Source: Gordonia sp. X0973
GTDB lineage: Bacteria; Actinomycetota; Actinomycetes; Mycobacteriales; Mycobacteriaceae
Direction: 5' to 3'
Length of the DNA stretch: 64,000 nt
Assembly: GCF_013348785.1 (NCBI RefSeq)
Contig: NZ_CP054691.1
Span: forward strand, 806,001 to 870,000
Made by a program: the position numbers and the translations under genes. Shown here in pieces: positions 1-64,000 of this stretch (positions are counted from its first letter, which is position 1; each line of letters opens with the position of its first letter). Under the pieces are notes generated by a model, which worked only from the letters and a program-made list of their open reading frames with translations, was not told where the DNA came from and made no database searches.

Positions 1-46
1 GCGCGGCGCAATCAAGACTTGTACTCAGTAGGAGAAGGACAGACTC

Positions 47-220
47 ATGGCCGTACCGAAGCGCCGCATGTCGCGGGCCAATACCCACAGCCGTCGTTCG
101 CAGTGGAAGGCGGAGAACCCCGCGCTGCAGGAAGTCAAGGTCAACGGCGTGCCGCAGCGCCTGCCGCGTCGCCTGGTGAAGGCCGCCGAGCTCGGCCTCA
201 TCGACATCGACCGCCGCTAG
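47..220 (+). CDS. rpmF: 50S ribosomal protein L32
   Basis: Large-subunit ribosomal protein L32, 57 residues, the usual actinobacterial length. The chain begins [10 protein letters not shown], a conserved basic N-terminus, and ends LGLIDIDRR. It has no cysteines, so it is the zinc-independent form and not the CxxC form. The ATG is fixed by a strong AGGAGAAGGA ribosome-binding site at 30-39, seven bases upstream. A perfect hairpin terminator follows the stop. An rpmF close to mprAB is also found in M. tuberculosis (Rv0979A), and this begins the conserved gene order of the window. Confidence 0.96.
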
Positions 221-236
221 CGGTCGACACCGTCTC

Positions 237-281
237 AAACGTCGGCGCCCACACTCGCATGGAGTGTGGGCGCCGACGTTT
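237..281. terminator. Bidirectional hairpin terminator between rpmF and the SDR gene
   Basis: A perfect 20-bp stem (237-256 with 262-281) closes a 5-base loop between two convergent genes. The stem starts with AAAC and ends with GTTT, so each strand has a short T run at its 3' side. It can end transcripts of rpmF and of the minus-strand SDR gene. Confidence 0.85.
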
Positions 282-297
282 GTGCGCTCGGAGGCGC

Positions 298-1071
298 TCA
301 GTTCTGGGCGATCGCCTTGTTCACCAGGCGTGAGACGAAGTTCGGCACGACCTTGCTCGCATTGTTGAGGACGGTCGTCTGCACGCCCACCGAGTAATGC
401 GTCCGGTGGATCAGCTTGTCCGCCGCATTCGGGTGTACCGAGGTCCAGACGCGCTCGGCGACCTCTTCCGGGGTGATCCGGATCCCGAGCGTCTGCGCCG
501 ACTTGGACTCGGCGTCGGCCAGTGCCGTCTTGGCCCAGAGCGGCCAGATGGCGACGACGCGGATGTCGTCCTTCTGCCACTCCAACTCCAGTGCCTCGGT
601 GAGCCCGGCGACGTAGAACTTGGCGGCCGAGTAGGTGGCGATGTCGGGCTGGCCGTAGATGGCCGACGCCGAGGCGATATTCACCAGGTGGGAGCCGGGG
701 GTCGCCTTGAGATACGGGTAGGCGGCCTGGGCGCCCAGGGTGACGCCGAGGACGTCGATGTCGATCTGTGCCTGGACCGCTTCGGCGGAGATGGTGTCGA
801 GGCGGCCGCCGACGAGGATCCCGGCGTTGTTGTCCAGGACGTCGAGCTTTCCGTCGGTGTGCTTGGTGAAGTCGGCGAGCGCCTTGGCCCACTGCGCCGG
901 CTTGCGCACGTCCAGGCGGCCGGTGACGAATTCGGGGTGCTCCGCCTTGACGGCCTTGAGTGCCTCGGCGTCGACGTCGAAGACGCCGACTGTCCACCCT
1001 TTCCCTGCGAAGTGTTTGGCGGTGGCCAGGCCGATGCCGGCGGCACCGCCGGAGATGAAGATGGAGGGCAC
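298..1071 (-). CDS. Short-chain dehydrogenase/reductase (SDR family)
   Basis: NAD(P)-dependent oxidoreductase of the classical SDR family, about 257 residues; the substrate is unknown. The nucleotide-binding motif SGGAAGIG is at residues 7-14, the NNAG motif at 81-84, the catalytic serine near 134-136, and the YSAAK motif gives Tyr147 and Lys151. The GTG at 1071 is preferred: it puts the glycine motif at the normal distance from the N-terminus and has GGAAAGG upstream. A TTG at 1110 would add 13 residues. A palindrome TACCG-CC-CGGTA at 1127-1138 lies upstream and could be an operator. The gene is convergent with rpmF. Confidence 0.9.
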   Translation of the reverse strand: MPSIFISGGAAGIGLATAKHFAGKGWTVGVFDVDAEALKAVKAEHPEFVTGRLDVRKPAQWAKALADFTKHTDGKLDVLDNNAGILVGGRLDTISAEAVQAQIDIDVLGVTLGAQAAYPYLKATPGSHLVNIASASAIYGQPDIATYSAAKFYVAGLTEALELEWQKDDIRVVAIWPLWAKTALADAESKSAQTLGIRITPEEVAERVWTSVHPNAADKLIHRTHYSVGVQTTVLNNASKVVPNFVSRLVNKAIAQN

Positions 1072-1126
1072 GGTGGTTGAAGCCTTTCCGGGTGGGACGG
1101 TGTGTGTCAATGAACATTGGCATAGT

Positions 1127-1138
1127 TACCGCCCGGTA
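1127..1138. promoter_or_regulatory. Palindrome upstream of the SDR gene, possible repressor operator
   Basis: TACCG-CC-CGGTA is a perfect 5-bp inverted repeat with a 2-base spacer, next to a plausible minus-strand -10 (TAACTA). It resembles TetR-type half sites, but no cognate regulator is encoded nearby, so the role is inferred only from position and symmetry. Confidence 0.3.
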
Positions 1139-1246
1139 GTAAAGGCTCTGGTCACGATTGCGCCTCAAACTGCACGCGAATTACATGCGATTGGTAGCTT
1201 TTCCGGGGTCAGCACATCCATTTCGTCTAGACCAACGGGAGCCGCA

Positions 1247-2095
1247 ATGACCCAGCCGCCGATTGACCCCGGCCAGCAACCGCCGCAGGTGCCGGGCCAG
1301 CAGCCCGGCGCGTACCCACCCCCTCCCGGAGCACCCGGGGCACCGGGCGGATTCCAGCCGCAGCCGGGCGCCTACCCTCCCGGACCCGCGGGTCCGGCCG
1401 CTCCGGCGTTCAGCGTCGGCGAAGGCTTCAGCTGGGCCTTCAACAAGTTCGGCAAGAACGCCGGACCGCTGATCCTCGCCACCCTCGTCTTCGGTCTGAT
1501 CAGCGCCGTCGTCAGCGGGATCTTCCAGTTCATCGCCGGCGCGATGGGCAATACGACGACGGTGAGCACCGACGACTCGTTCGCCTTCACGTCGAGCTAC
1601 ACCGTCGGCAGTTGGATCGTCCTGATCATCGGCTACATCGTGTCGCTGATCGTGGGCGGCTACATCGCCGCGTCCTACTGGAACGGGATCCTCAAGATCG
1701 CCAACGGTGAGAAGGTGACCTTCGGATCGTTCTTCCAGCCGCGCAACGTCGGCGCCGTGATCATCGGATCGATCCTGGTCGGCATCATCACCGGCATCGG
1801 ATTGGCCCTGTGCGTCCTGCCGGGCCTGATCGCCGCGATCTTCCTGTACTTCACGTCCGTGGCCATCGTGGACCACAACCTCAGCGGTCCGGACGGGCTG
1901 GTGGCGAGCTTCAACACCGTCAAGGCGAACTTCGGCCCGGCGCTGCTGACCTGGCTCCTCGCCGTCATCACCGCCGTCGTCGGCGCGCTGCTCTGCGGTG
2001 TCGGCCTCCTGGTCGCCGTGCCGGTCGCCGCGCTGCTGGTCGCCTACGCGTGGCGCCGCCTGACCGGGGGCTACACCGCTCCGGCCACCGCCTAG
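1247..2095 (+). CDS. Proline-rich multi-pass membrane protein
   Basis: Membrane protein of 282 residues with unknown function. The first 60 or so residues are a disordered Pro/Gly/Gln segment (for example PGAYPPPPGAPGAPGG), followed by about five or six hydrophobic segments: roughly residues 75-100, 120-150, 165-205 and 225-270. This layout is common in actinobacterial envelope proteins whose proline-rich tails face the cytoplasm. The ATG at 1247 follows GGGAG at 1237-1241. A hairpin terminator lies 14 bases after the stop. No catalytic motif is visible. It could be related to the DUF4013-like membrane families, but I cannot confirm this. Confidence 0.8.
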   Translation: MTQPPIDPGQQPPQVPGQQPGAYPPPPGAPGAPGGFQPQPGAYPPGPAGPAAPAFSVGEGFSWAFNKFGKNAGPLILATLVFGLISAVVSGIFQFIAGAMGNTTTVSTDDSFAFTSSYTVGSWIVLIIGYIVSLIVGGYIAASYWNGILKIANGEKVTFGSFFQPRNVGAVIIGSILVGIITGIGLALCVLPGLIAAIFLYFTSVAIVDHNLSGPDGLVASFNTVKANFGPALLTWLLAVITAVVGALLCGVGLLVAVPVAALLVAYAWRRLTGGYTAPATA

Positions 2096-2108
2096 CGAGA
2101 ATCTCGAC

Positions 2109-2145
2109 CACTCGGGCCCCTGCCGTCGCGGCAGGGGCCCGAGTG
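2109..2145 (+). terminator. Hairpin terminator after the Pro-rich membrane protein
   Basis: A perfect 16-bp GC-rich stem (2109-2124 with 2130-2145) around the loop GTCGC starts 13 bases after the stop codon. It has no long T run, as is usual in high-GC actinobacteria. Confidence 0.75.
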
Positions 2146-2189
2146 CTTGCCGCGCGATGGCCGTGGTGCACGATCCGACTTCGACTCAC

Positions 2190-2330
2190 GAGGTCTCGAT
2201 ACGGTTCCTCGGCTAGCGCCTCGGATCCACTCGACCACCCAGGTACGGTTCCTCGGCTAGCGCCTCGGATCCACCGCCGGATCGAGTGATCGCGACGAAG
2301 GAGCGATCGTATCGAGATCTCGACCACCCA
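2190..2330. repeat. IR-bounded intergenic repeat with a 31-bp direct duplication
   Basis: Two identical 31-bp copies (2200-2230 and 2244-2274) both read TACGGTTCCTCGGC and onward through the core GGCTAGCGCCTCG. The block is bounded by an inverted repeat: GAGGTCTCGATAC at 2190-2202 and GTATCGAGATCTC at 2309-2321, one mismatch. The same core, GGTCTCGATAC then CTCGGCTAGCGCCTCG, recurs inside pabB near 49448-49483. It looks like a dispersed REP/MITE-like family. No ORF is apparent in it. Confidence 0.75.
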
Positions 2331-2391
2331 TAAGTCCCGCGCCGATCGCGTCCTGCGGGAATTCTCAGGCCCGCTGCGCTAAGAATTAACC

Positions 2392-3075
<684 letters not shown>

Positions 3076-3137
3076 GCGTCTGGTCCGACATTCGACGGTG
3101 GTCGCAGCGCCACCGCGAGGAAGTCGCGCATCGGGAG

Positions 3138-4556
3138 ATGCGCGAGCCGTTTGCCCTGACCCGCTCGGCGTCGCTGACGACGCGCGTGGCGCTGCTCTCG
3201 GCGACGGTCGTGGCCGTCTCGGTCTCGCTGATGGCGGCCGCCGCCTATTTCGTCGTCTACCGCGCCATGTACAACGACGTCGACCGGCAGCTGGAAAGCC
3301 GTGCCGACGGGATGACCGCCCTCTCCCGCACCGGGGCGCTGTCGGGGAATCCGCAGCGGGTCGTCTCCGGCGCGGTGTTCTCGACGAATATCTCGGTGGC
3401 GCTCATCCGCCCCGACGGCCAGACTTTCCTGGTGGGTTCGGTGCCCTTCGATTCGGTCGAGCGCGCTGTCGTGCGCAGCCCGGGCGGCCCGGGGGGCAAT
3501 CTGCAGAGTCTGCGCACCGTCGGCGACCAGCGCGTATTGGCCCGCAAGCTCGACAACGGATACAGCCTCATCATGTCGCAGAGCCTGATCCACACCGAAC
3601 GCGTCCTCAAACGCCTGGCCTGGGTGCTGCTCGTCGTGGGCGGCGGGGGAGTGGCGCTGGCCGCGCTCGCCGGCACGACGGTGGCGCGCACCGGCCTGCG
3701 CCCGGTGTCACGGCTCACGCGCGCAGCCGAGCGGGTCGCGCGGACCGAGGTGCTGGATCCGATCCCGGTCACCGGAAACGACGAGTTGGCGCGCCTGACC
3801 GAGGCCTTCAACACGATGCTCGCCGCGTTGCGCAACTCGCGCGAGAAGCAGGCCAGGCTCGTGGCCGACGCCGGTCACGAGCTCAAGACCCCGCTGACCT
3901 CGCTGCGGACCAACGTCGAACTCCTCATCGCCTCCGCCGAGCCCGGAGCCCCGGCGGTGCCGCTCGCAGACATGATCGAGCTGCGCAGCGACATCGTCGC
4001 CCAGATCGAGGAACTGTCCACCCTCGTCGGCGACCTTGTCGACCTCTCCCGCGACGAGGTCACCCACGTCGTCCACGAAGAGGTGGACATGGTCGACATC
4101 GTCGACCGCAGTCTCGAACGGGCCAGGCGCCGCCGCAACGACGTCGACTTCGTCGTCGACGCGGAGAACTGGTACGTCTTCGGGGAATCGGCCGGACTCT
4201 CGCGCGCGGTACTCAACGTGCTCGACAACGCGGCGAAATGGTCGCCGGGCGGGCACCGGGTGGAGGTCGCGCTGCGGCAGCAGACGGTGAACACGGCCGT
4301 ACTCACCGTCGCCGACGCCGGGCCGGGTATCCCGCCGGAGGATCGGGAGCTGGTGTTCGAGCGCTTCTATCGCGCCGCGGACTCCCGATCGATGCCCGGT
4401 TCCGGGCTGGGCCTGGCGATCGTGCGCCAGGTCGTCGAACGCCTCGGCGGGACGGTCACCGCCGGGCAGTCGAGGATGGGGGGAGCGTTGATCACCATGA
4501 CGCTGCCCGGTCATCCGATACCGGTGGAACCCACGCCCGTCGTCGTTCGTCAGTAA
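3138..4556 (+). CDS. mprB: Sensor histidine kinase MprB
   Basis: Membrane sensor kinase paired with MprA, 472 residues from the ATG at 3138. There are two membrane segments (about 17-40 and 160-182) around an extracytoplasmic sensor domain, then HAMP, the H-box DAGHELKTPL with phospho-acceptor His247, and the N, G1 (DAGPGIPP) and G2 (GSGLGLAIV) ATP-binding boxes. The start is uncertain. The frame is open upstream, and a CTG at 3072 overlaps the mprA stop as CTGA, which would add 22 residues and couple translation. MprB of M. tuberculosis also has a basic N-terminal tail, so the longer form is plausible. Together with mprA it controls envelope-stress genes, including pepD next door. Confidence 0.9.
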   Translation: MREPFALTRSASLTTRVALLSATVVAVSVSLMAAAAYFVVYRAMYNDVDRQLESRADGMTALSRTGALSGNPQRVVSGAVFSTNISVALIRPDGQTFLVGSVPFDSVERAVVRSPGGPGGNLQSLRTVGDQRVLARKLDNGYSLIMSQSLIHTERVLKRLAWVLLVVGGGGVALAALAGTTVARTGLRPVSRLTRAAERVARTEVLDPIPVTGNDELARLTEAFNTMLAALRNSREKQARLVADAGHELKTPLTSLRTNVELLIASAEPGAPAVPLADMIELRSDIVAQIEELSTLVGDLVDLSRDEVTHVVHEEVDMVDIVDRSLERARRRRNDVDFVVDAENWYVFGESAGLSRAVLNVLDNAAKWSPGGHRVEVALRQQTVNTAVLTVADAGPGIPPEDRELVFERFYRAADSRSMPGSGLGLAIVRQVVERLGGTVTAGQSRMGGALITMTLPGHPIPVEPTPVVVRQ

Positions 4557-4605
4557 TGTGTACGGCACCGACCCGGTGCTCGAATCAGACAAGCGAGGCA
4601 GCCAC

Positions 4606-6099
4606 GTGAGCCAACCACCCTCCAGCGACAACCCGACGCCTGACACGTCGGGCACGGGCAGCGCCGCCGGTCAGCCGGCACCGTGGCAGTCGAGCACCTC
4701 CGCCACGCCCGCCGGCTACGGCGCGCAGGCGCCGGCCGAGGGTATCCCGGCAGTTCCGCAGGCACCGCGCACCGAGCAGTACACCACCGCCTTCCCGACC
4801 ACCCCGGGGGCGGCGGCGGGAACAGAACCGCAGGCCACCGCGCCGACCCAGTCGCCGTACCCGAGCGCCTTCCCGTCGGGCTATCCCGCCGGTGCCTCCG
4901 CCGCCGGCCAGCCGAACTACGCGGGCCCGCACACCGGGCAGCTGCCTGTCGTGCCGACCGATGCCTCCCAGCGCAGCGGTTCCGGTCGCAAGGTCGCGAT
5001 CGCCAGCGGTGCCGTGGTGCTCGCGCTGGCCTCCGGCGGTATCGGCGGCGTCGTCGGCGCGCACGTCGACCGGGCGGATTCACCCCCGGCCATCGGCGGC
5101 GACCTCCACGGTGGCGACAACGGGTCGCCGCAGGCGCCCCCGGCCCCCGCCGGCAGCGTCCAGGCGGTCGCGGCCAAGACGCTGCCCTCGGTGGTGTCCA
5201 TCGCGGTGCGGTCGGGCAACGAGGAGATGGAGGGCTCCGGTGTCGTACTCGACGCCGACGGCACCATCATGACCAACAACCATGTCGTCGGGGGCGGGAG
5301 CACCCGGTCGGCCACGCGGCCGACGATCACCGTCATCTTCCACGACGGCTCGCGCGCGCAGGCCGACCTGCGCGGCGCCGACTCGATCTCGGACATCGCG
5401 GTGATCAAGGTGAAGAACCACCCCGGCCTGCAGCCGATCAACGTCGGCACGTCGAAGAACCTCGCGGTGGGCCAGGACGTGATCGCGATCGGCTCGCCGC
5501 TCGGCCTCGCCGGCACGGTCACCACCGGCATCATCTCGGCGCTCAACCGGCCGGTCTCGACGCAGCGCGTCGGCAAGCAGATCGACTCGGTGATCGACGC
5601 CATCCAGACCGATGCGGCGATCAACCCGGGCAACTCCGGCGGCGCGCTGGTCAACGCCCGCGGCGCCCTCATCGGGGTCAACACCGCGATCGCGACCCTC
5701 GGCGGTCAGGACGCCAACGGGCAGCAGCGCGCCACCGGCAGCATCGGCCTCGGCTTCGCGATCCCGATCGACCAGGCGATGCGTATCGCCAACCAGCTCA
5801 TCAAGGACGGCAAGGCCGAGCATCCGAGCCTCGGCGTCACCGCCATGCCGGTACCGATGGACCAGGACACCTCGGGCGCCCGCGTGGCGACGGTGGTACC
5901 CGGCGGCGCGGCCGCCGACGCCGGCATCCCGAAGGGGGCGGTGATCACCCGTTTGGGCGGCCGTCCGATCACGGGCTCGGAGGATCTGGTGGCCGCGGTC
6001 CGGTCCTTCGCGCCGGGTGACGTCGTCGAGGTCGAATACGTCGCCGGCGGCAAGACGACCACGACGAAGGTCACGCTCAAGACGCTCCCGGCCAACTGA
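4606..6099 (+). CDS. pepD: HtrA-like serine protease PepD
   Basis: Membrane-anchored trypsin-like protease/chaperone of the HtrA (DegP) family, 497 residues. A disordered Pro/Ser/Gly-rich cytoplasmic region (1-125) precedes one membrane helix (about 129-152). The protease domain has the triad His226 (TNNHVV), Asp263 (SDIAVIK) and Ser344 (NPGNSGG), followed by one PDZ domain (about 395-490). It probably degrades or refolds damaged envelope proteins. GTG 4606 is chosen because GAGG at 4595-4598 is correctly spaced; an in-frame upstream ATG at 4558 lacks a good site. It follows mprAB as in mycobacteria, where it belongs to the MprA regulon. Confidence 0.93.
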   Translation: MSQPPSSDNPTPDTSGTGSAAGQPAPWQSSTSATPAGYGAQAPAEGIPAVPQAPRTEQYTTAFPTTPGAAAGTEPQATAPTQSPYPSAFPSGYPAGASAAGQPNYAGPHTGQLPVVPTDASQRSGSGRKVAIASGAVVLALASGGIGGVVGAHVDRADSPPAIGGDLHGGDNGSPQAPPAPAGSVQAVAAKTLPSVVSIAVRSGNEEMEGSGVVLDADGTIMTNNHVVGGGSTRSATRPTITVIFHDGSRAQADLRGADSISDIAVIKVKNHPGLQPINVGTSKNLAVGQDVIAIGSPLGLAGTVTTGIISALNRPVSTQRVGKQIDSVIDAIQTDAAINPGNSGGALVNARGALIGVNTAIATLGGQDANGQQRATGSIGLGFAIPIDQAMRIANQLIKDGKAEHPSLGVTAMPVPMDQDTSGARVATVVPGGAAADAGIPKGAVITRLGGRPITGSEDLVAAVRSFAPGDVVEVEYVAGGKTTTTKVTLKTLPAN

Positions 6100-6140
6100 G
6101 TGCCGTCCGCCAACCGACCCGCAATCCGACAGGAGTGGTG

Positions 6141-6701
6141 ATGACCGGATCGATTTTCGAAGAGACCGTCCGCGACGACTCGGTGGCCGACGCCGCCGCG
6201 CGCGAGCTATCCGCGGCAGCGGGCCCGGACGACGCGATGACCGCGCGGGCGCTGGTGGTCGTCGTAGCTGACGACCACGTCGACTCCGGCGGACTGGGCG
6301 CCCTGGTCGGCGAGTTGCTCGAGGAGGCCGGCTTCCACGTGGACGCCACCGTCGTCGTGTCCGGTGACGAGGTGGAGATCCGCAACGCGCTCAACACGGC
6401 CGTCATCGGCGGAGTCGACGTCGTCATCTCCGTCGGCGGGGTCGGGGTCCGCGCCCGCGACGTGGCGCCCGAGGCCACCGAGCCGCTGCTCGACCGCCGC
6501 CTGCCCGGCATCGAGGAGGCGGTCCGCTCCTCCGGGCTGGCCGCCGGTGCGACCGACGCGGGACTCTCCCGCGGGTTGGCCGGTATCTCCGGGCAGACCC
6601 TCGTGGTCAACCTCGCCGATTCGCGGGCCGCGGTGCGCGACGGGATGGCGACGATCACGATGCTCGCGCACCACGTGATCGCCGACATCACCGAGTTCTA
6701 G
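6141..6701 (+). CDS. moaB: MoaB/Mog-family molybdopterin-binding protein
   Basis: Protein of 186 residues in the MoaB/MogA fold, which adenylylates or binds molybdopterin in molybdenum-cofactor synthesis. The family glycine-rich core is visible as VDVVISVGGVGVRARDVAPEAT-like sequence at about residues 93-113, where most MoaB proteins have a TGGTG motif. Here it reads SVGGVGV, so the first threonine is replaced. This matches mycobacterial MoaB2, which sits after pepD in the same order and may be only weakly active. ATG 6141 follows AGGAG at 6131-6135; the GTGs at 6135 and 6138 are too close to that site. No other molybdenum-cofactor biosynthesis gene lies beside it. Confidence 0.85.
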   Translation: MTGSIFEETVRDDSVADAAARELSAAAGPDDAMTARALVVVVADDHVDSGGLGALVGELLEEAGFHVDATVVVSGDEVEIRNALNTAVIGGVDVVISVGGVGVRARDVAPEATEPLLDRRLPGIEEAVRSSGLAAGATDAGLSRGLAGISGQTLVVNLADSRAAVRDGMATITMLAHHVIADITEF

Positions 6702-6714
6702 GCGGTTCGGCGCG

Positions 6715-6885
6715 GTGGCGGAGAAAGCGCAGTCCGACGAACAACGATGGCGGCGACGGCAACGCCTCGACGCGGTCTTCGGCGACGACCTGCCCGACAC
6801 CACCGGCGACGAGCGGGGCGACGGGGAGGGATCCGGCCGCGGCCGCGAGTGGTACGAACGCAACCGGCCGCCGCATCACGGCTGA
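6715..6885 (+). CDS. Small conserved hydrophilic protein (56 aa)
   Basis: Short gene starting 14 bases after the moaB stop, with a GTG start. The product is hydrophilic and charged: VAEKAQSDEQRWRRRQRL at the start, then DAVFGDDLPDTTGDER, and it ends WYERNRPPHHG. The LDAVFGDDLPDTT core and the Trp...NRPPHHG tail resemble a small hypothetical family that I recall in actinobacteria. It is probably a real co-transcribed gene of unknown function. No membrane segment or cysteine is present. No clear ribosome-binding site is seen, so translation may be coupled to moaB. Confidence 0.7.
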   Translation: MAEKAQSDEQRWRRRQRLDAVFGDDLPDTTGDERGDGEGSGRGREWYERNRPPHHG

Positions 6886-7016
6886 GGCCGCCACCGCGGT
6901 CCGTCGACCCGGCCTGACCAATACAGTTTGCGAACGTGTACCGAAATCGTGATTCATCGCACTCCGGTGGTACCGTACTGACGAGTTTTCTGCTTTCTGT
7001 ACCAAAAGGGGATCGC

Positions 7017-7697
7017 ATGAATGCGGTACACACCGCCGTGGGCCGCCGCATGGCTTCACCTGCCGTTCGTCGTCGGCTGGCTTCGGGCGCCGCGGTCGTC
7101 ACCGCGGCCGCCGTCGCGTTGTCGGTCACGGCCGGCGGGGCGTCGGCCGAGAAACTGCCCGGCGGCCACAAGCGCACGACCGGCATCGACGGCCAGGTCG
7201 TCACCCTCAAGCGCTCCGGCGAGTACGCCTTCCAGCAGCAGAGCCAGGCCAACAACAGCTTCGGCCGCTCGACGCGCATCTCCGGGATCTACACCGCGCG
7301 GATCAACCGCGGCGGCGGCAACGTCCAGGTCGGCTACCTCGTCGGCTGCCAGGTCAACGTCGGCGGACTCGACGTGGGCATCTCGGGCGGCCTGTATGCG
7401 CCACTGACCAGCCCCACCAGCATCCTGCCGACCGTCGGCGGCACCCTCTCGCTGCCGGTGGCCCCCGGTCAGATCCAGGCCGTCTACGTGCTGGACAAGA
7501 ACTTCTACAAGAAGGTCGTGAGCATCCAGCTCTCCGGCGTCGAGTTGAGCGTGCAGGGCTGCGCCGGCTACGCCCAGGCCCGTTCGTTCGTCAAGGTCCT
7601 CGCGGCCGATCAGTACAACGCCGCCAACGGCACGATCGGCGGCAGCGGCGGCGCCATCCAGACCACCCTCTACGGCAAGCCCTTCAGCCTCGGCTGA
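7017..7697 (+). CDS. MspA-family outer-membrane porin, copy 1
   Basis: Secreted porin subunit of the MspA family, 226 residues. MspA octamers form water-filled channels for small hydrophilic solutes through the mycolic-acid outer membrane. A signal peptide with a basic start and an Ala/Val-rich core ends near GGASA at about residue 44. The mature chain is beta-rich, with conserved segments GYLVGCQVNVGG, LPVAPGQIQ and QGCAGYAQARSF, and ends YGKPFSLG. Two cysteines could form a disulfide. The ATG at 7017 follows AAAAGGGGA. A second, diverged copy starts 25 bases downstream and is probably co-transcribed. Confidence 0.92.
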   Translation: MNAVHTAVGRRMASPAVRRRLASGAAVVTAAAVALSVTAGGASAEKLPGGHKRTTGIDGQVVTLKRSGEYAFQQQSQANNSFGRSTRISGIYTARINRGGGNVQVGYLVGCQVNVGGLDVGISGGLYAPLTSPTSILPTVGGTLSLPVAPGQIQAVYVLDKNFYKKVVSIQLSGVELSVQGCAGYAQARSFVKVLAADQYNAANGTIGGSGGAIQTTLYGKPFSLG

Positions 7698-7722
7698 GCG
7701 GACCGGATCAAAGGACCACCAC

Positions 7723-8385
7723 GTGATGACTCGGCTCCGCCCAGCCACTCTGCGGCGTCTCGGTGCGGCCACCGCCGTGGCCGTGGCCGCCGCCACCGCG
7801 ACGACCGTCGCCCTTCCCGCCGCCCAGGCCGGACATCTGCCCGGCGGCCGCATCAGCAAGAAGCTCGTCGACGGCACCAAGGTCAAGGCGCGTCTCTACG
7901 ACGAGTACGTGCGCTACCACCAGGGCAACGTCGCCAACATCCAGACGTCGCGCGAAGTCTGGTTGTCCGGCAAGATCGTCGCCGAGATCGCCGGTGAGGC
8001 CCAGGGTGCGACGATCTACGGCGGATACGTCGTCGGCTGCCAGGTCTCGGTGACCGGTGCGAGCAACGGGAACAACACCGGTAACGACGGCTACGGCAAC
8101 TACGCGCAGACCATCGGCACCACGCTGCACCTCGGCCCCGGCCAGGCGGGCTGGGTGCCGATCATCCAGCGGACCCAGGGCACCAACCCCAGCGACACCA
8201 GCTACAACGTCAACCGCTTCACCTTCCGCGGCAACCGCGGCGGCGTCGCGTTCAGCGACGAGAGCTTCCGGCTGAACGGCTGCGGCGGGTTCGCACAGGC
8301 GCGTGCGCGGTTCACCGTCGAGGTGGAGACCGCGACCGTGCGCAGCCAGATCGTCCTGTGGGGCAAGCCGTTCACGCTGGGCTAG
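7723..8385 (+). CDS. MspA-family outer-membrane porin, copy 2
   Basis: Second MspA-type porin, 220 residues, in tandem with the previous gene and clearly a diverged duplicate. It has a signal peptide ending near AAQA (about residue 35) and the mature start GHLPGG. Matching segments are GYVVGCQVSVTG, LGPGQAGWVPI and NGCGGFAQARARF, and it also ends GKPFTLG. The middle differs most: this copy has an Asn/Gly-rich loop (GASNGNNTGNDG), which may alter the pore constriction. GTG 7723 is used because AAGGA at 7711-7715 is then seven bases away; ATG 7726 is the alternative. Two copies may form homo- or hetero-oligomers. Confidence 0.9.
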   Translation: MMTRLRPATLRRLGAATAVAVAAATATTVALPAAQAGHLPGGRISKKLVDGTKVKARLYDEYVRYHQGNVANIQTSREVWLSGKIVAEIAGEAQGATIYGGYVVGCQVSVTGASNGNNTGNDGYGNYAQTIGTTLHLGPGQAGWVPIIQRTQGTNPSDTSYNVNRFTFRGNRGGVAFSDESFRLNGCGGFAQARARFTVEVETATVRSQIVLWGKPFTLG

Positions 8386-8394
8386 TCTGAGTCT

Positions 8395-8415
8395 GGCAAC
8401 CCGCTGTGGGTTGTC
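8395..8415 (+). terminator. Short hairpin after the porin pair
   Basis: An 8-bp stem with one G-U pair (8395-8402 with 8408-8415) lies ten bases after the second porin stop. It has no T run. It may be a terminator or a processing hairpin that separates the porins from the ABC exporter. Confidence 0.45.
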
Positions 8416-8552
8416 ACCCGGGTCACTGGGGGACCTTTCGGTGCTCTGACCCGGCCGCCTACGGTGGAGACAACGGTCGCCGTCGGCGTTGCCCTGCTCG
8501 CGCGGCGGCGCGCCCGGCCGAGCCCACCCCGCCCCCGAACGCCGAGGACTAC

Positions 8553-10403
8553 ATGGCCAGCTCCCGCTTGAGGTTTTTCCCGACGAAGGCCGGTGAGCCC
8601 GCAGACCCCACCGAACCGCTGCCCGAGGCCATCGTCGACGAAGCACTCGAGCGCGGCGGCGTCGCGCCGATGGACGACGCGATGCTCGCCCCGCCGGCGT
8701 CGCCGCTGCACGTGCTGGCCGCGATGCGCCGGTTCCGCCCCTACATGCACGGCCTGTACGGACGACTCGTCCTGGGCATCATCCTGCAGGTCGTCGACCT
8801 GCTCGCCAACGTCGTCACCATCGCGCTGTTCGCCAAGATCGTCGATCAGGTGCTGGTCAAGGGCGACATGGCGGCACTGCCCACCCCGATGATCCAGTGG
8901 GTGACGGTGACCATCATCGGCGCCATCTGCTCGTACTACGGCGAGGTCACCACCGGCATCGTCGCCGAACGGATGGTCACCCGGGTCCGCGACGATCTCT
9001 ACGAGCACACCCAGCAGCTGGCGCCGCATGTGCGCCGCCAATACCCGTCCGGCGACCTGATCGCCCGGCACAGCGGCGACGTGGAGGCCACCGAGCACCT
9101 CGTCTCGTCGGCCATCGTCGCGGCCAGCCTCGCCATCATGTCGGTGATCGCCTACGCGGCCGCGGCGCTCTACACGGAGTGGAAACTGGCGCTCATCGCC
9201 TTCGCCCTCGCCCCGATCCTGGGGTTGGTGGCGCGCTGGTTCGGCCGCGTCCTCAAGGGGGTGTCGCGCCGCGAGCGGGTCGCCAACGGCGTGATCAGCG
9301 CGATGGTTGCCGAGGGGATCGACAACTCGCTCGCGATCCAGGCCGACAACCAGGGGCCGGCCGACCGTCGCCGCGTCCGCGCGCAGTCGCAGTCGTGGAT
9401 GCGCGCCCGGATCACCGAGTTGAAGGCGGGCGAACTGTACGGCCAGGCCGTCGGCCTCGTCGAGCTGTTCGTCATGCTGGGCGTGCTCGTCCTGGGCGCC
9501 TGGATGATCTCCTCCGGTCAGACCACCCTGGGGTCCTTGATCGCCCTGACCGGCTACCTGGGCCAGCTGTACCCGCAGATCCAGTCGCTGAGCGGGTTGG
9601 CGGTGTCCATCACGACGGCGACCGCCAGCGCGGAGCGCGTGGCGCAGGTCCTCGACGAGCCGGTCGCCATCGCCGACGACGACATCGACACCGACCCGAA
9701 TTCGCCGCTCCCGGTCGCGGTGCCGCTGCCGGTGCGGACCAAGGGCGGGGTGCCCGTGGCTTTCGACCACGTCGACTTCACCTATCCGGATTCGCGCCAG
9801 CCGGTGTTCGCCGATTTCTCCCTCGACATCGGAGCAGGCGAATTCGTCTCCCTCGTCGGGCCGAGCGGATCGGGCAAGACGACCGTGACGAACCTGCTGC
9901 TGCGGTTCTACGACCCCGATTCCGGGTGCGTCCTGATCGACGGCATGGACTTGGCGGCCGAGTCGCCGACCGAGGTGCGCAACCACATCACGTTGCTGCC
10001 GCAGCGGATCGCCGTCTACCGGGGCACCGTCGCCGACAACATCCGGTTCTCCTGTCCCGATGCGACCCGCGACCAGATCGTCGAGGCCGCACGGGCCGCC
10101 GACGCCCACGAATTCATCACCGGGCTGCCCGACGGATACGACACCGAACTGCTCGATTCGGGAGCCAACCTGTCCGGCGGCCAGCGCCAGCGGATCGCGC
10201 TCGCCCGCGCCTTCCTGCGCGATACCCCGGTCCTGATCCTCGACGAGCCCACCACCGGCCTCGACCAGGCCACCACCGACCGCGTGATGGAGCCGATGCT
10301 GCGCCTGGCGCGCTCGCGCACGACCATCCTCATCACGCACGACGAGGAGTTGGCCGCCCAGGCGCCGCGCACCGTCGAGTTGGGTGCACCCGGCCCGGCG
10401 TGA
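8553..10403 (+). CDS. ABC exporter, fused membrane and ATPase domains
   Basis: Half-transporter of the ABCB/MsbA type, 616 residues. After a hydrophilic N-terminus of about 60 residues, the six-helix transmembrane domain covers about 70-370. The nucleotide-binding domain (about 400-616) has Walker A GPSGSGKT, signature LSGGQRQR, Walker B PVLILDEP and a switch histidine in LITHDEE. It should work as a homodimer exporting a lipid or drug-like substrate that the sequence does not reveal. ATG 8553 gives a normal length. It stands alone between the porins and convergent mscL. Confidence 0.88.
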   Translation: MASSRLRFFPTKAGEPADPTEPLPEAIVDEALERGGVAPMDDAMLAPPASPLHVLAAMRRFRPYMHGLYGRLVLGIILQVVDLLANVVTIALFAKIVDQVLVKGDMAALPTPMIQWVTVTIIGAICSYYGEVTTGIVAERMVTRVRDDLYEHTQQLAPHVRRQYPSGDLIARHSGDVEATEHLVSSAIVAASLAIMSVIAYAAAALYTEWKLALIAFALAPILGLVARWFGRVLKGVSRRERVANGVISAMVAEGIDNSLAIQADNQGPADRRRVRAQSQSWMRARITELKAGELYGQAVGLVELFVMLGVLVLGAWMISSGQTTLGSLIALTGYLGQLYPQIQSLSGLAVSITTATASAERVAQVLDEPVAIADDDIDTDPNSPLPVAVPLPVRTKGGVPVAFDHVDFTYPDSRQPVFADFSLDIGAGEFVSLVGPSGSGKTTVTNLLLRFYDPDSGCVLIDGMDLAAESPTEVRNHITLLPQRIAVYRGTVADNIRFSCPDATRDQIVEAARAADAHEFITGLPDGYDTELLDSGANLSGGQRQRIALARAFLRDTPVLILDEPTTGLDQATTDRVMEPMLRLARSRTTILITHDEELAAQAPRTVELGAPGPA

Positions 10404-10425
10404 GGTCGGTCAGACCCGACGAAAA

Positions 10426-10459
10426 GGCCCGCCCCACCGGATGACCGGTGGGGCGGGCC
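10426..10459. terminator. Strong bidirectional terminator between the ABC exporter and mscL
   Basis: A perfect 15-bp GC-rich stem (10426-10440 with 10445-10459) has loop ATGA. On the minus strand the stem is followed by TTTTC, a good intrinsic terminator for mscL. On the plus strand the tail is TGTTG, weaker, ending the ABC exporter transcript. Confidence 0.85.
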
Positions 10460-10473
10460 TGTTGCTGATGCGG

Positions 10474-11208
10474 CTAGCGCGAGTGGCGGCCGGGGTGATC
10501 GGGCGGGTAGTCGCCCGGGTAGTTGGTCTCGCCCGGGTAGCCGCCGGGCGCGTTCGTCGGGTACGACTGCGGCGGCGGGTTGTAGCCGACCGGCGGCTGG
10601 GAGCCGGTGGGGTAGCCACCGCCGACCGGCGGCTGCGAGCCGGTGGGGTATCCGCCTGCCGGGCGGATCATCGGTTCGCCGGCCGGCGGGATGGCACCGG
10701 GGCCGGGGCCGACGCCGATGGGCGGCGGCGGGATCTCGCGGTTCGAGTAGGCCATGGTCGCGGGCTCCGGTTCCGCCTCGGCCTTCTTGGCGGCCTCGGG
10801 GTCCATCAGGTTGCGGATCTCGGTGAGCAGGCTGATCTCGGTGTCCTCGGCCTTGCTGCCGACCATCATCGCCGACAGCTTGTTGTAGGGCAGGACGATG
10901 ATGAAGTACACGACGGCGGCCACGATCAGGAAATTGATCGCGGCGGTGATGACCGCGGTGAGGTCGATGTAGTTGAGTGCCTTGGTCGTGTCGGTGGAAC
11001 CCTTGGCCAAGTGGCATTCGCCGACGCAGAACCCGAGGCCCTTGATGGCGTCGGGGTTGGTCCCGCCCGGGATCGCGTTGATCAGCGGTTGGATGACCTT
11101 GTCGGTGAACGCGGTGACGATTGCGGTGAAGGCAGCGCCGATGATGACCGCGGTGGCCAATTCGACGACGTTCCCCCGCAAGATGAATTCTTTGAAGCCT
11201 TTGAGCAC
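10474..11208 (-). CDS. mscL: Large-conductance mechanosensitive channel MscL, with long C-terminal tail
   Basis: Homopentameric inner-membrane channel that releases solutes on hypo-osmotic shock. The first 145 residues are a normal MscL: start VLKGFKEFILRGNVVELA, first membrane helix (about 15-45), a loop with GFCVGECHLAKG, second helix (about 75-105), and a charged C-terminal helix. The protein is 244 residues because it carries about 95 extra residues rich in Pro, Gly and Tyr, with a duplicated YPTGSQPPVG unit. Typical MscL has 130-150 residues. GTG 11208 is chosen because it gives the standard N-terminus and has GGAAG eight bases upstream. The AT-rich 11209-11349 gap holds its promoter. 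Confidence 0.9.
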   Translation of the reverse strand: MLKGFKEFILRGNVVELATAVIIGAAFTAIVTAFTDKVIQPLINAIPGGTNPDAIKGLGFCVGECHLAKGSTDTTKALNYIDLTAVITAAINFLIVAAVVYFIIVLPYNKLSAMMVGSKAEDTEISLLTEIRNLMDPEAAKKAEAEPEPATMAYSNREIPPPPIGVGPGPGAIPPAGEPMIRPAGGYPTGSQPPVGGGYPTGSQPPVGYNPPPQSYPTNAPGGYPGETNYPGDYPPDHPGRHSR

Positions 11209-11349
11209 GGTGAACACTTCCTTAGTTTTCGGCGTGCAATTCGCCTGGAATCGTAAACCAGAACTTGAGGCTCGGCGAGACACAAGAGTAACTCACGTAA
11301 CAGATGACGTTGTTTCGTTGGCATTTTGAGACATTTCAGAATCAAGCGA

Positions 11350-12024
11350 TCAATGGATCACGACGGTCAGCGCGGTCGTCAGGCTCGCGGCGGCGACCCG
11401 GTGCGCGGCCGCGGCGCTCATCGCCAGCAGTACCGGGGCCGCGGATTCACCGCCACGCCGATTCGCGGCGGTGCCCGCCGCCAGCGCGACCACGGCGTTG
11501 GTCGCGACGACCGCGGGCGGCTCGGCCGTACCGCCCTTGGTCAGCACGTCGACGACGTCGCCGGATTCGAGCAGGGCGGCGGTGCCTGCGTCGGCGAGAT
11601 GGACCGGCACCAATCGGGCGCCCGGGTCACCGGTGAGCCGACGGGGGAGGCGGGGGCCGAGCAGTCGGGTGTCGGTGACGATTTCACCCCGTCGCACCGC
11701 GCCGGTGACGGTACGGCCGCGCACATCGGCGGTCAGCCGCAGCGCACCGTCGGGGAGCAGCGCGGGCCGGATCCGCACGAGGAGCACGTCGTCGGGGCGC
11801 AGCGGCATCCCCGGACGCAGGTCGCGGGCTGCGGCGACCACCGCGGTCCCGGGCGCCTGGCGCCGGTCGGCGGCGAAGGAGATGACCGCGGCGAGGACCA
11901 ACAACGCCGCGCAACTCCGCCGCACCACCATCGATCGCGCCCATCCCGGCCGCAGCGCCCACCGCAGCCGGTCGCGCCAGCGTGCGGAGAGGGGGTGACC
12001 GCGGAGCCCGGAGAACATGTCCAC
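11350..12024 (-). CDS. SAF-domain membrane protein (CpaB/RcpC-like)
   Basis: Protein of 224 residues with one membrane helix (about 34-52, CAALLVLAAVISFA) and an extracytoplasmic SAF domain (about 60-120, PGTAVVAAARDLRPGMPL and onward). SAF domains occur in CpaB-type Flp-pilus proteins and in sugar or sialic-acid enzymes. No other pilus gene is near, so a pilus role cannot be claimed. The counterpart in M. tuberculosis near this position (Rv0990c) is, as I recall, part of the heat-shock response with the neighbouring FmdB gene. GTG 12024 and ATG 12018 are both possible starts. Confidence 0.75.
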   Translation of the reverse strand: MDMFSGLRGHPLSARWRDRLRWALRPGWARSMVVRRSCAALLVLAAVISFAADRRQAPGTAVVAAARDLRPGMPLRPDDVLLVRIRPALLPDGALRLTADVRGRTVTGAVRRGEIVTDTRLLGPRLPRRLTGDPGARLVPVHLADAGTAALLESGDVVDVLTKGGTAEPPAVVATNAVVALAAGTAANRRGGESAAPVLLAMSAAAAHRVAAASLTTALTVVIH

Positions 12025-12126
12025 AAGCTAATGCGACACCGCGGCTCGGCGGGTCCGGCGGCGGCCCGACTGGTGCCTGGCCTGTGGACGGCGCGGAACT
12101 GTGGAAAGCCGGCCGATCCCGCCTCG

Positions 12127-12153
12127 TTGGCACTCGGAATGAACGAGTGCCAG
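12127..12153. promoter_or_regulatory. CIRCE element (predicted HrcA operator)
   Basis: TTGGCACTC, nine bases, then GAGTGCCAG. This matches the CIRCE consensus TTAGCACTC-N9-GAGTGCTAA with exact spacer length and compensating changes in the two arms. It lies immediately upstream of a TAGAAT -10 box, so bound HrcA would block transcription of the FmdB-type gene and give heat-shock induction. Confidence 0.88.
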
Positions 12154-12160
12154 CGTCGGT

Positions 12161-12166
12161 TAGAAT
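12161..12166 (+). promoter_or_regulatory. -10 box of the FmdB-type gene
   Basis: TAGAAT fits the SigA -10 pattern TAnnnT. It begins seven bases after the CIRCE element and 36 bases before the GTG start. The -35 position falls inside CIRCE and is not close to TTGACA. Confidence 0.55.
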
Positions 12167-12201
12167 TGACAGGTTCACGACGATTCCGTGGAGGTTCCAC
12201 C

Positions 12202-12525
12202 GTGCCCACTTACTCCTATGCCTGTACGGAGTGCGACAACAAGTTCGACATCGTGCAGTCGTTCTCCGACGATGCGCTGACGCAGTGCCCGCAGTGCGGG
12301 GGCAAGCTGCGCAAGCTGTTCAACAGCGTCGGCATCGTCTTCAAGGGCAGTGGCTTCTACCGAACCGATTCGCGCTCCGGCTCGGTCTCGGCCGGAAACG
12401 GCTCCGGCTCCTCGAGCGACAGCGGCTCGTCGAGCGACTCCGGTTCCAGCTCCTCGTCGAAATCCACCGGCGACTCCTCGTCGAGCAGTTCCTCGACCAG
12501 CTCGTCGACCTCCGCGGCTTCCTGA
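12202..12525 (+). CDS. FmdB-family zinc-ribbon protein, Ser-rich tail (Rv0991c-like chaperone)
   Basis: Small protein of 107 residues. The first 45 residues form an FmdB-type zinc ribbon with cysteine pairs CTEC and CPQC; the rest is a disordered tail almost entirely of Ser, Gly and Thr. The M. tuberculosis relative Rv0991c is described as a redox-regulated chaperone working with Hsp70, in which oxidation of the zinc cysteines activates client binding. A CIRCE operator directly upstream supports a heat-shock role here. GTG 12202 has GGAGG at 12190-12194. Unlike in M. tuberculosis, where the neighbours are co-directional, the gene faces the opposite way to the flanking SAF and cyclo-ligase genes. 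Confidence 0.9.
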   Translation: MPTYSYACTECDNKFDIVQSFSDDALTQCPQCGGKLRKLFNSVGIVFKGSGFYRTDSRSGSVSAGNGSGSSSDSGSSSDSGSSSSSKSTGDSSSSSSSTSSSTSAAS

Positions 12526-12564
12526 CCCTCCCGCGAGAGCAGCGGGCCTGCCGGTCCCGTCGGG

Positions 12565-13140
12565 TCAGCCGTCCAGCCGGGTGAAGCCCGCTTGCGGGGT
12601 CAACGCCCAGGTCATCGGGATGTCGGTGGGCTCCACCGGTAGTTCGTCGACCAATTCGGCGTCGTAGACGACGGCGATCAGCACCGCGGTGCTCCCCGGC
12701 AGACTCCGGTCGTAGTAGCCACCGCCCCGACCCAACCGCGCCCCGTCGCGCGCCACCGCGAGCGCCGGCACGAAAACGGCCTTCGCCTCGCGCAGCGCCT
12801 CGGGGCCCAGTGCCGGCGACGCCGGCGCGGAGATCCCCCACCGACCGGTCACCAACGGCCCACTCGTGTCGTAGACGGCCCAGTGCAGCGGCTGCGGCGG
12901 ACCCTCGGGGACGACGGGCACGAGCACGCGGTAGCCCTGATCGGTCAGGGCGTCGAGCATGGCATCGGAACCCGGCTCGGCGTCCAGCGGCAGGTAGCAG
13001 GCGACGGTCGCCCCCTCGTCCAGCTGGATCGGGAGGCGGTACATCCATTCGGCCAGGTTCGCCGCGGCCCCCTCGACGTCGAAGACCGACATGGCCCCAC
13101 GGCCCGCGCGCAAGCGCGCCCGAACCGACTTCTTGGTCAC
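12565..13140 (-). CDS. 5-formyltetrahydrofolate cyclo-ligase
   Basis: Enzyme of one-carbon metabolism converting 5-formyl-THF to 5,10-methenyl-THF with ATP, 191 residues. The family N-terminus KKSVRARLRAGR, the ATP/substrate region RWGISAP, and the signature ARDGARLGRGGGYYDRSL (about residues 128-145) are all present. GTG 13140 gives the expected N-terminus, only 18 bp from the divergent galU start, so both mRNAs are probably leaderless or nearly so. The same divergent pair is found in M. tuberculosis (Rv0992c/galU). Confidence 0.93.
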   Translation of the reverse strand: MTKKSVRARLRAGRGAMSVFDVEGAAANLAEWMYRLPIQLDEGATVACYLPLDAEPGSDAMLDALTDQGYRVLVPVVPEGPPQPLHWAVYDTSGPLVTGRWGISAPASPALGPEALREAKAVFVPALAVARDGARLGRGGGYYDRSLPGSTAVLIAVVYDAELVDELPVEPTDIPMTWALTPQAGFTRLDG

Positions 13141-13158
13141 CGAATAGAGTGTAGATCC

Positions 13159-14091
13159 ATGAGTGCCCCCGAACCGGACACCGCGGCCCTGCCGACCGCA
13201 CCCCCGATCCCGCGGACCGCCGTCGTGCCGGCCGCCGGACTCGGGACGCGTTTCCTGCCGGCGACGAAGACTGTGCCGAAGGAACTGCTCCCCGTCGTCG
13301 ACACCCCCGGCATCGAATTGGTCGCCGAAGAAGCCAAATCCGCCGGTGCCGAGCGCCTGCTGATCGTCACCTCGCCGGGCAAAGACGGGGTCGTCGCGCA
13401 TTTCGTCGAAGACCTCGTGCTGGAGAACACCCTGGCCAAGCGTGGCAAGGCCGCGATGCTCGCCAAGGTCCGCAAGGCCCCCAACCTCCTCGAGGTGGCC
13501 TCGGTGGTGCAGGAGAAGCCGCTGGGCCTGGGCCACGCCATCGGATGCGTGGAGGAGTACCTCGCCGACGACGAGGACGCCATCGCCGTCCTCCTGCCCG
13601 ACGACCTGGTGTTGCCCGGCGGCGTACTCGAGACGATGGCCCGCGTGCGGCGCCGCCGCGGCGGGTCCGTGCTCTGCGCCATCGAGGTCCCCGACGACCA
13701 GCTGTCGGCCTACGGCATCTTCGACGTCGAGCCGGTGCCCGACGCTGCCAACCCCGACGTGCTGCGGGTGTGCGGGATGGTGGAGAAGCCGCAGCCCGAC
13801 GACGCGCCGTCGAACTTCGCCGCCGCCGGGCGCTACATCCTGGACCGGAAGATTTTCGACGCGCTGCGCCGGATCAACCCGGGTGCGGGTGGCGAGCTCC
13901 AGATCACCGACGCCATCGCGCTGCTCATCGCCGACGGGGAGCCCGTCCACGTCGTCGTCCACCGGGGTACCCGGCATGATCTGGGCAACCCCGGCGGCTA
14001 TTTGAAGGCCGCCGTCGACTTCGCCCTCGACCGCGACGACTACGGGCCGGAGCTGCGCGCGTGGCTCGTCGAACGCCTGGAAAACAGCTGA
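13159..14091 (+). CDS. galU: UTP-glucose-1-phosphate uridylyltransferase
   Basis: Makes UDP-glucose from UTP and glucose-1-phosphate for cell-wall sugars, trehalose and glycogen. It has 310 residues. The nucleotidyltransferase motif AAGLGTRFLPATKTVPKE is at about residues 26-43. Further family segments are KPLGLGHAIGC, LLPDDLV, CGMVEKP, GELQITDAI, and the C-terminal HDLGNPGGYLKA. ATG 13159 lacks a Shine-Dalgarno and has a TAGAGT box 9-14 bases upstream, compatible with leaderless translation. It heads the galU-glp-rimJ order conserved in mycobacteria. Confidence 0.95.
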   Translation: MSAPEPDTAALPTAPPIPRTAVVPAAGLGTRFLPATKTVPKELLPVVDTPGIELVAEEAKSAGAERLLIVTSPGKDGVVAHFVEDLVLENTLAKRGKAAMLAKVRKAPNLLEVASVVQEKPLGLGHAIGCVEEYLADDEDAIAVLLPDDLVLPGGVLETMARVRRRRGGSVLCAIEVPDDQLSAYGIFDVEPVPDAANPDVLRVCGMVEKPQPDDAPSNFAAAGRYILDRKIFDALRRINPGAGGELQITDAIALLIADGEPVHVVVHRGTRHDLGNPGGYLKAAVDFALDRDDYGPELRAWLVERLENS

Positions 14092-14144
14092 GAACACCTG
14101 GTTGTGGGCCTGGTTACGCCGTTGTCGTTTCCGGCGTGGCGTCG

Positions 14145-14172
14145 TTGGCCCCCCGAGCGGCGGCGTTAGAGT
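14145..14172 (+). promoter_or_regulatory. Probable promoter of glp
   Basis: TTGGCC at 14145-14150, a 16-base spacer and TAGAGT at 14167-14172 fit a SigA-type promoter. The start point would be near 14179, leaving a 35-base leader with a strong AGGGGGAGG ribosome-binding site before the glp ATG. Confidence 0.45.
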
Positions 14173-14213
14173 CGGACTAATGTCCAGGTTTGACATGAGC
14201 AGGGGGAGGCGAG

Positions 14214-15518
14214 ATGCGTTCGGTCGATGAACACTTGGCACGGATCACCGCATCCGCGGTTGTCCCGCGCCCGGTGAAGATAGCCATTTCCGAGGCGCAG
14301 GGATTGATGTGTGCCGAGGAGGTGCTGACCGAGCGCCCGTTGCCCGGCTTCGACCAGGCCGCCGTGGACGGTTACGCCGTGCGCGCCGTCGACGTGGCAC
14401 TCGCCGGTGTGGTGGCCCCGGCCGCCGACGACGAGTTCGACGCCGGCGAGGCCGATCTCGACACCCTCGTCGAGGGGGAGCCGATCGCGGTCTTCCTGCC
14501 CGTCGTCGGCGACGTGGAACCCGGCTCGCGCACGCCGATCCGACTGCAACCCCGTCAGGCGGTGCGCGTCGAGACCGGTGCGCCCATGCCGACGCTCGCC
14601 GACTCGGTGGTCCCGTTGCGCTGGACCGACGGCGCACAGCAGAAAGTCCGCGTCGCCCACGGGGTGGACAGCGGCGCCTACGTCCGCCGGGTCGGCGACG
14701 ACGTCCAGCCCGGCGACGTCGCGGTGCGGGCGGGCGAGATCATCGGTCCCGCCCAGGTCGGACTGCTGGCCGCCGTCGGGCGCGCCCGCGTGCTCGTGCA
14801 TCCGCGGCCGCGGTTGTCGGTGATCGCCGTCGGATCCGAACTCGTCGACATCGATCGGGTGCCCGGTCAGGGCCAGGTCTACGACGTCAACAGCTACGCC
14901 CTCGCCGCCGCCGCCCGCGACGCCGGTGCCGACGTCAACCGGGTGGGCATCGCCGAGCGCGACGCCGGTCGGCTGCGCGAGATCGTGGAGGCCCAGCTCA
15001 TCCGCTCCGAGATCGTGGTGATCTGCGGTGCCGTCGGCGGCTCCGCGTCGAAGGGCATCGCGGCCGCCCTCGGCGAACTCGGCGACCTGGAGATCGCGCG
15101 CGTCGCCATGCATCCCGGGTCGGTGCAGGGATTCGGCCGCCTCGGGCGCGACGAGGTGCCCACCTTCCTGCTGCCCGCCAACCCGGTCTCGGCGCTGGTG
15201 ACCTTCGAGGTGATGGTCCGCCCGCTGATTCGGATCGCGTTGGGCAAGCGCGAACCGCTGCGCCGCATCATCGCCGCCCGCACCATCGGGCCCATCGCCT
15301 CGGTGGAGGGCCGCACCGGATATCTGCGCGGCCAACTCATGCGCGAAGAGCGCACCGGGGCCTACATGGTCCAGGTCATCGGCTCCTCGCCGACCGGCTC
15401 GTCGCATCTGCTCGCGGAACTGGCCGAGGCGAACTGCCTCGTCGTCGTGCCCGCGGAGGCCGCCAAACTCGACCCGGGTGACGACGTCGAGGTCATGTTC
15501 CTCGCGCAGCGCGGATAG
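14214..15518 (+). CDS. glp: MoeA/gephyrin-like protein (Glp)
   Basis: MoeA-superfamily protein of 434 residues. It shows the MoeA landmarks RPLPGFDQAAVDGYAV, ETGAPMPTLADSVVP, the MPT-binding domain (about 195-330) and LLPANPVSALVTFEVM, followed by a C-terminal beta domain. The central motif reads CGAVGGSASKG, where active MoeA has a TGGvS-type motif with a conserved acidic residue. In Corynebacterium a MoeA paralog at this locus (Glp) acts in cell division with the membrane protein GlpR. The GlpR-like gene at 18518 supports that role here, though molybdopterin molybdotransferase activity is possible. The ribosome-binding site AGGGGGAGG sets ATG 14214. Confidence 0.85.
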   Translation: MRSVDEHLARITASAVVPRPVKIAISEAQGLMCAEEVLTERPLPGFDQAAVDGYAVRAVDVALAGVVAPAADDEFDAGEADLDTLVEGEPIAVFLPVVGDVEPGSRTPIRLQPRQAVRVETGAPMPTLADSVVPLRWTDGAQQKVRVAHGVDSGAYVRRVGDDVQPGDVAVRAGEIIGPAQVGLLAAVGRARVLVHPRPRLSVIAVGSELVDIDRVPGQGQVYDVNSYALAAAARDAGADVNRVGIAERDAGRLREIVEAQLIRSEIVVICGAVGGSASKGIAAALGELGDLEIARVAMHPGSVQGFGRLGRDEVPTFLLPANPVSALVTFEVMVRPLIRIALGKREPLRRIIAARTIGPIASVEGRTGYLRGQLMREERTGAYMVQVIGSSPTGSSHLLAELAEANCLVVVPAEAAKLDPGDDVEVMFLAQRG

Positions 15519-15570
15519 ACCCCAGCGAGTCCACCCTTCCGGCGGGCATCCGCGCACTAAAGTTGTCGCT

Positions 15571-16227
15571 GTGTTCAGCTGGGGTTCGGCATCGCGAGCG
15601 CATCCGGGATGGCCGGCGCGCGTCGGACCGCTGCGCGTCGCCGCCGGCGCGGTTACCCTGCGGCCGGTCAAGATGCGCGACGCCGGGGACTGGAGTCGGC
15701 TGCGCATCCGGAATCGGGATCTGCTGATCCCCTGGGAGCCCACCGGCGACGGGAATTGGGTTGCGCGCCACCAGCGCAGCAACTGGGCGCCGATGTATTC
15801 GATCCTGCGCAGCGAGGCCAAGCGCGGGGTGGTCCTGCCCTTCGTGATCGAGGTCGACGGTCGCTACATCGGCCAGCTGACCATCGGCAACCTGCAGCGC
15901 GGGGCGGTGCGCAGCGCCTGGATCGGCTACTGGGTGGACCAGGAGTGGACCGGCATGGGCATCGCGACGGCGGCGGTGGCGCTCGGCGTCGACCATGCCT
16001 TCGGACCGGTCGGACTGCACCGGTTGGAGGCGACCGTGCAACCGGCCAACGGGGCGTCGCGGGCCGTGTTGACCAAGGTGGGGTTCCGGCACGAGGGCGT
16101 GCTGATGCGGTACATGGATGTCAACGGCCGCTGGCGCGACCACGACCTGTTCGCTTTGACGACGGAGGAGATCATGAGCAGCGCGGTGGACACCCTGGTC
16201 CAGTCCGGACGGGCGCAGTTCCGGTGA
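15571..16227 (+). CDS. rimJ: RimJ/RimL-type GNAT acetyltransferase
   Basis: N-acetyltransferase of the GNAT superfamily, 218 residues, resembling the enzymes that acetylate the N-terminus of ribosomal proteins. Typical segments are VTLRPVKMRDAGDW, IGYWVDQEWTGMGIAT (acetyl-CoA P-loop region, about residues 120-135), HRLEATVQPANGASRAVLTKVGF and DVNGRWRDHDLFAL. GTG 15571 begins the chain. It overlaps the next gene by four bases (GTGA), so the two are probably translationally coupled. Its place after galU and glp matches rimJ (Rv0995) in mycobacteria. The real substrate cannot be told from sequence. Confidence 0.85.
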   Translation: MFSWGSASRAHPGWPARVGPLRVAAGAVTLRPVKMRDAGDWSRLRIRNRDLLIPWEPTGDGNWVARHQRSNWAPMYSILRSEAKRGVVLPFVIEVDGRYIGQLTIGNLQRGAVRSAWIGYWVDQEWTGMGIATAAVALGVDHAFGPVGLHRLEATVQPANGASRAVLTKVGFRHEGVLMRYMDVNGRWRDHDLFALTTEEIMSSAVDTLVQSGRAQFR

Positions 16228-16901
16228 GCGGGCTGGAGATCACCGTCCGCGGGCGGGCCGAACGGCAGTACCGGCCGGAGCAGGGGACGGCGATCCTCTC
16301 GGCCGAGTTCACCGAGTCGACGAGCGAGGAAGCGCACGCGAAGGCTTTGGAATTGCAGAGCGAGGTCGTCGCCGAGCTCACCCGCCTGGACGAGACGAAT
16401 GCGCTGAATGCCTGGCACGCCAACGACATCCACGTCTTCGGTCATCGCCCGTGGATCGACGGGAAGGAATCGACCGAGGTCGTCTACACGACGCGGATCG
16501 CCATGACCGCCGAGTTCCTCGACTTCGAGGCGCTGGCCGCCTTCCTCGTCGAGTGGGCCGGTCGTGACGGCTTGACCGTCAGCCGGATCGTGTGGGACGT
16601 CCTCGACGAGAACCGGCCCCGGTACGAGGCGAAGGTCCGCCGCGACGCGGTGCGCGACGCCGTCGCCAAGGCGCAGGCCTACGCCGACGCGGTCGGTCGC
16701 GGGTCGGTGACGGCGGTCGCGCTCGCCGATCCCTCGATGCTCGGCTCCGGTGGCGACGGCGGCGGTCCGGTCGCTCCGGCCGGGGCGATGTATGCCCGTG
16801 CGATGGCGGCCCCGCCCGATTCCGGGCCGACGCTGGAGTTGCGACCCGACGACGTGGTCATCGCCGTCTCGGTCGACGCCCGGTTCACCGTCGGGGAGTA
16901 G
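16224..16901 (+). CDS. SIMPL-domain protein (DUF541)
   Basis: Protein of 225 residues in the SIMPL/DUF541 family, whose function is largely unknown. The start SGLEITVRGRAERQYRPEQ, the central KVRRDAVRDAVAKAQAYADAVG helix and the end LRPDDVVIAVSVDARF are typical. Most family members are secreted, but this one has no signal peptide and looks cytoplasmic. GTG 16224 overlaps the stop of the acetyltransferase gene by four bases, indicating one transcript. The Gly-rich loop GSGGDGGGP near residue 175 is a likely flexible segment. Confidence 0.85.
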   Translation: MSGLEITVRGRAERQYRPEQGTAILSAEFTESTSEEAHAKALELQSEVVAELTRLDETNALNAWHANDIHVFGHRPWIDGKESTEVVYTTRIAMTAEFLDFEALAAFLVEWAGRDGLTVSRIVWDVLDENRPRYEAKVRRDAVRDAVAKAQAYADAVGRGSVTAVALADPSMLGSGGDGGGPVAPAGAMYARAMAAPPDSGPTLELRPDDVVIAVSVDARFTVGE

Positions 16902-16920
16902 GAATCGGCGTCTCCCGGGC

Positions 16921-17676
16921 CTACGGCGTGCGTCGGCGCAGCGTGGCCGCGGCGAGGGCGAGCGCGACCAGCGTGATCGCCCAGATGATCACCAGGTCGC
17001 GGATCATCAGCGCCGTCGCCGACGGTTGCGCGGCCACCTCTTGCAGCGCCTGCACGGCGTAGGTGAGTGGCATGACGTCGGACAGGCCCTGCATCCATCC
17101 GGGGAGTTGCCCGCGCGGCACGAACAGGCCGCAGAGGAACAACTGGGGGATCACGACCGCGGGCAGGAATTGGACGGCCTGGAACTCGGTCTTCGCGAAC
17201 GCGCTGCACAGCAGGCCGAGCGCGACTCCGAGTAGGGCGACGCTGAGCGCGATCACGACGATCCACCAGCGCGGACCCGCCGTCTTGAGGTGCAGTGCCC
17301 AGAAGGCGAATCCGCAGGTGATCGCCGCCTGGAGGACGGAAAGGATGCCGAAGGCGCTGCCGTAGCCGCCGAGGAGGTCGAGCCGGGACAGCGGCGTGGT
17401 CATCAGGCGTTCCAACGTGCCCGCGCGGCGCTCGCGCAGCATCGCCACCGAGGTCAGCACGAACATCACGATGAACGGCAGGATGCCGAGCATGATGATC
17501 CCGAAGCGGTCGAAGGGAGTCGGAGCGCCGGGAAACCGCGGGACGTTGTCGAACATGAAGTAGAGCAGCGTCAGGAGGAGCAGCGGCAGCACGAGCACCA
17601 GGGCCAACGACCGGTGGTCGGTGCGGATCTGGCGCAGGACGCGGAGAGCGGTGGCGCCCAACAGCTGCGGATTCAT
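16921..17676 (-). CDS. ABC-2 type transporter permease
   Basis: Membrane permease of 251 residues with six predicted helices, from LALVLVLPLLLLTLLYFMF (about 24-42) to LVIIWAITLVALALAAATL (about 228-246). The motif RERRAGTLERLMTTPLSR after the second helix is the coupling element typical of ABC-2 exporters, and the segment GLSDVMPLTYAVQALQEV is also characteristic. Its ATP-binding partner is immediately upstream and overlaps it by four bases (ATGA). The pair resembles drug- or lipid-efflux systems such as DrrAB, but the substrate is unknown. Confidence 0.9.
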   Translation of the reverse strand: MNPQLLGATALRVLRQIRTDHRSLALVLVLPLLLLTLLYFMFDNVPRFPGAPTPFDRFGIIMLGILPFIVMFVLTSVAMLRERRAGTLERLMTTPLSRLDLLGGYGSAFGILSVLQAAITCGFAFWALHLKTAGPRWWIVVIALSVALLGVALGLLCSAFAKTEFQAVQFLPAVVIPQLFLCGLFVPRGQLPGWMQGLSDVMPLTYAVQALQEVAAQPSATALMIRDLVIIWAITLVALALAAATLRRRTP

Positions 17677-18392
17677 TGGTCCCCACCCTGCTCGATCAGG
17701 GCCAGGAAGGCGTCGTCGATCGACGTCTTGCGTGTCCGTGACTTCAACTCGGCGGGGGTGCACTGGCTGAGGACCTTTCCGTCGCGCATCAGGATCATCT
17801 CGTCGCAGTGTTCGGCCTCGTCCATCACGTGGCTCGAGACCAGGAGCGTGGTCCCGGCGGCGGCGAGGGTCGCGAAGTACTGCCACAGCTCCGCGCGGAG
17901 TACCGGGTCGAGGCCGACGGTCGGTTCGTCGAGGATCAGCAGTTCCGGTTTGGCCACGAGCGCGCAGGCGATCGAGACCCGGTTGATCTGGCCGCCGGAC
18001 AGGTCGGCGGCCCGGCGTTTCGCGTAGGGCGCGAGGCCCACCGCGTCGAGCGTCTGCGCGACGTTGGCGCCCGAGCCCGTCAGCGCCGCGAAGTAGGCGA
18101 CGTTCTCGATCACGGTGAGATCGGAGTAGGTGGAGGCGGCCTGGGTGGCGTAGCCGACGCGGCGGCGCAGGGCAGCGGCGCCGGCCGGCTGGCCCAACAC
18201 CTCGATCGTGCCTTTGACGCCCGCCTGGGTTCCGACGATCGAGCGCATCAGCGTCGTCTTGCCGCATCCCGACGGGCCGAAGAGACCGGTGATCGACCCG
18301 GATCCGATGTGCAGTGTCACGTCGTCGCAGGCCACCGTCGAACCCCGACGCACCGTGACGGATTCGCAGCGCACCGCGACTGGAGCAGTCAT
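17673..18392 (-). CDS. ABC transporter ATP-binding protein
   Basis: ATPase subunit of 239 residues for the permease encoded next. Walker A GPSGCGKTT (about 39-47), Q-loop, signature LSGGQINRVSIA, Walker B LLILDEPTVGLDP, and the switch histidine in SSHVMDEAEHC are all intact. The GLDP and SSHVMDEA segments place it with the DrrA/ABC-2 exporter ATPases. The stop overlaps the permease start, so the two subunits are made at similar levels. Divergently transcribed from the GlpR-like gene. Confidence 0.92.
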   Translation of the reverse strand: MTAPVAVRCESVTVRRGSTVACDDVTLHIGSGSITGLFGPSGCGKTTLMRSIVGTQAGVKGTIEVLGQPAGAAALRRRVGYATQAASTYSDLTVIENVAYFAALTGSGANVAQTLDAVGLAPYAKRRAADLSGGQINRVSIACALVAKPELLILDEPTVGLDPVLRAELWQYFATLAAAGTTLLVSSHVMDEAEHCDEMILMRDGKVLSQCTPAELKSRTRKTSIDDAFLALIEQGGDQ

Positions 18393-18517
18393 GGCGCCAG
18401 ACTAGCCCCACCGGGACGAACTTGGCGGCCCTCGGCGCGTCGGCGCGATCTGAGGACTCGGCGCACCTAGATTGAAGTCGGGTACGTGTGACCAGAGTGA
18501 AAAGACGGGAGAGTCGC

Positions 18518-20353
18518 ATGCCGAACTCAGTACTTTGGGTCTGCCTCGTTGCGATCTGGCTCTTCGTCCTGGTCCCGATGGTGATCCAGGGGCGTCCGGG
18601 GCTGCGCAAGTCGACACCGGTCGCCGCTGCGACCCGCGTTCTCAAGCGGGGCGGCGAGGCGGTGCGCAACACCCGCGTCGGCGCCGGTGCGCATCCGCAC
18701 GACCCGACGTGGAAGCGCAAGGACGACGACGAGAAGGCTCCCGGCGGTGGGCGGAAGTCCTTCGCGCGCGCCGATCACCCGACCGAAGAACTCGAGGAAC
18801 TGCCCCTGACCAAGGCCAAGCCGGCTACGAAGGCCGAAGCCGCGTTGGCCGCCAAGGCCGAACTCGCGGCGAAGGTCGCGGCCAAGTCCGGTGCGAAGGC
18901 CGATGCGGAGGTCGCCGACGAGGGTGATGCCGGTGATTCGGCGCGGGAGCAGGACCCCTCGCGCGTGCCGGGGAAGGTGCCGCCGCGCAAGCGGGTCACC
19001 GCCCGCACGGTCGCGGCGCGGATGCGTCGGGTGGTCAGCATCTCCACTCCGGGTCCGAGTATCGATGACGATCCCACCGAGGTGCTCGTGCCCGTCGGTG
19101 CCGACGACCCCACCGAAGTCATCGCCAAGGTCGTCGACGAGAAGCCGTCGTCGAAGCCGACCGGCCGGGCGACCGGGAAGGTCGCCGCGACGACTGCGGA
19201 GTCTGCCGAGGTCGGGGAGTCCGTGAAGGCCACTGAGTCTGCGGAGGCGACGGAGGCCGGGGAGGCGCCGGTACTCGACGGCGAGCTTCTCCAGGAGAAG
19301 GCGGACGGCGAGGACGGTCACGGCAAGCACAGTCGCGGTACGTCCGTCCGCGAGATCGTCGAAGTCGATGAGATCGATGTCATCGACGTCGAGGTGACCG
19401 AGATCGAGATCGAGTCGGTGGAGTCCGGGTTGACGGAGGGCGAGCGAGAGTCTTCCGACGTCGTGGCCGCGGATGATTCGCCGACCGAGCGTATCGACAA
19501 GGTCGACGACGTGACTGATGACGTCGAGAAGGTCGACGCCGAGCGTGGTGACGTCGAGCGCGGTGACACCGAGAAGGAAGACGTCGTGGCCGGCGATAAG
19601 GCAGCCGCGGCAACGCTGTTCGACCTCGAGGCTCCCGAGAGGGACGAGGTCGAGAAGGTCGCGGACCCCGAGGCGCAGGAGCCTGTGGCCGAGGAAGTCG
19701 ACGGCGAGGCGGCGCAGGCCGACGGTCTGACGGATGATGACGCCCCCGTCGTCGACGAGGTTGATGCCGACGACGTCGAGCCGGAGGTGGCGCAGGCCGT
19801 CGAGGCGGAGGCCGAGCTGGTGGCGCCGTGGGACGACGTCGATCCGAACGAGTTGACGCAGGTGCTCATGACCCGTCCGGGGCGTGGTGGATACGACCCC
19901 GAGGTCGACAAGGAGCGCCTCGACCTCAAGTACAAGGAGCGGCAGCGGGTGCTGCTGACGCTGGTCGTGTTGACCCTGATCACGGTCGGGGCCGGTGTGT
20001 TGTTCTCGACGCCGGGATGGATCGCCGCCGGTGTCATGGGCTTCTTCCTGCTCGCCTACCTCGTGTTCTTGCGGCGCGCGGTGAAGACCGAGTCGCAGAT
20101 CCGCCGTCGTCGGATGGAGCGGCTCGAGCGGTCCCGTCGTGAAGAGGTGTCCCGTCGCCGCCGCGATTTCGTCGCCCCCGAGGAGAACGACGAGGTGGTC
20201 GTCGCCAAGCCGCGGCCGCGCGTGCTGCGCCCGCGGGGAATGGATCCGGTCGCGATCGACGACGAGGATCCGATCTTCGATCATCTGCCGACCTACACGC
20301 CGCCGCGGATGATGCGGTCCGAGGACGAATACCGGGCCGCGGCCGCGGGCTGA
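18518..20353 (+). CDS. GlpR-like membrane protein with long acidic linker
   Basis: Protein of 611 residues. It begins with a membrane helix (MPNSVLWVCLVAIWLFVLVP) followed by the motif RKSTPVAAATRVL. A very long disordered region (about 60-470) is rich in Glu, Asp, Val, Ala and Lys and contains short acidic repeats such as VEKVDAERGDVERGD. Two membrane helices follow (about 498-530, LTLVVLTLITVGAGVLF and WIAAGVMGFFLLAYLVFL), then a basic tail. This N-helix/linker/C-helix plan fits GlpR, the membrane partner of Glp in corynebacterial septum formation; glp is 3 kb upstream. ATG 18518 has GGGAGAG upstream; a GTG at 18488 is less likely. The function is inferred. Confidence 0.7.
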   Translation: MPNSVLWVCLVAIWLFVLVPMVIQGRPGLRKSTPVAAATRVLKRGGEAVRNTRVGAGAHPHDPTWKRKDDDEKAPGGGRKSFARADHPTEELEELPLTKAKPATKAEAALAAKAELAAKVAAKSGAKADAEVADEGDAGDSAREQDPSRVPGKVPPRKRVTARTVAARMRRVVSISTPGPSIDDDPTEVLVPVGADDPTEVIAKVVDEKPSSKPTGRATGKVAATTAESAEVGESVKATESAEATEAGEAPVLDGELLQEKADGEDGHGKHSRGTSVREIVEVDEIDVIDVEVTEIEIESVESGLTEGERESSDVVAADDSPTERIDKVDDVTDDVEKVDAERGDVERGDTEKEDVVAGDKAAAATLFDLEAPERDEVEKVADPEAQEPVAEEVDGEAAQADGLTDDDAPVVDEVDADDVEPEVAQAVEAEAELVAPWDDVDPNELTQVLMTRPGRGGYDPEVDKERLDLKYKERQRVLLTLVVLTLITVGAGVLFSTPGWIAAGVMGFFLLAYLVFLRRAVKTESQIRRRRMERLERSRREEVSRRRRDFVAPEENDEVVVAKPRPRVLRPRGMDPVAIDDEDPIFDHLPTYTPPRMMRSEDEYRAAAAG

Positions 20354-20365
20354 GGCTTCTGTGTT

Positions 20366-21148
20366 CTAGACCTTCTTGTCGGTCTTGGTGGCGCTTTCGG
20401 GCGTCGGGGCCTTGCTGGCGTGCTCGATCGAATCGGGATGGTCGACGATCCATCGACGGCCCTTGTTGACGGCATGCTTGAGCGCGAAGTGCTCGCCGAC
20501 GTAGTTGATCGGGGCGCCGATGACGGGGATGTTCGAGAGCCAGCGCAGCGGGGTCGCCGGCTGGGGTCGCTTGTCCATCTCCGAGACGCCGCCCTGCAGG
20601 GTGCGCGCGATGTCCCACGTGGCCTTGATCAGCGACTTCTTCTTCGCCTCGGGCGCGGGTGCGTCGGGCACCTCGTCGACGTCGGTGAGGGAGAGCGTGC
20701 GCTCGCCGAGCACACTGGCCAGCATCTCGATCTGCCGCGCGCGATCGGTGACTCGGTACTCGCGTCCGACGGCGATGAGCACCATCGCCTGGTTGACGAA
20801 GCCGAGCACAGTCGTCAGTGGCAGCCGTCGGGCCCACAGTCCGAAGATGTTGGGGAACGCGACACCGATCGTGTTCAAGTTGCCGATGCGGTTGACCCAC
20901 CAGCCGGCGCGCTCGTCCATCGACAGTGCGCTCCACCGCTTGGTGCCGGGCAGGGCCGACAGGTCGACGGCCTTGGCGGCGAAGTGTTCCGCTTTGCGGA
21001 GGATGCCGGCGTTGTCGGGGAGGTCCTGAAAGGTCTTGCCCCGCAGGCCCGTCACGTCGGTCTGCGAGAGCACGTCGATGATCGGGTTGATCGCGGCGAT
21101 CATGCCGTTCAGGGCGTTGACGACTTGGTCTTCGGTCAGTTCGGCCAC
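20366..21148 (-). CDS. Conserved hypothetical protein
   Basis: Cytoplasmic or peripheral protein of 260 residues that I do not recognise. It starts MAELTEDQVVNALNGMI and has moderately hydrophobic stretches (WVNRIGNLNTIGVAFPNIFGLW, and LTTVLGFVNQAMVLIAVG at about residues 115-132). A DVDEVPDAPAPEAKKKSL linker precedes a C-terminal basic segment. The PLRWLSNIPVIGAPINYVGEHFALK region (about 200-224) might sit on the membrane. It is convergent with the GlpR-like gene, with 12 bases between stops, and is the last gene before tRNA-Ala. No enzymatic motif is visible. Confidence 0.7.
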   Translation of the reverse strand: MAELTEDQVVNALNGMIAAINPIIDVLSQTDVTGLRGKTFQDLPDNAGILRKAEHFAAKAVDLSALPGTKRWSALSMDERAGWWVNRIGNLNTIGVAFPNIFGLWARRLPLTTVLGFVNQAMVLIAVGREYRVTDRARQIEMLASVLGERTLSLTDVDEVPDAPAPEAKKKSLIKATWDIARTLQGGVSEMDKRPQPATPLRWLSNIPVIGAPINYVGEHFALKHAVNKGRRWIVDHPDSIEHASKAPTPESATKTDKKV

Positions 21149-21232
21149 GTAAGGAGCCTAGTGGTAGCCGTTTCGCGGCGCAGGCCGGCGGGGTGATAAA
21201 GTTGCGGACGGTCGACCGGAGACGGTCGCCGC

Positions 21233-21308
21233 GGGGCTATGGCGCAGTTGGTAGCGCGACTCGTTCGCATCGAGTAGGTCGGGAGTTCGATTCTCCCTAG
21301 CTCCACCA
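21233..21308 (+). tRNA. tRNA-Ala (anticodon CGC)
   Basis: A full cloverleaf can be folded by hand: acceptor GGGGCTA/TAGCTCC with one G-U pair, D arm GCGC/GCGC, anticodon stem ACTCG/CGAGT around loop TTCGCAT (anticodon CGC at 21266-21268), and T arm GGGAG/CTCCC. CCA is encoded at 21306-21308. It reads GCG codons. tRNA 3' ends are frequent integration sites, and an accessory island begins directly after it. Confidence 0.95.
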
Positions 21309-21371
21309 GTTCATGCAGGTCAAGGGCATGAAAATGCGGCAATCGGTTGTTAGGCAATATTCCAAGGCAAC

Positions 21372-21605
21372 ATGGAATGTCAGTCCCCGCAGGTAAAATG
21401 TGGCGCGCGGAAAGTCCTCCTCGACGAGGAGGGGACGGAAATGCCCTGGGCGCACGACCTCGGCACACCTGCGCGTCGTGGATGGTTCGTCGTCGGCGTC
21501 CCGATCGTCGTCGTGTCGCGGCACCTCGGCAACGAAGACATCACGACCACTTTGAACTGCCTCGGCTACATAGATCGCGCTTCGGGCGAGAGACCGCTGC
21601 CGTGA
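21372..21605 (+). pseudogene. Tyrosine recombinase (integrase) relic, frameshifted
   Basis: Only the C-terminal catalytic end of a phage-type integrase can be seen. HDL is read in one frame, RHTCASWMV in the next (about 21455-21490), then the first frame resumes with GVPIVVVSRHLGNEDITTTL and IDRASGE. Joined, these rebuild the family pattern HDLRHT...GVPI..VSRHLGH..ITTT. Two compensating frameshifts break it. The usual GH is GN, and the catalytic tyrosine position is leucine (NCLGYIDR), so it must be inactive. Placed 65 bases after tRNA-Ala, it marks an old site-specific integration event. Confidence 0.75.
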
Positions 21606-21748
21606 TTGGGGCCGAATCGGCGACGATGGTTAGGCGCCGAGATGCGCGCGGGCGACCCGGCCGTATGCGCTGCCGGCGCCGCACCAGCGTAGGCGCGTAC
21701 GCCAACTTTTCCGGGAGTCCAGGAGCGCGTTGATGCAACGGTGCGAAT

Positions 21749-22204
21749 TCAGTCTTCCTGAGACTCGGTGCTGAGCACTCTCTCCCCGAAAACGAAGAAC
21801 GGGAACGCTGGCATCTTCACGCCGGCATCGGCGCATAGTCGCCGCAAGCCCATCTCGGTGTACGGCATGAGAAAAGTCAACGCATGGTCCTGTCCAAACA
21901 GTTGGACCGCGCCTTCACTGAGCGGCAGGGGCGGGTCGAGGGCGAATCGGACGCACTCCTGAAATTCGAGGATGTACTCACCGGTGCAGAGACGGGCGGA
22001 GAGACCGACGACGAAGAAGTCGTCCTCGACCGAGCCCATAATGGGGACCAGGTGGATCTTGTCGAGAGCGCCGCCGCTCGCAGCTAGCTCGTCGCGCGTG
22101 GGCCCCTCCGCGCGGAACTGCAAGCGCGCAATTATCGTCCGGTGGTCGATGTTCGTGACGTGAGTCCAGATCTCATCGGCGTCTACCTCACCCGTGGTCG
22201 CCAC
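21749..22204 (-). CDS. SecB-like chaperone of a toxin-antitoxin-chaperone (TAC) module
   Basis: Protein of 151 residues resembling SecB. The segment DDFFVVGLSARLCTGEYILEF (61-81) matches the SecB beta-sheet strands, and LMPYTEMGLRRLCADAGVKMPAFPF (112-136) matches the C-terminal helix that in SecB reads LFPYARE...GFPPL. Actinobacteria normally lack a housekeeping SecB; copies there usually belong to TAC systems such as M. tuberculosis HigB1-HigA1-Rv1957. In those the chaperone protects the antitoxin from proteolysis. GTG 22204 has AAGG nine bases upstream and overlaps the antitoxin gene by 17 bases. Similarity is judged by eye, so a distant SecB-fold relative is possible. Confidence 0.65.
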   Translation of the reverse strand: MATTGEVDADEIWTHVTNIDHRTIIARLQFRAEGPTRDELAASGGALDKIHLVPIMGSVEDDFFVVGLSARLCTGEYILEFQECVRFALDPPLPLSEGAVQLFGQDHALTFLMPYTEMGLRRLCADAGVKMPAFPFFVFGERVLSTESQED

Positions 22205-22655
22205 GGCGAATCACCTTCTTCTCGCTGTGGCGGAAGAGGTGATCAACCCATGCATCGACCTCAACCGGTCCCGGCGAGGAACATTCAACGGGGGCTGGCG
22301 TCGAAGGAAATGTGACCCAACTCGTCAGTATGTCGCCCGGGCGAACCACGACACGCCGATGGAATCGGACATCCAGCTCAGCGTGATGGAAGTATCTGAT
22401 TCCCACCGACGCTGCGTACCGACGGATGGTTGAGAGTTTCGGGTCCGATCCCGGGCGCTCAAACTGGCTGACCGCGGTCTTGTGTCGACCCCATACTCGG
22501 CCGAGATCCTCCTGGGTGAGGCCTGATAGGTGACGCAGCACGACTAGGCGCTCGATGAACGTCCTGTCCTCCTCGGCCAAGTCGGCAGCCATCCGGGCCT
22601 CATCCGACTCGTCGGAGATCCCGTACTCCCTGGATAGCTCCTCAAGTATGCCCAT
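22188..22655 (-). CDS. XRE-family HTH antitoxin with C-terminal extension
   Basis: DNA-binding protein of 155 residues. The helix-turn-helix is at about 38-86 (LRHLSGLTQEDLGRVWGRHKTAVSQFERPG). The C-terminal part (about 112-155) is hydrophobic then charged and may be the chaperone-addiction segment found in TAC antitoxins. The order toxin-antitoxin-chaperone equals that of higB1-higA1-Rv1957. ATG 22655 is chosen because the domain starts there and the palindrome GTAGAGG-N4-CCTCTAC lies just upstream at 22658-22675, a likely autoregulatory operator. Longer in-frame starts would overlap the toxin gene. Confidence 0.75.
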   Translation of the reverse strand: MGILEELSREYGISDESDEARMAADLAEEDRTFIERLVVLRHLSGLTQEDLGRVWGRHKTAVSQFERPGSDPKLSTIRRYAASVGIRYFHHAELDVRFHRRVVVRPGDILTSWVTFPSTPAPVECSSPGPVEVDAWVDHLFRHSEKKVIRRGDHG

Positions 22656-22657
22656 GT

Positions 22658-22675
22658 GTAGAGGGTAACCTCTAC
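22658..22675. promoter_or_regulatory. Palindromic operator candidate at the toxin/antitoxin junction
   Basis: GTAGAGG, four bases, CCTCTAC: a perfect 7-bp inverted repeat three bases upstream of the antitoxin ATG that also covers the toxin stop codon. Such a site could let the XRE protein control a second, internal promoter for antitoxin and chaperone. No second copy was found upstream of the operon. Confidence 0.5.
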
Positions 22676-23238
22676 TTGTCAAGCGTAGGCTGAGTGTCGG
22701 CATTCTCACCCTCCAGCCACGCTTCGAACTCGGCCTTGGCGTCGGCAATATGGCCGTTCTGGATCGTCTTCCAATCATCCGCCTTGCTTGCCGAGGGTTT
22801 CCTTGCGCAAATCAGCCAGAGGAGTATCTCCGGGGCAACGCGGGGTGCCGCGAAGTACATTCTGAACTGCCAACCGAAGATGTCAGTTCGATCACCCGGC
22901 TCGACCTCGACGGGGTGGCGCATCTCGCCGAGCTGGTCTTCACCGCCAACTGGCCAACACCACTCCGACGCACGGTCGGTCGAGAGGCCTTGTCCACGAA
23001 TCGAGCCTGCGGTCGCTCTCTTCTTGAGGTCAATGAGGTCGCGAATAAGGGCGGCGACGAGGCGTTTGCGGGCCGCCGTCTGGCGTGGTGTGAGCGGCTC
23101 TCCGCCGTCATCGGTGGTGAACTCGTCGCTCACCTCGCGGAAAAGGTCACGCATCTGCTGACGAAACCGCTCTACTTCAATCTCGCGGTGTCGATTCGGG
23201 AATGCGGATTGCCAGGCGTGGCAGTCGAGTTCGCTCAC
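22672..23238 (-). CDS. Putative RelE/HigB-like toxin
   Basis: Protein of 188 residues directly upstream of the XRE antitoxin. The C-terminal half fits a RelE/HigB fold: strands FGWQFRMYFAAP and EILLWLICARKP (121-148), then the helix DDWKTIQNGHIADAKAEFEAWLEG (154-177), as in HigB/Gp49-type toxins. These are ribosome-dependent mRNA nucleases. The first 110 residues are mainly helical, charged and longer than usual for HigB (about 100-125 residues in total). The start ATG overlaps the stop of the upstream membrane-protein gene by four bases. The fold assignment is by eye and tentative; the gene order is the main support. Confidence 0.5.
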   Translation of the reverse strand: MSELDCHAWQSAFPNRHREIEVERFRQQMRDLFREVSDEFTTDDGGEPLTPRQTAARKRLVAALIRDLIDLKKRATAGSIRGQGLSTDRASEWCWPVGGEDQLGEMRHPVEVEPGDRTDIFGWQFRMYFAAPRVAPEILLWLICARKPSASKADDWKTIQNGHIADAKAEFEAWLEGENADTQPTLDK

Positions 23239-23801
23239 GCTGGTACTTCCGGGCGAGGTGGATCCCCAGCCGCGTCGCCATGGTCACCTCGGTCCTCGCT
23301 ACCGGGAAAAGTCGTGAATGGCTCAATATGTTCGGCACGGAACCGCTCGATCTCGGTCACAAGCGGTGATCGGGCCGGAAGGCGCCGCCCGCCCGGCCAG
23401 TAACCCGAGGCGAACACCCAACCCCCGTAGCCAGCAACCATCGTGCCGGCGAAGGCGGCGGCAATCCCGGCTATCGGTCCTACCAGCGAATACGGCAAGG
23501 TGAAATGAGGAGCCGACAGAAGCATCACACCCCCGGCGCCGATGCTCACAGTCCCGAACAGGATGAGCATGAAACCCAGCAGCGGCTGACGCTGCTTGCG
23601 TGTCAGCCGATCAGCTTCAGAGAGCGCCTCGATGCGGCACCACTCCTGTCGCATCGCCGAGTCCTCGGGCAATAGCGACACAGCCCGATCGAAGTCCTTC
23701 GCATACTGATCGAACCCAGCCACCGCACGCGATGCTGCCGCCGTCGCTCCAGCGGTGCCGAGAATTGTTATCCAGACCGCCGGATCACCCCAACCGCTCA
23801 T
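23235..23801 (-). CDS. Membrane protein of the TAC-like operon
   Basis: Protein of 188 residues of unknown function. It has a weak N-terminal hydrophobic stretch (AVWITILGTAGATAAASRAVAG), a cytoplasmic-looking charged region (30-72), and two clear membrane helices (about 73-97, LLGFMLILFGTVSIGAGGVMLL, and 103-132). A hydrophilic C-terminal tail follows. It overlaps both neighbours by four bases (ATGA), so it is translationally coupled to the toxin gene. Known TAC operons do not usually contain a membrane protein; it could be a sensor, an effector or a passenger. Confidence 0.7.
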   Translation of the reverse strand: MSGWGDPAVWITILGTAGATAAASRAVAGFDQYAKDFDRAVSLLPEDSAMRQEWCRIEALSEADRLTRKQRQPLLGFMLILFGTVSIGAGGVMLLSAPHFTLPYSLVGPIAGIAAAFAGTMVAGYGGWVFASGYWPGGRRLPARSPLVTEIERFRAEHIEPFTTFPGSEDRGDHGDAAGDPPRPEVPA

Positions 23802-23902
23802 GACGGATCCTCCGGTGCCGGAGGATCCGCCTCTGCGATCTGTCGATTCGGCAGGACTCTATCTCGGGCGGCGTCCCGAAGCATGCTCTGCAGGTCGCTC
23901 AC
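23798..23902 (-). CDS. Putative 34-aa leader gene of the TAC-like operon
   Basis: A short reading frame begins with GTG and encodes MSDLQSMLRDAARDRVLPNR and ends QIAEADPPAPEDPS. GGAGAG lies nine bases before the GTG, and its stop overlaps the ATG of the membrane-protein gene (ATGA), as do the other junctions of this operon. That coupling is the main argument for it being real. CAGATAC repeats in both orientations (23901-23975) surround its start and may be regulatory. Function is unknown. Confidence 0.45.
   Translation of the reverse strand: MSDLQSMLRDAARDRVLPNRQIAEADPPAPEDPS
23805..23828. repeat. 11-bp inverted repeat within the 34-aa ORF
   Basis: GGATCCTCCGG-TG-CCGGAGGATCC, a perfect inverted repeat four bases upstream of the membrane-protein start codon. 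In mRNA it would fold into a strong hairpin close to that ribosome-binding region, and so may tune translation of the downstream genes. Confidence 0.6.
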
Positions 23903-24002
23903 AGATACGCACTCTCCGCGCTCGTCGTGGGTAAGGCAAGGACAACTGTATCTGTCGCCGTATCTGTTGCGAATCGAAATCACACATCTGTAATTCCCCG
24001 AC

Positions 24003-24860
24003 GTGCAGGCCCGGGGCCGCGACACCCGAACCTCGGCGCAACGCGACCACGACGCCCTGGAAGCCGGCCTGGATTGGCTGCTGGGCCACCAGGCGTTGGG
24101 GAAACCGGATCGGATCCCGGCCGAAGTGGTGATCACCATCGACGAACACGACTTGGCCCGCCGCGCCGGAATCGGAGTGACCGCGACCGGCACCATGGTG
24201 CCCGTCGGTGACTTGATCCATCTGGCCGCCGATGCGACCCCGTGGCTGGCGGTCTTTCACCACCACACCCGCAGCGTGCTCGATTTCGGGCGGGGCCGGC
24301 GGTTGGCGACCAAAACCCAACGCCTGGCCCTGTTCGCCGCCGAACCCGGCTGCAGCAAACCCGGATGCGGGCAACCGTTCTCCCGCACCCAAGCCCACCA
24401 CGCCACCCGCGACTACGCCCACGGCGGATCAACCAACGTGACCGACATGACCGGGGCCTGCGGCCGACACAACCGGGCCGTCGGTACCAAACCCGGCCAA
24501 TGGGAAACCCACGTCTTCACCAACGGACCCCACACCGGACGCACCGGCTGGCGACGCACCGGAACCGACCAACCCTTCCAGGTCAACCACACCCACGACC
24601 CCCGCACCTACCTACACAACACCCCCTTCGACCCCAACCGACGAGCCGACACCACCAATCACACTCAGACCAGGCCACCGGCCAACACCACCCCACCCGG
24701 CGACGAACCACCGCCACCCCGATCAACAACGAAGCCAACCATCAAACGCATCCGACCCCACGAACACTGGCGACCACCGTCCGGAACATCGATAGATGTG
24801 CCCGGCGAGGACTGGAACTCACCGGTCGAGAAGTCACTCGCTGCCGTGGTTGCCGCATAG
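24003..24860 (+). pseudogene. 5'-truncated 13E12-family (DUF222) HNH endonuclease
   Basis: The frame opens after TAA at 23991 and starts at VQARGRDTRTSAQRDHDAL, which is the middle of a DUF222/REP13E12 protein; the N-terminal half is missing. The HNH nuclease region is present (CSKPGCGQPFSRTQAHH, then YAHGGSTNVTDM and CGRHNRAVG, about residues 116-162), followed by a low-complexity Thr/Pro/His-rich tail. Full-length members have about 400-500 residues. The abrupt loss exactly at the island edge suggests that integration or deletion cut it. The C-terminal tail is very rich in CA/CC codons. Confidence 0.8.
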
Positions 24861-25027
24861 CCCCGTGACGTCGACTGCGGCCACTCCGGGACCGTCAGTT
24901 CACCCGATAGCGTCCGATGACGACGGTCAGTGAACTCACAGGTTTCACTACAGCGGGCGCCAAGGTGGCATTCCTATCGTTGAGAGCATCAAGGAAAAGC
25001 CTTGACCTTCCGACAGAGGAGAAGCGC

Positions 25028-25195
25028 ATGCCGTACAACCACGGTCCCCGTCCCGGCGGCCCTTACCGTCCCGGCCCCCGTCCGCCCTACGGCCGTCCGT
25101 ACGGCCCGGGTCGTCCGCCTTACCGCGACCGCTACCCCTACGGCTACGGTCACCGGCCCTACCGCCACAACCCGTACGGGTACTGGGGTTCCTGA
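25028..25195 (+). CDS. Tyr/Pro/Arg/Gly-rich micro-protein (55 aa)
   Basis: A 55-residue product made almost only of Pro, Tyr, Gly, Arg and His, with repeated PYRPGPRPPYGRPY-like units and ending YRHNPYGYWGS. It has no hydrophobic helix and no cysteine. The ribosome-binding site AGAGGAG is near-perfect, and a strong hairpin terminator follows 17 bases after the stop, so it looks like a real monocistronic gene. Such composition suggests a disordered, nucleic-acid- or wall-binding peptide that might phase-separate; this is inference. I do not recognise a family. Confidence 0.65.
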   Translation: MPYNHGPRPGGPYRPGPRPPYGRPYGPGRPPYRDRYPYGYGHRPYRHNPYGYWGS

Positions 25196-25212
25196 GCCCA
25201 AGCTTCAAAATC

Positions 25213-25249
25213 CAAGATCGGCCCCGCCACCACGGCGGGGCCGATCTTG
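25213..25249 (+). terminator. Hairpin terminator after the micro-protein
   Basis: Perfect 16-bp stem (25213-25228 with 25234-25249) and loop ACCAC, 17 bases after the micro-protein stop, followed by TCTG. It is the expected form of a high-GC intrinsic terminator. Confidence 0.85.
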
Positions 25250-25285
25250 TCTGATCCCTCATACGAATACGAACAACCGAGACCC

Positions 25286-25343
25286 GATACACCGACACCG
25301 GCGCCGCGGCACGATGGCCGTCGAGCACCGGTGTCGGTGTATC
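25286..25343. repeat. 16-bp inverted repeat, possible terminator of the glycosyltransferase pair
   Basis: GATACACCGACACCGG at 25286-25301 is perfectly inverted at 25328-25343, separated by 26 bases. It lies 20 bases after the stop of the minus-strand GT39 gene and may terminate that operon. The long loop is atypical. Confidence 0.6.
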
Positions 25344-25363
25344 TGATGTGGGACGTAGCGGGC

Positions 25364-27475
25364 TCAGCCGTGCCGCAGGTCGTAGACCTTCGCTCCGTCG
25401 ATCATCGTCGGTGTGTGGTTCTTCTCCACCCACGCCTTGATCTGTTTGACCGACTCCGACTGACGACGTCCCCAGCCGCCCGGACCGCCGTTGCCCTCGT
25501 TCCGCGCCCCCTTGCCCTGGTCGTCGTGGTGATCCGGCTCCTCGATGAAGTACCCGATCTGACCATCGCGGACGTACCCCTGGAATGCCGCGAACGTGGG
25601 CGATTCGTCGCGACCGGAGAATCCGCCGACGGCCATGATCGGCATACCGCTACCCAATTGGAGCGGGGCAGAGGCATGTGAGCCGACGGTCGCCGCGGCC
25701 CACCGGCCGTCGGTGGCGCGCAGCAGCGCGACCATCTGCGCCGACGGCGGCTTCTGCGGCTCGCGATGCCAGCCGCCACCCTCGCCCTCGTTCTCGTTGT
25801 CGTCGTGACGTTCCGGACCGGATGCGCGCATCCCGCCCTGGTGGGAATTGCCGATCGTCGCCACGGTGAACGCCGCCGGCCCGACGAGGCCGACCACGAC
25901 CGCGGCGATCGCAACCGCGGTCGCCGAACGTGCCGACATCGCACGCCTCGATGTCGTACTCGTCGACGTCGAGAGCAACGCCAGGCCGACGAGGATCGAC
26001 GCGACGAGAAGCACCCACCGCAGCCACGGCAGCCATCCGTCGGTGCGGCCCAGGAGGAAGAAGCTCCAGACGCCGGTCGCGATCAGCATCGCGGCGAGCG
26101 TGAGCCGCGCGGGCAGCTTCTCGCGTCGTGACCATAGCTCGACCGCACCGATTGCCAGGGTCGCGGCCATCGCCGGAGCCATCGCCACCGTGTAGTAGGG
26201 ATGCATGATCCCCTTCATGAAGCTGAAGACGAGGCCGGAGATCAGCATGATCCCACCCCATAGCAGCAGCGCCGAACGCGACGGATCGGTGCGCGGGGCA
26301 CGACGGGTGCACCAGAACCCGGCGATCAGCGCGATCAGCGCGGCCGGAAGAACCCAGGTGATTTCGCCGCCGATGGAGTCGGTGAACAGCCGCCCGATGC
26401 CGGGGTCGCCGCCGAACATCATGTGGCCGCCCGGACCCCCACCGGAACCCGGGCCGCCACCCGATCCCAGACCGGCTCCCGGTCCGCCACCGGATCCCGG
26501 ACCGAACCCGGGTCCGCCCGGCCCGGGACCGAATCCCGAGCCGTTCTGACCGGATCCGCGCGTCGGATTCCCGTCGCCGCCGAAGACGCGACCCGCTCCG
26601 TTGTAGCCCAGGGCGAGCTCCATGAGGCTGTTACTCGTCGATCCGCCGATGTAGGGACGGGAGCCCGCGGGCCACAGGCTGACCAGAGCCACGTACCACC
26701 CGGCGGAGACGACCAGCGACGCGATGCCGACAAGGCTGGTGCGCAGGCGCGTCCAGAAGCCGCCGGGCAGCGCGACCAGCAGCACCAGCGCGATGGCCGG
26801 CAGAACGATCAACGCCTGCATCAACTTGGTCAGGAACGCGAATCCGAGCGCGACACCGGCGAGGGCCACCCAGGTCGTCGCCGTCCGCGTCGTCGCTTCC
26901 GAGTCCAGCGCGCGCACCACGCAGTAGCAGGCGACCACCAGCAGCAGGACCAGCAGGGCGTCGGGGTTGTTATACCGGAACATCAATGCCGCGACGGGGG
27001 TCACCGCGAGGACGATGCCGGCGAGCAGTCCGGCCGACGGTCCGTTGGTGCGTCGCACCGCGAAGTAGAGCAGGGCGACGGCCGCGACGCCCATCAGGGC
27101 CTGCGGCACCAACATGCTCCACGCGTTGAACCCGAAGATCCGCCCGGACAGCGCCATCACCCAGATCGACGCCGGTGGTTTGTCGACGGTGATGGCGTTA
27201 CCGGCGTCGAGCGAGCCGAACAGCAGCGCCTTCCAGCTGCGCGTCCCCGCCTGCACCGACGCCGCGTAGAACTCGTTGCCCCAGCCGATCGCGCCCAGAT
27301 TCCAGAGGTACCCGACGGCGGTGACCACGAGAAGGCTCAGCAGCGCCGGGCGCTCCCACGGGGTGTGACCGTCGCGCAACCACCGTCGCACAACGCCGGC
27401 ACTGCGGCCGGGGGCGTCGGAAACAGCGTGGGTGGCCGACGGCGTGCGGTCGACTTCGAGGCTCGTCGCGGTCAT
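25364..27475 (-). CDS. GT39-family membrane glycosyltransferase (ArnT/PMT-like)
   Basis: Polytopic membrane enzyme of 703 residues in the GT-C/GT39 group, which transfers sugars from polyprenyl phosphates. The N-terminal region has LGAIGWGNEFYAASVQAG with the catalytic acidic residue in the first outer loop and DKPPASIWVMALS (about 97-109). About ten to twelve helices follow. A Gly/Pro-rich insertion of about 60 residues (GSGFGPGPGGPGFGPGSGGG and onward, near 305-365) sits in an outer loop. A C-terminal extracytoplasmic domain ends WVEKNHTPTMIDGAKVYDLR. It overlaps the GT2 gene by four bases; the GT2 product probably supplies the polyprenyl-linked sugar. The acceptor is unknown. Confidence 0.85.
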   Translation of the reverse strand: MTATSLEVDRTPSATHAVSDAPGRSAGVVRRWLRDGHTPWERPALLSLLVVTAVGYLWNLGAIGWGNEFYAASVQAGTRSWKALLFGSLDAGNAITVDKPPASIWVMALSGRIFGFNAWSMLVPQALMGVAAVALLYFAVRRTNGPSAGLLAGIVLAVTPVAALMFRYNNPDALLVLLLVVACYCVVRALDSEATTRTATTWVALAGVALGFAFLTKLMQALIVLPAIALVLLVALPGGFWTRLRTSLVGIASLVVSAGWYVALVSLWPAGSRPYIGGSTSNSLMELALGYNGAGRVFGGDGNPTRGSGQNGSGFGPGPGGPGFGPGSGGGPGAGLGSGGGPGSGGGPGGHMMFGGDPGIGRLFTDSIGGEITWVLPAALIALIAGFWCTRRAPRTDPSRSALLLWGGIMLISGLVFSFMKGIMHPYYTVAMAPAMAATLAIGAVELWSRREKLPARLTLAAMLIATGVWSFFLLGRTDGWLPWLRWVLLVASILVGLALLSTSTSTTSRRAMSARSATAVAIAAVVVGLVGPAAFTVATIGNSHQGGMRASGPERHDDNENEGEGGGWHREPQKPPSAQMVALLRATDGRWAAATVGSHASAPLQLGSGMPIMAVGGFSGRDESPTFAAFQGYVRDGQIGYFIEEPDHHDDQGKGARNEGNGGPGGWGRRQSESVKQIKAWVEKNHTPTMIDGAKVYDLRHG

Positions 27476-28836
27476 GCGACCACCTCCGCGTCGGCGCGGA
27501 AATCCTCGTCGCGACGGGCCGCGTCGATGTCATCGGCTACTGCGCCATCGACCGTCGTCTCGTCGGAGCGACGTGGCAACAGGTGCCGGGGATGGAACAC
27601 CCACCACCGCAACAGCAGGAATCGGACGGCCGTCGCGACGAGGTTGGCGGCGATGACGACGAGCAGCTCGACGATCCGCGGAGGATCGGTCAACCAATGC
27701 AGCAGCGCGAGCGAGCCGGAGGTGATCGCCAGGCCGATCCCGAACACGAGCAACCCCTGACCGTGGTGACGGGCCGCCCGGCGCCGCCCGCGGACGCCGA
27801 AGGTGAACCGGCGGTTGGCGGCGGTGTTGGCGATCGCGGTCAGCAGCAGGGCGAGGAAGTTGGCCGGCTGCGGACCCATCCCGGTGCGGAAGGCCATGAA
27901 CAGCAGCAGATAGGCCAGGGTGCTCACCACGCCGATGGCGACGAAGCTCGTCACCTGGCGCAGGAACGACGTCGGCGGCATCGGATCGGCCTGCGGGCCG
28001 AACTGCTCGGCGACCGCGCTGATCGGGATCACGCCGGTGGCGAAGCCGCGCAGCAGTCGGGCGACCCCCTTCAAGTCGGCGACCGCGGTCGCGACGACGT
28101 CGACGCGGCTGTCGGGGTCGTCGACCCAGTCGACCGGCACCTCGTGGATGCGCAGCCCGCAGCGCTGGGCGAGGACCAACAGCTCGGTGTCGAAGAACCA
28201 CCCGGTGTCCTGCACGAGGGGGAGCAGGGCATGAGCCGCCTCGGAGCGGATCGCCTTGAAACCGCACTGGGCGTCGGAGAACCGGGCGGCCAACGTGCTG
28301 CGCAGGATGAGGTTGTAGCAGCGGGAGATGATTTCCCGCTTCGGGCCGCGGACCACCCGCGAGCCCCGCGAGAGCCGCGACCCGATCGCGATGTCGGAGT
28401 GGCCGGAGACCAACGGTGCGACGAGCGGCAGCAGCGCGTGCAGATCGGTCGAGAGGTCGACGTCCATGTAGGCGAGGACCGGTGCGTCGGAGGAAAGCCA
28501 GACGTCGTGCAGCGCCCGACCCCGCCCTTTCAGCTCGAGGCGCAGCGTCCGCACGTCGTCGAATTCCGACGCCAAGTCCGCGGCGATCGCCGGGGTGGCG
28601 TCGGTGCTCGCGTTGTCGGCGATGGTGATGCGGAAGCTGTAGGGGAACTCCTCGTCGAGGAAATCGTGCAGGCGCCGGATCGAATCGGCGAGCGCGGACT
28701 GCTCGTTGTAGACCGGGACGACGATGTCGAGTACCGGCGCACTGCGCTGCCGGGCGACCTGCGCGGCGTTGCGGCGGGCGCCGAAGACGTTGTCGGGTTC
28801 TCCGGTTCGGGTTGCATCGAGGGTCATGTCTCTCAT
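27472..28836 (-). CDS. GT2 polyprenyl-phosphate glycosyltransferase fused to a GtrA-like domain
   Basis: Protein of 454 residues. The GT2 domain (about 34-270) has VVPVYNEQSAL, the metal motif AYMDVDLSTD and GSRLSRGSRVVRGPKRE, as in dolichol-phosphate mannose synthases. The C-terminal half (about 290-425) has four membrane helices of the GtrA type (VTSFVAIGVVSTLAYLLLF and onward). It probably makes a polyprenyl-phosphate sugar and flips or presents it for the GT39 enzyme whose gene overlaps downstream. Its divergent promoter region with the esterase contains a 17-bp motif shared with the response-regulator promoter at 35.97 kb. Confidence 0.87.
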   Translation of the reverse strand: MRDMTLDATRTGEPDNVFGARRNAAQVARQRSAPVLDIVVPVYNEQSALADSIRRLHDFLDEEFPYSFRITIADNASTDATPAIAADLASEFDDVRTLRLELKGRGRALHDVWLSSDAPVLAYMDVDLSTDLHALLPLVAPLVSGHSDIAIGSRLSRGSRVVRGPKREIISRCYNLILRSTLAARFSDAQCGFKAIRSEAAHALLPLVQDTGWFFDTELLVLAQRCGLRIHEVPVDWVDDPDSRVDVVATAVADLKGVARLLRGFATGVIPISAVAEQFGPQADPMPPTSFLRQVTSFVAIGVVSTLAYLLLFMAFRTGMGPQPANFLALLLTAIANTAANRRFTFGVRGRRRAARHHGQGLLVFGIGLAITSGSLALLHWLTDPPRIVELLVVIAANLVATAVRFLLLRWWVFHPRHLLPRRSDETTVDGAVADDIDAARRDEDFRADAEVVA

Positions 28837-28871
28837 CGTGGCCGGACGGGGTGGGCCGCATATGGGCCGTC

Positions 28872-28888
28872 GCTATGAGTTTCCTGTG
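28872..28888. promoter_or_regulatory. Motif shared with the response-regulator promoter
   Basis: GCTATGAGTTTCCTGTG here and GCTATGCGCTCCCTGTG at 35970-35986 agree at 14 of 17 positions. This copy lies in the divergent gap between the GT2 gene and the esterase-lysX unit. It is a candidate binding site for the OmpR-family regulator encoded at 35192-35926. Confidence 0.45.
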
Positions 28889-28970
28889 CGCGCGGGGACA
28901 AACCGGACCAATCGCCCGAACCGCCGCGCGCGCTAAGCGTGCTCATAGGGAGGGTGGCGATACTCACGCC

Positions 28971-30323
28971 ATGGGCTACGGACAACACGGGGTTTCCCTC
29001 CTCGACGGATGGTTGCCGGTCACCGTGCAGATCATCGCCGTCGTGCTGTTGCTGGCGGCGCTCGCGCGTCGGGATCGTCGCTGGTGGATCATCTGGGTCC
29101 CGGCCGCGGTCGTCGTCGGCGTGATCGCGGTGCTCCTCGCATCGTGGTACGAGCGGGCGCAAGGCCTGGCGTCGGACCCGCCGCCCGCGATGCTGTGGTG
29201 GTGGATCGGGATCCTCGGATTCGCCCTGGGGATCTTCGTCTTCGGCGTCATACGCACGCGGTGGTGGCGCCGCGTCGTCGCCCTGCTCGCCGTCGTCGCC
29301 GCGCTGGCCTCGGCGGGACTCGTGCTGAACCAGTGGGTGGGCTACTACACGACGGTCCCCGAGGCCTGGGGCGCGCTCACGCAGGGGCCGCTGCCCAACG
29401 AGGTCGACGCCTCGCAGTTGGCGTCCTTGCGCGGTAAGCCGACGACGACCGGCAAGATCGTTGCGCTCGACACGCCCAAGGGGCCGAGCGGCTTCAGCCA
29501 TCGGACCGAGCACGTGTATCTCCCGCCGCAGTGGTTCGCTGGAGCCAGCGCGCCGCAGCTGCCCGCCGTGTTGATGATCGCCGGCGAGTTCAACACCCCG
29601 GAGGACTGGCTGCGGATCGGCAATGCAGCCGGGATCGCCGACCACTACGCGGCGCAGCACGGCGGCAAGGCCCCGATCCTGGTGTTCCCCGACGTCGGCG
29701 GCAGTTTCAACAACGACACCGAATGCGTGAACGGACCGCGCGGCAACGTCGCGAGCCACTTGACCGACGAGGTGCGGCCGGCCGTCATCGACCAATTCCA
29801 CGCCGCACCCGCCGGTAAGAACTGGGGTGTCGTCGGATGGTCGATGGGCGGCACCTGCGCGCTCGACCTGGTGGTGATGCATCCCGACAAGTTCTCCGCC
29901 TTCGACGACATCGCCGGCGACGCGGCCCCCGACGCGGGCGACAAGCAGCAGTCCGTCGCCCGGCTCTTCGGCGGCAGCACCGCCGAGTACGACCGCTTCG
30001 ATCCGACGAAAGTGATGGCCGCCCACGGGCCGTATTCAGGGGTCGTGGGATGGTTCGACGATGCGAACCCCGGAACCGACAAGCGCGCACACCACTGGCA
30101 CGGCCATCGCCCGTCGGGGGGCACCGGTCTCGGCGGCCGCGACAACCAGGGCTTCACGCAGCCCGGGGCCGAACTCGCGGCCGCGCGGCAGCTGTGCGTC
30201 CAGGCCCAGACCGTGGGCATCGAGTGCACCGTCCGCACCCGCGACGGCGGCCACACCTGGCAGTTCGCCCAGGCCGCCTTCACCGAGGTGCTGGGTCCGA
30301 TGAGTCAGCGAATCGGGTTGTGA
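28971..30323 (+). CDS. Membrane esterase with antigen-85-like fold
   Basis: Protein of 450 residues. Four membrane helices (about 10-30, 37-60, 68-95 and 100-125) precede an extracytoplasmic alpha/beta-hydrolase domain of the esterase-D/antigen-85 type (about 150-450). The nucleophile elbow is GWSMGG (near residue 287), and RDGGHTW near the end carries the catalytic His. In mycobacteria a similar protein (Rv1639c) precedes lysX, suggesting a linked role in membrane lipid modification. The stop TGA overlaps the lysX ATG by one base, so the two are coupled. The substrate is not known. Confidence 0.85.
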   Translation: MGYGQHGVSLLDGWLPVTVQIIAVVLLLAALARRDRRWWIIWVPAAVVVGVIAVLLASWYERAQGLASDPPPAMLWWWIGILGFALGIFVFGVIRTRWWRRVVALLAVVAALASAGLVLNQWVGYYTTVPEAWGALTQGPLPNEVDASQLASLRGKPTTTGKIVALDTPKGPSGFSHRTEHVYLPPQWFAGASAPQLPAVLMIAGEFNTPEDWLRIGNAAGIADHYAAQHGGKAPILVFPDVGGSFNNDTECVNGPRGNVASHLTDEVRPAVIDQFHAAPAGKNWGVVGWSMGGTCALDLVVMHPDKFSAFDDIAGDAAPDAGDKQQSVARLFGGSTAEYDRFDPTKVMAAHGPYSGVVGWFDDANPGTDKRAHHWHGHRPSGGTGLGGRDNQGFTQPGAELAAARQLCVQAQTVGIECTVRTRDGGHTWQFAQAAFTEVLGPMSQRIGL

Positions 30324-33300
30324 TGCCAGGACTTTCACGACGATCGGCGGAGATCGTCGCCACCGCGGTCAGCCGGATCCTGATGCTCGCGGGCATCGTC
30401 TCGGTGGTCGAGATCGTGACCCGCGGCTGGCGCCCGGTCGACTACGTGGCCGACGCCATCGGCGTCCTCGGTTTCCCCGCCGACCGCAGCCTCTACGTCG
30501 CCTGTCTGGTGTTCGTGCTGGCCGGAGCGGTCCGCCGCCGGTTCCGGCTGGCCTACGGGGTCGTCGTCGCGCTGATGGCGGTGAACCTTGTCGGTCTCGT
30601 CGCACTCGTCATCCGCGCGCATCGGCGTCACGCACACGAGTACCGCGTCTACGAGAGCTGGCACGAGTCCCCGGCCTTCGCCTGGACCGCGCTGGTCGTC
30701 GGCGGCACCGCCTTCTTGATCGTGCTGGCCTCGCACCGGGCGTTCACCGCGCGATTGGCCCGCCGATCGATCCCGACCGCGCTGGGCGTCTTCGTCGCCG
30801 GGATGGCGCTGTCCTTCCTGCTCACCGTCGTGCTCACCTTCGCCTTCCCCAACACGCTGACCGGGGCCCACGAGAAGTTCCGGTGGGCGGCCCTGGCCAC
30901 CGTCGGCGACCACGTGTCCCCGCGGACCCCGTATTTCGAGGGACACATCGGCCACCACTGGATTTTCGACGTGGCCGGAGTCGTGTCCGCGCTCGCCCTG
31001 GTGCTGGCCCTACTCGTGCTCTCGCGCGCCAACCACGCCCACCAATTCCTCAGTCGCGACGAGGAATTGGCCGTCCGGCGGCTGCTGGTGACCTACGGCG
31101 AGGACGACTCGCTCGGCTATTTCGCCACCCGTCGGGACAAGTCGGTGGTCTTCGCGCCCGACGGCCGAGCGGCCGTGCTGTTCCGGGTGGTCGGCAGCGT
31201 CAGCGTGGCGAGCGCCGATCCGATCGGCGCGCGTGAGTCGTGGCCGGCCGCGGTCGGAGCCTGGCTGCAGAACTGCCGCGAGCACAGCGTGCACGCCGCG
31301 GTGCTGGCGGCCGGTGCCGACGGGGCGCGCGTCTACCGCGACGCCGGATTGCGCACGCTGGACATGGGCGACGAGGCGATCATCGACGTCGAGCAGTTCA
31401 CCCTGCGCGGCCCGGAGATGAAACCGGTCCGGCAGGCGGTGAACCGCGTCTGCGCGGCCGGCTACACGATGCGGGTGCGCCGCCATTCCGAGTTGAGCGC
31501 GCAGGAGTTGGCCCAGGTCGCCGAGCTGGCCGAGCAGTGGCGCGGCGAGGATGTCGAGCGCGGCTTCTCGATGGCGCTCAACCGACTCGGCGATCCCGTC
31601 GACGGCAACTGCGTGCTCGCGACCGCCCACGACTCGACGGGGGCGATCCGCGGGCTGCTCTCCTTCGTCCCGTGGGGTCGGCGCGGCATCTCCCTGGACC
31701 TGATGCGACGTGACCGCGTCGGTGAGAACGGCATCGTCGAATTCATGGTGGCCGGTGTGGTCGACAGGTGCCGCGAGACCGGGATCCGCCGGATCTCGCT
31801 GAACTTCGCGATGTTCCGTTCGGTCTACGCCAATGCCGACCGCGTGGGTGCCGGACCCGTCACCCGGGGTGTCGACGGTCTGCTCGGCTTCGCGTCGCGC
31901 TTCTACCAACTGGAGCAGCTGTACCGGTCCAACCAGAAATACCGTCCGACGTGGATTCCGCGCGTCCTCTGCTATCAGCCGCCGCTCAGCGTGCTGCGGG
32001 CATCGGTCGCCACTGGGATCGCCGAGGGCTTCCTGCCGAAACTCGGCCCGGCCTTCCTCACCGGACCCGGCGTCCCCGCCGACCAGGAGGTGCGCGACGA
32101 CCCCGAATTCCTCGCGGCGGTGGCCCAGATCGAGCGCGACGCGAGGTGCACCGAGATCGTCGAGCCGTGCCCCAGTGACCAGCAGCGCGCCCGGCTGGCC
32201 AAGCGCGCCGCACTCGAGCGGATCGGCATGTCGGCGAACCCGGTCACCGTCGCCCGCGACGCCGAGATCGCCGCGCTGTGCGCCGAATTCTCCGGTCTGC
32301 CAACCGATTCGACGACCGGCCGGGTCGTGTCGGTGGTCGGGCGGGTGCGCGCGGTGCGCGACTTCGGCGGACTCGTCTTCGTCGACCTCGACGAGGGCGG
32401 CGCGGCCATCCAGGTGATGTCCGACGACCGCGCCGCGGCCGCGCACCGGTCGCTGCGCGCCGGAATCGACCCCGGCGATCTGATCGGCGTCACCGGCGAG
32501 GTGGTCACCACCCGCACCGGCGAGCTGACCCTGCGGATGCGGCAGTGGGAGATGGCGGCGAAGTGCCTGCGCCCGGTGCCGCCGGTCGGCACCCGGCTCT
32601 CCGACGAGGTGCGCACGCGGGATCGGACGCTGGACCTGTTGACGACAGCGGGGGCGACCGAACTGCTCGTCAAACGCTCGCTCGGGGTCGCCGCGGTGCG
32701 AAGGGCGTTGCAGGACAAGGGGTTTCTCGAGGTCGAGACGCCGATGCTGCAGACCGTCCACGGCGGTGCGGCGGCGCGCCCCTTCGTCACCCACATCAAC
32801 GCCTACGACATGCGGCTGACGATGCGCATCGCACCGGAGCTGTTCCTCAAACGGCTGGCCGTCGCCGGGATGCCGAAGATTTTCGAGCTGGGCCGCAACT
32901 TCCGCAACGAGGGCGTCGACGCCACGCACAACCCCGAGTTCACCTCGCTGGAGGTGTACGAGGCCTACGGCGACTACCGGTCGATGGCGGCGCTGGTGCG
33001 CGAACTCGTCGTCGCGGCGGCGGTCGCGGTCAACGGTGCCCCGGTGGCGCGACGCGAGGAAGGCGATGTCGACCTCTCCGGCGAGTGGACGGAGATCACC
33101 GTCCACCGCGCCGTGTCGGCGGCGACCGGCGTCGAACTGACCTCGGCGTCCTCCGCGGCGGAGGTCGCCGCGGTGTGTGCCGCCCACGGCGTCGAATGCG
33201 GCGACGGGGCGGCGGCCGGGCAACTGGTCATGCGGCTGTACGAGGCGCTGGTGGAGAAGCAGACCGTCGCGCCGACCTTCTACTACGATTTCCCGATCGA

Positions 33301-33631
33301 GGTGTCGCCGCTGGCGCGGCCGCATCGCGACGATCCGCTCCTCACCGAGCAGTGGGACCTCGTCGCCTTCGGCGCCGAACTCGGTACCGCCTATTCGGAG
33401 CTGACCGACCCCCTCGACCAGCGTCGACGACTGGTCGATCAGTCCCTCGCCGCGGCCGGCGGCGACCCGGAGGCCATGCAGCTGGACGAGGATTTCGTGC
33501 GCGCACTCGGCTACGGGATGCCGCCGACGGGTGGGCTGGGGCTCGGCGTCGACCGGTTGCTGATGCTGCTGCTCGACGTGCCGATCCGGTCGACCCTGAC
33601 CTTCCCGTTCGTGAAGCCGGTATCGCGCTGA
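30323..33631 (+). CDS. lysX: Bifunctional lysyl-tRNA synthetase/lysyl-phosphatidylglycerol synthase LysX
   Basis: Protein of 1102 residues. The N-terminal part has about seven membrane helices and an MprF-like (DUF2156) lysyl-transferase domain (about 240-600), which adds lysine to phosphatidylglycerol. The C-terminal part is a class II lysyl-tRNA synthetase with an OB-fold (about 665-750) and motifs FLEVETPML, FELGRNFRNEGVDATHNPEFT and GLGLGVDRLLMLL. It charges tRNA-Lys and passes the lysine to lipid, lowering the negative surface charge and so resisting cationic peptides; M. tuberculosis LysX is the model. ATG 30323 overlaps the esterase stop; GTG 30320 is possible. Confidence 0.95.
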   Translation: MPGLSRRSAEIVATAVSRILMLAGIVSVVEIVTRGWRPVDYVADAIGVLGFPADRSLYVACLVFVLAGAVRRRFRLAYGVVVALMAVNLVGLVALVIRAHRRHAHEYRVYESWHESPAFAWTALVVGGTAFLIVLASHRAFTARLARRSIPTALGVFVAGMALSFLLTVVLTFAFPNTLTGAHEKFRWAALATVGDHVSPRTPYFEGHIGHHWIFDVAGVVSALALVLALLVLSRANHAHQFLSRDEELAVRRLLVTYGEDDSLGYFATRRDKSVVFAPDGRAAVLFRVVGSVSVASADPIGARESWPAAVGAWLQNCREHSVHAAVLAAGADGARVYRDAGLRTLDMGDEAIIDVEQFTLRGPEMKPVRQAVNRVCAAGYTMRVRRHSELSAQELAQVAELAEQWRGEDVERGFSMALNRLGDPVDGNCVLATAHDSTGAIRGLLSFVPWGRRGISLDLMRRDRVGENGIVEFMVAGVVDRCRETGIRRISLNFAMFRSVYANADRVGAGPVTRGVDGLLGFASRFYQLEQLYRSNQKYRPTWIPRVLCYQPPLSVLRASVATGIAEGFLPKLGPAFLTGPGVPADQEVRDDPEFLAAVAQIERDARCTEIVEPCPSDQQRARLAKRAALERIGMSANPVTVARDAEIAALCAEFSGLPTDSTTGRVVSVVGRVRAVRDFGGLVFVDLDEGGAAIQVMSDDRAAAAHRSLRAGIDPGDLIGVTGEVVTTRTGELTLRMRQWEMAAKCLRPVPPVGTRLSDEVRTRDRTLDLLTTAGATELLVKRSLGVAAVRRALQDKGFLEVETPMLQTVHGGAAARPFVTHINAYDMRLTMRIAPELFLKRLAVAGMPKIFELGRNFRNEGVDATHNPEFTSLEVYEAYGDYRSMAALVRELVVAAAVAVNGAPVARREEGDVDLSGEWTEITVHRAVSAATGVELTSASSAAEVAAVCAAHGVECGDGAAAGQLVMRLYEALVEKQTVAPTFYYDFPIEVSPLARPHRDDPLLTEQWDLVAFGAELGTAYSELTDPLDQRRRLVDQSLAAAGGDPEAMQLDEDFVRALGYGMPPTGGLGLGVDRLLMLLLDVPIRSTLTFPFVKPVSR

Positions 33632-33655
33632 CGGCCGACCGCTCTTGTGCTGCGG

Positions 33656-35179
33656 CTACCGCGTCGTGGCCAGCGGCAACCGCACGGTGAACACCGTCGA
33701 TCCCGGTTCGCTCTGCAGACCGATGGTGCCGTGATGGGCCTTGACGACCGCGTCGACGATCGAGAGGCCGAGTCCGGTGCTGCCGGCTTTGCGCGAGCGC
33801 GAGGTGTCGCCGCGGGTGAATCGGGTGAACACCTCCGGCGCCAAAGCGGGGTCGATCCCCGGGCCGTTGTCGGCGACGCGCATGATCGCCTCGCCGTCGG
33901 ATTCGGCGACGTCGACGCTGATGACGGTGCCGGGACCGGTGTGCACGCGGGCGTTGGCGAGCAGATTGGCCAGCACCTGGTGCAGGCGGGCGGAGTCGCC
34001 GGTGACGACGACCGGGTCGTCGGGAAGGGTGAGCAGCCACTGCCGGTCCGGCCCGGCCACGTGGGCATCGCTGACGGCATCGGCGGCCAGCTCCGAGAGG
34101 TCGACATCCTCCTGCTCGAGCGGCCGGCCGGAATCGAGCCGCGCCAGCAGCAGCAGGTCCTCGACGAGGTGGGTCATCCGCGCCGACTCGGAGCCGACGC
34201 GGGTCATCGCGTGGGCCACCTCGTCGGGCACCTCGTCGCGTCGCCGTGCCGCCAACTCGGTGTATCCGCGGATCGCGGCCAACGGGGTGCGCAATTCGTG
34301 GCTGGCGTCGGCGACGAATTGACGGGCCCGCATCTCGCTGTCCTGCCGGGTGTTCAGGGCGGTACCGATGTGGTCGAGCATGCGGTTGAGGGCCGCCCCC
34401 ATCTGGCCGACCTCGGTCCCCGGGTCGGCGTTGGTCTCGGGAACCCGCATCGGCAGGGCCACCGCGCCGCGGTCGAGGGGCAGGCTCGCGACCTGCCGTG
34501 CGGTGGCCGACATGCGGTCCAGCGGGGCGAGCGCCCGCCGCGTGATCCAGGCGCCGAGGGCGGCGGCGGCCAGGAGCGCGACCAGCGCGACGACGGTCAT
34601 GATCAGCAGCACCGTCCACATGGTCTCGTTGACGTCGCTGAGCGGAAGGCCGGTGACCACGGCGTCACCGGCGGGCGTGGTCGTCGCCATGATGCGGAAG
34701 GTGCCGCGGTCGCCGACCTGCTTCGTCTGGGGCGGGGCGCCCGGGACGATGCCGAGCAGGGTGTTGACCTCGTCGTCGGAGAGCGCGTTGCGGTTGCCGT
34801 CGTGGCCGAGCGCGCCGGCGCTGACACTGTCGTCGACGTGGTGGACGAGCGCCACCAGCCCGGCGGGCTGGCTCGGCGCGTCGAGGAATTCCGGTCCGGG
34901 GCCGACGCGTTGGCGCTGCCATCGGCGGGGCGGTGCCGGTGACGGGGTGGGCAACGGAAAGGCGTGTTCCGGCGGCGGATGCGACGTGATCACCATCGAC
35001 CGGTGCGACACCTCGTGGAGGGAGTCGTCGAGTTGGGCGACGAGATAGTGGCGCAGTGCCAATTCGGTGGCGGCGCCGATGGCGACGCAGACCAGGGCGA
35101 GGAGTAGCACCTGGCCCACGATCAGACGGGTTTGCAGCGACCACCGCGACGGTGCCCACCGGCTCGATTCGGACGCCAT
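33656..35179 (-). CDS. Sensor histidine kinase
   Basis: Membrane kinase of 507 residues paired with the regulator upstream. A first helix (about 18-42) and a second (about 190-215) flank an extracytoplasmic sensor domain containing a Pro-rich stretch and His/Asp-rich segments (VHHVDDSVSAG). Then come HAMP, the H-box DASHELRTPLAAIRGYTELA, an N-box (LANLLANARVHT), DNGPGIDP and GLGLSIVDAVV. The stop is close to that of convergent lysX. It could sense cationic peptides, metals or envelope damage; neither signal nor partner specificity can be read from sequence. It resembles the actinobacterial TcrY/TrcS group. Confidence 0.92.
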   Translation of the reverse strand: MASESSRWAPSRWSLQTRLIVGQVLLLALVCVAIGAATELALRHYLVAQLDDSLHEVSHRSMVITSHPPPEHAFPLPTPSPAPPRRWQRQRVGPGPEFLDAPSQPAGLVALVHHVDDSVSAGALGHDGNRNALSDDEVNTLLGIVPGAPPQTKQVGDRGTFRIMATTTPAGDAVVTGLPLSDVNETMWTVLLIMTVVALVALLAAAALGAWITRRALAPLDRMSATARQVASLPLDRGAVALPMRVPETNADPGTEVGQMGAALNRMLDHIGTALNTRQDSEMRARQFVADASHELRTPLAAIRGYTELAARRRDEVPDEVAHAMTRVGSESARMTHLVEDLLLLARLDSGRPLEQEDVDLSELAADAVSDAHVAGPDRQWLLTLPDDPVVVTGDSARLHQVLANLLANARVHTGPGTVISVDVAESDGEAIMRVADNGPGIDPALAPEVFTRFTRGDTSRSRKAGSTGLGLSIVDAVVKAHHGTIGLQSEPGSTVFTVRLPLATTR

Positions 35180-35191
35180 CGGGATCGGCGC

Positions 35192-35926
35192 TCAGTCGGC
35201 GGGTTTGAGGACGTATCCGGCGCCGCGCAACGTGTGGATCATCGGTTTGCGACCGTTGTCGATCTTCTTGCGCAGGTAGGAGATGTACAGCTCGACGATG
35301 TTGGACCGTCCGCCGAAGTCGTAGTCCCACACGCGGTCGAGGATCTGCGCCTTGGACAGCACGCGCTTGGGGTTGTGCATCATGAACCGCAGCAACTCGA
35401 ACTCCGTCGAGGTGAGCGTCACCGGCTCGCCGTCGCGCGTCACCTCGTGACTGTCCTCGTCGAGCACCAGGTCGCCGACGACGATCTGCGCGTCGCCCTC
35501 GTCGGCGGTGATGCCCGCGCGGCGCAGCAGCGCGCGCAGTCGCAGCACGACCTCTTCGATGCTGAACGGCTTCGTCACGTAATCATCGCCGCCCGCGGCC
35601 AGACCGGCGATCCGGTCCTCGACGGCATCCTTGGCGGTGAGCATCAGGACGGGCAGCGTCGGCGACATCTCGCGCAGCCGGAGCAGGACGTCGAGGCCGC
35701 TCATGTCGGGCAGCATCACGTCGAGGATGACCACGTCGGGCTTCTCGGTCCGGGCCGCGGTGATCGCCGAGGCTCCGTCGCCCGCGGTGGTCACCGTCCA
35801 GCCCTCGTAGCGCAGGGCCATCGAGACCATTTCGGCGAGCACGGCCTCGTCGTCGACGACGAGCGCGCTGATGGGGGAGCCGTCGGCGCGGCTCATCACG
35901 AGCCGTTGGGGGGATGTCGCAACCAC
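35192..35926 (-). CDS. OmpR-family response regulator
   Basis: Regulator of 244 residues with a receiver (acidic pair Asp25-Asp26, phospho-acceptor Asp69 in VVILDVMLP, Lys119 in YVTKPF) and a winged-helix domain ending HTLRGAGYVLKPAD. The sequence is close to the PhoP/TrcR type ([27 protein letters not shown]). A GTG at 35926 or the ATG at 35896 may be the start. It lies 12 bases upstream of its kinase gene. Repeats of CTATGC spaced 11 bases apart (35960 and 35971) sit just upstream, as expected for autoregulation by a dimeric OmpR-family protein. Confidence 0.92.
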   Translation of the reverse strand: MVATSPQRLVMSRADGSPISALVVDDEAVLAEMVSMALRYEGWTVTTAGDGASAITAARTEKPDVVILDVMLPDMSGLDVLLRLREMSPTLPVLMLTAKDAVEDRIAGLAAGGDDYVTKPFSIEEVVLRLRALLRRAGITADEGDAQIVVGDLVLDEDSHEVTRDGEPVTLTSTEFELLRFMMHNPKRVLSKAQILDRVWDYDFGGRSNIVELYISYLRKKIDNGRKPMIHTLRGAGYVLKPAD

Positions 35927-36285
35927 GGCTCCATTGTTCTCCTCGCGGGTGGGCGGTGCCTATGCCAAAGCTATGCGCTCCCTGTGAAAGCTGGCCGACT
36001 GTGAGCAACGTCGCCCTGGGCGATTGCGGGGAATGTCGGGGTTGTCGCGTAGGATGATGGATAACTGACAGGCGTTCACGCACTGTCATGCGTCGTTAGA
36101 ACGCTTCTTCTCCGCCAGATCTCGCAGACATGATCGAGTTCCGGCTGGTCGACTTCACAACGGCGAACGAATGCGCCCGACCGGGCGTCTTCGCCATCTG
36201 CGATTCACTGCCTCACTTCTGCTGGTCAGCGGCTTACCGCTGATCGACATGCGCCGTGCGATCGCCCATGCCGGAAAGGCATCCC
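35927..36285 (+). other. 359-bp gap with probable long leader of the DEAD-box helicase
   Basis: No gene is visible. The left end holds the regulator operator above. Further right there is a hairpin at 36224-36245 (GGTCAGCGG-CTTA-CCGCTGATC, one G-U pair), then the helicase ribosome-binding site GGAAAGG at 36272-36278. Long structured leaders are common for cold-inducible RNA helicases, so this may be regulatory RNA, but no named element is recognised. Confidence 0.4.
35960..35986. promoter_or_regulatory. Direct-repeat operator candidate upstream of the response regulator
   Basis: CTATGC occurs at 35960-35965 and 35971-35976, one helical turn apart, followed by CCTGTG at 35981-35986. The second half matches the motif at 28872-28888. 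The spacing suits an OmpR-family dimer. Confidence 0.5.
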
Positions 36286-37728
36286 ATGACCACGACTGAT
36301 ACCACCGCCACCGCCCCGACGGAGACCTTCGCCTCCCTCGGCGTGCCCGCCCCCCTCGTCAAGGTGCTGGCCGCGCAGGGCAAGACCCAGCCCTTCCCGA
36401 TCCAGGCCGCGACCCTGGGCAACACGCTCGACGGGGATGACGTCCTCGGCCGCGGCAAGACCGGCTCGGGCAAGACCCTGGCCTTCTCCATCCCGCTGGT
36501 CGCCGGATTGAAGGAAATCGGCGTCACCACCCGCCCCGGTCGCCCGACCGGCCTGGTCCTGGCCCCGACCCGCGAACTCGCGACGCAGATCGCCGAGACC
36601 GTCACCCCGCTCGCCCAGGCCGTCGGCCTGTCGGTGACCACCGTGTTCGGCGGGGTCAAGCAGGCGCGTCAGGAGCAGGCCTTCCGCCGCGGCGTCGACA
36701 TCGTCGTCGCCTGCCCGGGCCGCCTCGACGACCTGATGAAGCAGGGCATCGTCAAGCTCGACGACGTCGAGATCACCGTCCTCGACGAGGCCGATCACAT
36801 GGCCGACCTCGGCTTCCTGCCCGTCGTCACCCGAATCCTCTCGGCCACCCCGCACGACGGGCAGCGGATGCTGTTCTCGGCGACCCTGGACAACGGCGTC
36901 GACAAGCTGGTGCGGAAGTTCCTGCACGAGCCGGTCACCCACTCGGTCGACGAGGCGAACTCGCCGGTCGCCAAGATGACCCACCACGTGTTCGAGGCCG
37001 CCAACGCCACCGACAAGCACGAGCTGGTCCGGGAGCTCGCCTCCGGCACCGGCCGTCGCATCCTGTTCACGCGCACCAAGCACCAGGCCAAGAAGCTGGC
37101 GCGCAAGCTGACCGCCGAGGGCATCCCCGCCGTCGACCTGCACGGCAACCTGTCGCAGGCCCAGCGCGACCGCAACCTCGCGGCCTTCGGCGGCGACGGG
37201 GCGCGGGTCCTGGTCGCCACCGATGTCGCCGCCCGCGGCGTCCACGTCGACGGGGTGGAACTCGTCGTCCACGTCGACCCGCCGGCCGAGCACAAGGCCT
37301 ACCTGCACCGTTCGGGCCGCACCGCGCGCGCCGGGGAGACCGGCGACGTCGTGACCGTGTGTCTGCCCGAGCAGCGCGGCGACCTGCGCAAGTTGCTGCG
37401 CAACGCGAAGATCGACGTCAAGGCGCAGCAGGTCACCGCGAAGTCGGACTCGGTGGACCAGCTCGTCGGCGCCCGTGCCGAGCACGTGGAGCCCGCTCCC
37501 GCACCGGCACCCCAGCAGTCGAACGGCGGCGGCCGTCGGGGCGGCAACGGCGGCGGTGCCCGTCGTGGTGGACGCGGCTCCGGCAACGGCGGCTCGGCCC
37601 AGGGTCGCGGCGGCAACGGCCAGCGTTCCGGTGGCGGTCAGCGTACCGGCGCCGGCGGTCGTGGTCGCAGCGGTGGCGCCCGTCGCGGCGGGGCGGGCAA
37701 CCGCCAGGCCGCGGCAGCGCGCGGCTGA
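36286..37728 (+). CDS. DEAD-box RNA helicase with RGG-rich tail
   Basis: ATP-dependent RNA helicase of 480 residues. Motifs in order: Q motif region (FPIQAATL), I (GKTGSGKT), Ia (APTRELA), II (DEAD), III (SAT), IV-V (ARVLVATDVAARGVHVD) and VI (HRSGRTARAG). The last 75 residues are Gly/Arg-rich (GGGRRGGNGGGARRGGRG and onward), a flexible RNA-binding tail typical of RhlE/CshA-like enzymes that can drive condensate formation. It probably unwinds structured mRNA or rRNA in the cold and aids ribosome assembly or decay. ATG 36286 has GGAAAGG seven bases upstream. Confidence 0.93.
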   Translation: MTTTDTTATAPTETFASLGVPAPLVKVLAAQGKTQPFPIQAATLGNTLDGDDVLGRGKTGSGKTLAFSIPLVAGLKEIGVTTRPGRPTGLVLAPTRELATQIAETVTPLAQAVGLSVTTVFGGVKQARQEQAFRRGVDIVVACPGRLDDLMKQGIVKLDDVEITVLDEADHMADLGFLPVVTRILSATPHDGQRMLFSATLDNGVDKLVRKFLHEPVTHSVDEANSPVAKMTHHVFEAANATDKHELVRELASGTGRRILFTRTKHQAKKLARKLTAEGIPAVDLHGNLSQAQRDRNLAAFGGDGARVLVATDVAARGVHVDGVELVVHVDPPAEHKAYLHRSGRTARAGETGDVVTVCLPEQRGDLRKLLRNAKIDVKAQQVTAKSDSVDQLVGARAEHVEPAPAPAPQQSNGGGRRGGNGGGARRGGRGSGNGGSAQGRGGNGQRSGGGQRTGAGGRGRSGGARRGGAGNRQAAAARG

Positions 37729-37750
37729 TTTCACAGCGACTACCGAATTC

Positions 37751-37790
37751 CACAGGAGCTACCGTTTCGACGGTAGCTTCTGTGCGTTTT
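37751..37790 (+). terminator. Intrinsic terminator after the helicase
   Basis: A 14-bp stem with one G-U pair (37751-37764 with 37771-37784), loop TTTCGA, followed by CGTTTT. It ends the helicase transcript before the esterase gene. Confidence 0.85.
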
Positions 37791-37828
37791 GGTAGCCGCT
37801 ATTGGTTTCGGCTGAGTACGTTGGCCCT

Positions 37829-39259
37829 ATGGCCGACACTGCGGAAACCAGCACCGAACCCATCGTCTCCACCACCTGCGGCGCGGTACGAGGCACCGTC
37901 CGCGACGGCGTGGCCGCCTTCCTCGGCGTGCCCTTCGCGGCACCGCCGGTCGGAGCCGCGGCCTTCGCCGCCCCGGCCCCGCACGAACCGTGGGAGGGGG
38001 TCCGCGACGCCACCGCCTACGGGCCGACGGCCCCGCAGATCGGCTACCCGGCGCCGATAGCCGCGCTGCTCGACAACGACATCGAGCTCGGCGACGACTA
38101 CCTGAACGTCAACGTGTGGACCCCGGATCCGTCGGCCTCGGGCCTGCCGGTCATGGTGTGGATCCACGGCGGTGCCTTCGCGCGCGGCTCGAACCGCCTG
38201 GCGATCTACGCCGGGGACACCTTCGCCCGCGACGGCGTCGTATTCGTCGGCATCAACTACCGCCTCGGCATCCCGGGTTTCGCGTCGATCGAGGGCGCCC
38301 CGGAGAACCGCGGTCTACTCGATCAGATCGCGGCGCTGAACTGGGTGCGCGACAACGTCGCGGCCTTCGGCGGCGACCCGGCGAAGGTGACTATCGTCGG
38401 CGAGTCCGCCGGCGCGATGAGCGTCGCATCACTGCTCTCGTCGCCGCGGGCCACCGGGCTGTTCCACGGTGCGGTCATGGAGAGCGGGAACGGTTCGGCA
38501 GCCGTCGCCGTCGAGGACGCGCGCATGGTCACCGCGCGGCTGGCGGGTCTGCTCGAGATCACGCCCGATGCCGCCGGATTCAGCTCGGTTTCCACCGAAC
38601 TCCTGCTCAAGGCGCAGACCGATCTCGCCCTCGAAGCACAGATGAACCCGGACCCGGCCCTCTTCGGGCGCACGGTGATCGAGGTCGGGATGGGCATCAT
38701 GACCCTCATGCCCGTCGTCGACGGCGAGGTGCTGCCCAATCTTCCGGAGGCCTCGATCGCCGCCGGTGCCGGTGCCGGGGTTCCGCTGATGGCCGGGTGG
38801 AACGCCGACGAATTCCGGTTCTTCCTGGTCCCCACCGGCGTCGCGGCCATCGCCACCGAGGAGATGGCCCGCACCATGATCGGCGGCTACCCCGGCGCGG
38901 TTGCCGAGCTCGACGAGCATCTGGCCGCCGGGACGGCCGTCGGCGACGCGCTCTGCATGGTGCTCACCGGCATCGCCTTCCGCAACGGCACCGTCAAATT
39001 GGCGCAGCTGCGGCCCGACGAGCAGACCTACCTGTACGAGTTCGGGGTGCCCAACGACGTGGCCGGGATCGGTGCCGGGCACGCCGTCGAAATACCGTAC
39101 GTGTTCGACCATCTCGAGGCGGCGCAGCGGCTCACCGGGCCCGACGCCCCGCAGGCCGTCGCCGACGCGATGCATTCGGCGTGGGTCGATTTCGTGAAGA
39201 CCGGCGCACCCGGTTGGGATCGCTACCTAACCGACCAAACCGTTCGCCGCTTCGACTGA
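37829..39259 (+). CDS. Type-B carboxylesterase
   Basis: Esterase of the carboxylesterase/cholinesterase family, 476 residues, hydrolysing carboxylic esters. Family landmarks are VPFAAPPVG, EDYLNVNVWTP-like DDYLNVNVWTPD, the oxyanion loop MVWIHGGAF, and the nucleophile motif GESAGAMS (Ser near residue 195). A glutamate or aspartate near 315 and a His in GAGHAVEIPYVF near 415 complete the triad. No signal peptide is present. ATG 37829 is used; an in-frame ATG 27 bases upstream overlaps the terminator region. It stands alone, convergent with the reductase gene. Confidence 0.92.
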   Translation: MADTAETSTEPIVSTTCGAVRGTVRDGVAAFLGVPFAAPPVGAAAFAAPAPHEPWEGVRDATAYGPTAPQIGYPAPIAALLDNDIELGDDYLNVNVWTPDPSASGLPVMVWIHGGAFARGSNRLAIYAGDTFARDGVVFVGINYRLGIPGFASIEGAPENRGLLDQIAALNWVRDNVAAFGGDPAKVTIVGESAGAMSVASLLSSPRATGLFHGAVMESGNGSAAVAVEDARMVTARLAGLLEITPDAAGFSSVSTELLLKAQTDLALEAQMNPDPALFGRTVIEVGMGIMTLMPVVDGEVLPNLPEASIAAGAGAGVPLMAGWNADEFRFFLVPTGVAAIATEEMARTMIGGYPGAVAELDEHLAAGTAVGDALCMVLTGIAFRNGTVKLAQLRPDEQTYLYEFGVPNDVAGIGAGHAVEIPYVFDHLEAAQRLTGPDAPQAVADAMHSAWVDFVKTGAPGWDRYLTDQTVRRFD

Positions 39260-39269
39260 AGCGCCCGGG

Positions 39270-40778
39270 CTACCTCGCGAGCGCGGCGGCCTCCACGTCG
39301 GCCCGCCAGGAGGCGACGGTCTGCACCGAGTCGGTCTTGTTGGTGCCGATGAATCCGGTGGGTCCGCGCTTGATCCACCCCGTCACGTACATCCCGGGAA
39401 CCGGGCTGTCGCCGTCCATGACGCGGCCCGCGTCGTTCGGGATCACGCCGCGCGCCTCGTCGAAGGGCAGCCCCGGTACGGCCACGCCGTGATAGCCGAT
39501 GGCCGAGAGCACGAGGCCGGCGTCGATGTCGACCGTCTCACCGGTGGGGGAGGCGCTGCCGTCGGCGGCGACGGTGGTGCGCTCGAAGCGGACGCCGCTC
39601 ACCCGGTGCGACGCGGCGTCGGCCAGGACCTCCACCGGGGCCAGGCCGAACGCGAAGCGGATCACCGGTCGGCCGGACGCCTCGTCATGCGGGCGCGCAG
39701 CGATCTCGCGCAGCAGCGCCAACTTCTCGCGATCGGTGACCTCGGCCGGGTCGGCGTCGATGCCGGCCAAATCGGCGGGGTCGACGACGAGGTCGACCGT
39801 GGACTTCGCGGCCAGGCCGATGAGTTCGGGAAGGGTGAACGCCGCCTGCAGCGGGCCGCGCCGGGCGACGAGGACGACCTCTCGGATCTTGCTGTGCCGC
39901 AAGGATTCCAGTGCCGCGGGGGCGATCGTCGTCGACGCCAGCTCGTCCGGGTCGGAGGTGAGGATGCGGGCCACGTCGAGGGCGACGTTGCCGTTGCCGA
40001 TGATGACCGCGCGGCGGCTCGACAGGTCGAATACGCGATCGGCGAAGTCGGGATGGCCGTTGTACCAGCCGACGACCGAGGTCGCCGAGGAGAAGCCCGC
40101 CGCGTCGACCCCGGGGATCCGCAACGGTCGATCGGTCGGTGCGCCGCCCGCCCAGAACACCGCGTCGTGCTGCGCGCGCAGCTCGTCGAGGGTGAGGTCG
40201 CGCCCGATCTCGGAGTTCACCAGGATCCGCAGGCGCGGGTGGCGCGCGATGTCGTCGAAGAGCCGCATCACGGTGCGCGTCGCCGTGTGATCGGGGGCGA
40301 CCCCGTAGCGGGCCAGCCCGAAAGGCGCCGACAGCCGCTCGTACATGGTGACGGTGACCTTGGGCAGGCGCAGGAGTTCGTCGGCGGCATACATCGCCGC
40401 CGGGCCGGACCCGACGATCGCGACATCCTGCGGGCCGGCGCGCAGCGGGGCCGGCGTCACGACCGGTGCCAGCGGCAGGCGCTTGGTCATGTCGACCGGG
40501 AAGCGGACGTCCGTGGCGAACTGGTCGACGTCGTAATGCGCGGCGTTGACCTGGGCGAAGCGCTCCTGCCCGGCCGTGATGCGGTGACCGGGCACGATGG
40601 CGCCGACCGGGCAGGCCGTGACGCACGCACCGCAATCGACGCAGGTCGACGGGTCGATGTACAACATTTCGGCGGTGCCGAAATCCGGCTCTTCTGGCGT
40701 CGGGTGGATGCAGTTCACCGGGCATGCGAAGACACACGACGCGTCTCCACAGCACGCCTGGGTGACGACGTGGGGCAT
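39270..40778 (-). CDS. fprB: Ferredoxin-fused NADPH-ferredoxin reductase (FprB-like)
   Basis: Redox protein of 502 residues. The N-terminal domain (1-60) is a seven-iron-type ferredoxin with cysteines CCGDASCVFACPVNC and CVDCGACVTACPV. The rest is an adrenodoxin-reductase-like flavoprotein with FAD motif VGSGPAAMYAADEL (about 123) and NADP motif IGNGNVALDVARIL (about 265), ending GWIKRGPTGFIGTNK. This matches FprB of mycobacteria, which feeds electrons to partner oxygenases. The diiron oxygenase gene 68 bases upstream on the same strand is the likely partner, the order also seen at Rv0885-Rv0886. Confidence 0.92.
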   Translation of the reverse strand: MPHVVTQACCGDASCVFACPVNCIHPTPEEPDFGTAEMLYIDPSTCVDCGACVTACPVGAIVPGHRITAGQERFAQVNAAHYDVDQFATDVRFPVDMTKRLPLAPVVTPAPLRAGPQDVAIVGSGPAAMYAADELLRLPKVTVTMYERLSAPFGLARYGVAPDHTATRTVMRLFDDIARHPRLRILVNSEIGRDLTLDELRAQHDAVFWAGGAPTDRPLRIPGVDAAGFSSATSVVGWYNGHPDFADRVFDLSSRRAVIIGNGNVALDVARILTSDPDELASTTIAPAALESLRHSKIREVVLVARRGPLQAAFTLPELIGLAAKSTVDLVVDPADLAGIDADPAEVTDREKLALLREIAARPHDEASGRPVIRFAFGLAPVEVLADAASHRVSGVRFERTTVAADGSASPTGETVDIDAGLVLSAIGYHGVAVPGLPFDEARGVIPNDAGRVMDGDSPVPGMYVTGWIKRGPTGFIGTNKTDSVQTVASWRADVEAAALAR

Positions 40779-40846
40779 GAAAGGGGCTGCTTTCTACCGG
40801 AGGATCGCGGGCGCGGGGCCCGCGCAATCTGGTGGGTCGCGGCGGC

Positions 40847-41854
40847 TCAGGCCGCGGCGGTGTAGGTCGGCTCGCTGCGGTAGCGCGACGGACGCCCGGC
40901 GATGCGCATCAACCGCCAGATCCGCGAGGACACCGGGTTGATGAGTCCGCACTGCTCGGCGAGCATCCGGACGTCGCCGAAGACGTTGATCAGGAACTGC
41001 CGCGACTCGGGAGAGCGCCAGAACAGGTCCTTCCACACCGAGCGCGGGATGTCGAAGGTCTGGCGGAACTGGCGCGGCGGCTTGGAGATCACGTCGCACA
41101 GCAGGCGCATGACGATCGGCATCACCAGCGAGAGGATGAATCGCTGGATCGGGCCCTTCTTGGGGATCGACTCGCGCAGCAGGTGGTGCGCGAAGGAGAT
41201 GTGGCGCGCCTCTTCGGCGACGTGGAGCTGCATGATGGCCTGCATCGTGGGGTGCAGGTTCTGGTCCTTGCGGAGGAAGTCCTTCTGGATGTGGTCGATC
41301 GGTTCCTCGCCGGCGAGCACGCCGAAGTAGAAGACGCTCGGGAAGATCGTCGAGAACAGCGGGATGATCGGGGAGAGGCGGCGGAACCAGCGGGGGCCAC
41401 CGGGCACGTCGACGCCGGTGCGGTTCACGAACTCCTGGAACATCAGGGTGTGGTTGCACTCCTCCTTCGCCTCATGCGTGGTGTAGCGGAACTCCTTGGC
41501 GCCGTTGGGGAGCCGGTCGGAGTACTGCATGAGGCCGCGGATCAGGATGGACTCGAACTGCAGGCCGACCTTGGCGACGTTGGCCTGGCGCCACATGCCC
41601 ATCGCGATCTGCTTCTCGACCGGCTGGGTAGCGAACCACGGGTGGCGCCCGATCGGGTCGTGGGGCGACATGATCCAGCGGGTGTCGTTCGGGACGACGG
41701 CCATATGCGGCGAATCCCAGTCGATGTCGATGTACGGATCGAAGTTGCGATGCACCGAGGCGTCGGACAGATCGTCGAGGACCTGCCCGTAATCTTCGAC
41801 CTCGTCGGTCTTTGCGACTGGCAGGTACTCGTGGGAGCGCAGAGTGCTGGTCAT
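40847..41854 (-). CDS. AurF-like diiron oxygenase
   Basis: Protein of 335 residues with the four-helix ferritin-like diiron fold. The iron ligands are visible in the pairs EECNHTLMFQEF (about 130-141) and EEARHISFAHH (about 215-225), with further glutamates in the first helix (KVGLQFESILIRG). AurF-type enzymes oxidise amines to nitro groups, but many actinobacterial members have unknown substrates. The FprB-like reductase gene is directly downstream and should provide electrons. The upstream region (41890-41940) is very AT-rich with a TATATA box, a strong promoter on the minus strand. Confidence 0.85.
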   Translation of the reverse strand: MTSTLRSHEYLPVAKTDEVEDYGQVLDDLSDASVHRNFDPYIDIDWDSPHMAVVPNDTRWIMSPHDPIGRHPWFATQPVEKQIAMGMWRQANVAKVGLQFESILIRGLMQYSDRLPNGAKEFRYTTHEAKEECNHTLMFQEFVNRTGVDVPGGPRWFRRLSPIIPLFSTIFPSVFYFGVLAGEEPIDHIQKDFLRKDQNLHPTMQAIMQLHVAEEARHISFAHHLLRESIPKKGPIQRFILSLVMPIVMRLLCDVISKPPRQFRQTFDIPRSVWKDLFWRSPESRQFLINVFGDVRMLAEQCGLINPVSSRIWRLMRIAGRPSRYRSEPTYTAAA

Positions 41855-42043
41855 CGTTGGCCTCCTCGGCGGATCCGGTGAAGCGGGTCTTCATCGGACG
41901 ACTGAACCGAACTATATATCAACATTCATTGTAACGGTTCTTGGTGTCATCGGGAATGGGGTGCCACCACCAATTTCGATCTGCGCATATCGGGCAGGGG
42001 GAGAGCTGTTCCCCTGGTCAGGCACCCGGCCGGCTGGTTGCCC

Positions 42044-42343
42044 TCAGTTGGCGGTGAGCCCGAAGAGTTCCGGGCCGACGCTCATGAAGGTCAGCAAGGC
42101 CATCGTGAGTAGGAACCAGAGGAGGGCCTGCCACACCGGCCACCGGTCGTCGGCCTGGTACGCCCGATAGGTCCGCACACCCGCGACGACCGCCCCGGCC
42201 AGCATGATCAGCGGGCAGGCGGCGAGCAGCACCGTCCGGGCGCTGCCGTGCGCGCCGACCCCGGCCACGACGGCGGCCAGCGCGAGGGCGACGGTGATAC
42301 AGCCGTGGATGAAGGCTCGTCGCACGACCGGATCGGTGGTCAC
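42044..42343 (-). CDS. Small membrane protein
   Basis: Hypothetical protein of 99 residues with three membrane helices (about 10-30, 36-55 and 68-90). The first loop is VGAHGSARTV and the second RTYRAYQADDRWPVWQ. GTG 42343 is the likely start. It has no recognised domain. It is divergent from the universal stress protein gene and may simply be a conserved membrane protein of unknown role. Confidence 0.6.
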   Translation of the reverse strand: MTTDPVVRRAFIHGCITVALALAAVVAGVGAHGSARTVLLAACPLIMLAGAVVAGVRTYRAYQADDRWPVWQALLWFLLTMALLTFMSVGPELFGLTAN

Positions 42344-42421
42344 GGGCGGGATGCTCCTCGGGAATTGTGAACGGGGGACATGTGCGGGATGAACGGTCGA
42401 TCCGCGCTCAGAGGCAATTCG

Positions 42422-42451
42422 TCCCGATTCACCCTACGCCAGTCCCGATTG
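42422..42451. promoter_or_regulatory. Two GTCCCGATT repeats 21 bp apart upstream of the stress-protein gene
   Basis: GTCCCGATT occurs at 42422-42430 and again at 42443-42451, spaced two helical turns. The sequence resembles half of a DosR box (GGGACT/AGTCCC). Universal stress genes are often under DosR in mycobacteria, so a redox-responsive operator is possible. Evidence is limited to the repeat. Confidence 0.35.
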
Positions 42452-42537
42452 ATTGACGGTCGCCGTGTATCGCGACGACGATGGAGTCAGGGCGCATCGT
42501 CGATGTGCCGATCGCTGCCGAGCCGAGGAGAGCCACC

Positions 42538-43401
42538 ATGCCCACAGTCGTCGTCGGAGTCGACAAGACCGAGACCTCGTTGCACGCCGCCCGGTGGGCG
42601 GCTTCGCTCGCCGCGCGCGAGGAGTCGGAGCTGCATATCGTGGGTGCCTACGACGCGAGCACGAGCAACTACGCGCCCGGGTTGGTGATCCCGCAGGACG
42701 TGGTGGAGGCGATCGCCAACGAGGCGAAGACCGCGGTTCAGGCGGCGGCCGCCGCGGCGCTCGAAGCAGCGCCCGACGTGCGGGTGCGGACCAGCGTCGG
42801 TGAGGGCGACGCGGCGCGCACGCTGCTCGAGGTGGGCAAGGATGCGACCGCCATCGTGATCGGCACGCGCCGACTCGGCAGCGTCAAGGGCCTGCTGCTC
42901 GGATCGGTGGGCGTCACCATCGCCGCGCACTATCACGGGCGGGTCGTCGTCATCGGCGACGAGGTGAAGCCCGGGCCCGTCGTCGTCGGTGTCGGTGATA
43001 CCCCGAGCAGCGACCCGGCAGTGCAGGAGGCTTACCACCAGGCCGATTCGCTCGGCGTGGGCCTCGTGGCGGTGCATACCTGGGCGCAACTGGACGCCGA
43101 CGCGCTGCACGGCTTCGGGATCGAGCCCGACGCGGTGGAACGGATGAGCGCCGAGGCCACCGAGGCCGTCGCCGAGCGGCTCGCCGGCTACTCGCAGGAC
43201 TATCCCGACGTGCAGGTCGAGCGGGTCGTCGTGCCCGACGACCCGGGTAAGGCGATCATCGACGTCGCGACCGATCGCGGCGCCTCGCTGATCGTCGTCG
43301 GCAGCCGTGGTCGCGGCGGATTCAAGGGCCTGCTGCTCGGTTCGACCAGCCAGAAAGTGCTACAGCACTCCGAGGTGCCGGTCATGATCGTGCGCCGATA
43401 G
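42538..43401 (+). CDS. Tandem-domain universal stress protein
   Basis: Cytoplasmic protein of 287 residues containing two USP domains (about 1-140 and 150-287). Both carry the ATP-binding G-rich signature: GTRRLGSVKGLLLGSVG and GSRGRGGFKGLLLGSTSQ, and the chain ends VPVMIVRR. Such double USPs are induced by hypoxia, nutrient stress or redox stress and probably act as ATP-dependent sensors. ATG 42538 is set by GAGGAG a few bases upstream. An in-frame ATG at 42481 has no such site. A pair of GTCCCGATT repeats lies about 90 bases upstream. Confidence 0.92.
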   Translation: MPTVVVGVDKTETSLHAARWAASLAAREESELHIVGAYDASTSNYAPGLVIPQDVVEAIANEAKTAVQAAAAAALEAAPDVRVRTSVGEGDAARTLLEVGKDATAIVIGTRRLGSVKGLLLGSVGVTIAAHYHGRVVVIGDEVKPGPVVVGVGDTPSSDPAVQEAYHQADSLGVGLVAVHTWAQLDADALHGFGIEPDAVERMSAEATEAVAERLAGYSQDYPDVQVERVVVPDDPGKAIIDVATDRGASLIVVGSRGRGGFKGLLLGSTSQKVLQHSEVPVMIVRR

Positions 43402-43462
43402 CCGTTCCGGTCGGACACCGAATCGCGCCTGCGACGGCGGGTTCTGTGCTTATCGTTGGGCC

Positions 43463-45073
43463 GTGGAAACCGACCATTTGCAGAACTCAGGAGAACTAGC
43501 AGACCCCGTCGGCGACGATGCCGAACCCGCCCCGCGGATCGATCGGGCGATCCTGGGGGCGACCGCGGCGGTCGTCGCCGCCTTCGTCGTATGGGGCATC
43601 GCCGCACCGCATTCGATGCGCGTCGCCACCTCGTCGGCGATGACGTGGGTGACCGACAACATGGGGTGGCTGTACCTCACCTCCGCAAGCGGATTCGTCA
43701 TCTTCGTGGTGGTCATCGCCTGCACCCGGTACGGCCGGATCCCGCTCGGGCGCGACGGGGAGAAGCCGGAGTACCGCACCGTCAGCTGGATCGCGATGAT
43801 GTTCTCCGCCGGCATGGGGATCGGCCTGATGTTCTTCGGCGCCTACGAACCGCTCTTGCACTACCTGCAGGAACCGCCCGGCGCGCTGCTCAAGTCGCCG
43901 CCGGGAACCCCGGCGAACCATCTGCCGACGGCGATGGCCACCACGATGTTCCACTGGGGATTCCACCCGTGGGCCATGTATGCCGTCGTCGGGATGGCAC
44001 TGGGCTATTCGACCTATCGGATGGGGCGCGGCCAGCTGCTCTCGGCCGCGTTCGCCCCGCTGCTCGGCACGCGACGCGCCAACGGCGCGGCGGGCAAGGT
44101 GATCGACGGGCTGGCGATCTTCGCGACGCTGTTCGGCACCGTCGCGTCGCTGGGGCTCGGCGCGCTGCAAATCGGGTCCGGTCTGCAAGCCGTCAAATGG
44201 GTCGACAGCCCGTCGAAGATGCTGGTGGTCGGGATCGTCGCGGTGTTGACCGCCTGTTTCGTCGCGTCGGCCGTTTCCGGGGTGGCCAAGGGCATCCAGT
44301 GGTTGTCGAATATCAACATGGTGCTGGCCCTGGTGTTGGCGGTCTTCGTCTTCGTCGTCGGTCCCACCGTCTTCCTGCTCAACGTCATGCCGACCGCCCT
44401 CGGTTCCTACTTCGACCAGATCACCGCGCTGGCCGCGCGGTCGTCGGCCACGGTCGACGCGGCGGGGGAGCAATGGCTGGCGAGCCAGACCATCTTCTAC
44501 TGGGCGTGGTGGGTCTCCTGGACGCCGTTCGTCGGGATGTTCCTGGCGAAGATCAGCCGCGGCCGCACCATCCGGGAGTTCGTGATCGGCGTGATGGTGG
44601 TCCCGACGGCCGTCTCGCTGGTGTGGTTCTCCGTCTTCGGCGGCACCGCCATCCGGCAGCAGAACGAGGGGGCCGGCTACAAGGTGGGAAACTCCGGCGA
44701 CGAGGAGGATCTGCTGTTCCACGTCCTCGATCACCTGCCGCTGACCGGCATAGCGTCGCTACTGGTCATGCTGCTCGTCGCGATCTTCTTCGTCTCCGGT
44801 GCCGACTCCGCGTCGCTGGTGATGGGCACGCTGAGCCAGCGCGGCGCCCACGAGCCCCGGCGTGCGCTCACCGTCTTCTGGGGCGTGTTGACCGGCGGCG
44901 TCGCGATCCTGCTGCTGACCGTCGGGGGAGGCGACGACGGGAGTGCCGACGGGCTGACCGCGGTCAAACAGATGGCGATTCTGGCCGCGCTCCCGTTCGT
45001 CGTCGTGATGATCGCCCTGTGCGTGTCCTTCGTCCGCGACATCCGCCGTGATCCGTTGATGCAGCGGCCGTAG
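43463..45073 (+). CDS. BCCT-family betaine/carnitine/choline transporter
   Basis: Secondary transporter of 536 residues with twelve membrane helices that imports glycine betaine, choline or related osmoprotectants. The signature MMFSAGMGIGLMFFGAYEPLLHY (about 112-134) and the substrate-site region WAWWVSWTPFVGMFLAKISRGRTIREF (about 345-371) are diagnostic of the family. GTG 43463 begins the chain. The C-terminal cytosolic tail is short, so osmotic regulation as in BetP, which uses a long tail, is probably weak. It is convergent with the mannosyltransferase; three 16-bp repeats span the junction. Confidence 0.93.
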   Translation: METDHLQNSGELADPVGDDAEPAPRIDRAILGATAAVVAAFVVWGIAAPHSMRVATSSAMTWVTDNMGWLYLTSASGFVIFVVVIACTRYGRIPLGRDGEKPEYRTVSWIAMMFSAGMGIGLMFFGAYEPLLHYLQEPPGALLKSPPGTPANHLPTAMATTMFHWGFHPWAMYAVVGMALGYSTYRMGRGQLLSAAFAPLLGTRRANGAAGKVIDGLAIFATLFGTVASLGLGALQIGSGLQAVKWVDSPSKMLVVGIVAVLTACFVASAVSGVAKGIQWLSNINMVLALVLAVFVFVVGPTVFLLNVMPTALGSYFDQITALAARSSATVDAAGEQWLASQTIFYWAWWVSWTPFVGMFLAKISRGRTIREFVIGVMVVPTAVSLVWFSVFGGTAIRQQNEGAGYKVGNSGDEEDLLFHVLDHLPLTGIASLLVMLLVAIFFVSGADSASLVMGTLSQRGAHEPRRALTVFWGVLTGGVAILLLTVGGGDDGSADGLTAVKQMAILAALPFVVVMIALCVSFVRDIRRDPLMQRP

Positions 45074-45119
45074 CGCGATCAGGCCCCAGCGCGATCAGGC
45101 CCGAGCGCGATCAGGCCCA
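45072..45119. repeat. Three tandem 16-bp repeats across a convergent gene junction
   Basis: AGCGCGATCAGGCCC plus one base is repeated three times at 45072-45087, 45088-45103 and 45104-45119. The first copy overlaps the BCCT stop codon, and the third contains the stop codon of the minus-strand mannosyltransferase; every copy carries a TGA on that strand. Confidence 0.9.
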
Positions 45120-46715
45120 GCTGGGTAGCCAGATCTCGGCGTGCCAATGCTCCCTGGTGATCGGGACGCCGGTCAGCACCGGCCACAACCACGCGAAGTT
45201 GACGATCACCAGCGCCAGGTACACGGCGACGAAGCCGACGACGAGGAACTGTCGGTCGGGCGGCGAGCCGTCCGCGCGGCGGGGGAAGTGGCCCGCGCGG
45301 TGCAGGATGTCGCCGAGGCACAGCGCCGTGAGGATCATCAGGAAGGGCGCCATCGTCGTCGCGTAGAAGTAGTACATCTGGCGGTCGATGTTGGCGAACC
45401 ACGGGGCGAACGCCGCGCCGTAGCCGACGAGGGCGGCGCCGTAGCGCCAGTCGCGGCGGCCGACGAAGGACCACAACGACCAGGCCAGTACCGGCAGGGC
45501 GAACCACCAGATGGCCGGTGTCCCGATCAGCATCTGCACCCGGGAGCACTCGCCGTCGCCGCAGCGATCCGGCCCGGTCTGGATCGCGTACAGCATCGGG
45601 CGCAGCCCCATCGGCCACGTCCACGGTTTCGACTCCCACGGATGATGGTTGCCTGCCGAATTGGTCAACCCTTCGTGGAACTTGAGGATCCCCGACTGGT
45701 AGTGCCACAGCGAGCGCCACGCCGGCGGGATCCAGCCCAGCACGCCCGTCGTGGACGCCTGCGCCTGGTAGCGGTAGACCGAGGTCTCCGAGGCGAACCA
45801 GGGGATGAAGGTCGCGAGATAGATCGCCACCGGCATGACCGCGAGACTCAGCGTCGACGGAAGGACGTCGCGCACCGCGACTCCGCGCCAGGGGCGGGTG
45901 ATGCCGTATGCGCGGCGCGCGGCGACGTCGAACGCGAGCGACATCAGGGTGAACGCGATGACGAAGTAGATGCCCGACCACTTCGTCCCGCAGGCCAATC
46001 CGAGCATCACGCCGGCCGTGAAGCGGTACCAGCGGAAGCCGAACCGGGGACCGTAGGGGGACAGGTGTGCGATGCCGTCGGAGTACGCGGTATCGAGGCG
46101 TCGGCGCATCTGGTCGCGGTCGCAGATCAACGCGGTGAAGGCCGCGACGACGAAGAAGGTCTGGACGATGTCGAGCATCCCCAGGCGGGATTGGACGAAC
46201 AGCACGCCGTCGCAGATGGCGAGCAGACCGGCGACGGCCCCGACCAAGGTCGAGCGGGCCATCCGTCGGGCGACGCAGTAGACCATCACGACGATGCCGA
46301 TACCGCACAGCGCCGGCATGATCCGCCAGCCCAGCGGGCCGTAGCCGAAGACCGCCTCGCCCAGGGCTAGGACCCACTTGCCGACGGGCGGGTGGACGAC
46401 GAGACCGTAGGCGGGGTTGTCCTCGATCCAGTTCCCACCGGTCAGAACCTGCCATGCCTGCGGCACGTAGTGCTTCTCGTCGAAGACGGGCGTGCCCTTG
46501 TCGGTGGGTTGGGTGAGGTCCCAGAACCGGGTGATCGCCGCCAGCAGGGTGATGACGAGCCCGACGAGAAGGCCGAAGCGTCGGTCGTCGGCGCCGAATA
46601 CCGCGTCGGGAATCGCCTTGCCCGGCCGACGGCCGAGATCCTCGGCGGCCGCGGAGGTGAGTGGATGATCGACGACGAGCCAGCTGCTGGTGGCACTGGG
46701 GTCGGCGGTCGTCAC
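45111..46715 (-). CDS. pmt: Protein O-mannosyltransferase (PMT)
   Basis: Integral membrane enzyme of 534 residues that transfers mannose from polyprenyl-phosphate mannose to Ser/Thr of secreted proteins (GT39, Rv1002c type). The first outer loop has the catalytic motif FDEKHYVPQAWQVLTG (about 80-95), followed by HPPVGKWVLA, the CGTKWSG motif and SKPWTWPMGLRP. About ten helices follow. GTG 46715 gives an N-terminus like Rv1002c; ATG 46751 would start two bases from rsmI on the other strand. It differs from the ArnT-like GT39 at 25.4 kb. Order pmt/rsmI is as in mycobacteria. Confidence 0.93.
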   Translation of the reverse strand: MTTADPSATSSWLVVDHPLTSAAAEDLGRRPGKAIPDAVFGADDRRFGLLVGLVITLLAAITRFWDLTQPTDKGTPVFDEKHYVPQAWQVLTGGNWIEDNPAYGLVVHPPVGKWVLALGEAVFGYGPLGWRIMPALCGIGIVVMVYCVARRMARSTLVGAVAGLLAICDGVLFVQSRLGMLDIVQTFFVVAAFTALICDRDQMRRRLDTAYSDGIAHLSPYGPRFGFRWYRFTAGVMLGLACGTKWSGIYFVIAFTLMSLAFDVAARRAYGITRPWRGVAVRDVLPSTLSLAVMPVAIYLATFIPWFASETSVYRYQAQASTTGVLGWIPPAWRSLWHYQSGILKFHEGLTNSAGNHHPWESKPWTWPMGLRPMLYAIQTGPDRCGDGECSRVQMLIGTPAIWWFALPVLAWSLWSFVGRRDWRYGAALVGYGAAFAPWFANIDRQMYYFYATTMAPFLMILTALCLGDILHRAGHFPRRADGSPPDRQFLVVGFVAVYLALVIVNFAWLWPVLTGVPITREHWHAEIWLPSWA

Positions 46716-46749
46716 CCGCCCGATAGTAGTGCCCCTAAGCTGGTCAACC

Positions 46750-47586
46750 ATGAGTGACCATCTCGGCAAGCTGGTGCTGGCGGCGACGCCGATGGGGCAA
46801 TACGACGACGCATCACCGCGCCTGCGGGCCGCGCTGGGCAGCGCCGACATCGTTGCGGCCGAGGACACCAGGCGCACCCGCGCGCTGGCCGCCGGGCTCG
46901 GCGTGGGCATCGCGGGCAAGCTGATCAGCTACTACGACCAGGTGGAGGCCGCGCGCACCCCCGGTCTGGTCGAGGCGATCGAGACGGGCCAGACCGTCCT
47001 GGTCGTCACCGACGCCGGGATGCCGTCGGTGAGCGATCCGGGATTCCGGCTGGTCGCGGCGTGTGCCGAGAAGGATCTGCCGATCACCTGCCTGCCCGGG
47101 CCGTCGGCGGTGACGACGGCACTGGCGGTTTCCGGGCTGCCGTGCGAGCGCTTCTGCTTCGACGGCTTCGCCCCGCGCAAATCCGGTGCCCGCCGCACGT
47201 GGCTGGCGCAGCTGGTGGCCGAGCCGCGGACCGTCGTCTTCTTCGACTCGCCGCACCGGCTCGCCGACACCCTCGCCGACGCGGCGGAGGTGCTCGGTCC
47301 CGATCGTCGCGTCGCGGTGTGCCGCGAGCTGACCAAGACCTACGAGGAGGTGCGGCGCGGCGGCCTCGCGGAGGTGGCGCGCTGGGCGGCCGACGGGGTG
47401 AAGGGCGAGATCACTGTCGTCCTCGCGCCGGGGGATGTGGTGGCGCCCCAGGCCGAAGACCTCGTCGGGCGGGTGCAATCCCTCGTCGACGAGGGGATGC
47501 GCCTCAAAGATGCATGTGCGCAGGTCGCGACCGAGACTGGGACGTCCAAGCGGGAGCTCTACGAGGCCGCGCTCGACGCCCGCTAA
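46750..47586 (+). CDS. rsmI: 16S rRNA 2'-O-ribose methyltransferase RsmI
   Basis: SAM-dependent enzyme of 278 residues that methylates C1402 of 16S rRNA (E. coli numbering). The family segments are LVLAATPMGQYDDASPRLRAAL, AAEDTRRTRALA, VTDAGMPSVSDPGFRLV, CLPGPSAVTTAL and CRELTKTYEEVRRG. The usual TPIGNL at the N-terminus is TPMGQY here, as in mycobacterial versions. ATG 46750 is separated by only a few bases from the divergent mannosyltransferase region. Its stop overlaps the end of a foreign-looking gene on the opposite strand. Confidence 0.93.
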   Translation: MSDHLGKLVLAATPMGQYDDASPRLRAALGSADIVAAEDTRRTRALAAGLGVGIAGKLISYYDQVEAARTPGLVEAIETGQTVLVVTDAGMPSVSDPGFRLVAACAEKDLPITCLPGPSAVTTALAVSGLPCERFCFDGFAPRKSGARRTWLAQLVAEPRTVVFFDSPHRLADTLADAAEVLGPDRRVAVCRELTKTYEEVRRGGLAEVARWAADGVKGEITVVLAPGDVVAPQAEDLVGRVQSLVDEGMRLKDACAQVATETGTSKRELYEAALDAR

Positions 47587-48557
47587 TTATTGTCCCGTTG
47601 GTTCTCGTCATCGTCGTCCCGTTGGTTCTCGTCATCGTCGTCTCGTTGGAGCGCGTCAATTGATACCGCCCAATTGGCTTTCGCTTGCTGTGTTTCAGAC
47701 TCTGCGAGAGCTAGCAGATCGGTCGGGGTCAATGACGTGAACTCGGAATCGAGATTAAGATAGTCGAGAATATCTGAGACCGTGCGAGTGTCGGTTGGAT
47801 CAGTGAAGTGCAGCGCTGTTCGTGAAGCTAGAAAGGCGCAATCTAAGGCATAGAACACCCTGCTGACTGAGTTGGCAGCCACGTATCGCCTCAATGCCAG
47901 GAGGCGTCCGTTGTTCGTGGCCTGATGGATCGCCAGAATTGCGGCCCCATTGCCGTGGGTGTAGTCGCTGATCAATCGATACATGTTCGACTGGTATACC
48001 TTGCCGAGGGTCTTGGCAAAGGTCTCCTCCGATGGGTCGAATTGTCGGCCACCCTGGAGACGAGGATTCGTTGTCGCATACCAATCATAAAATTCCTCTG
48101 CCGTCGTTCGCATGTTGTCGGGCGATCGGGGATTCCGGCCTCCTGCACTATCGAACCCGCTATATAGCATCGACCCCATGCGGCCGAGCCGTACTTCCAG
48201 TGGCTGTTCGTGATCGGCGACGTATAGGATTCTCGACGAGTACTCACATACTGAGCGTGTCAGTGCGGCCGTGGTAACTAGCAGTGGCAGGCTGCCGATC
48301 TGGAGTGCTGGCCGCAAACCGATCATGAGATCGCCGATTCCTTGCAGTAGGGCGCGGTACGTCTCGTGGTACACCGTCACTGGATTCGGAATGCTTTCCG
48401 TGCGCCACTCGCGATTGAGTTCGGCGATGTCACCATCCGGCTCATAGCCTTGCTGAAACGAGATCGCTTGCGCAATTAGGGCGCTGGCCTCGGTGGCGAG
48501 GGCAGTCCAATTGGTTGCCGTGATATAGGCGTCGAGAAATTCATCAGATTCGTTCAT
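47583..48557 (-). CDS. Unrecognised hypothetical protein inserted between rsmI and pabB
   Basis: Protein of 324 residues that I do not firmly recognise. It is mostly helical. The segments ALTRSVCEYSSRILYVADHEQPLEVRLGRMGS (about 98-129) and NMYRLISDYTHGNG (about 192-205) recall DUF5677-like proteins, where an Arg-rich helix precedes a YRxxSxxxH motif; this is a tentative resemblance. The C-terminus is two QRDDDDEN repeats plus QRDNN, from a 24-bp tandem repeat. Base composition is visibly more AT-rich than its neighbours, and it interrupts the conserved rsmI-pabB-metG order, both signs of transfer. It overlaps the rsmI stop by four bases. Confidence 0.6.
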   Translation of the reverse strand: MNESDEFLDAYITATNWTALATEASALIAQAISFQQGYEPDGDIAELNREWRTESIPNPVTVYHETYRALLQGIGDLMIGLRPALQIGSLPLLVTTAALTRSVCEYSSRILYVADHEQPLEVRLGRMGSMLYSGFDSAGGRNPRSPDNMRTTAEEFYDWYATTNPRLQGGRQFDPSEETFAKTLGKVYQSNMYRLISDYTHGNGAAILAIHQATNNGRLLALRRYVAANSVSRVFYALDCAFLASRTALHFTDPTDTRTVSDILDYLNLDSEFTSLTPTDLLALAESETQQAKANWAVSIDALQRDDDDENQRDDDDENQRDNN

Positions 48558-48629
48558 GTTTTAAGCTTCCTTACGGTGGAAGTACGATGCTGCTTGATCC
48601 CTGCCCACTTGGTCAAGAGAATTCTTTGT

Positions 48630-49964
48630 CTATCGGAGCGCTGACAAGATCGCGGCGGCCTTGTCCAGGCATTCCTGCCATTCGCGGTCGGGATCGGAGT
48701 CCATGGTGATGCCGCCCCCGACACCGAGGCGCATGGTGCCGTCGGGATCGATCTCCACGGTGCGGATGGCCACCGAGAGGTCCAGCGCGTGATCGGGCCC
48801 GGCGACGCCGATGGCTCCGCAGTAGACGCCGCGCGGCAGGGACTCCCACTGCCCGATGAGTTCGGCGGCCCGGATCTTCGGGGTACCGGTGACCGAGGCG
48901 GGCGGGAAGGTCGCGGCCAGCAGCGCGTCGTTGCCGACGGTGTCGTCGAGTTCGGCGCGCACCGTCGAGACCAGATGCCAGACGCCCGGTGCGCCGACGA
49001 CGGTCAACAGCTCCGGCACGGTCACCGAGCCGACCGTCGCCACCCGGCCCAGGTCGTTGCGCACGAGGTCGACGATCATCACGTTCTCGGCGACGTCCTT
49101 GGTCGACATGGCGAGGTCGCGCGGGTCGCCGTGCGCCGGCAGGGTGCCCTTGATCGGCGACGAGGTGACCTCCTCGCCGCGGCGGCGCAGGAAGGATTCC
49201 GGTGAGAAGCTCGCGATGGTGCCCCAGTCCCCTTGCAGGAAGGCCGCTTTCGCCGGGGCGGTGGCGGCGGCAACGGTGCTGAAGAAGGCCAGCGGGTCGC
49301 CGTCGAGCTTCCCGTCGAGCCGCGTGCAGACGCACACCTGGTAGATCTCGCCCGCCGCGATCGCGTCGAGGGCGTCGAGGACCGCCCGACGGTGGTCGGC
49401 CCGGCGAATCGGCGTGGGTGTTTGCCAGCGTGCTGAAACGGGTGCGGGGTCTCGATACACCGACTCGGCTAGCGCCTCGTCGGCACTCGACCACCGTGCT
49501 TCGTCGGCAGTTGACCACCGTGTTTCGTCGGCACTCGACCACCGTGCTTCGTCGGCACTCGACCGTCCTGCTTTGTCGGCACTCGACTGGCGTGCTTTGT
49601 CGGCACCCGACTGTCGTGCGTCGTCGGCTCGTGGCCGGGCCAACGCATCCGTGACCCAGTCGGGGCAGGGGGAACCGGTCACGTCGAGGTAGGTCCATTT
49701 CCCGTCGCGCAGGAGCAGCACGGCGTCGGTGAGACCGCCGGCGACCGTTGGGAACGAGCCCGCGCCGACGGGAAAACTCATCTGCCCCAACCAGAATCGA
49801 TCCGGCCGGTCGGGGGGCGCGCAACCGTCGACCACTTCGAGGGACGGCGCGATGACGGCATCCGCGTCGAGCCAGGAGCCGATGAGCGCCGCCGGCGGCG
49901 CGATCCCCGCCGCGCTGGTGTGCCGGTGCAACGACGCCAGCACGTCGAGCGCGCTGGGGCTCAT
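48630..49964 (-). CDS. pabB: Aminodeoxychorismate synthase component I with in-frame repeat insertion
   Basis: Chorismate-utilising enzyme of 444 residues that makes 4-amino-4-deoxychorismate for folate, with a glutamine amidotransferase partner encoded elsewhere. The catalytic half (about 185-444) has AAGEIYQVCVCTRL, SSPIKGT, ENVMIVDLVRNDLG, ATFPPASVTGTPK and GVGGGITMDSDP. Between the N-terminal domain and this half (about residues 112-172) lies a run of 8-residue repeats (SADEARWS-like). These are encoded by 24-bp units plus a REP-like core. The insert is probably a surface loop. The gene starts seven bases after metG, forming an operon. Confidence 0.93.
   Translation of the reverse strand: MSPSALDVLASLHRHTSAAGIAPPAALIGSWLDADAVIAPSLEVVDGCAPPDRPDRFWLGQMSFPVGAGSFPTVAGGLTDAVLLLRDGKWTYLDVTGSPCPDWVTDALARPRADDARQSGADKARQSSADKAGRSSADEARWSSADETRWSTADEARWSSADEALAESVYRDPAPVSARWQTPTPIRRADHRRAVLDALDAIAAGEIYQVCVCTRLDGKLDGDPLAFFSTVAAATAPAKAAFLQGDWGTIASFSPESFLRRRGEEVTSSPIKGTLPAHGDPRDLAMSTKDVAENVMIVDLVRNDLGRVATVGSVTVPELLTVVGAPGVWHLVSTVRAELDDTVGNDALLAATFPPASVTGTPKIRAAELIGQWESLPRGVYCGAIGVAGPDHALDLSVAIRTVEIDPDGTMRLGVGGGITMDSDPDREWQECLDKAAAILSALR
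49448..49627. repeat. REP-like core plus six 24-bp tandem repeats inside pabB
   Basis: 49448-49483 carries GGTCTCGATAC...CTCGGCTAGCGCCTCG, the core seen in the intergenic repeat at 2190-2330. Then six 24-bp units (49484-49627) follow, of the form CACTCGACCACCGTGCTTCG plus TCGG, with point changes. Because 24 is a multiple of three, the pabB frame stays open. Confidence 0.88.
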
Positions 49965-49971
49965 CGTCGGA

Positions 49972-51537
49972 TCAGTCCTGCGCGGGCGCCTCGAGGCGCG
50001 GGAAGACGGGCGTCGGCTTGGGCAGTGCGGTCCCGGGGACCAGCCGTAGCCCGGCGGCGGTGAAGTCGCGGGCCTGCGCCGGGACGGCGAGCTGGTCGAG
50101 GATGGTGCCGCAGGAGGTCGGCATCACCGGCTGGGCGAGCAGCGCCACGATGCGGACCACCTCCGCGCAGACGTAGAGGACGGTGACGGTGCGCTCGAGG
50201 TCGGTCTTGGCGAGCTTCCACGGTTCCTGCGCGGAGATGTAGCGGTTCGCCTCGGCGAGCGTCTGCCACAGCGCCTCGAGTCCCAGGTGCAGGGCCTGGG
50301 CGTCGAAGTGTTCGCGCACCTTGGGCAGCAGGCCGTCGGCCCGTTCCAGGAGGGCGCGGTCGGTCTCCGTGTAGTCGCCGGGGGCGGGCAGCACCCCGTC
50401 GAAGTACTTGCCGATCATCGACGCGGTGCGCTGGGCGAGGTTGCCGAATTCGTTGGCCAGGTCGGCGTTGATCCGCGCGACCATCGACTCCGCCGTGTAC
50501 GACCCGTCCTGGCCGTAGGACACCTCGCGGAGGAAGAAGTAGCGCACCGGGTCGAGGCCGAAGGCCTCGATCAACTCGACCGGGTCGACGACGTTGCCCA
50601 CCGACTTGCTCATCTTCTCCCCGTTGTTGAACAGGAAGCCGTGCGCGAACACCCGCTTGGGCAACTCGATCCCGGCGCTCATCAGGAAGGCGGGCCAGTA
50701 GATGCAGTGGAACCGGATGATGTCCTTGCCGATGACGTGCAGGTCGGCCGGCCAGTAACGGTCGAAGAGGGCCGCGTCGTCGGGGAAGCCGACGCCGGTC
50801 AGATAGTTCGTCAGGGCGTCGACCCACACGTACATGACGTGGTCGGGATGGTCGGGGACCGGCACGCCCCAGTCAAAGGTGGTGCGCGAGATGGACAGGT
50901 CGGTCAGCCCGCCGCGCAGGAAGCTGACGATCTCGTTGCGCCGGGTGTCCGGGCCGAGGAAGTCCGGATCCTTCTCGTAGAGGGCCAGCAGCTTCTCGGT
51001 GTAGGCGGAGAGCCGGAAGAAGTAGGTCTCCTCCTCGGTCCACGTGACGACGTGCCCGGAATCGGTCGCGACCCGCTGCCCGTCGTCGCCGACGGTGGTG
51101 TCGGCCTCGGCGTAGAAGGTCTCGTCGCGCACGTCGTACCAGCCCGAGTATTTGTCGAGGTAGATGTCGCCGTTGCGGGCCATTCGCTTCCAGATCTCCT
51201 GGGACGCGCGGAAATGGTCGTCGTCGGAGGTGCGGATGAACCGGTCGAAACTCGAGCCCAGGCGCTCCTGCAGATCCTGGAACCGGTCGGAGTTGCGGGT
51301 GGCCAACTCGGCGGTAGCGATGCCCTCGGCCTGCGCGGTCTGCTGCATCTTCTGCCCGTGGACGTCGGTGCCGGTGAGGAACCGGACGTCGAAGCCGTCG
51401 AGTCGCTTGAAGCGCGCGAGCGCGTCGGCGGAGATGTACTCGTAGGCGTGCCCGATGTGCGGGGCACCGTTGGGGTAGGCGATCGCCGTGGTGAGGTAGA
51501 ACGGACGGTTGTCGCCGTGGCTGGGGTGACTGGCCAT
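49972..51537 (-). CDS. metG: Methionyl-tRNA synthetase
   Basis: Class I aminoacyl-tRNA synthetase of 521 residues that charges tRNA-Met. The HIGH motif is [15 protein letters not shown] (about 19-33) and the KMSKS loop is [11 protein letters not shown] (about 300-310). The [11 protein letters not shown] segment and a C-terminal helical anticodon-binding domain are present. There are no zinc-knuckle cysteines and no C-terminal EMAP domain, as in the short actinobacterial type. ATG 51537 gives the standard N-terminus. It leads the metG-pabB operon. Confidence 0.95.
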
Positions 51538-51563
51538 AGTGCCCGTCAGATTACCCGTGGAAA

Positions 51564-53936
51564 CTACTCGGGCCGACTGTAGGGCGCGCAGTGCGGCGGT
51601 GCGTGCGGCGCGACGAGCGAGGGGCGCTCCGGGATCGCCATCGTCACCGGCGCGCCGTCGAGGACGAATTCCTCGCCGTGGTGGGCCAGGGTGATCGGCG
51701 GCCCCGACAGGATGCGGTAGGTGGCGTTGTCGCGGCCGACGGCGACGACGATCGACGAGCCGCGGATGATCATGCGGAAGGACATGTAGTCCAGGCGCTG
51801 CGGCAGCCGCGGGGCGAAGGTGATCTTGCCGTCGAAGTCGCGCATCCCGCCGAATCCGGCGACGCAGTCGGTCCACGCCCCGGCCAGCGCCGCGATGTGC
51901 AGTCCGGAGCCGACGTTGGCGTGCAGGTCGTGCAGATCGGTGAACACCGACTCGCACATGAGGTCGTAGGCCAGGTCGAGGTAGCCGACCTCGGCCGCGA
52001 CGACGGCCTCGCAGCACGCCGACAGCGACGAGTCGCGCACGGTCAGCGGGTAGTAGTAGTCGAAGTTGCGCTTCTTCGCGTCGGCGTCGAAGGCGTCGCC
52101 GCGGGTGTACATGGCGAAGACGAGGTCGGCCTGCTTGACGACCTGCTTGCGGTACAGGTCGTAGTAGGGGTAGTTCAGCAGCAGCGGGTATTTGTCCTTC
52201 GAGGCCTCGAAGTCCCATTGGCCCAGATGGGTGAACGACTCGCACTGCTGGTGCACGTTCAGCTGATGGTCGTACGGGATGGTCATGGCCTCGGCGCAGG
52301 ACTCCCAGCGGGCCGTCTCCTCGTCGGTGACCCCCAGTTCGCGGGCGACGTCGGGCTGGCGGTGGACGGCGGCCACCGCGTCGCGCAGGTTCTGCTGCAC
52401 GGCGAGGTTGGTGAACACGTTGTTGTTGACGATGGCGGTGTACTCGTCGGGGCCGGTCACACCGTCGATCCGGAATTTGCCGCTCATGTCGAAGTGGCCC
52501 ATGTCGGCGAAGAGCCGCGCGGTCTCGACCAGTAGCTCGACGCCGCATTCCACGTCGAACTGCTCGTCGTTCGTCGCGTTCAGGTAGCGGGCGACGGCGT
52601 TGGCGATGTCGGCGCTGACGTGGACCCCGGCGGTTCCGGCGGGCCAATAGCCCGAACACTCGTCGCCGTTGATCGAGCGCCACGGGAACATCGCGCCGTG
52701 CTGGGCGAGTTCGGCGGCGCGGGCCTTGGCCTTGTCGATCGTCGAGTGCCGCCAGCGCAGTTCCTCGCCGGCCGCGGCGGGCAGCGTGTAGGTCAGCATC
52801 GGCAGGACGAAGCTCTCCGTGTCCCAGAAGGCGTGCCCGTCGTAACCGGGACCGGTCAGCCCCTTCGCCGGGATGGCCCTCGATTCCCCGCGGGCACCGG
52901 CCTGCAGGACGTGGAAGAGCGCGAAGCGCACGGCCTGCTGCAGCTCCGGGTCGCCGACGAGCTCGATGTCGGCGTCATGCCAGAAGTCGTCGAGGTAGGC
53001 GGCCTGTTCGGCGGCCAATTTGTCCCACCCGGTGTCGACGGCGAGCGCGAGCGCCGCCTCGACCTGGGCGCGCAGCGCCGGCACCGACCGGCGGGCCGAC
53101 CAGCCGTAGCCGATGTACTTGGTCAGGCTCAGCTTGTGCCCGCGTTTGACGTCGGTGGAGATGGTCAGGCGGGCCAGGTCGCCGTCGGCGCGGATGGAGG
53201 TCTGCGCGTCGTCGGGCAGGTCGAGGGTGTGGTCCATCCCGGCGGCCATGTGCAGCTCGGAACGCCGGGTGTGGTGGGCCAGAACCGCGGAGTAGCCACG
53301 ACAGTCGGCCATGTCGGCGACCAGCGGCGAGTCGAGTGCCGCCGCGAGGCGCGGGTCGTTGCCCGGCACCGGGATCGGTTCGTTGGCCAGCAGGTCGGAT
53401 TGCAGGACCAGGGTCATGTCCTCGCTCAACGGCTCCACCTCGTAGTGGATGGCGGCGATGGCGCGCTTGGTGAAGGAGACGAGGCGCTCGGAGCGGATGC
53501 GCACGCTGCGCCCGGTGGGCGAGGTCCACACGGTGTTGCGGCGCAGGGTGCCGGTGCGGAAGTCGAGTGTCCGCGAATGCTCCTCGGTGGTGCCGTAGCG
53601 CAGATCCATCGGCTCGTCCTCGACGAGCAGCCGGATGATCTTCCCGTCGGTCACGTTCACGACCGTCTGCCCGGATTCGGGATAGCCGTAGCCGGATTCG
53701 GCATAGGGGAGTTCGCGCAGTTCGTAGAAGCCGTTGAGGTAGGAGCCGGGCAGTTCGGTCGGCTCGCCCTCCTCGAACGTGCCGCGCAGGCCGATATGCC
53801 CGTTGGACAGGGCGAACAGGCTCTCGGTACGGGGCAGGATGTCCATCTGCAGCCCGTTCCACCGCAGCTTCCACGGGTCGACTTCGAATCCCAGTGCGCG
53901 CAGCTTGCCCTGAGGGTCCGGGTGCGGGTGCGTCAC
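51564..53936 (-). CDS. Glycoside hydrolase family 65 phosphorylase
   Basis: Enzyme of 790 residues in GH65 (maltose, trehalose, kojibiose or nigerose phosphorylases). The N-terminal beta-sandwich (about 1-290) precedes the (alpha/alpha)6 barrel. The barrel has [14 protein letters not shown], the catalytic acid in [19 protein letters not shown] (Glu near 490) and [10 protein letters not shown], followed by a phosphate-binding loop GSGLH and a C-terminal domain. It would release beta-glucose-1-phosphate, and the beta-phosphoglucomutase-like gene that overlaps it by four bases would convert this to glucose-6-phosphate. Trehalose is a likely substrate in this group, but the exact disaccharide is unknown. 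Confidence 0.93.
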
Positions 53937-54718
53937 TGGTCTGCTCCTGTCTCCGGGGGTGCCGTCCTCAACTGGTCGAGGCTGGTCACGACGATGGTCG
54001 CGCCCGCGCCGGCCAGGGCCTTCGCATGGGCGCTGGGCTGCGCGCCCGATTCAATCGAATGCGGCCCGCTCTCGGCGCCAGTCGTCCGGTCGACGCCGAC
54101 GACGGCGGCGAAGTCGCCGGCCGCCCCCGCGGCCACCCCGGACACGGCGTCCTCGAATACGGCGGCCGCGGCCGGGCCGACCCCCATCAGCTGCGCGCCC
54201 AGGAGGAAGGAGTCCGGGGCCGGTTTGCCCGCCAACCCGCGCTCGACGATGTCGTTGCCGTCGACGCGTCTGGTCACGAACTCGCTGAGCCCGGCGGCCG
54301 TCAGCACCGGTCCGCCGTTGCGCGACGACGTGACGACGGCGATGCCCAGCCCGGCATCGCGCGCGGCGTGCAGGTAGGCGACGGCATCGGGGTAGGCGCG
54401 CACCCCGTCGCGGTCCAGGATGGCGAGGAACTTCGCGTTCTTCTCCGCCGCGATCTTCTCGACGGTGTCCCGGTCGACGGTGATGTGGCGCGCGGCGAGG
54501 AAGGCGTTGATGCCGTCCTCGCGGGGGCGTCCGTCGACGTGGGCGAGGTAATCGGCCGGCGTGAACGGCGCGGGGGCGTGCCCCTCGTCATCGACGGCGT
54601 GCGCCAGGAAATCGTTGAAGGTCTCGGTCCACGCGGCCATGTGCACCGACGCGGTGTCGGTCAACACTCCGTCGAGGTCGAAGAGTGCGACGGTGATGGA
54701 ATCCGGCAGCCCCAACAT
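53933..54718 (-). CDS. Beta-phosphoglucomutase-family HAD phosphatase
   Basis: HAD-superfamily enzyme of 261 residues with the beta-phosphoglucomutase layout. The nucleophile motif is FDLDGVLTDTASVHMAAW (Asp near 14 and 16), followed by a cap domain. Later motifs are VTSSRNG, GKPAPDSFLLGA and VFEDAVSGVAAG. It probably interconverts beta-glucose-1-phosphate and glucose-6-phosphate, working with the GH65 phosphorylase whose start codon overlaps this stop. ATG 54718 lacks a Shine-Dalgarno but follows a TAGCGT -10-like box by about seven bases, so the transcript may be leaderless. Confidence 0.88.
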   Translation of the reverse strand: MLGLPDSITVALFDLDGVLTDTASVHMAAWTETFNDFLAHAVDDEGHAPAPFTPADYLAHVDGRPREDGINAFLAARHITVDRDTVEKIAAEKNAKFLAILDRDGVRAYPDAVAYLHAARDAGLGIAVVTSSRNGGPVLTAAGLSEFVTRRVDGNDIVERGLAGKPAPDSFLLGAQLMGVGPAAAAVFEDAVSGVAAGAAGDFAAVVGVDRTTGAESGPHSIESGAQPSAHAKALAGAGATIVVTSLDQLRTAPPETGADQ

Positions 54719-54803
54719 TGGATTCACGCTACGCGAAACCCTGGTGGGACGTGCGGTGAGAAAGGTGTGATCTCGACCGGCGCCAGCGCCCGAGAGCATT
54801 TAC

Positions 54804-54822
54804 TTAGGTTTGACTAACCAAA
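54804..54822. promoter_or_regulatory. Predicted IdeR/DtxR iron box
   Basis: TTAGGTTTGACTAACCAAA agrees with the iron-box consensus TTAGGTTAGGCTAACCTAA at 16 of 19 positions and keeps its dyad. It overlaps the -35 box TTGACT of the downstream promoter, the classic arrangement for iron-dependent repression. Confidence 0.7.
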
Positions 54823-54838
54823 CTACCAAATTTACGAT
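54810..54838 (+). promoter_or_regulatory. SigA-type promoter of the Mtb12-like gene
   Basis: TTGACT at 54810-54815, a 17-base spacer and TACGAT at 54833-54838. The start point would be at about 54845, which is the first base of the ATG, so the mRNA is probably leaderless. Confidence 0.75.
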
Positions 54839-54844
54839 GTGGCC

Positions 54845-55318
54845 ATGACCACTGCGATCCGCGCCGCTCTGGGCGCCCTTCTCGTCCTCCTCATGTCTCT
54901 CGCCCTCGGCGCCCCCGCCGCGCAGGCCGAGCCCAGCATCCGCAGCGCGACCGTCGCCGACCTCTACCTGCGCGCCGACAAGCCGTCGAAGGACGCGGTG
55001 AAGCGCTCCTTCGCCGCCTTCATGAACCCGAGCCTGCCGATGGGGCCCAAGCTTGAGGTCTCGGTCAACGGCGCGGCCAACCGCGGCGAGTTGCAGCGGA
55101 TGATGGACCAGTCCCGCCAGCACGACTTCTTCTCGATGAAGGGCGACGTGGTCGCGGTGAACGTCAGCGGCAACGCGATGAACGCGCGCTTCCAGGGCTC
55201 CATGGCGGGCTTCCCGGTGCAGAGCTTCACCTACTACTACGTCCGGCAGGGCGGCCTCTGGAAGTACGACTGGAAGCACAACGCCGCGGCCAACGGCATG
55301 CCGGCCAAGTTCGTTTGA
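54845..55318 (+). CDS. Secreted Mtb12-like protein
   Basis: Secreted protein of 157 residues. A signal peptide (core AALGALLVLLMSLALG) is cleaved near PAAQA at about residue 30. The mature part resembles the C-terminal domain of the mycobacterial low-molecular-weight antigen Mtb12: a helix (KDAVKRSFAAFMNP), then strands ending VRQGGLWKYDWKHNAAANG. Its function is unknown. A TTGACT-17-TACGAT promoter places the transcript start at the ATG, favouring ATG 54845 over GTG 54839. A predicted iron box covers the -35. The stop overlaps the TTG start of the ABC ATPase gene, so this protein, the ABC pair and iron status may be linked. Confidence 0.75.
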   Translation: MTTAIRAALGALLVLLMSLALGAPAAQAEPSIRSATVADLYLRADKPSKDAVKRSFAAFMNPSLPMGPKLEVSVNGAANRGELQRMMDQSRQHDFFSMKGDVVAVNVSGNAMNARFQGSMAGFPVQSFTYYYVRQGGLWKYDWKHNAAANGMPAKFV

Positions 55319-56049
55319 TCGAGATAGCGGGGGTCTCCAAGTCCTTCGGCGACAAGACCGCCGTCGACGACGTCACCTTCACCGCGGCTCCGGGCGGGGT
55401 GACCTACCTCCTCGGGCCGAACGGCGCCGGTAAGACGACGCTGATGCGGATGATCGCGGGCTTGGCGTCGCCCGACGCCGGCACCATCACCGTCAACGGC
55501 CGGCGCCTGCACGAACTCGACGACGTGAAGCGCGAGGTCGGGTTCTCCCTCGACGCACGCGCCGGGCACCCCAGGCATACCGCGCTGCAGCATCTGCGCT
55601 GGCAGGCGCGGCTGGCGGGGATCGACCAGGACCGGGTGCACCCCGCGCTGGATGCCGTCGGGCTGCGGGCCGCGGCGCATCGCCTCGTGGGCGGGTTCTC
55701 CCTCGGGATGCAGCAGCGGCTCGGCATCGCCTCGGCACTGCTCGGCGACCCCGCGACGCTGGTCCTGGACGAGCCGGCGAACGGGCTCGACGTGGAGGGG
55801 GTGCTGTGGCTGCGCGACCTCTTCGGCCGGCTGACCGCGCAGGGGCGGACGCTGCTCGTCGCCTCGCACAGCCTCACCGAGGTGGAGATCACCGCGTCGT
55901 GGATCGTGATCATGGGCCAGGGGCGGGTGCTGTCGAGCACCCCGCGCGACGAGGTGCTGGCCCGCGGCGAGGGCCCGCGCCGCCTCGAGTCGGCCTACCT
56001 GGACATCACCCGGGGCAGCGTCGAATACGCCACCGGGGCGGACCGGTGA
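55315..56049 (+). CDS. ABC transporter ATP-binding protein (ABC-2 type)
   Basis: ATPase subunit of 244 residues. Walker A is GPNGAGKTT (about 40-48), the signature is FSLGMQQRLGIA instead of LSGGQ, as in bacitracin/lantibiotic-type exporters, Walker B is LVLDEPANGLD and the switch is ASHSLTEVE. The start is TTG at 55315, overlapping the previous stop (TTGA), and its own stop overlaps the permease start (GTGA). All three genes are therefore translationally coupled behind the predicted iron-controlled promoter. Confidence 0.88.
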   Translation: MIEIAGVSKSFGDKTAVDDVTFTAAPGGVTYLLGPNGAGKTTLMRMIAGLASPDAGTITVNGRRLHELDDVKREVGFSLDARAGHPRHTALQHLRWQARLAGIDQDRVHPALDAVGLRAAAHRLVGGFSLGMQQRLGIASALLGDPATLVLDEPANGLDVEGVLWLRDLFGRLTAQGRTLLVASHSLTEVEITASWIVIMGQGRVLSSTPRDEVLARGEGPRRLESAYLDITRGSVEYATGADR

Positions 56050-56828
56050 CCGGGTTGCGCCGCTCGGTGCGCGCGGAGTTGGCCAAGCTCTCCTGGCGCA
56101 GCCCGGTGCTGTACGCCCTCGTGCCGCTGGCCGTCGTCATCCCGGTGCTGATCAACGGGGCGATCGCCGCCGCCGCGGAGCGCGACGTCATCAACGGGCG
56201 CGGCGGGATGGACACCGACAACGCGGCCTACTGGGTCATCGTCTTCTCGACCTTCATCCTGATGGCCGGCGCGGTCACCTCCTACTGCGGCGAGTTCGGC
56301 GACCACACCGCGCCGATGGTGTTCCAGATCGCCCCGGCGCGGTGGCGACTGCCCGTCGCCAAACTGATCGTGTTCGGCGGGCTCGCCGGCCTCACCGTCT
56401 TCGCGACAACGCTGATCAACCTCGCGGTGCTGCCCAAGGTGTTCCCGGAGGTCTGGGATCGGGTCGACCCGCTCGATTCCGACGGCATCCACCTGCTCGT
56501 CGGCACGCCCGTGCTGGCCGTCCTCATCGTCGTGTTGGCCCTCGGCATCGCCATGCTGATCCCGCGTCCCGGGGTCGTGATCATGGTCCTGCTGTTGTGG
56601 CGGTGGGGGGTCGAGGTGTGCGTCGGGTTCATCCGCGGCGACTTCGGCACCGCGCTGCAGCGGTACTCGCTGTTCAAGAACGGCGAGATCGGGGCCGGTC
56701 AGTCGCCGACCTTCGACAGCCCGTTCGGCGGCCCGGTCGGTGCGATGGCGTATTTCGGTTGCGTCGCGCTCATCGTGTTCGCCGTGGGGCTCTATCGCCT
56801 GCACGCGACCGATGTCCGTGACGACTGA
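56046..56828 (+). CDS. ABC transporter permease
   Basis: Membrane subunit of 260 residues with six helices (about 22-43, 66-90, 100-125, 150-175, 180-205 and 230-252). It starts VTGLRRSVRAELAKLSWR, the usual cytoplasmic N-terminus of ABC-2 permeases, and ends LHATDVRDD. It pairs with the ATPase upstream through a GTGA overlap. The substrate is unknown; export of a peptide, lipid or siderophore-like compound cannot be told apart. Confidence 0.85.
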   Translation: MTGLRRSVRAELAKLSWRSPVLYALVPLAVVIPVLINGAIAAAAERDVINGRGGMDTDNAAYWVIVFSTFILMAGAVTSYCGEFGDHTAPMVFQIAPARWRLPVAKLIVFGGLAGLTVFATTLINLAVLPKVFPEVWDRVDPLDSDGIHLLVGTPVLAVLIVVLALGIAMLIPRPGVVIMVLLLWRWGVEVCVGFIRGDFGTALQRYSLFKNGEIGAGQSPTFDSPFGGPVGAMAYFGCVALIVFAVGLYRLHATDVRDD

Positions 56829-56854
56829 GGTCTGCGCCGTGCCAGGATGGGGAC

Positions 56855-57691
56855 ATGCAGCGTCCCTTCGCACAGGTCGACGTGTTCACGGACCGGCCGA
56901 CCGCGGGTAACCCGGTCGCGGTGGTGTGCGACGGCGACGGGCTCGACGACGCCACGATGGCGGCCTTCGCGCGCTGGACCAACCTCTCCGAGACGACCTT
57001 CGTCCAAACGCCGATCGAGCCAGCCGCCGACTATCGCCTGCGCATCTTCACCCCGACCGGGGAACTGCCCTTCGCCGGCCACCCGACCCTCGGCTCGGCC
57101 CATGCCTGGTTGGAGCGCTCCGGGACGACGCGACGCCAGATTGTGCAGGAATGCGGGATCGGGCTCGTCGAGATCCGCCGCGACGGCGAGCGCCTCGCCT
57201 TCGCCGCCCCCGATCTGCGGCGCGGCGGTCCGGTGGAGGATCACGTCCTCGATCGGGTCGTCGCGGCGCTGCGCCTGTCTCCCGAGCAGGTGATCGGCGC
57301 CGACTGGGTGGACAACGGCCCGCCCTGGATCGGGGTGCGCCTGGCGTCGGCGCAGGACGTGCTCGACCTGCGGCCCGACAACGAGTCGCTCGGCGCGCTG
57401 ATGGTCGGGGTCGTTGGCGCCTACCCGGACGGCGGCGGCCCGGACGGGGCCGCGGTCGAGGTGCGCGCCTTCGCCCCCGGGGTCGGCGTGCCGGAGGACC
57501 CGGTCACCGGCAGCCTCAACGCCGGATTGGCCAAGTGGTTGCGCGCAGCCGGACACGTGCCGAGCCGGTACGTCGCGTCGCAGGGCACCGCGTTGGGGCG
57601 GGCCGGGCGCGTCTTCGTCCACGACGACGACACCGACATCTGGATCGGCGGCCAATCGGTGACGGTGGTGTCCGGGACGGTCGAGCTGTGA
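56855..57691 (+). CDS. PhzF-family epimerase/isomerase
   Basis: Enzyme of 278 residues with the diaminopimelate-epimerase-like fold. The family segments are QVDVFTDRPTAGNPVAVV (N-terminus), LSETTFVQ with the conserved Glu (about 46-47), TPTGELPFAGHPTLGSAHAW and the C-terminal GVPEDPVTGSLNAGLAKWL. PhzF itself isomerises an intermediate of phenazine synthesis, but most relatives have other unknown roles, and no phenazine genes are here. Its stop overlaps the tatD start (GTGA). Confidence 0.9.
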   Translation: MQRPFAQVDVFTDRPTAGNPVAVVCDGDGLDDATMAAFARWTNLSETTFVQTPIEPAADYRLRIFTPTGELPFAGHPTLGSAHAWLERSGTTRRQIVQECGIGLVEIRRDGERLAFAAPDLRRGGPVEDHVLDRVVAALRLSPEQVIGADWVDNGPPWIGVRLASAQDVLDLRPDNESLGALMVGVVGAYPDGGGPDGAAVEVRAFAPGVGVPEDPVTGSLNAGLAKWLRAAGHVPSRYVASQGTALGRAGRVFVHDDDTDIWIGGQSVTVVSGTVEL

Positions 57692-58524
57692 GCAAGAAGT
57701 CGCGGCGCGAGCCGCCGCCGGATCCCGCGCCGCTGCCGGGACTCGTCGACGCCCACACCCACCTCGCGGCCTGCGGCGGCCGGGACGCGGATGCGGTGAC
57801 GGCGATCCTCGACCGAGCGGCCGCGGTCGGCATCGACCAGGTGGTGACCGTCGCCGACGACATGGTCGACGCCCGGTGGGCCGTGGCCGCGGCCGAGTGG
57901 GACGGCCGCTGCTACGCGGCGGTCGCGTTGCACCCGATGCACGCCGGCGACCTCGACGACGAATCGGCGGCCGAGCTGGAACAGATGGCGACCCATCCCC
58001 GCGTCGTGGCCGTCGGCGAGACCGGCCTGGACTACTACTGGCCGTCGCGATCGGAGGACTGTGCCCCGCCGCAGGTGCAGGAGCGGGCGTTCCGGTGGCA
58101 TATCGACCTGGCCAAGCGGGTCGGCAAGCCGCTGATGATCCACAACCGCGAGGCCGACCGCGACCTGCTGGACATCCTCGCCGACGCCGGCGCCCCGGAG
58201 ACGGTGATCATGCACTGCTTCTCCGGCGACGCGGCGATCGCCCGGGAATGCGTCGACGCGGGGTATTTCCTGAGCTTCTCCGGGACCGTCACCTTCACCA
58301 ATGCCGCGTCCTTGCAGGAGGCCGCCCTGCTCGTCCCCGACGAGCAGATCCTCGTCGAGACCGATGCACCCTTCCTGACGCCGCACCCGTATCGTGGAGC
58401 CCGCAACGAGTCCTACTGCCTGCCGTACACGGCGCGATTCCTGGCCGGGCTGCGCGGCGTATCCGACGAGGAGATGGCGGCCCTGCTCGGCGACAACGCT
58501 CGTCGGATTTATCACATCGGCTAG
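57688..58524 (+). CDS. tatD: TatD-family metal-dependent deoxyribonuclease
   Basis: Metal-dependent hydrolase of 278 residues in the TatD group, a 3'-exonuclease for damaged DNA. Metal ligands appear in VDAHTHLAA (His), VGETGLDYYW (Glu), HNREAD (His), HCFSGD (His) and TDAPFLTPHPYRG (Asp). GTG 57688 overlaps the PhzF stop by four bases. It precedes rpfB as in mycobacteria (Rv1008-Rv1009), and a hairpin lies in the 111-base gap between them. Confidence 0.94.
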   Translation: MSKKSRREPPPDPAPLPGLVDAHTHLAACGGRDADAVTAILDRAAAVGIDQVVTVADDMVDARWAVAAAEWDGRCYAAVALHPMHAGDLDDESAAELEQMATHPRVVAVGETGLDYYWPSRSEDCAPPQVQERAFRWHIDLAKRVGKPLMIHNREADRDLLDILADAGAPETVIMHCFSGDAAIARECVDAGYFLSFSGTVTFTNAASLQEAALLVPDEQILVETDAPFLTPHPYRGARNESYCLPYTARFLAGLRGVSDEEMAALLGDNARRIYHIG

Positions 58525-58533
58525 CTGAAAAGT

Positions 58534-60647
<2,114 letters not shown>

Positions 60648-60653
60648 CTTTTC

Positions 60654-61565
60654 GTGACCGCTTCCCCCGGCTCGATCACCGCACGCGCGGCGGCGAAGAT
60701 CAACCTGCACCTGGGCGTCGGCGGATTGCGCGACGACGGGTACCACGAGCTGGCCACCGTATTCCAGGCCGTTTCCCTTTTCGACGACGTGACCGTGCGG
60801 CACGCGGCTGAGCTGTCGGTGCGGACCGTCGGCGAGGGTGCCGACCAGGTGCCCGCCGATCCGCGCGACAACCTGGCCGCCCGTGCGGCACTGTCGGTCG
60901 ACCCGCAGGCGCGGGTGTCCATCGAGATCGAGAAGTCGATCCCGGTGGCGGGGGGGATGGCAGGCGGAAGCGCCGACGCGGCGGCGGCACTGGTCGCCTG
61001 CGCCCGACTGTTCGGCGCCGGTTGGGACCGCGCCGAGACAATGGCGGCGGCCGCGGCCTTGGGCTCCGACGTGCCGTTCTCGGTGCGCGGCGGTACCGCA
61101 CTGGGGACCGGGCGCGGGGAAGACCTCTCGCCGGTCCTGTCCCGGGGGGAGTTCCACTGGGTGCTGGCGATCGCCAAGACCGGCCTGTCCACCCCGGCCG
61201 TCTTCGCCGAGTTGGATCGGCTCCGCGCCAAGGGGGGAGCCGAGCCCGACGATGGCGTGCCGTCGAGCCCGGATGCGTTGCTGCGCGCCCTGGCCGCCGG
61301 CGACGTCGAGGAGGTCGCCGGATTGCTGCACAACGACCTGCAGCCCGCGGCCCTGTCGTTGCAGCCGGTGCTGCGCCGCACGCTGCGGGCCGGAACGGAC
61401 GCGGGGGCGTTGGCGGGCATCGTCTCGGGATCGGGTCCGACCTGCGCCTTCCTGTGCGCCGACGAGGAGTCGACCGTTCGGGTGGCCGCGGAGTTGGCCG
61501 GTGCCGGGGTGGCCAAGTCGGTCCGCACCGCCCACGGTCCCGTCGCCGGCGCGCGTTTGCGTTGA
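60654..61565 (+). CDS. ispE: 4-diphosphocytidyl-2-C-methyl-D-erythritol kinase
   Basis: GHMP-family kinase of the non-mevalonate isoprenoid pathway, 303 residues. It phosphorylates CDP-ME with ATP. Substrate motif [13 protein letters not shown] (about 11-23), glycine-rich ATP loop [17 protein letters not shown] (about 99-115) and the third motif [11 protein letters not shown] (near 260) are present. GTG 60654 lies six bases after the rsmA stop, so the two are in one operon with rpfB, as in M. tuberculosis Rv1009-Rv1011. Confidence 0.95.
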
Positions 61566-61630
61566 CGTGAGGCGCCCGCTCGACGGGGGAAAACCGACTG
61601 TTCGCTCGGTGCGTTCTCTAGTCTGGTGTG

Positions 61631-62773
61631 ATGCGTTCACACAGCCTCGTCCTCGGCGCCGCATTGACGGCGTCCGCGCTCACCCTCACGACCGCGGTGT
61701 CGGCCTCCCCCGCCACGGCGGCACCGGCCACCGGCGCGGTGCTCGGGCAGTCCGCCGTCGCCGCGGCCAATCTGCCGTCGGGGGCCGCGCGCGGTGTCAA
61801 GCTGCTCTACACGACCCGCGACCAGAACGGCCGGGCGGCGCAGACGACCGGTGTCGTCTACTACCCGCGTGCGCCCAAGCCGGCCGGCGGGTGGAAGGTC
61901 GTGTCGTGGGCCCACGGCACCAGCGGCATCGCCCCGCAGTGCGCGCCCAGCCGGGCCACCCGCGCGGTGCAGGACCAGTCCCAGCCGAATATCAGTGCCG
62001 CCCTGCGCCGCGGCTACGTGGTCACCGCCTCCGACTACATCGGCCTCGGCGGTGGTGGGACCACCGAATACCTCGGCGGACGCTCCGCCGCCTACAACGT
62101 GATCGACATGGTGCGCGCGGCGCGCAACCTCGATCCGACGATCGGCAAGCGCTGGGCTTCGCTGGGTCACTCGCAGGGCGGGCACGCCGCGCTGTGGGCG
62201 GCCCGTATGGCGCCGCGATACGCCCCCGACCTGCCGATGGTCGGTGCCGTTGCGCTGGCCCCGGCCAGCCAGATCCCGGCGACCATGTCGCTGCTCCAAC
62301 GTCCCGAGCTGCCCAGCCTGGGCCAATTGAACATGACCTCGCTCTTCGGGCTCTACGTGATGGCCGGGATGGACCGGGTGTACCCGAACCTGGGTGTGAA
62401 GAACTACCTGACCCCGGCCGGGCGGTATTGGCTGGCGCGGGTCAGCAAGGTCTGTGCCCAGGCGGGGGCGGCCGCGCTGAGCAACGTCGCGCCCGGAACC
62501 CTCTACGCGAAGGCGACGGGTGCTTCGCCGCGGTTCATGGCGGCGCTGCGCGCGTATTCGGATATCCCGGCTTCCGGCTTCCGGAGTCCGGTCCGCCTGC
62601 AGCAGGGCCTCACCGACACCATCGTGTTTCCGGTGAACACCTCGGAGTTGCAGGGCCAGTTGCGCGTGGGTGGCGTCGACGTCACGACCGGTTGGTATCC
62701 CGGTGGCCACATGGCTGTGGCGCGGGAGTCGATGGAAAACACGATGGCCACGGTGGACGGGTACTTCCGCTGA
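61631..62773 (+). CDS. Secreted lipase-like alpha/beta hydrolase
   Basis: Secreted enzyme of 380 residues in the secretory-lipase (PF03583-like) family. The signal peptide ends near ATAAP (about residue 31). The mature enzyme shows VVSWAHGTSG, the nucleophile motif GHSQGGHAALW (Ser near 180) and a late His in GWYPGGHMAV. The lid region lies between about 210 and 290. It probably hydrolyses lipid esters outside the cell. ATG 61631 is preferred over the adjacent GTG 61628. Confidence 0.88.
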   Translation: MRSHSLVLGAALTASALTLTTAVSASPATAAPATGAVLGQSAVAAANLPSGAARGVKLLYTTRDQNGRAAQTTGVVYYPRAPKPAGGWKVVSWAHGTSGIAPQCAPSRATRAVQDQSQPNISAALRRGYVVTASDYIGLGGGGTTEYLGGRSAAYNVIDMVRAARNLDPTIGKRWASLGHSQGGHAALWAARMAPRYAPDLPMVGAVALAPASQIPATMSLLQRPELPSLGQLNMTSLFGLYVMAGMDRVYPNLGVKNYLTPAGRYWLARVSKVCAQAGAAALSNVAPGTLYAKATGASPRFMAALRAYSDIPASGFRSPVRLQQGLTDTIVFPVNTSELQGQLRVGGVDVTTGWYPGGHMAVARESMENTMATVDGYFR

Positions 62774-62815
62774 GCTGATTCGGCCCGTCGCCGGGGCTGC
62801 CGATACAGTGGCCCG

Positions 62816-64000
62816 GTGACCGCCCCGGCCAACCCGGTATTGATCAATGCCGAGAAGATCAGCAAGAGCTTCGGTATCAAACCGCTGCTCACCGATGTGA
62901 GCGTCGGCGTGCACGCCGGGCAGCGGATCGGTGTCGTCGGCCTCAACGGCGGCGGCAAGACCACGTTGCTGGAGATCCTCGCGGGTATCACCGAGCCGGA
63001 CGGCGGGCGCGTGTCGGTGGCCGGTGGCGCCCGGATCGCGACCGTCACCCAGCGCGGCGAGCTACCCGACGACGCGACGGTGGCCGACGTCGTCGTCGGC
63101 TCCCTCGGCGTCGCCGAACACGAATGGGCCGGGGATCCCCGGATCCGCGACGTGCTGGCGGGGATCGGGGTGGCCGAACTGCTGGAGCGGCGCACCACCG
63201 AGCTGTCCGGCGGCCAGCGCCGCCGGGTCGGCCTGGCCGCGGCACTGGTGTCCGACGCGAACGTGCTGCTGCTCGACGAGCCCACGAACCACCTCGACAT
63301 CGAGGGGGTGCAGTGGCTCGCGAACCACCTCGTCTCCCGCGGTGACGCGGTCGTCGTCGTCACCCACGACCGCTGGTTCCTCGACACGGTCGCCCAACGC
63401 ACCTGGGAGGTGCACTCGGGTCGGGTCGACGAGTACGAGGGCGGCTACAACGACTGGGTATTCGCCCGCGCCGAGCGCTCGCGCCTCGCCGACGCGGCCG
63501 AGGAGCGCCGCCGCAACCTGGCCCGCAAGGAGCTGGCGTGGTTGCGCCGCGGCCCGCCCGCCCGGACGTCGAAGCCCAAGTACCGGATCGAGGCGGCCGA
63601 GAAGCTGATCGCCGACGTGCCGCCGCCGCGCGACACCGTGACCCTCTCCGCGTTCGCGAAGCGACGGCTCGGCCGCGTCGTGGTCGAACTCGAGGATGCG
63701 CACCTGGAGACGCCGGTCGGCGACGACGGGGTGTCGCAGGTACTGCTCGACGGCCTGACCTGGCGGTTGACGCCGGGGGAGCGGATCGGTCTCGTCGGTG
63801 TGAACGGTTCGGGAAAGACGACGCTGCTGCGGGCGCTGGCCGGCGAGGTCCCCGTCGACCCCGGTCGGCGCATCGAGGGCAAGACCGTGTCGATCGGCTG
63901 GTTGCGCCAGGAACTCGACGACCTCGACCCCGATCAGCGGGTGCTCGACGCGGTGGAGGCCGTGGCGACGCGGATGATGGTCGGCGACAAAGAGTTGTCG
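62816..64000 (+). CDS. ABC-F family ATPase, 3' end outside the window
   Basis: Cytoplasmic protein with tandem ABC domains and no membrane segment; 395 codons are visible and the gene runs off the right end. The first domain has Walker A GLNGGGKTT, signature LSGGQRRRVGLAAAL and LLLDEPTNHLD. The second has Walker A GVNGSGKTT, and the linker contains the charged RRRNLARKELAWLRRGPPARTSKPKYR that contacts ribosomal RNA in this family. ABC-F proteins act on the ribosome, easing stalled translation or protecting against antibiotics. GTG 62816 is the likely start. Confidence 0.9.
   Translation, partial: MTAPANPVLINAEKISKSFGIKPLLTDVSVGVHAGQRIGVVGLNGGGKTTLLEILAGITEPDGGRVSVAGGARIATVTQRGELPDDATVADVVVGSLGVAEHEWAGDPRIRDVLAGIGVAELLERRTTELSGGQRRRVGLAAALVSDANVLLLDEPTNHLDIEGVQWLANHLVSRGDAVVVVTHDRWFLDTVAQRTWEVHSGRVDEYEGGYNDWVFARAERSRLADAAEERRRNLARKELAWLRRGPPARTSKPKYRIEAAEKLIADVPPPRDTVTLSAFAKRRLGRVVVELEDAHLETPVGDDGVSQVLLDGLTWRLTPGERIGLVGVNGSGKTTLLRALAGEVPVDPGRRIEGKTVSIGWLRQELDDLDPDQRVLDAVEAVATRMMVGDKELS

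Follow-up and report, generated by a model that had tools for sequence, protein, structure and literature searches.

We conclude, with a probability of roughly 80%, that the minus strand at 21749-23902 of the window (the whole stretch of 64,000 nucleotides analysed here, part of a single-contig Gordonia genome of 3.75 Mb) carries a toxin-antitoxin-chaperone (TAC) module of a diverged subtype, which remains in the chromosome from a prophage, or an element like one, that had inserted at a tRNA-Ala gene. An earlier note, made from the letters alone, had read this region as a TAC operon, and that reading as a whole is supported by the gene trio, its recurrence in other loci, the SecB-like model of the third protein, the profile link between the toxin and Gp49, a palindrome and a nearby integrase. 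The note had also suggested that it might be a new subtype; the module has a form that goes unrecognised by Pfam, NCBIfam, PADLOC and PHROGs.

All five minus-strand frames that had been listed for this region are present at their positions. Read along that strand, they comprise a 34-aa ORF (23798-23902), a membrane protein gene (23235-23801), the toxin gene (22672-23238; 188 aa, GTG start), the XRE antitoxin gene (22188-22655; 155 aa, with a C-terminal tail) and the gene for the SecB-like chaperone (21749-22204; 151 aa, GTG start). The tight coupling ascribed to them is real at three junctions, as the membrane gene has 4-nt overlaps with both the 34-aa ORF and the toxin gene (ATGA and GTGA) and the antitoxin and chaperone genes share 17 nt (22188-22204), but the toxin and antitoxin frames do not overlap, with the toxin stop lying 16 nt from the antitoxin start at 22655. 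That start is best put at 22655 because the alignment with relatives begins there and a conserved palindrome stops 2 nt short of it; a longer antitoxin frame of 196 aa (start 22778) was rejected as unsupported. For the first two genes, no counterparts next to the trio are known elsewhere. The membrane protein gene, 5' of the toxin gene, lies outside the conserved module, with no BLASTP match to its product in six relative loci (one of them half masked) and, among 141 genomes, a match in its own genome only. The 34-aa ORF, which is possibly a leader ORF, had no match in the three collections scanned (Pfam, NCBIfam and PADLOC). At its 3' end, a perfect inverted repeat with arms of 12 bp and a loop of 2 nt (23804-23829, minus strand) covers a GGAGGA stretch and ends 2 nt ahead of the ATG of the membrane gene, and translation of the ORF as a leader may open this hairpin.

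The order of toxin, antitoxin and SecB-like gene claimed for the window is found there with the genes adjacent and is repeated in eight further loci (the toxin frame is broken in one of them), which suggests that the order is more than chance. The bacterial loci are G320, G182 and G352, all from Gordonia, and G171; the others are in the Gordonia phages Wrigley (genes 48-47-46) and Agueybana (gp43-42-41) and on the IMG/VR contigs L061 and L062. In G352 the toxin is split over two frames (L012 7567-8155, minus strand) and the antitoxin and chaperone frames are whole. Scans of IMG/VR with the Wrigley toxin, the Agueybana toxin and the Agueybana chaperone confirmed no relatives. The toxin is also sparsely distributed. 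Apart from the toxin itself, a protein search returned two homologues, one from Gordonia otitidis and one from Mycolicibacterium parafortuitum, and, with its own genome included, the toxin occurs in 4 of 59 genomes of the genus, in 7 of 401 genomes of the family (one doubtful) and in at least 2 of 397 genomes of the order, where at most eight candidates per genome were scored among the matches listed. A match in G111 lies inside a 945-aa frame and was set aside as doubtful. None of 396 genomes in the genus of G029 and none of 72,556 plasmid records matched, one of 50,697 phage records did, and a first scan of genome contigs confirmed none of 58 stretches.

The earlier note had called the first protein of the trio a RelE/HigB-like toxin that is diverged and longer than HigB. 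HigB1 has 125 aa, and the greater length and divergence hold, with 188 aa, about 100 extra N-terminal residues and no Pfam match. The C-terminal half looks RelE/HigB (Gp49)-like, and the N-terminal, helical part is without known relatives. Eight aligned members of the family have in common R126, Y128, L139, K147, W156, Q160 and I164, among others. When a ten-member toxin family and a set of seven Gp49 proteins were aligned across the RelE core, the hhalign score was 24.9 against a maximum of 16.0 in 300 shuffles, but the hhalign probability was only 12%. The Agueybana toxin in that profile had been assigned by position and by eye, the G352 toxin with its broken frame was left out of all toxin alignments and profiles, and the Gp49 set retained seven of nine proteins after L035 (internal stop) and L040 (short) were dropped. 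The comparison with the RelE fold that the earlier note had called for yielded an AF2 model with a pLDDT of 42.8, which failed and was discarded. Searches of Pfam, NCBIfam, PADLOC and PHROGs with the toxin gave no convincing match, and a PDB sequence search with the toxin alignment gave chance matches only. Gp49 toxins, which are often labelled RelE or HigB, are described in a review as ribosome-dependent mRNases (PMC11980606), which makes mRNA cutting, by inference, the likeliest mode for this toxin.

The 151-aa protein is SecB-like in its predicted structure. Its AF2 model, of moderate confidence, has a SecB-like fold, and the best VIA-align match is 5mtw, the chaperone of a proven TAC; the alignment that fed the model contained two relatives that are themselves SecB-like, and identity to the M. 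tuberculosis TAC chaperone in the structural alignment is 13%. The PF02556 search proposed in the earlier note found no match to this protein, and PF02556 is silent also in 301 genomes of the family. No convincing match was obtained in Pfam, NCBIfam, PADLOC or PHROGs, and PDB sequence searches with the chaperone and with its alignment gave chance matches only. In profile comparisons, housekeeping SecB alone scored 8.9 against the window chaperone, below the shuffle median of 11.8, and housekeeping SecB with one relative scored 13.8, within the shuffles. A profile of the relatives ranked the window chaperone second among 128 window ORFs, and the combined profile ranked it first (the partial P0013 was dropped from these profiles and the partial P0015 from one of them). 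Relatives in IMG/VR are 37% identical on L062 (E 3.8e-20) and 26% on L061 (E 4.7e-12).

The junction between toxin and antitoxin contains an 18-bp palindrome (22658-22675), a perfect 7-bp inverted repeat GTAGAGG-ttac-CCTCTAC that is a candidate operator and internal leaderless promoter. Seven of the nine loci first examined contain an 18-mer that agrees with GTAGAGGTTAACCTCTAC at 15 or more of its 18 positions, and in six of these seven the distance from its end to the antitoxin start is 2-3 nt. The Wrigley copy lies 29 nt ahead of the annotated antitoxin start but 2 nt ahead of an ATG in the same frame, so that gene 47 of this phage seems to have been annotated as starting 27 nt too far downstream (L030 6508-6534, plus strand). 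The L061 and L062 palindromes have 16 of 18 matches and stop 2 nt (L061) and 3 nt (L062) short of the antitoxin start, which brings the total to 9 of 11 loci, with Agueybana and G048 lacking it. Because L061 was found through the palindrome itself, it is not independent in this count; L062 was found through the toxin. The pattern occurred in ten stretches of GTDB contigs, two of which (both Gordonia) have the module, and in two IMG/VR stretches, one with the module. In mycobacteria the -10 box has the form TANNNT, and messages without a leader are common in these bacteria. The window antitoxin has TACCCT at -12 of its ATG, and a TANNNT hexamer starting at -12 or -13 precedes seven of nine antitoxins, compared with 5 of 622 plus-strand ATGs in the window. 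The position of the palindrome and the placement of TANNNT together suggest a self-repressed, leaderless promoter for antitoxin and chaperone. The palindrome is also a DNA handle on the module, and it has already led to one further phage copy.

As had been proposed, the second protein is an XRE antitoxin with a C-terminal extension: it matches HTH_31 (E 1.2e-4, under the curated cut-off) and phrog_1373 (E 1.4e-8), it aligns with its relatives, and its 155 aa include the tail. PADLOC gave twelve weak matches, all over the HTH of this protein, and none for the other four proteins. TAC antitoxins are reported to have variable C-terminal extensions, and in M. tuberculosis HigA1 aromatic and basic residues are reported to abound in the recognised segments (PMC5105189, PMC6377645). 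The antitoxin tails found here differ in length, and a W-x(4-6)-R pattern is present in six of seven tails linked to SecB-like genes and in neither of two linked to DUF6941 (P 0.0045 under shuffling, on rows that are related). The L061 and L062 tails stood outside the shuffling test, and by eye the L062 tail is without the pattern. Since the rows are related and L062 departs from them, we take the pattern as only a hint of a ChAD-like tail.

The DUF6941-linked loci, G221 and G048, retain the toxin-XRE pair and carry a DUF6941-like gene in place of the SecB-like gene (L015 9655-10332 and L017 555-977, both minus strand; E 5.4e-4 in G221, under the curated cut-off, and 4.2e-8 in G048, over it). 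DUF6941 (PF22091) matched in one of 59 genomes in the genus of G048, by a search that missed G048's own copy; no XRE-toxin pair was seen by eye among the ORFs listed beside that single match. The term DUF6941 is absent from the literature searched. A pair that persists without the SecB-like gene, together with the weak tail pattern, would fit a two-gene toxin-antitoxin system in which the SecB-like protein serves, for example, general protein folding with no control of the antitoxin. We regard this as unlikely, as the position and overlap of the third gene are preserved in all eight other loci, its product has a proven TAC chaperone as best structural match, and even the two SecB-less loci have another gene in the same place. 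A more tentative, and rather doubtful, extension of the TAC reading is a lysogeny-module defence cassette, in which a constant toxin-XRE pair, its antitoxin promoter leaderless and self-repressed, would be joined to an exchangeable third gene (SecB-like in nine loci, DUF6941-like in two) acting as a phage-titrated sensor and guardian of the antitoxin. If this were true, the leaderless message would allow synthesis of antitoxin and guardian while ordinary initiation is blocked. The swap also raises the question of whether SecB is the sole kind of protein that makes an antitoxin depend on a third partner.

The location at a tRNA-Ala island, likewise part of the original claim, is confirmed. A tRNA-Ala(CGC) gene (21233-21308, plus strand) forms the left island edge; G718, a close relative with a tRNA-Ala gene in the corresponding position, aligns as far as the final base of the tRNA at 21308 and then again from 25370 onward. 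G718 carries other genes within the interval matching 21309-25369, between the tRNA gene and the next conserved gene, which suggests that the site may be a variable spot. No att repeat of the tRNA region was found, and the search for one returned only two short matches, of 13 bases elsewhere in the window and of 12 bases in the Wrigley locus. Within the island, tblastn searches of 481 bases, with the integrase of Wrigley (E 7e-7) and that of Agueybana (E 5e-7), revealed a tyrosine integrase remnant convergent with the trio, consisting of two C-terminal fragments in different frames (21461-21590, plus strand). Near the right side lies a truncated DUF222 gene (24003-24860, plus strand; PF02720 E 8.3e-21, profile positions 196-303 of 306). 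Such decay of the neighbours, and the broken toxin frame of G352, are what would be expected if the window held an inactive TAC remnant. This is distinctly unlikely, however, given that the three window genes are uninterrupted, tightly coupled frames and that the palindrome is intact.

The trio of Wrigley and Agueybana has repressor or regulator genes on one side and a convergent integrase on the other, and genes for a protease and a small HTH protein are also found in this interval. On L061, about 1.2 kb from the trio, lies a convergent integrase with 40% identity to that of Wrigley, and L062 has an integrase, confirmed by Pfam, about 180 bp away on the same strand as the trio. Beyond the integrase, both phages have second toxin-antitoxin candidates, an annotated BrnT-like toxin in Wrigley (L030 9404-9990) and a HicA/HicB-like pair in Agueybana (L031 7024-7746). 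The presence of the same trio near phage integration genes suggests that it is probably prophage-borne, and the module in the window most likely remains from a phage-like element that had integrated. Residence in the repressor-integrase region and the HTH matches to phage transcriptional regulators could also indicate a lysogeny-control module without a toxin, in which XRE is a second phage repressor tuned by the 188-aa and SecB-like proteins. We consider this highly improbable: the 188-aa family aligns with Gp49 toxins, the toxin-XRE order is that of HigBA, and the trio is also found in bacterial loci and is absent from most relatives.

For the TAC module, we envisage the following scheme, in which toxicity, chaperone dependence, promoter activity, trigger and phage defence are inferred. 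The RelE/HigB-like toxin would probably cut mRNA and so block translation; the XRE antitoxin would bind it and repress its own promoter at the 18-bp palindrome; and the SecB-like protein would fold and protect the antitoxin. Antitoxin and chaperone would probably also be expressed from the leaderless promoter inside the operon. Capture of the chaperone, for example by a phage protein, or its loss would cause the antitoxin to fail, freeing the toxin and stopping growth. By analogy, the module may guard its host against other phages, and its position near integrase and immunity genes predicts that lysogens with the module should resist some phages. The module would extend TAC systems to phages of Actinobacteria; none was described for Gordonia phages in the titles and abstract openings returned from the largely open-access literature searched.

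The closest counterparts include known TAC systems. The M. tuberculosis TAC (HigB1-HigA1-Rv1957) has a chaperone 13% identical to ours, and the window toxin is longer and has its extra N-terminal part; promoters of that operon are reported upstream of higB1 and Rv1954a (PMC3968373), whereas in the window the palindrome separates the toxin and antitoxin genes. E. coli HigBAC and CmdTAC are likewise tripartite with a SecB-like chaperone and are phage-defence modules (PMC11980606, PMC11618068), a function that is predicted for the window module. The trigger of HigBAC is reportedly the major tail protein of lambda (PMC11980606), and CmdT is an mRNA ADP-ribosyltransferase, in contrast to the RelE/HigB-like toxin of the window. 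The latter differs from Gp49/HigB toxins (PF05973), with which it aligns by profile over the RelE core, in its roughly 100 additional N-terminal residues and want of a Pfam match. Finally, RosmerTA of Gordonia phage Kita, like the trio of Wrigley and Agueybana, is a toxin-antitoxin system carried by a Gordonia phage, and its phage defence has been demonstrated (PMC10440598); however, it pairs a membrane-depolarising toxin with a protease-type antitoxin, and the available text of that report mentions no SecB-like gene.
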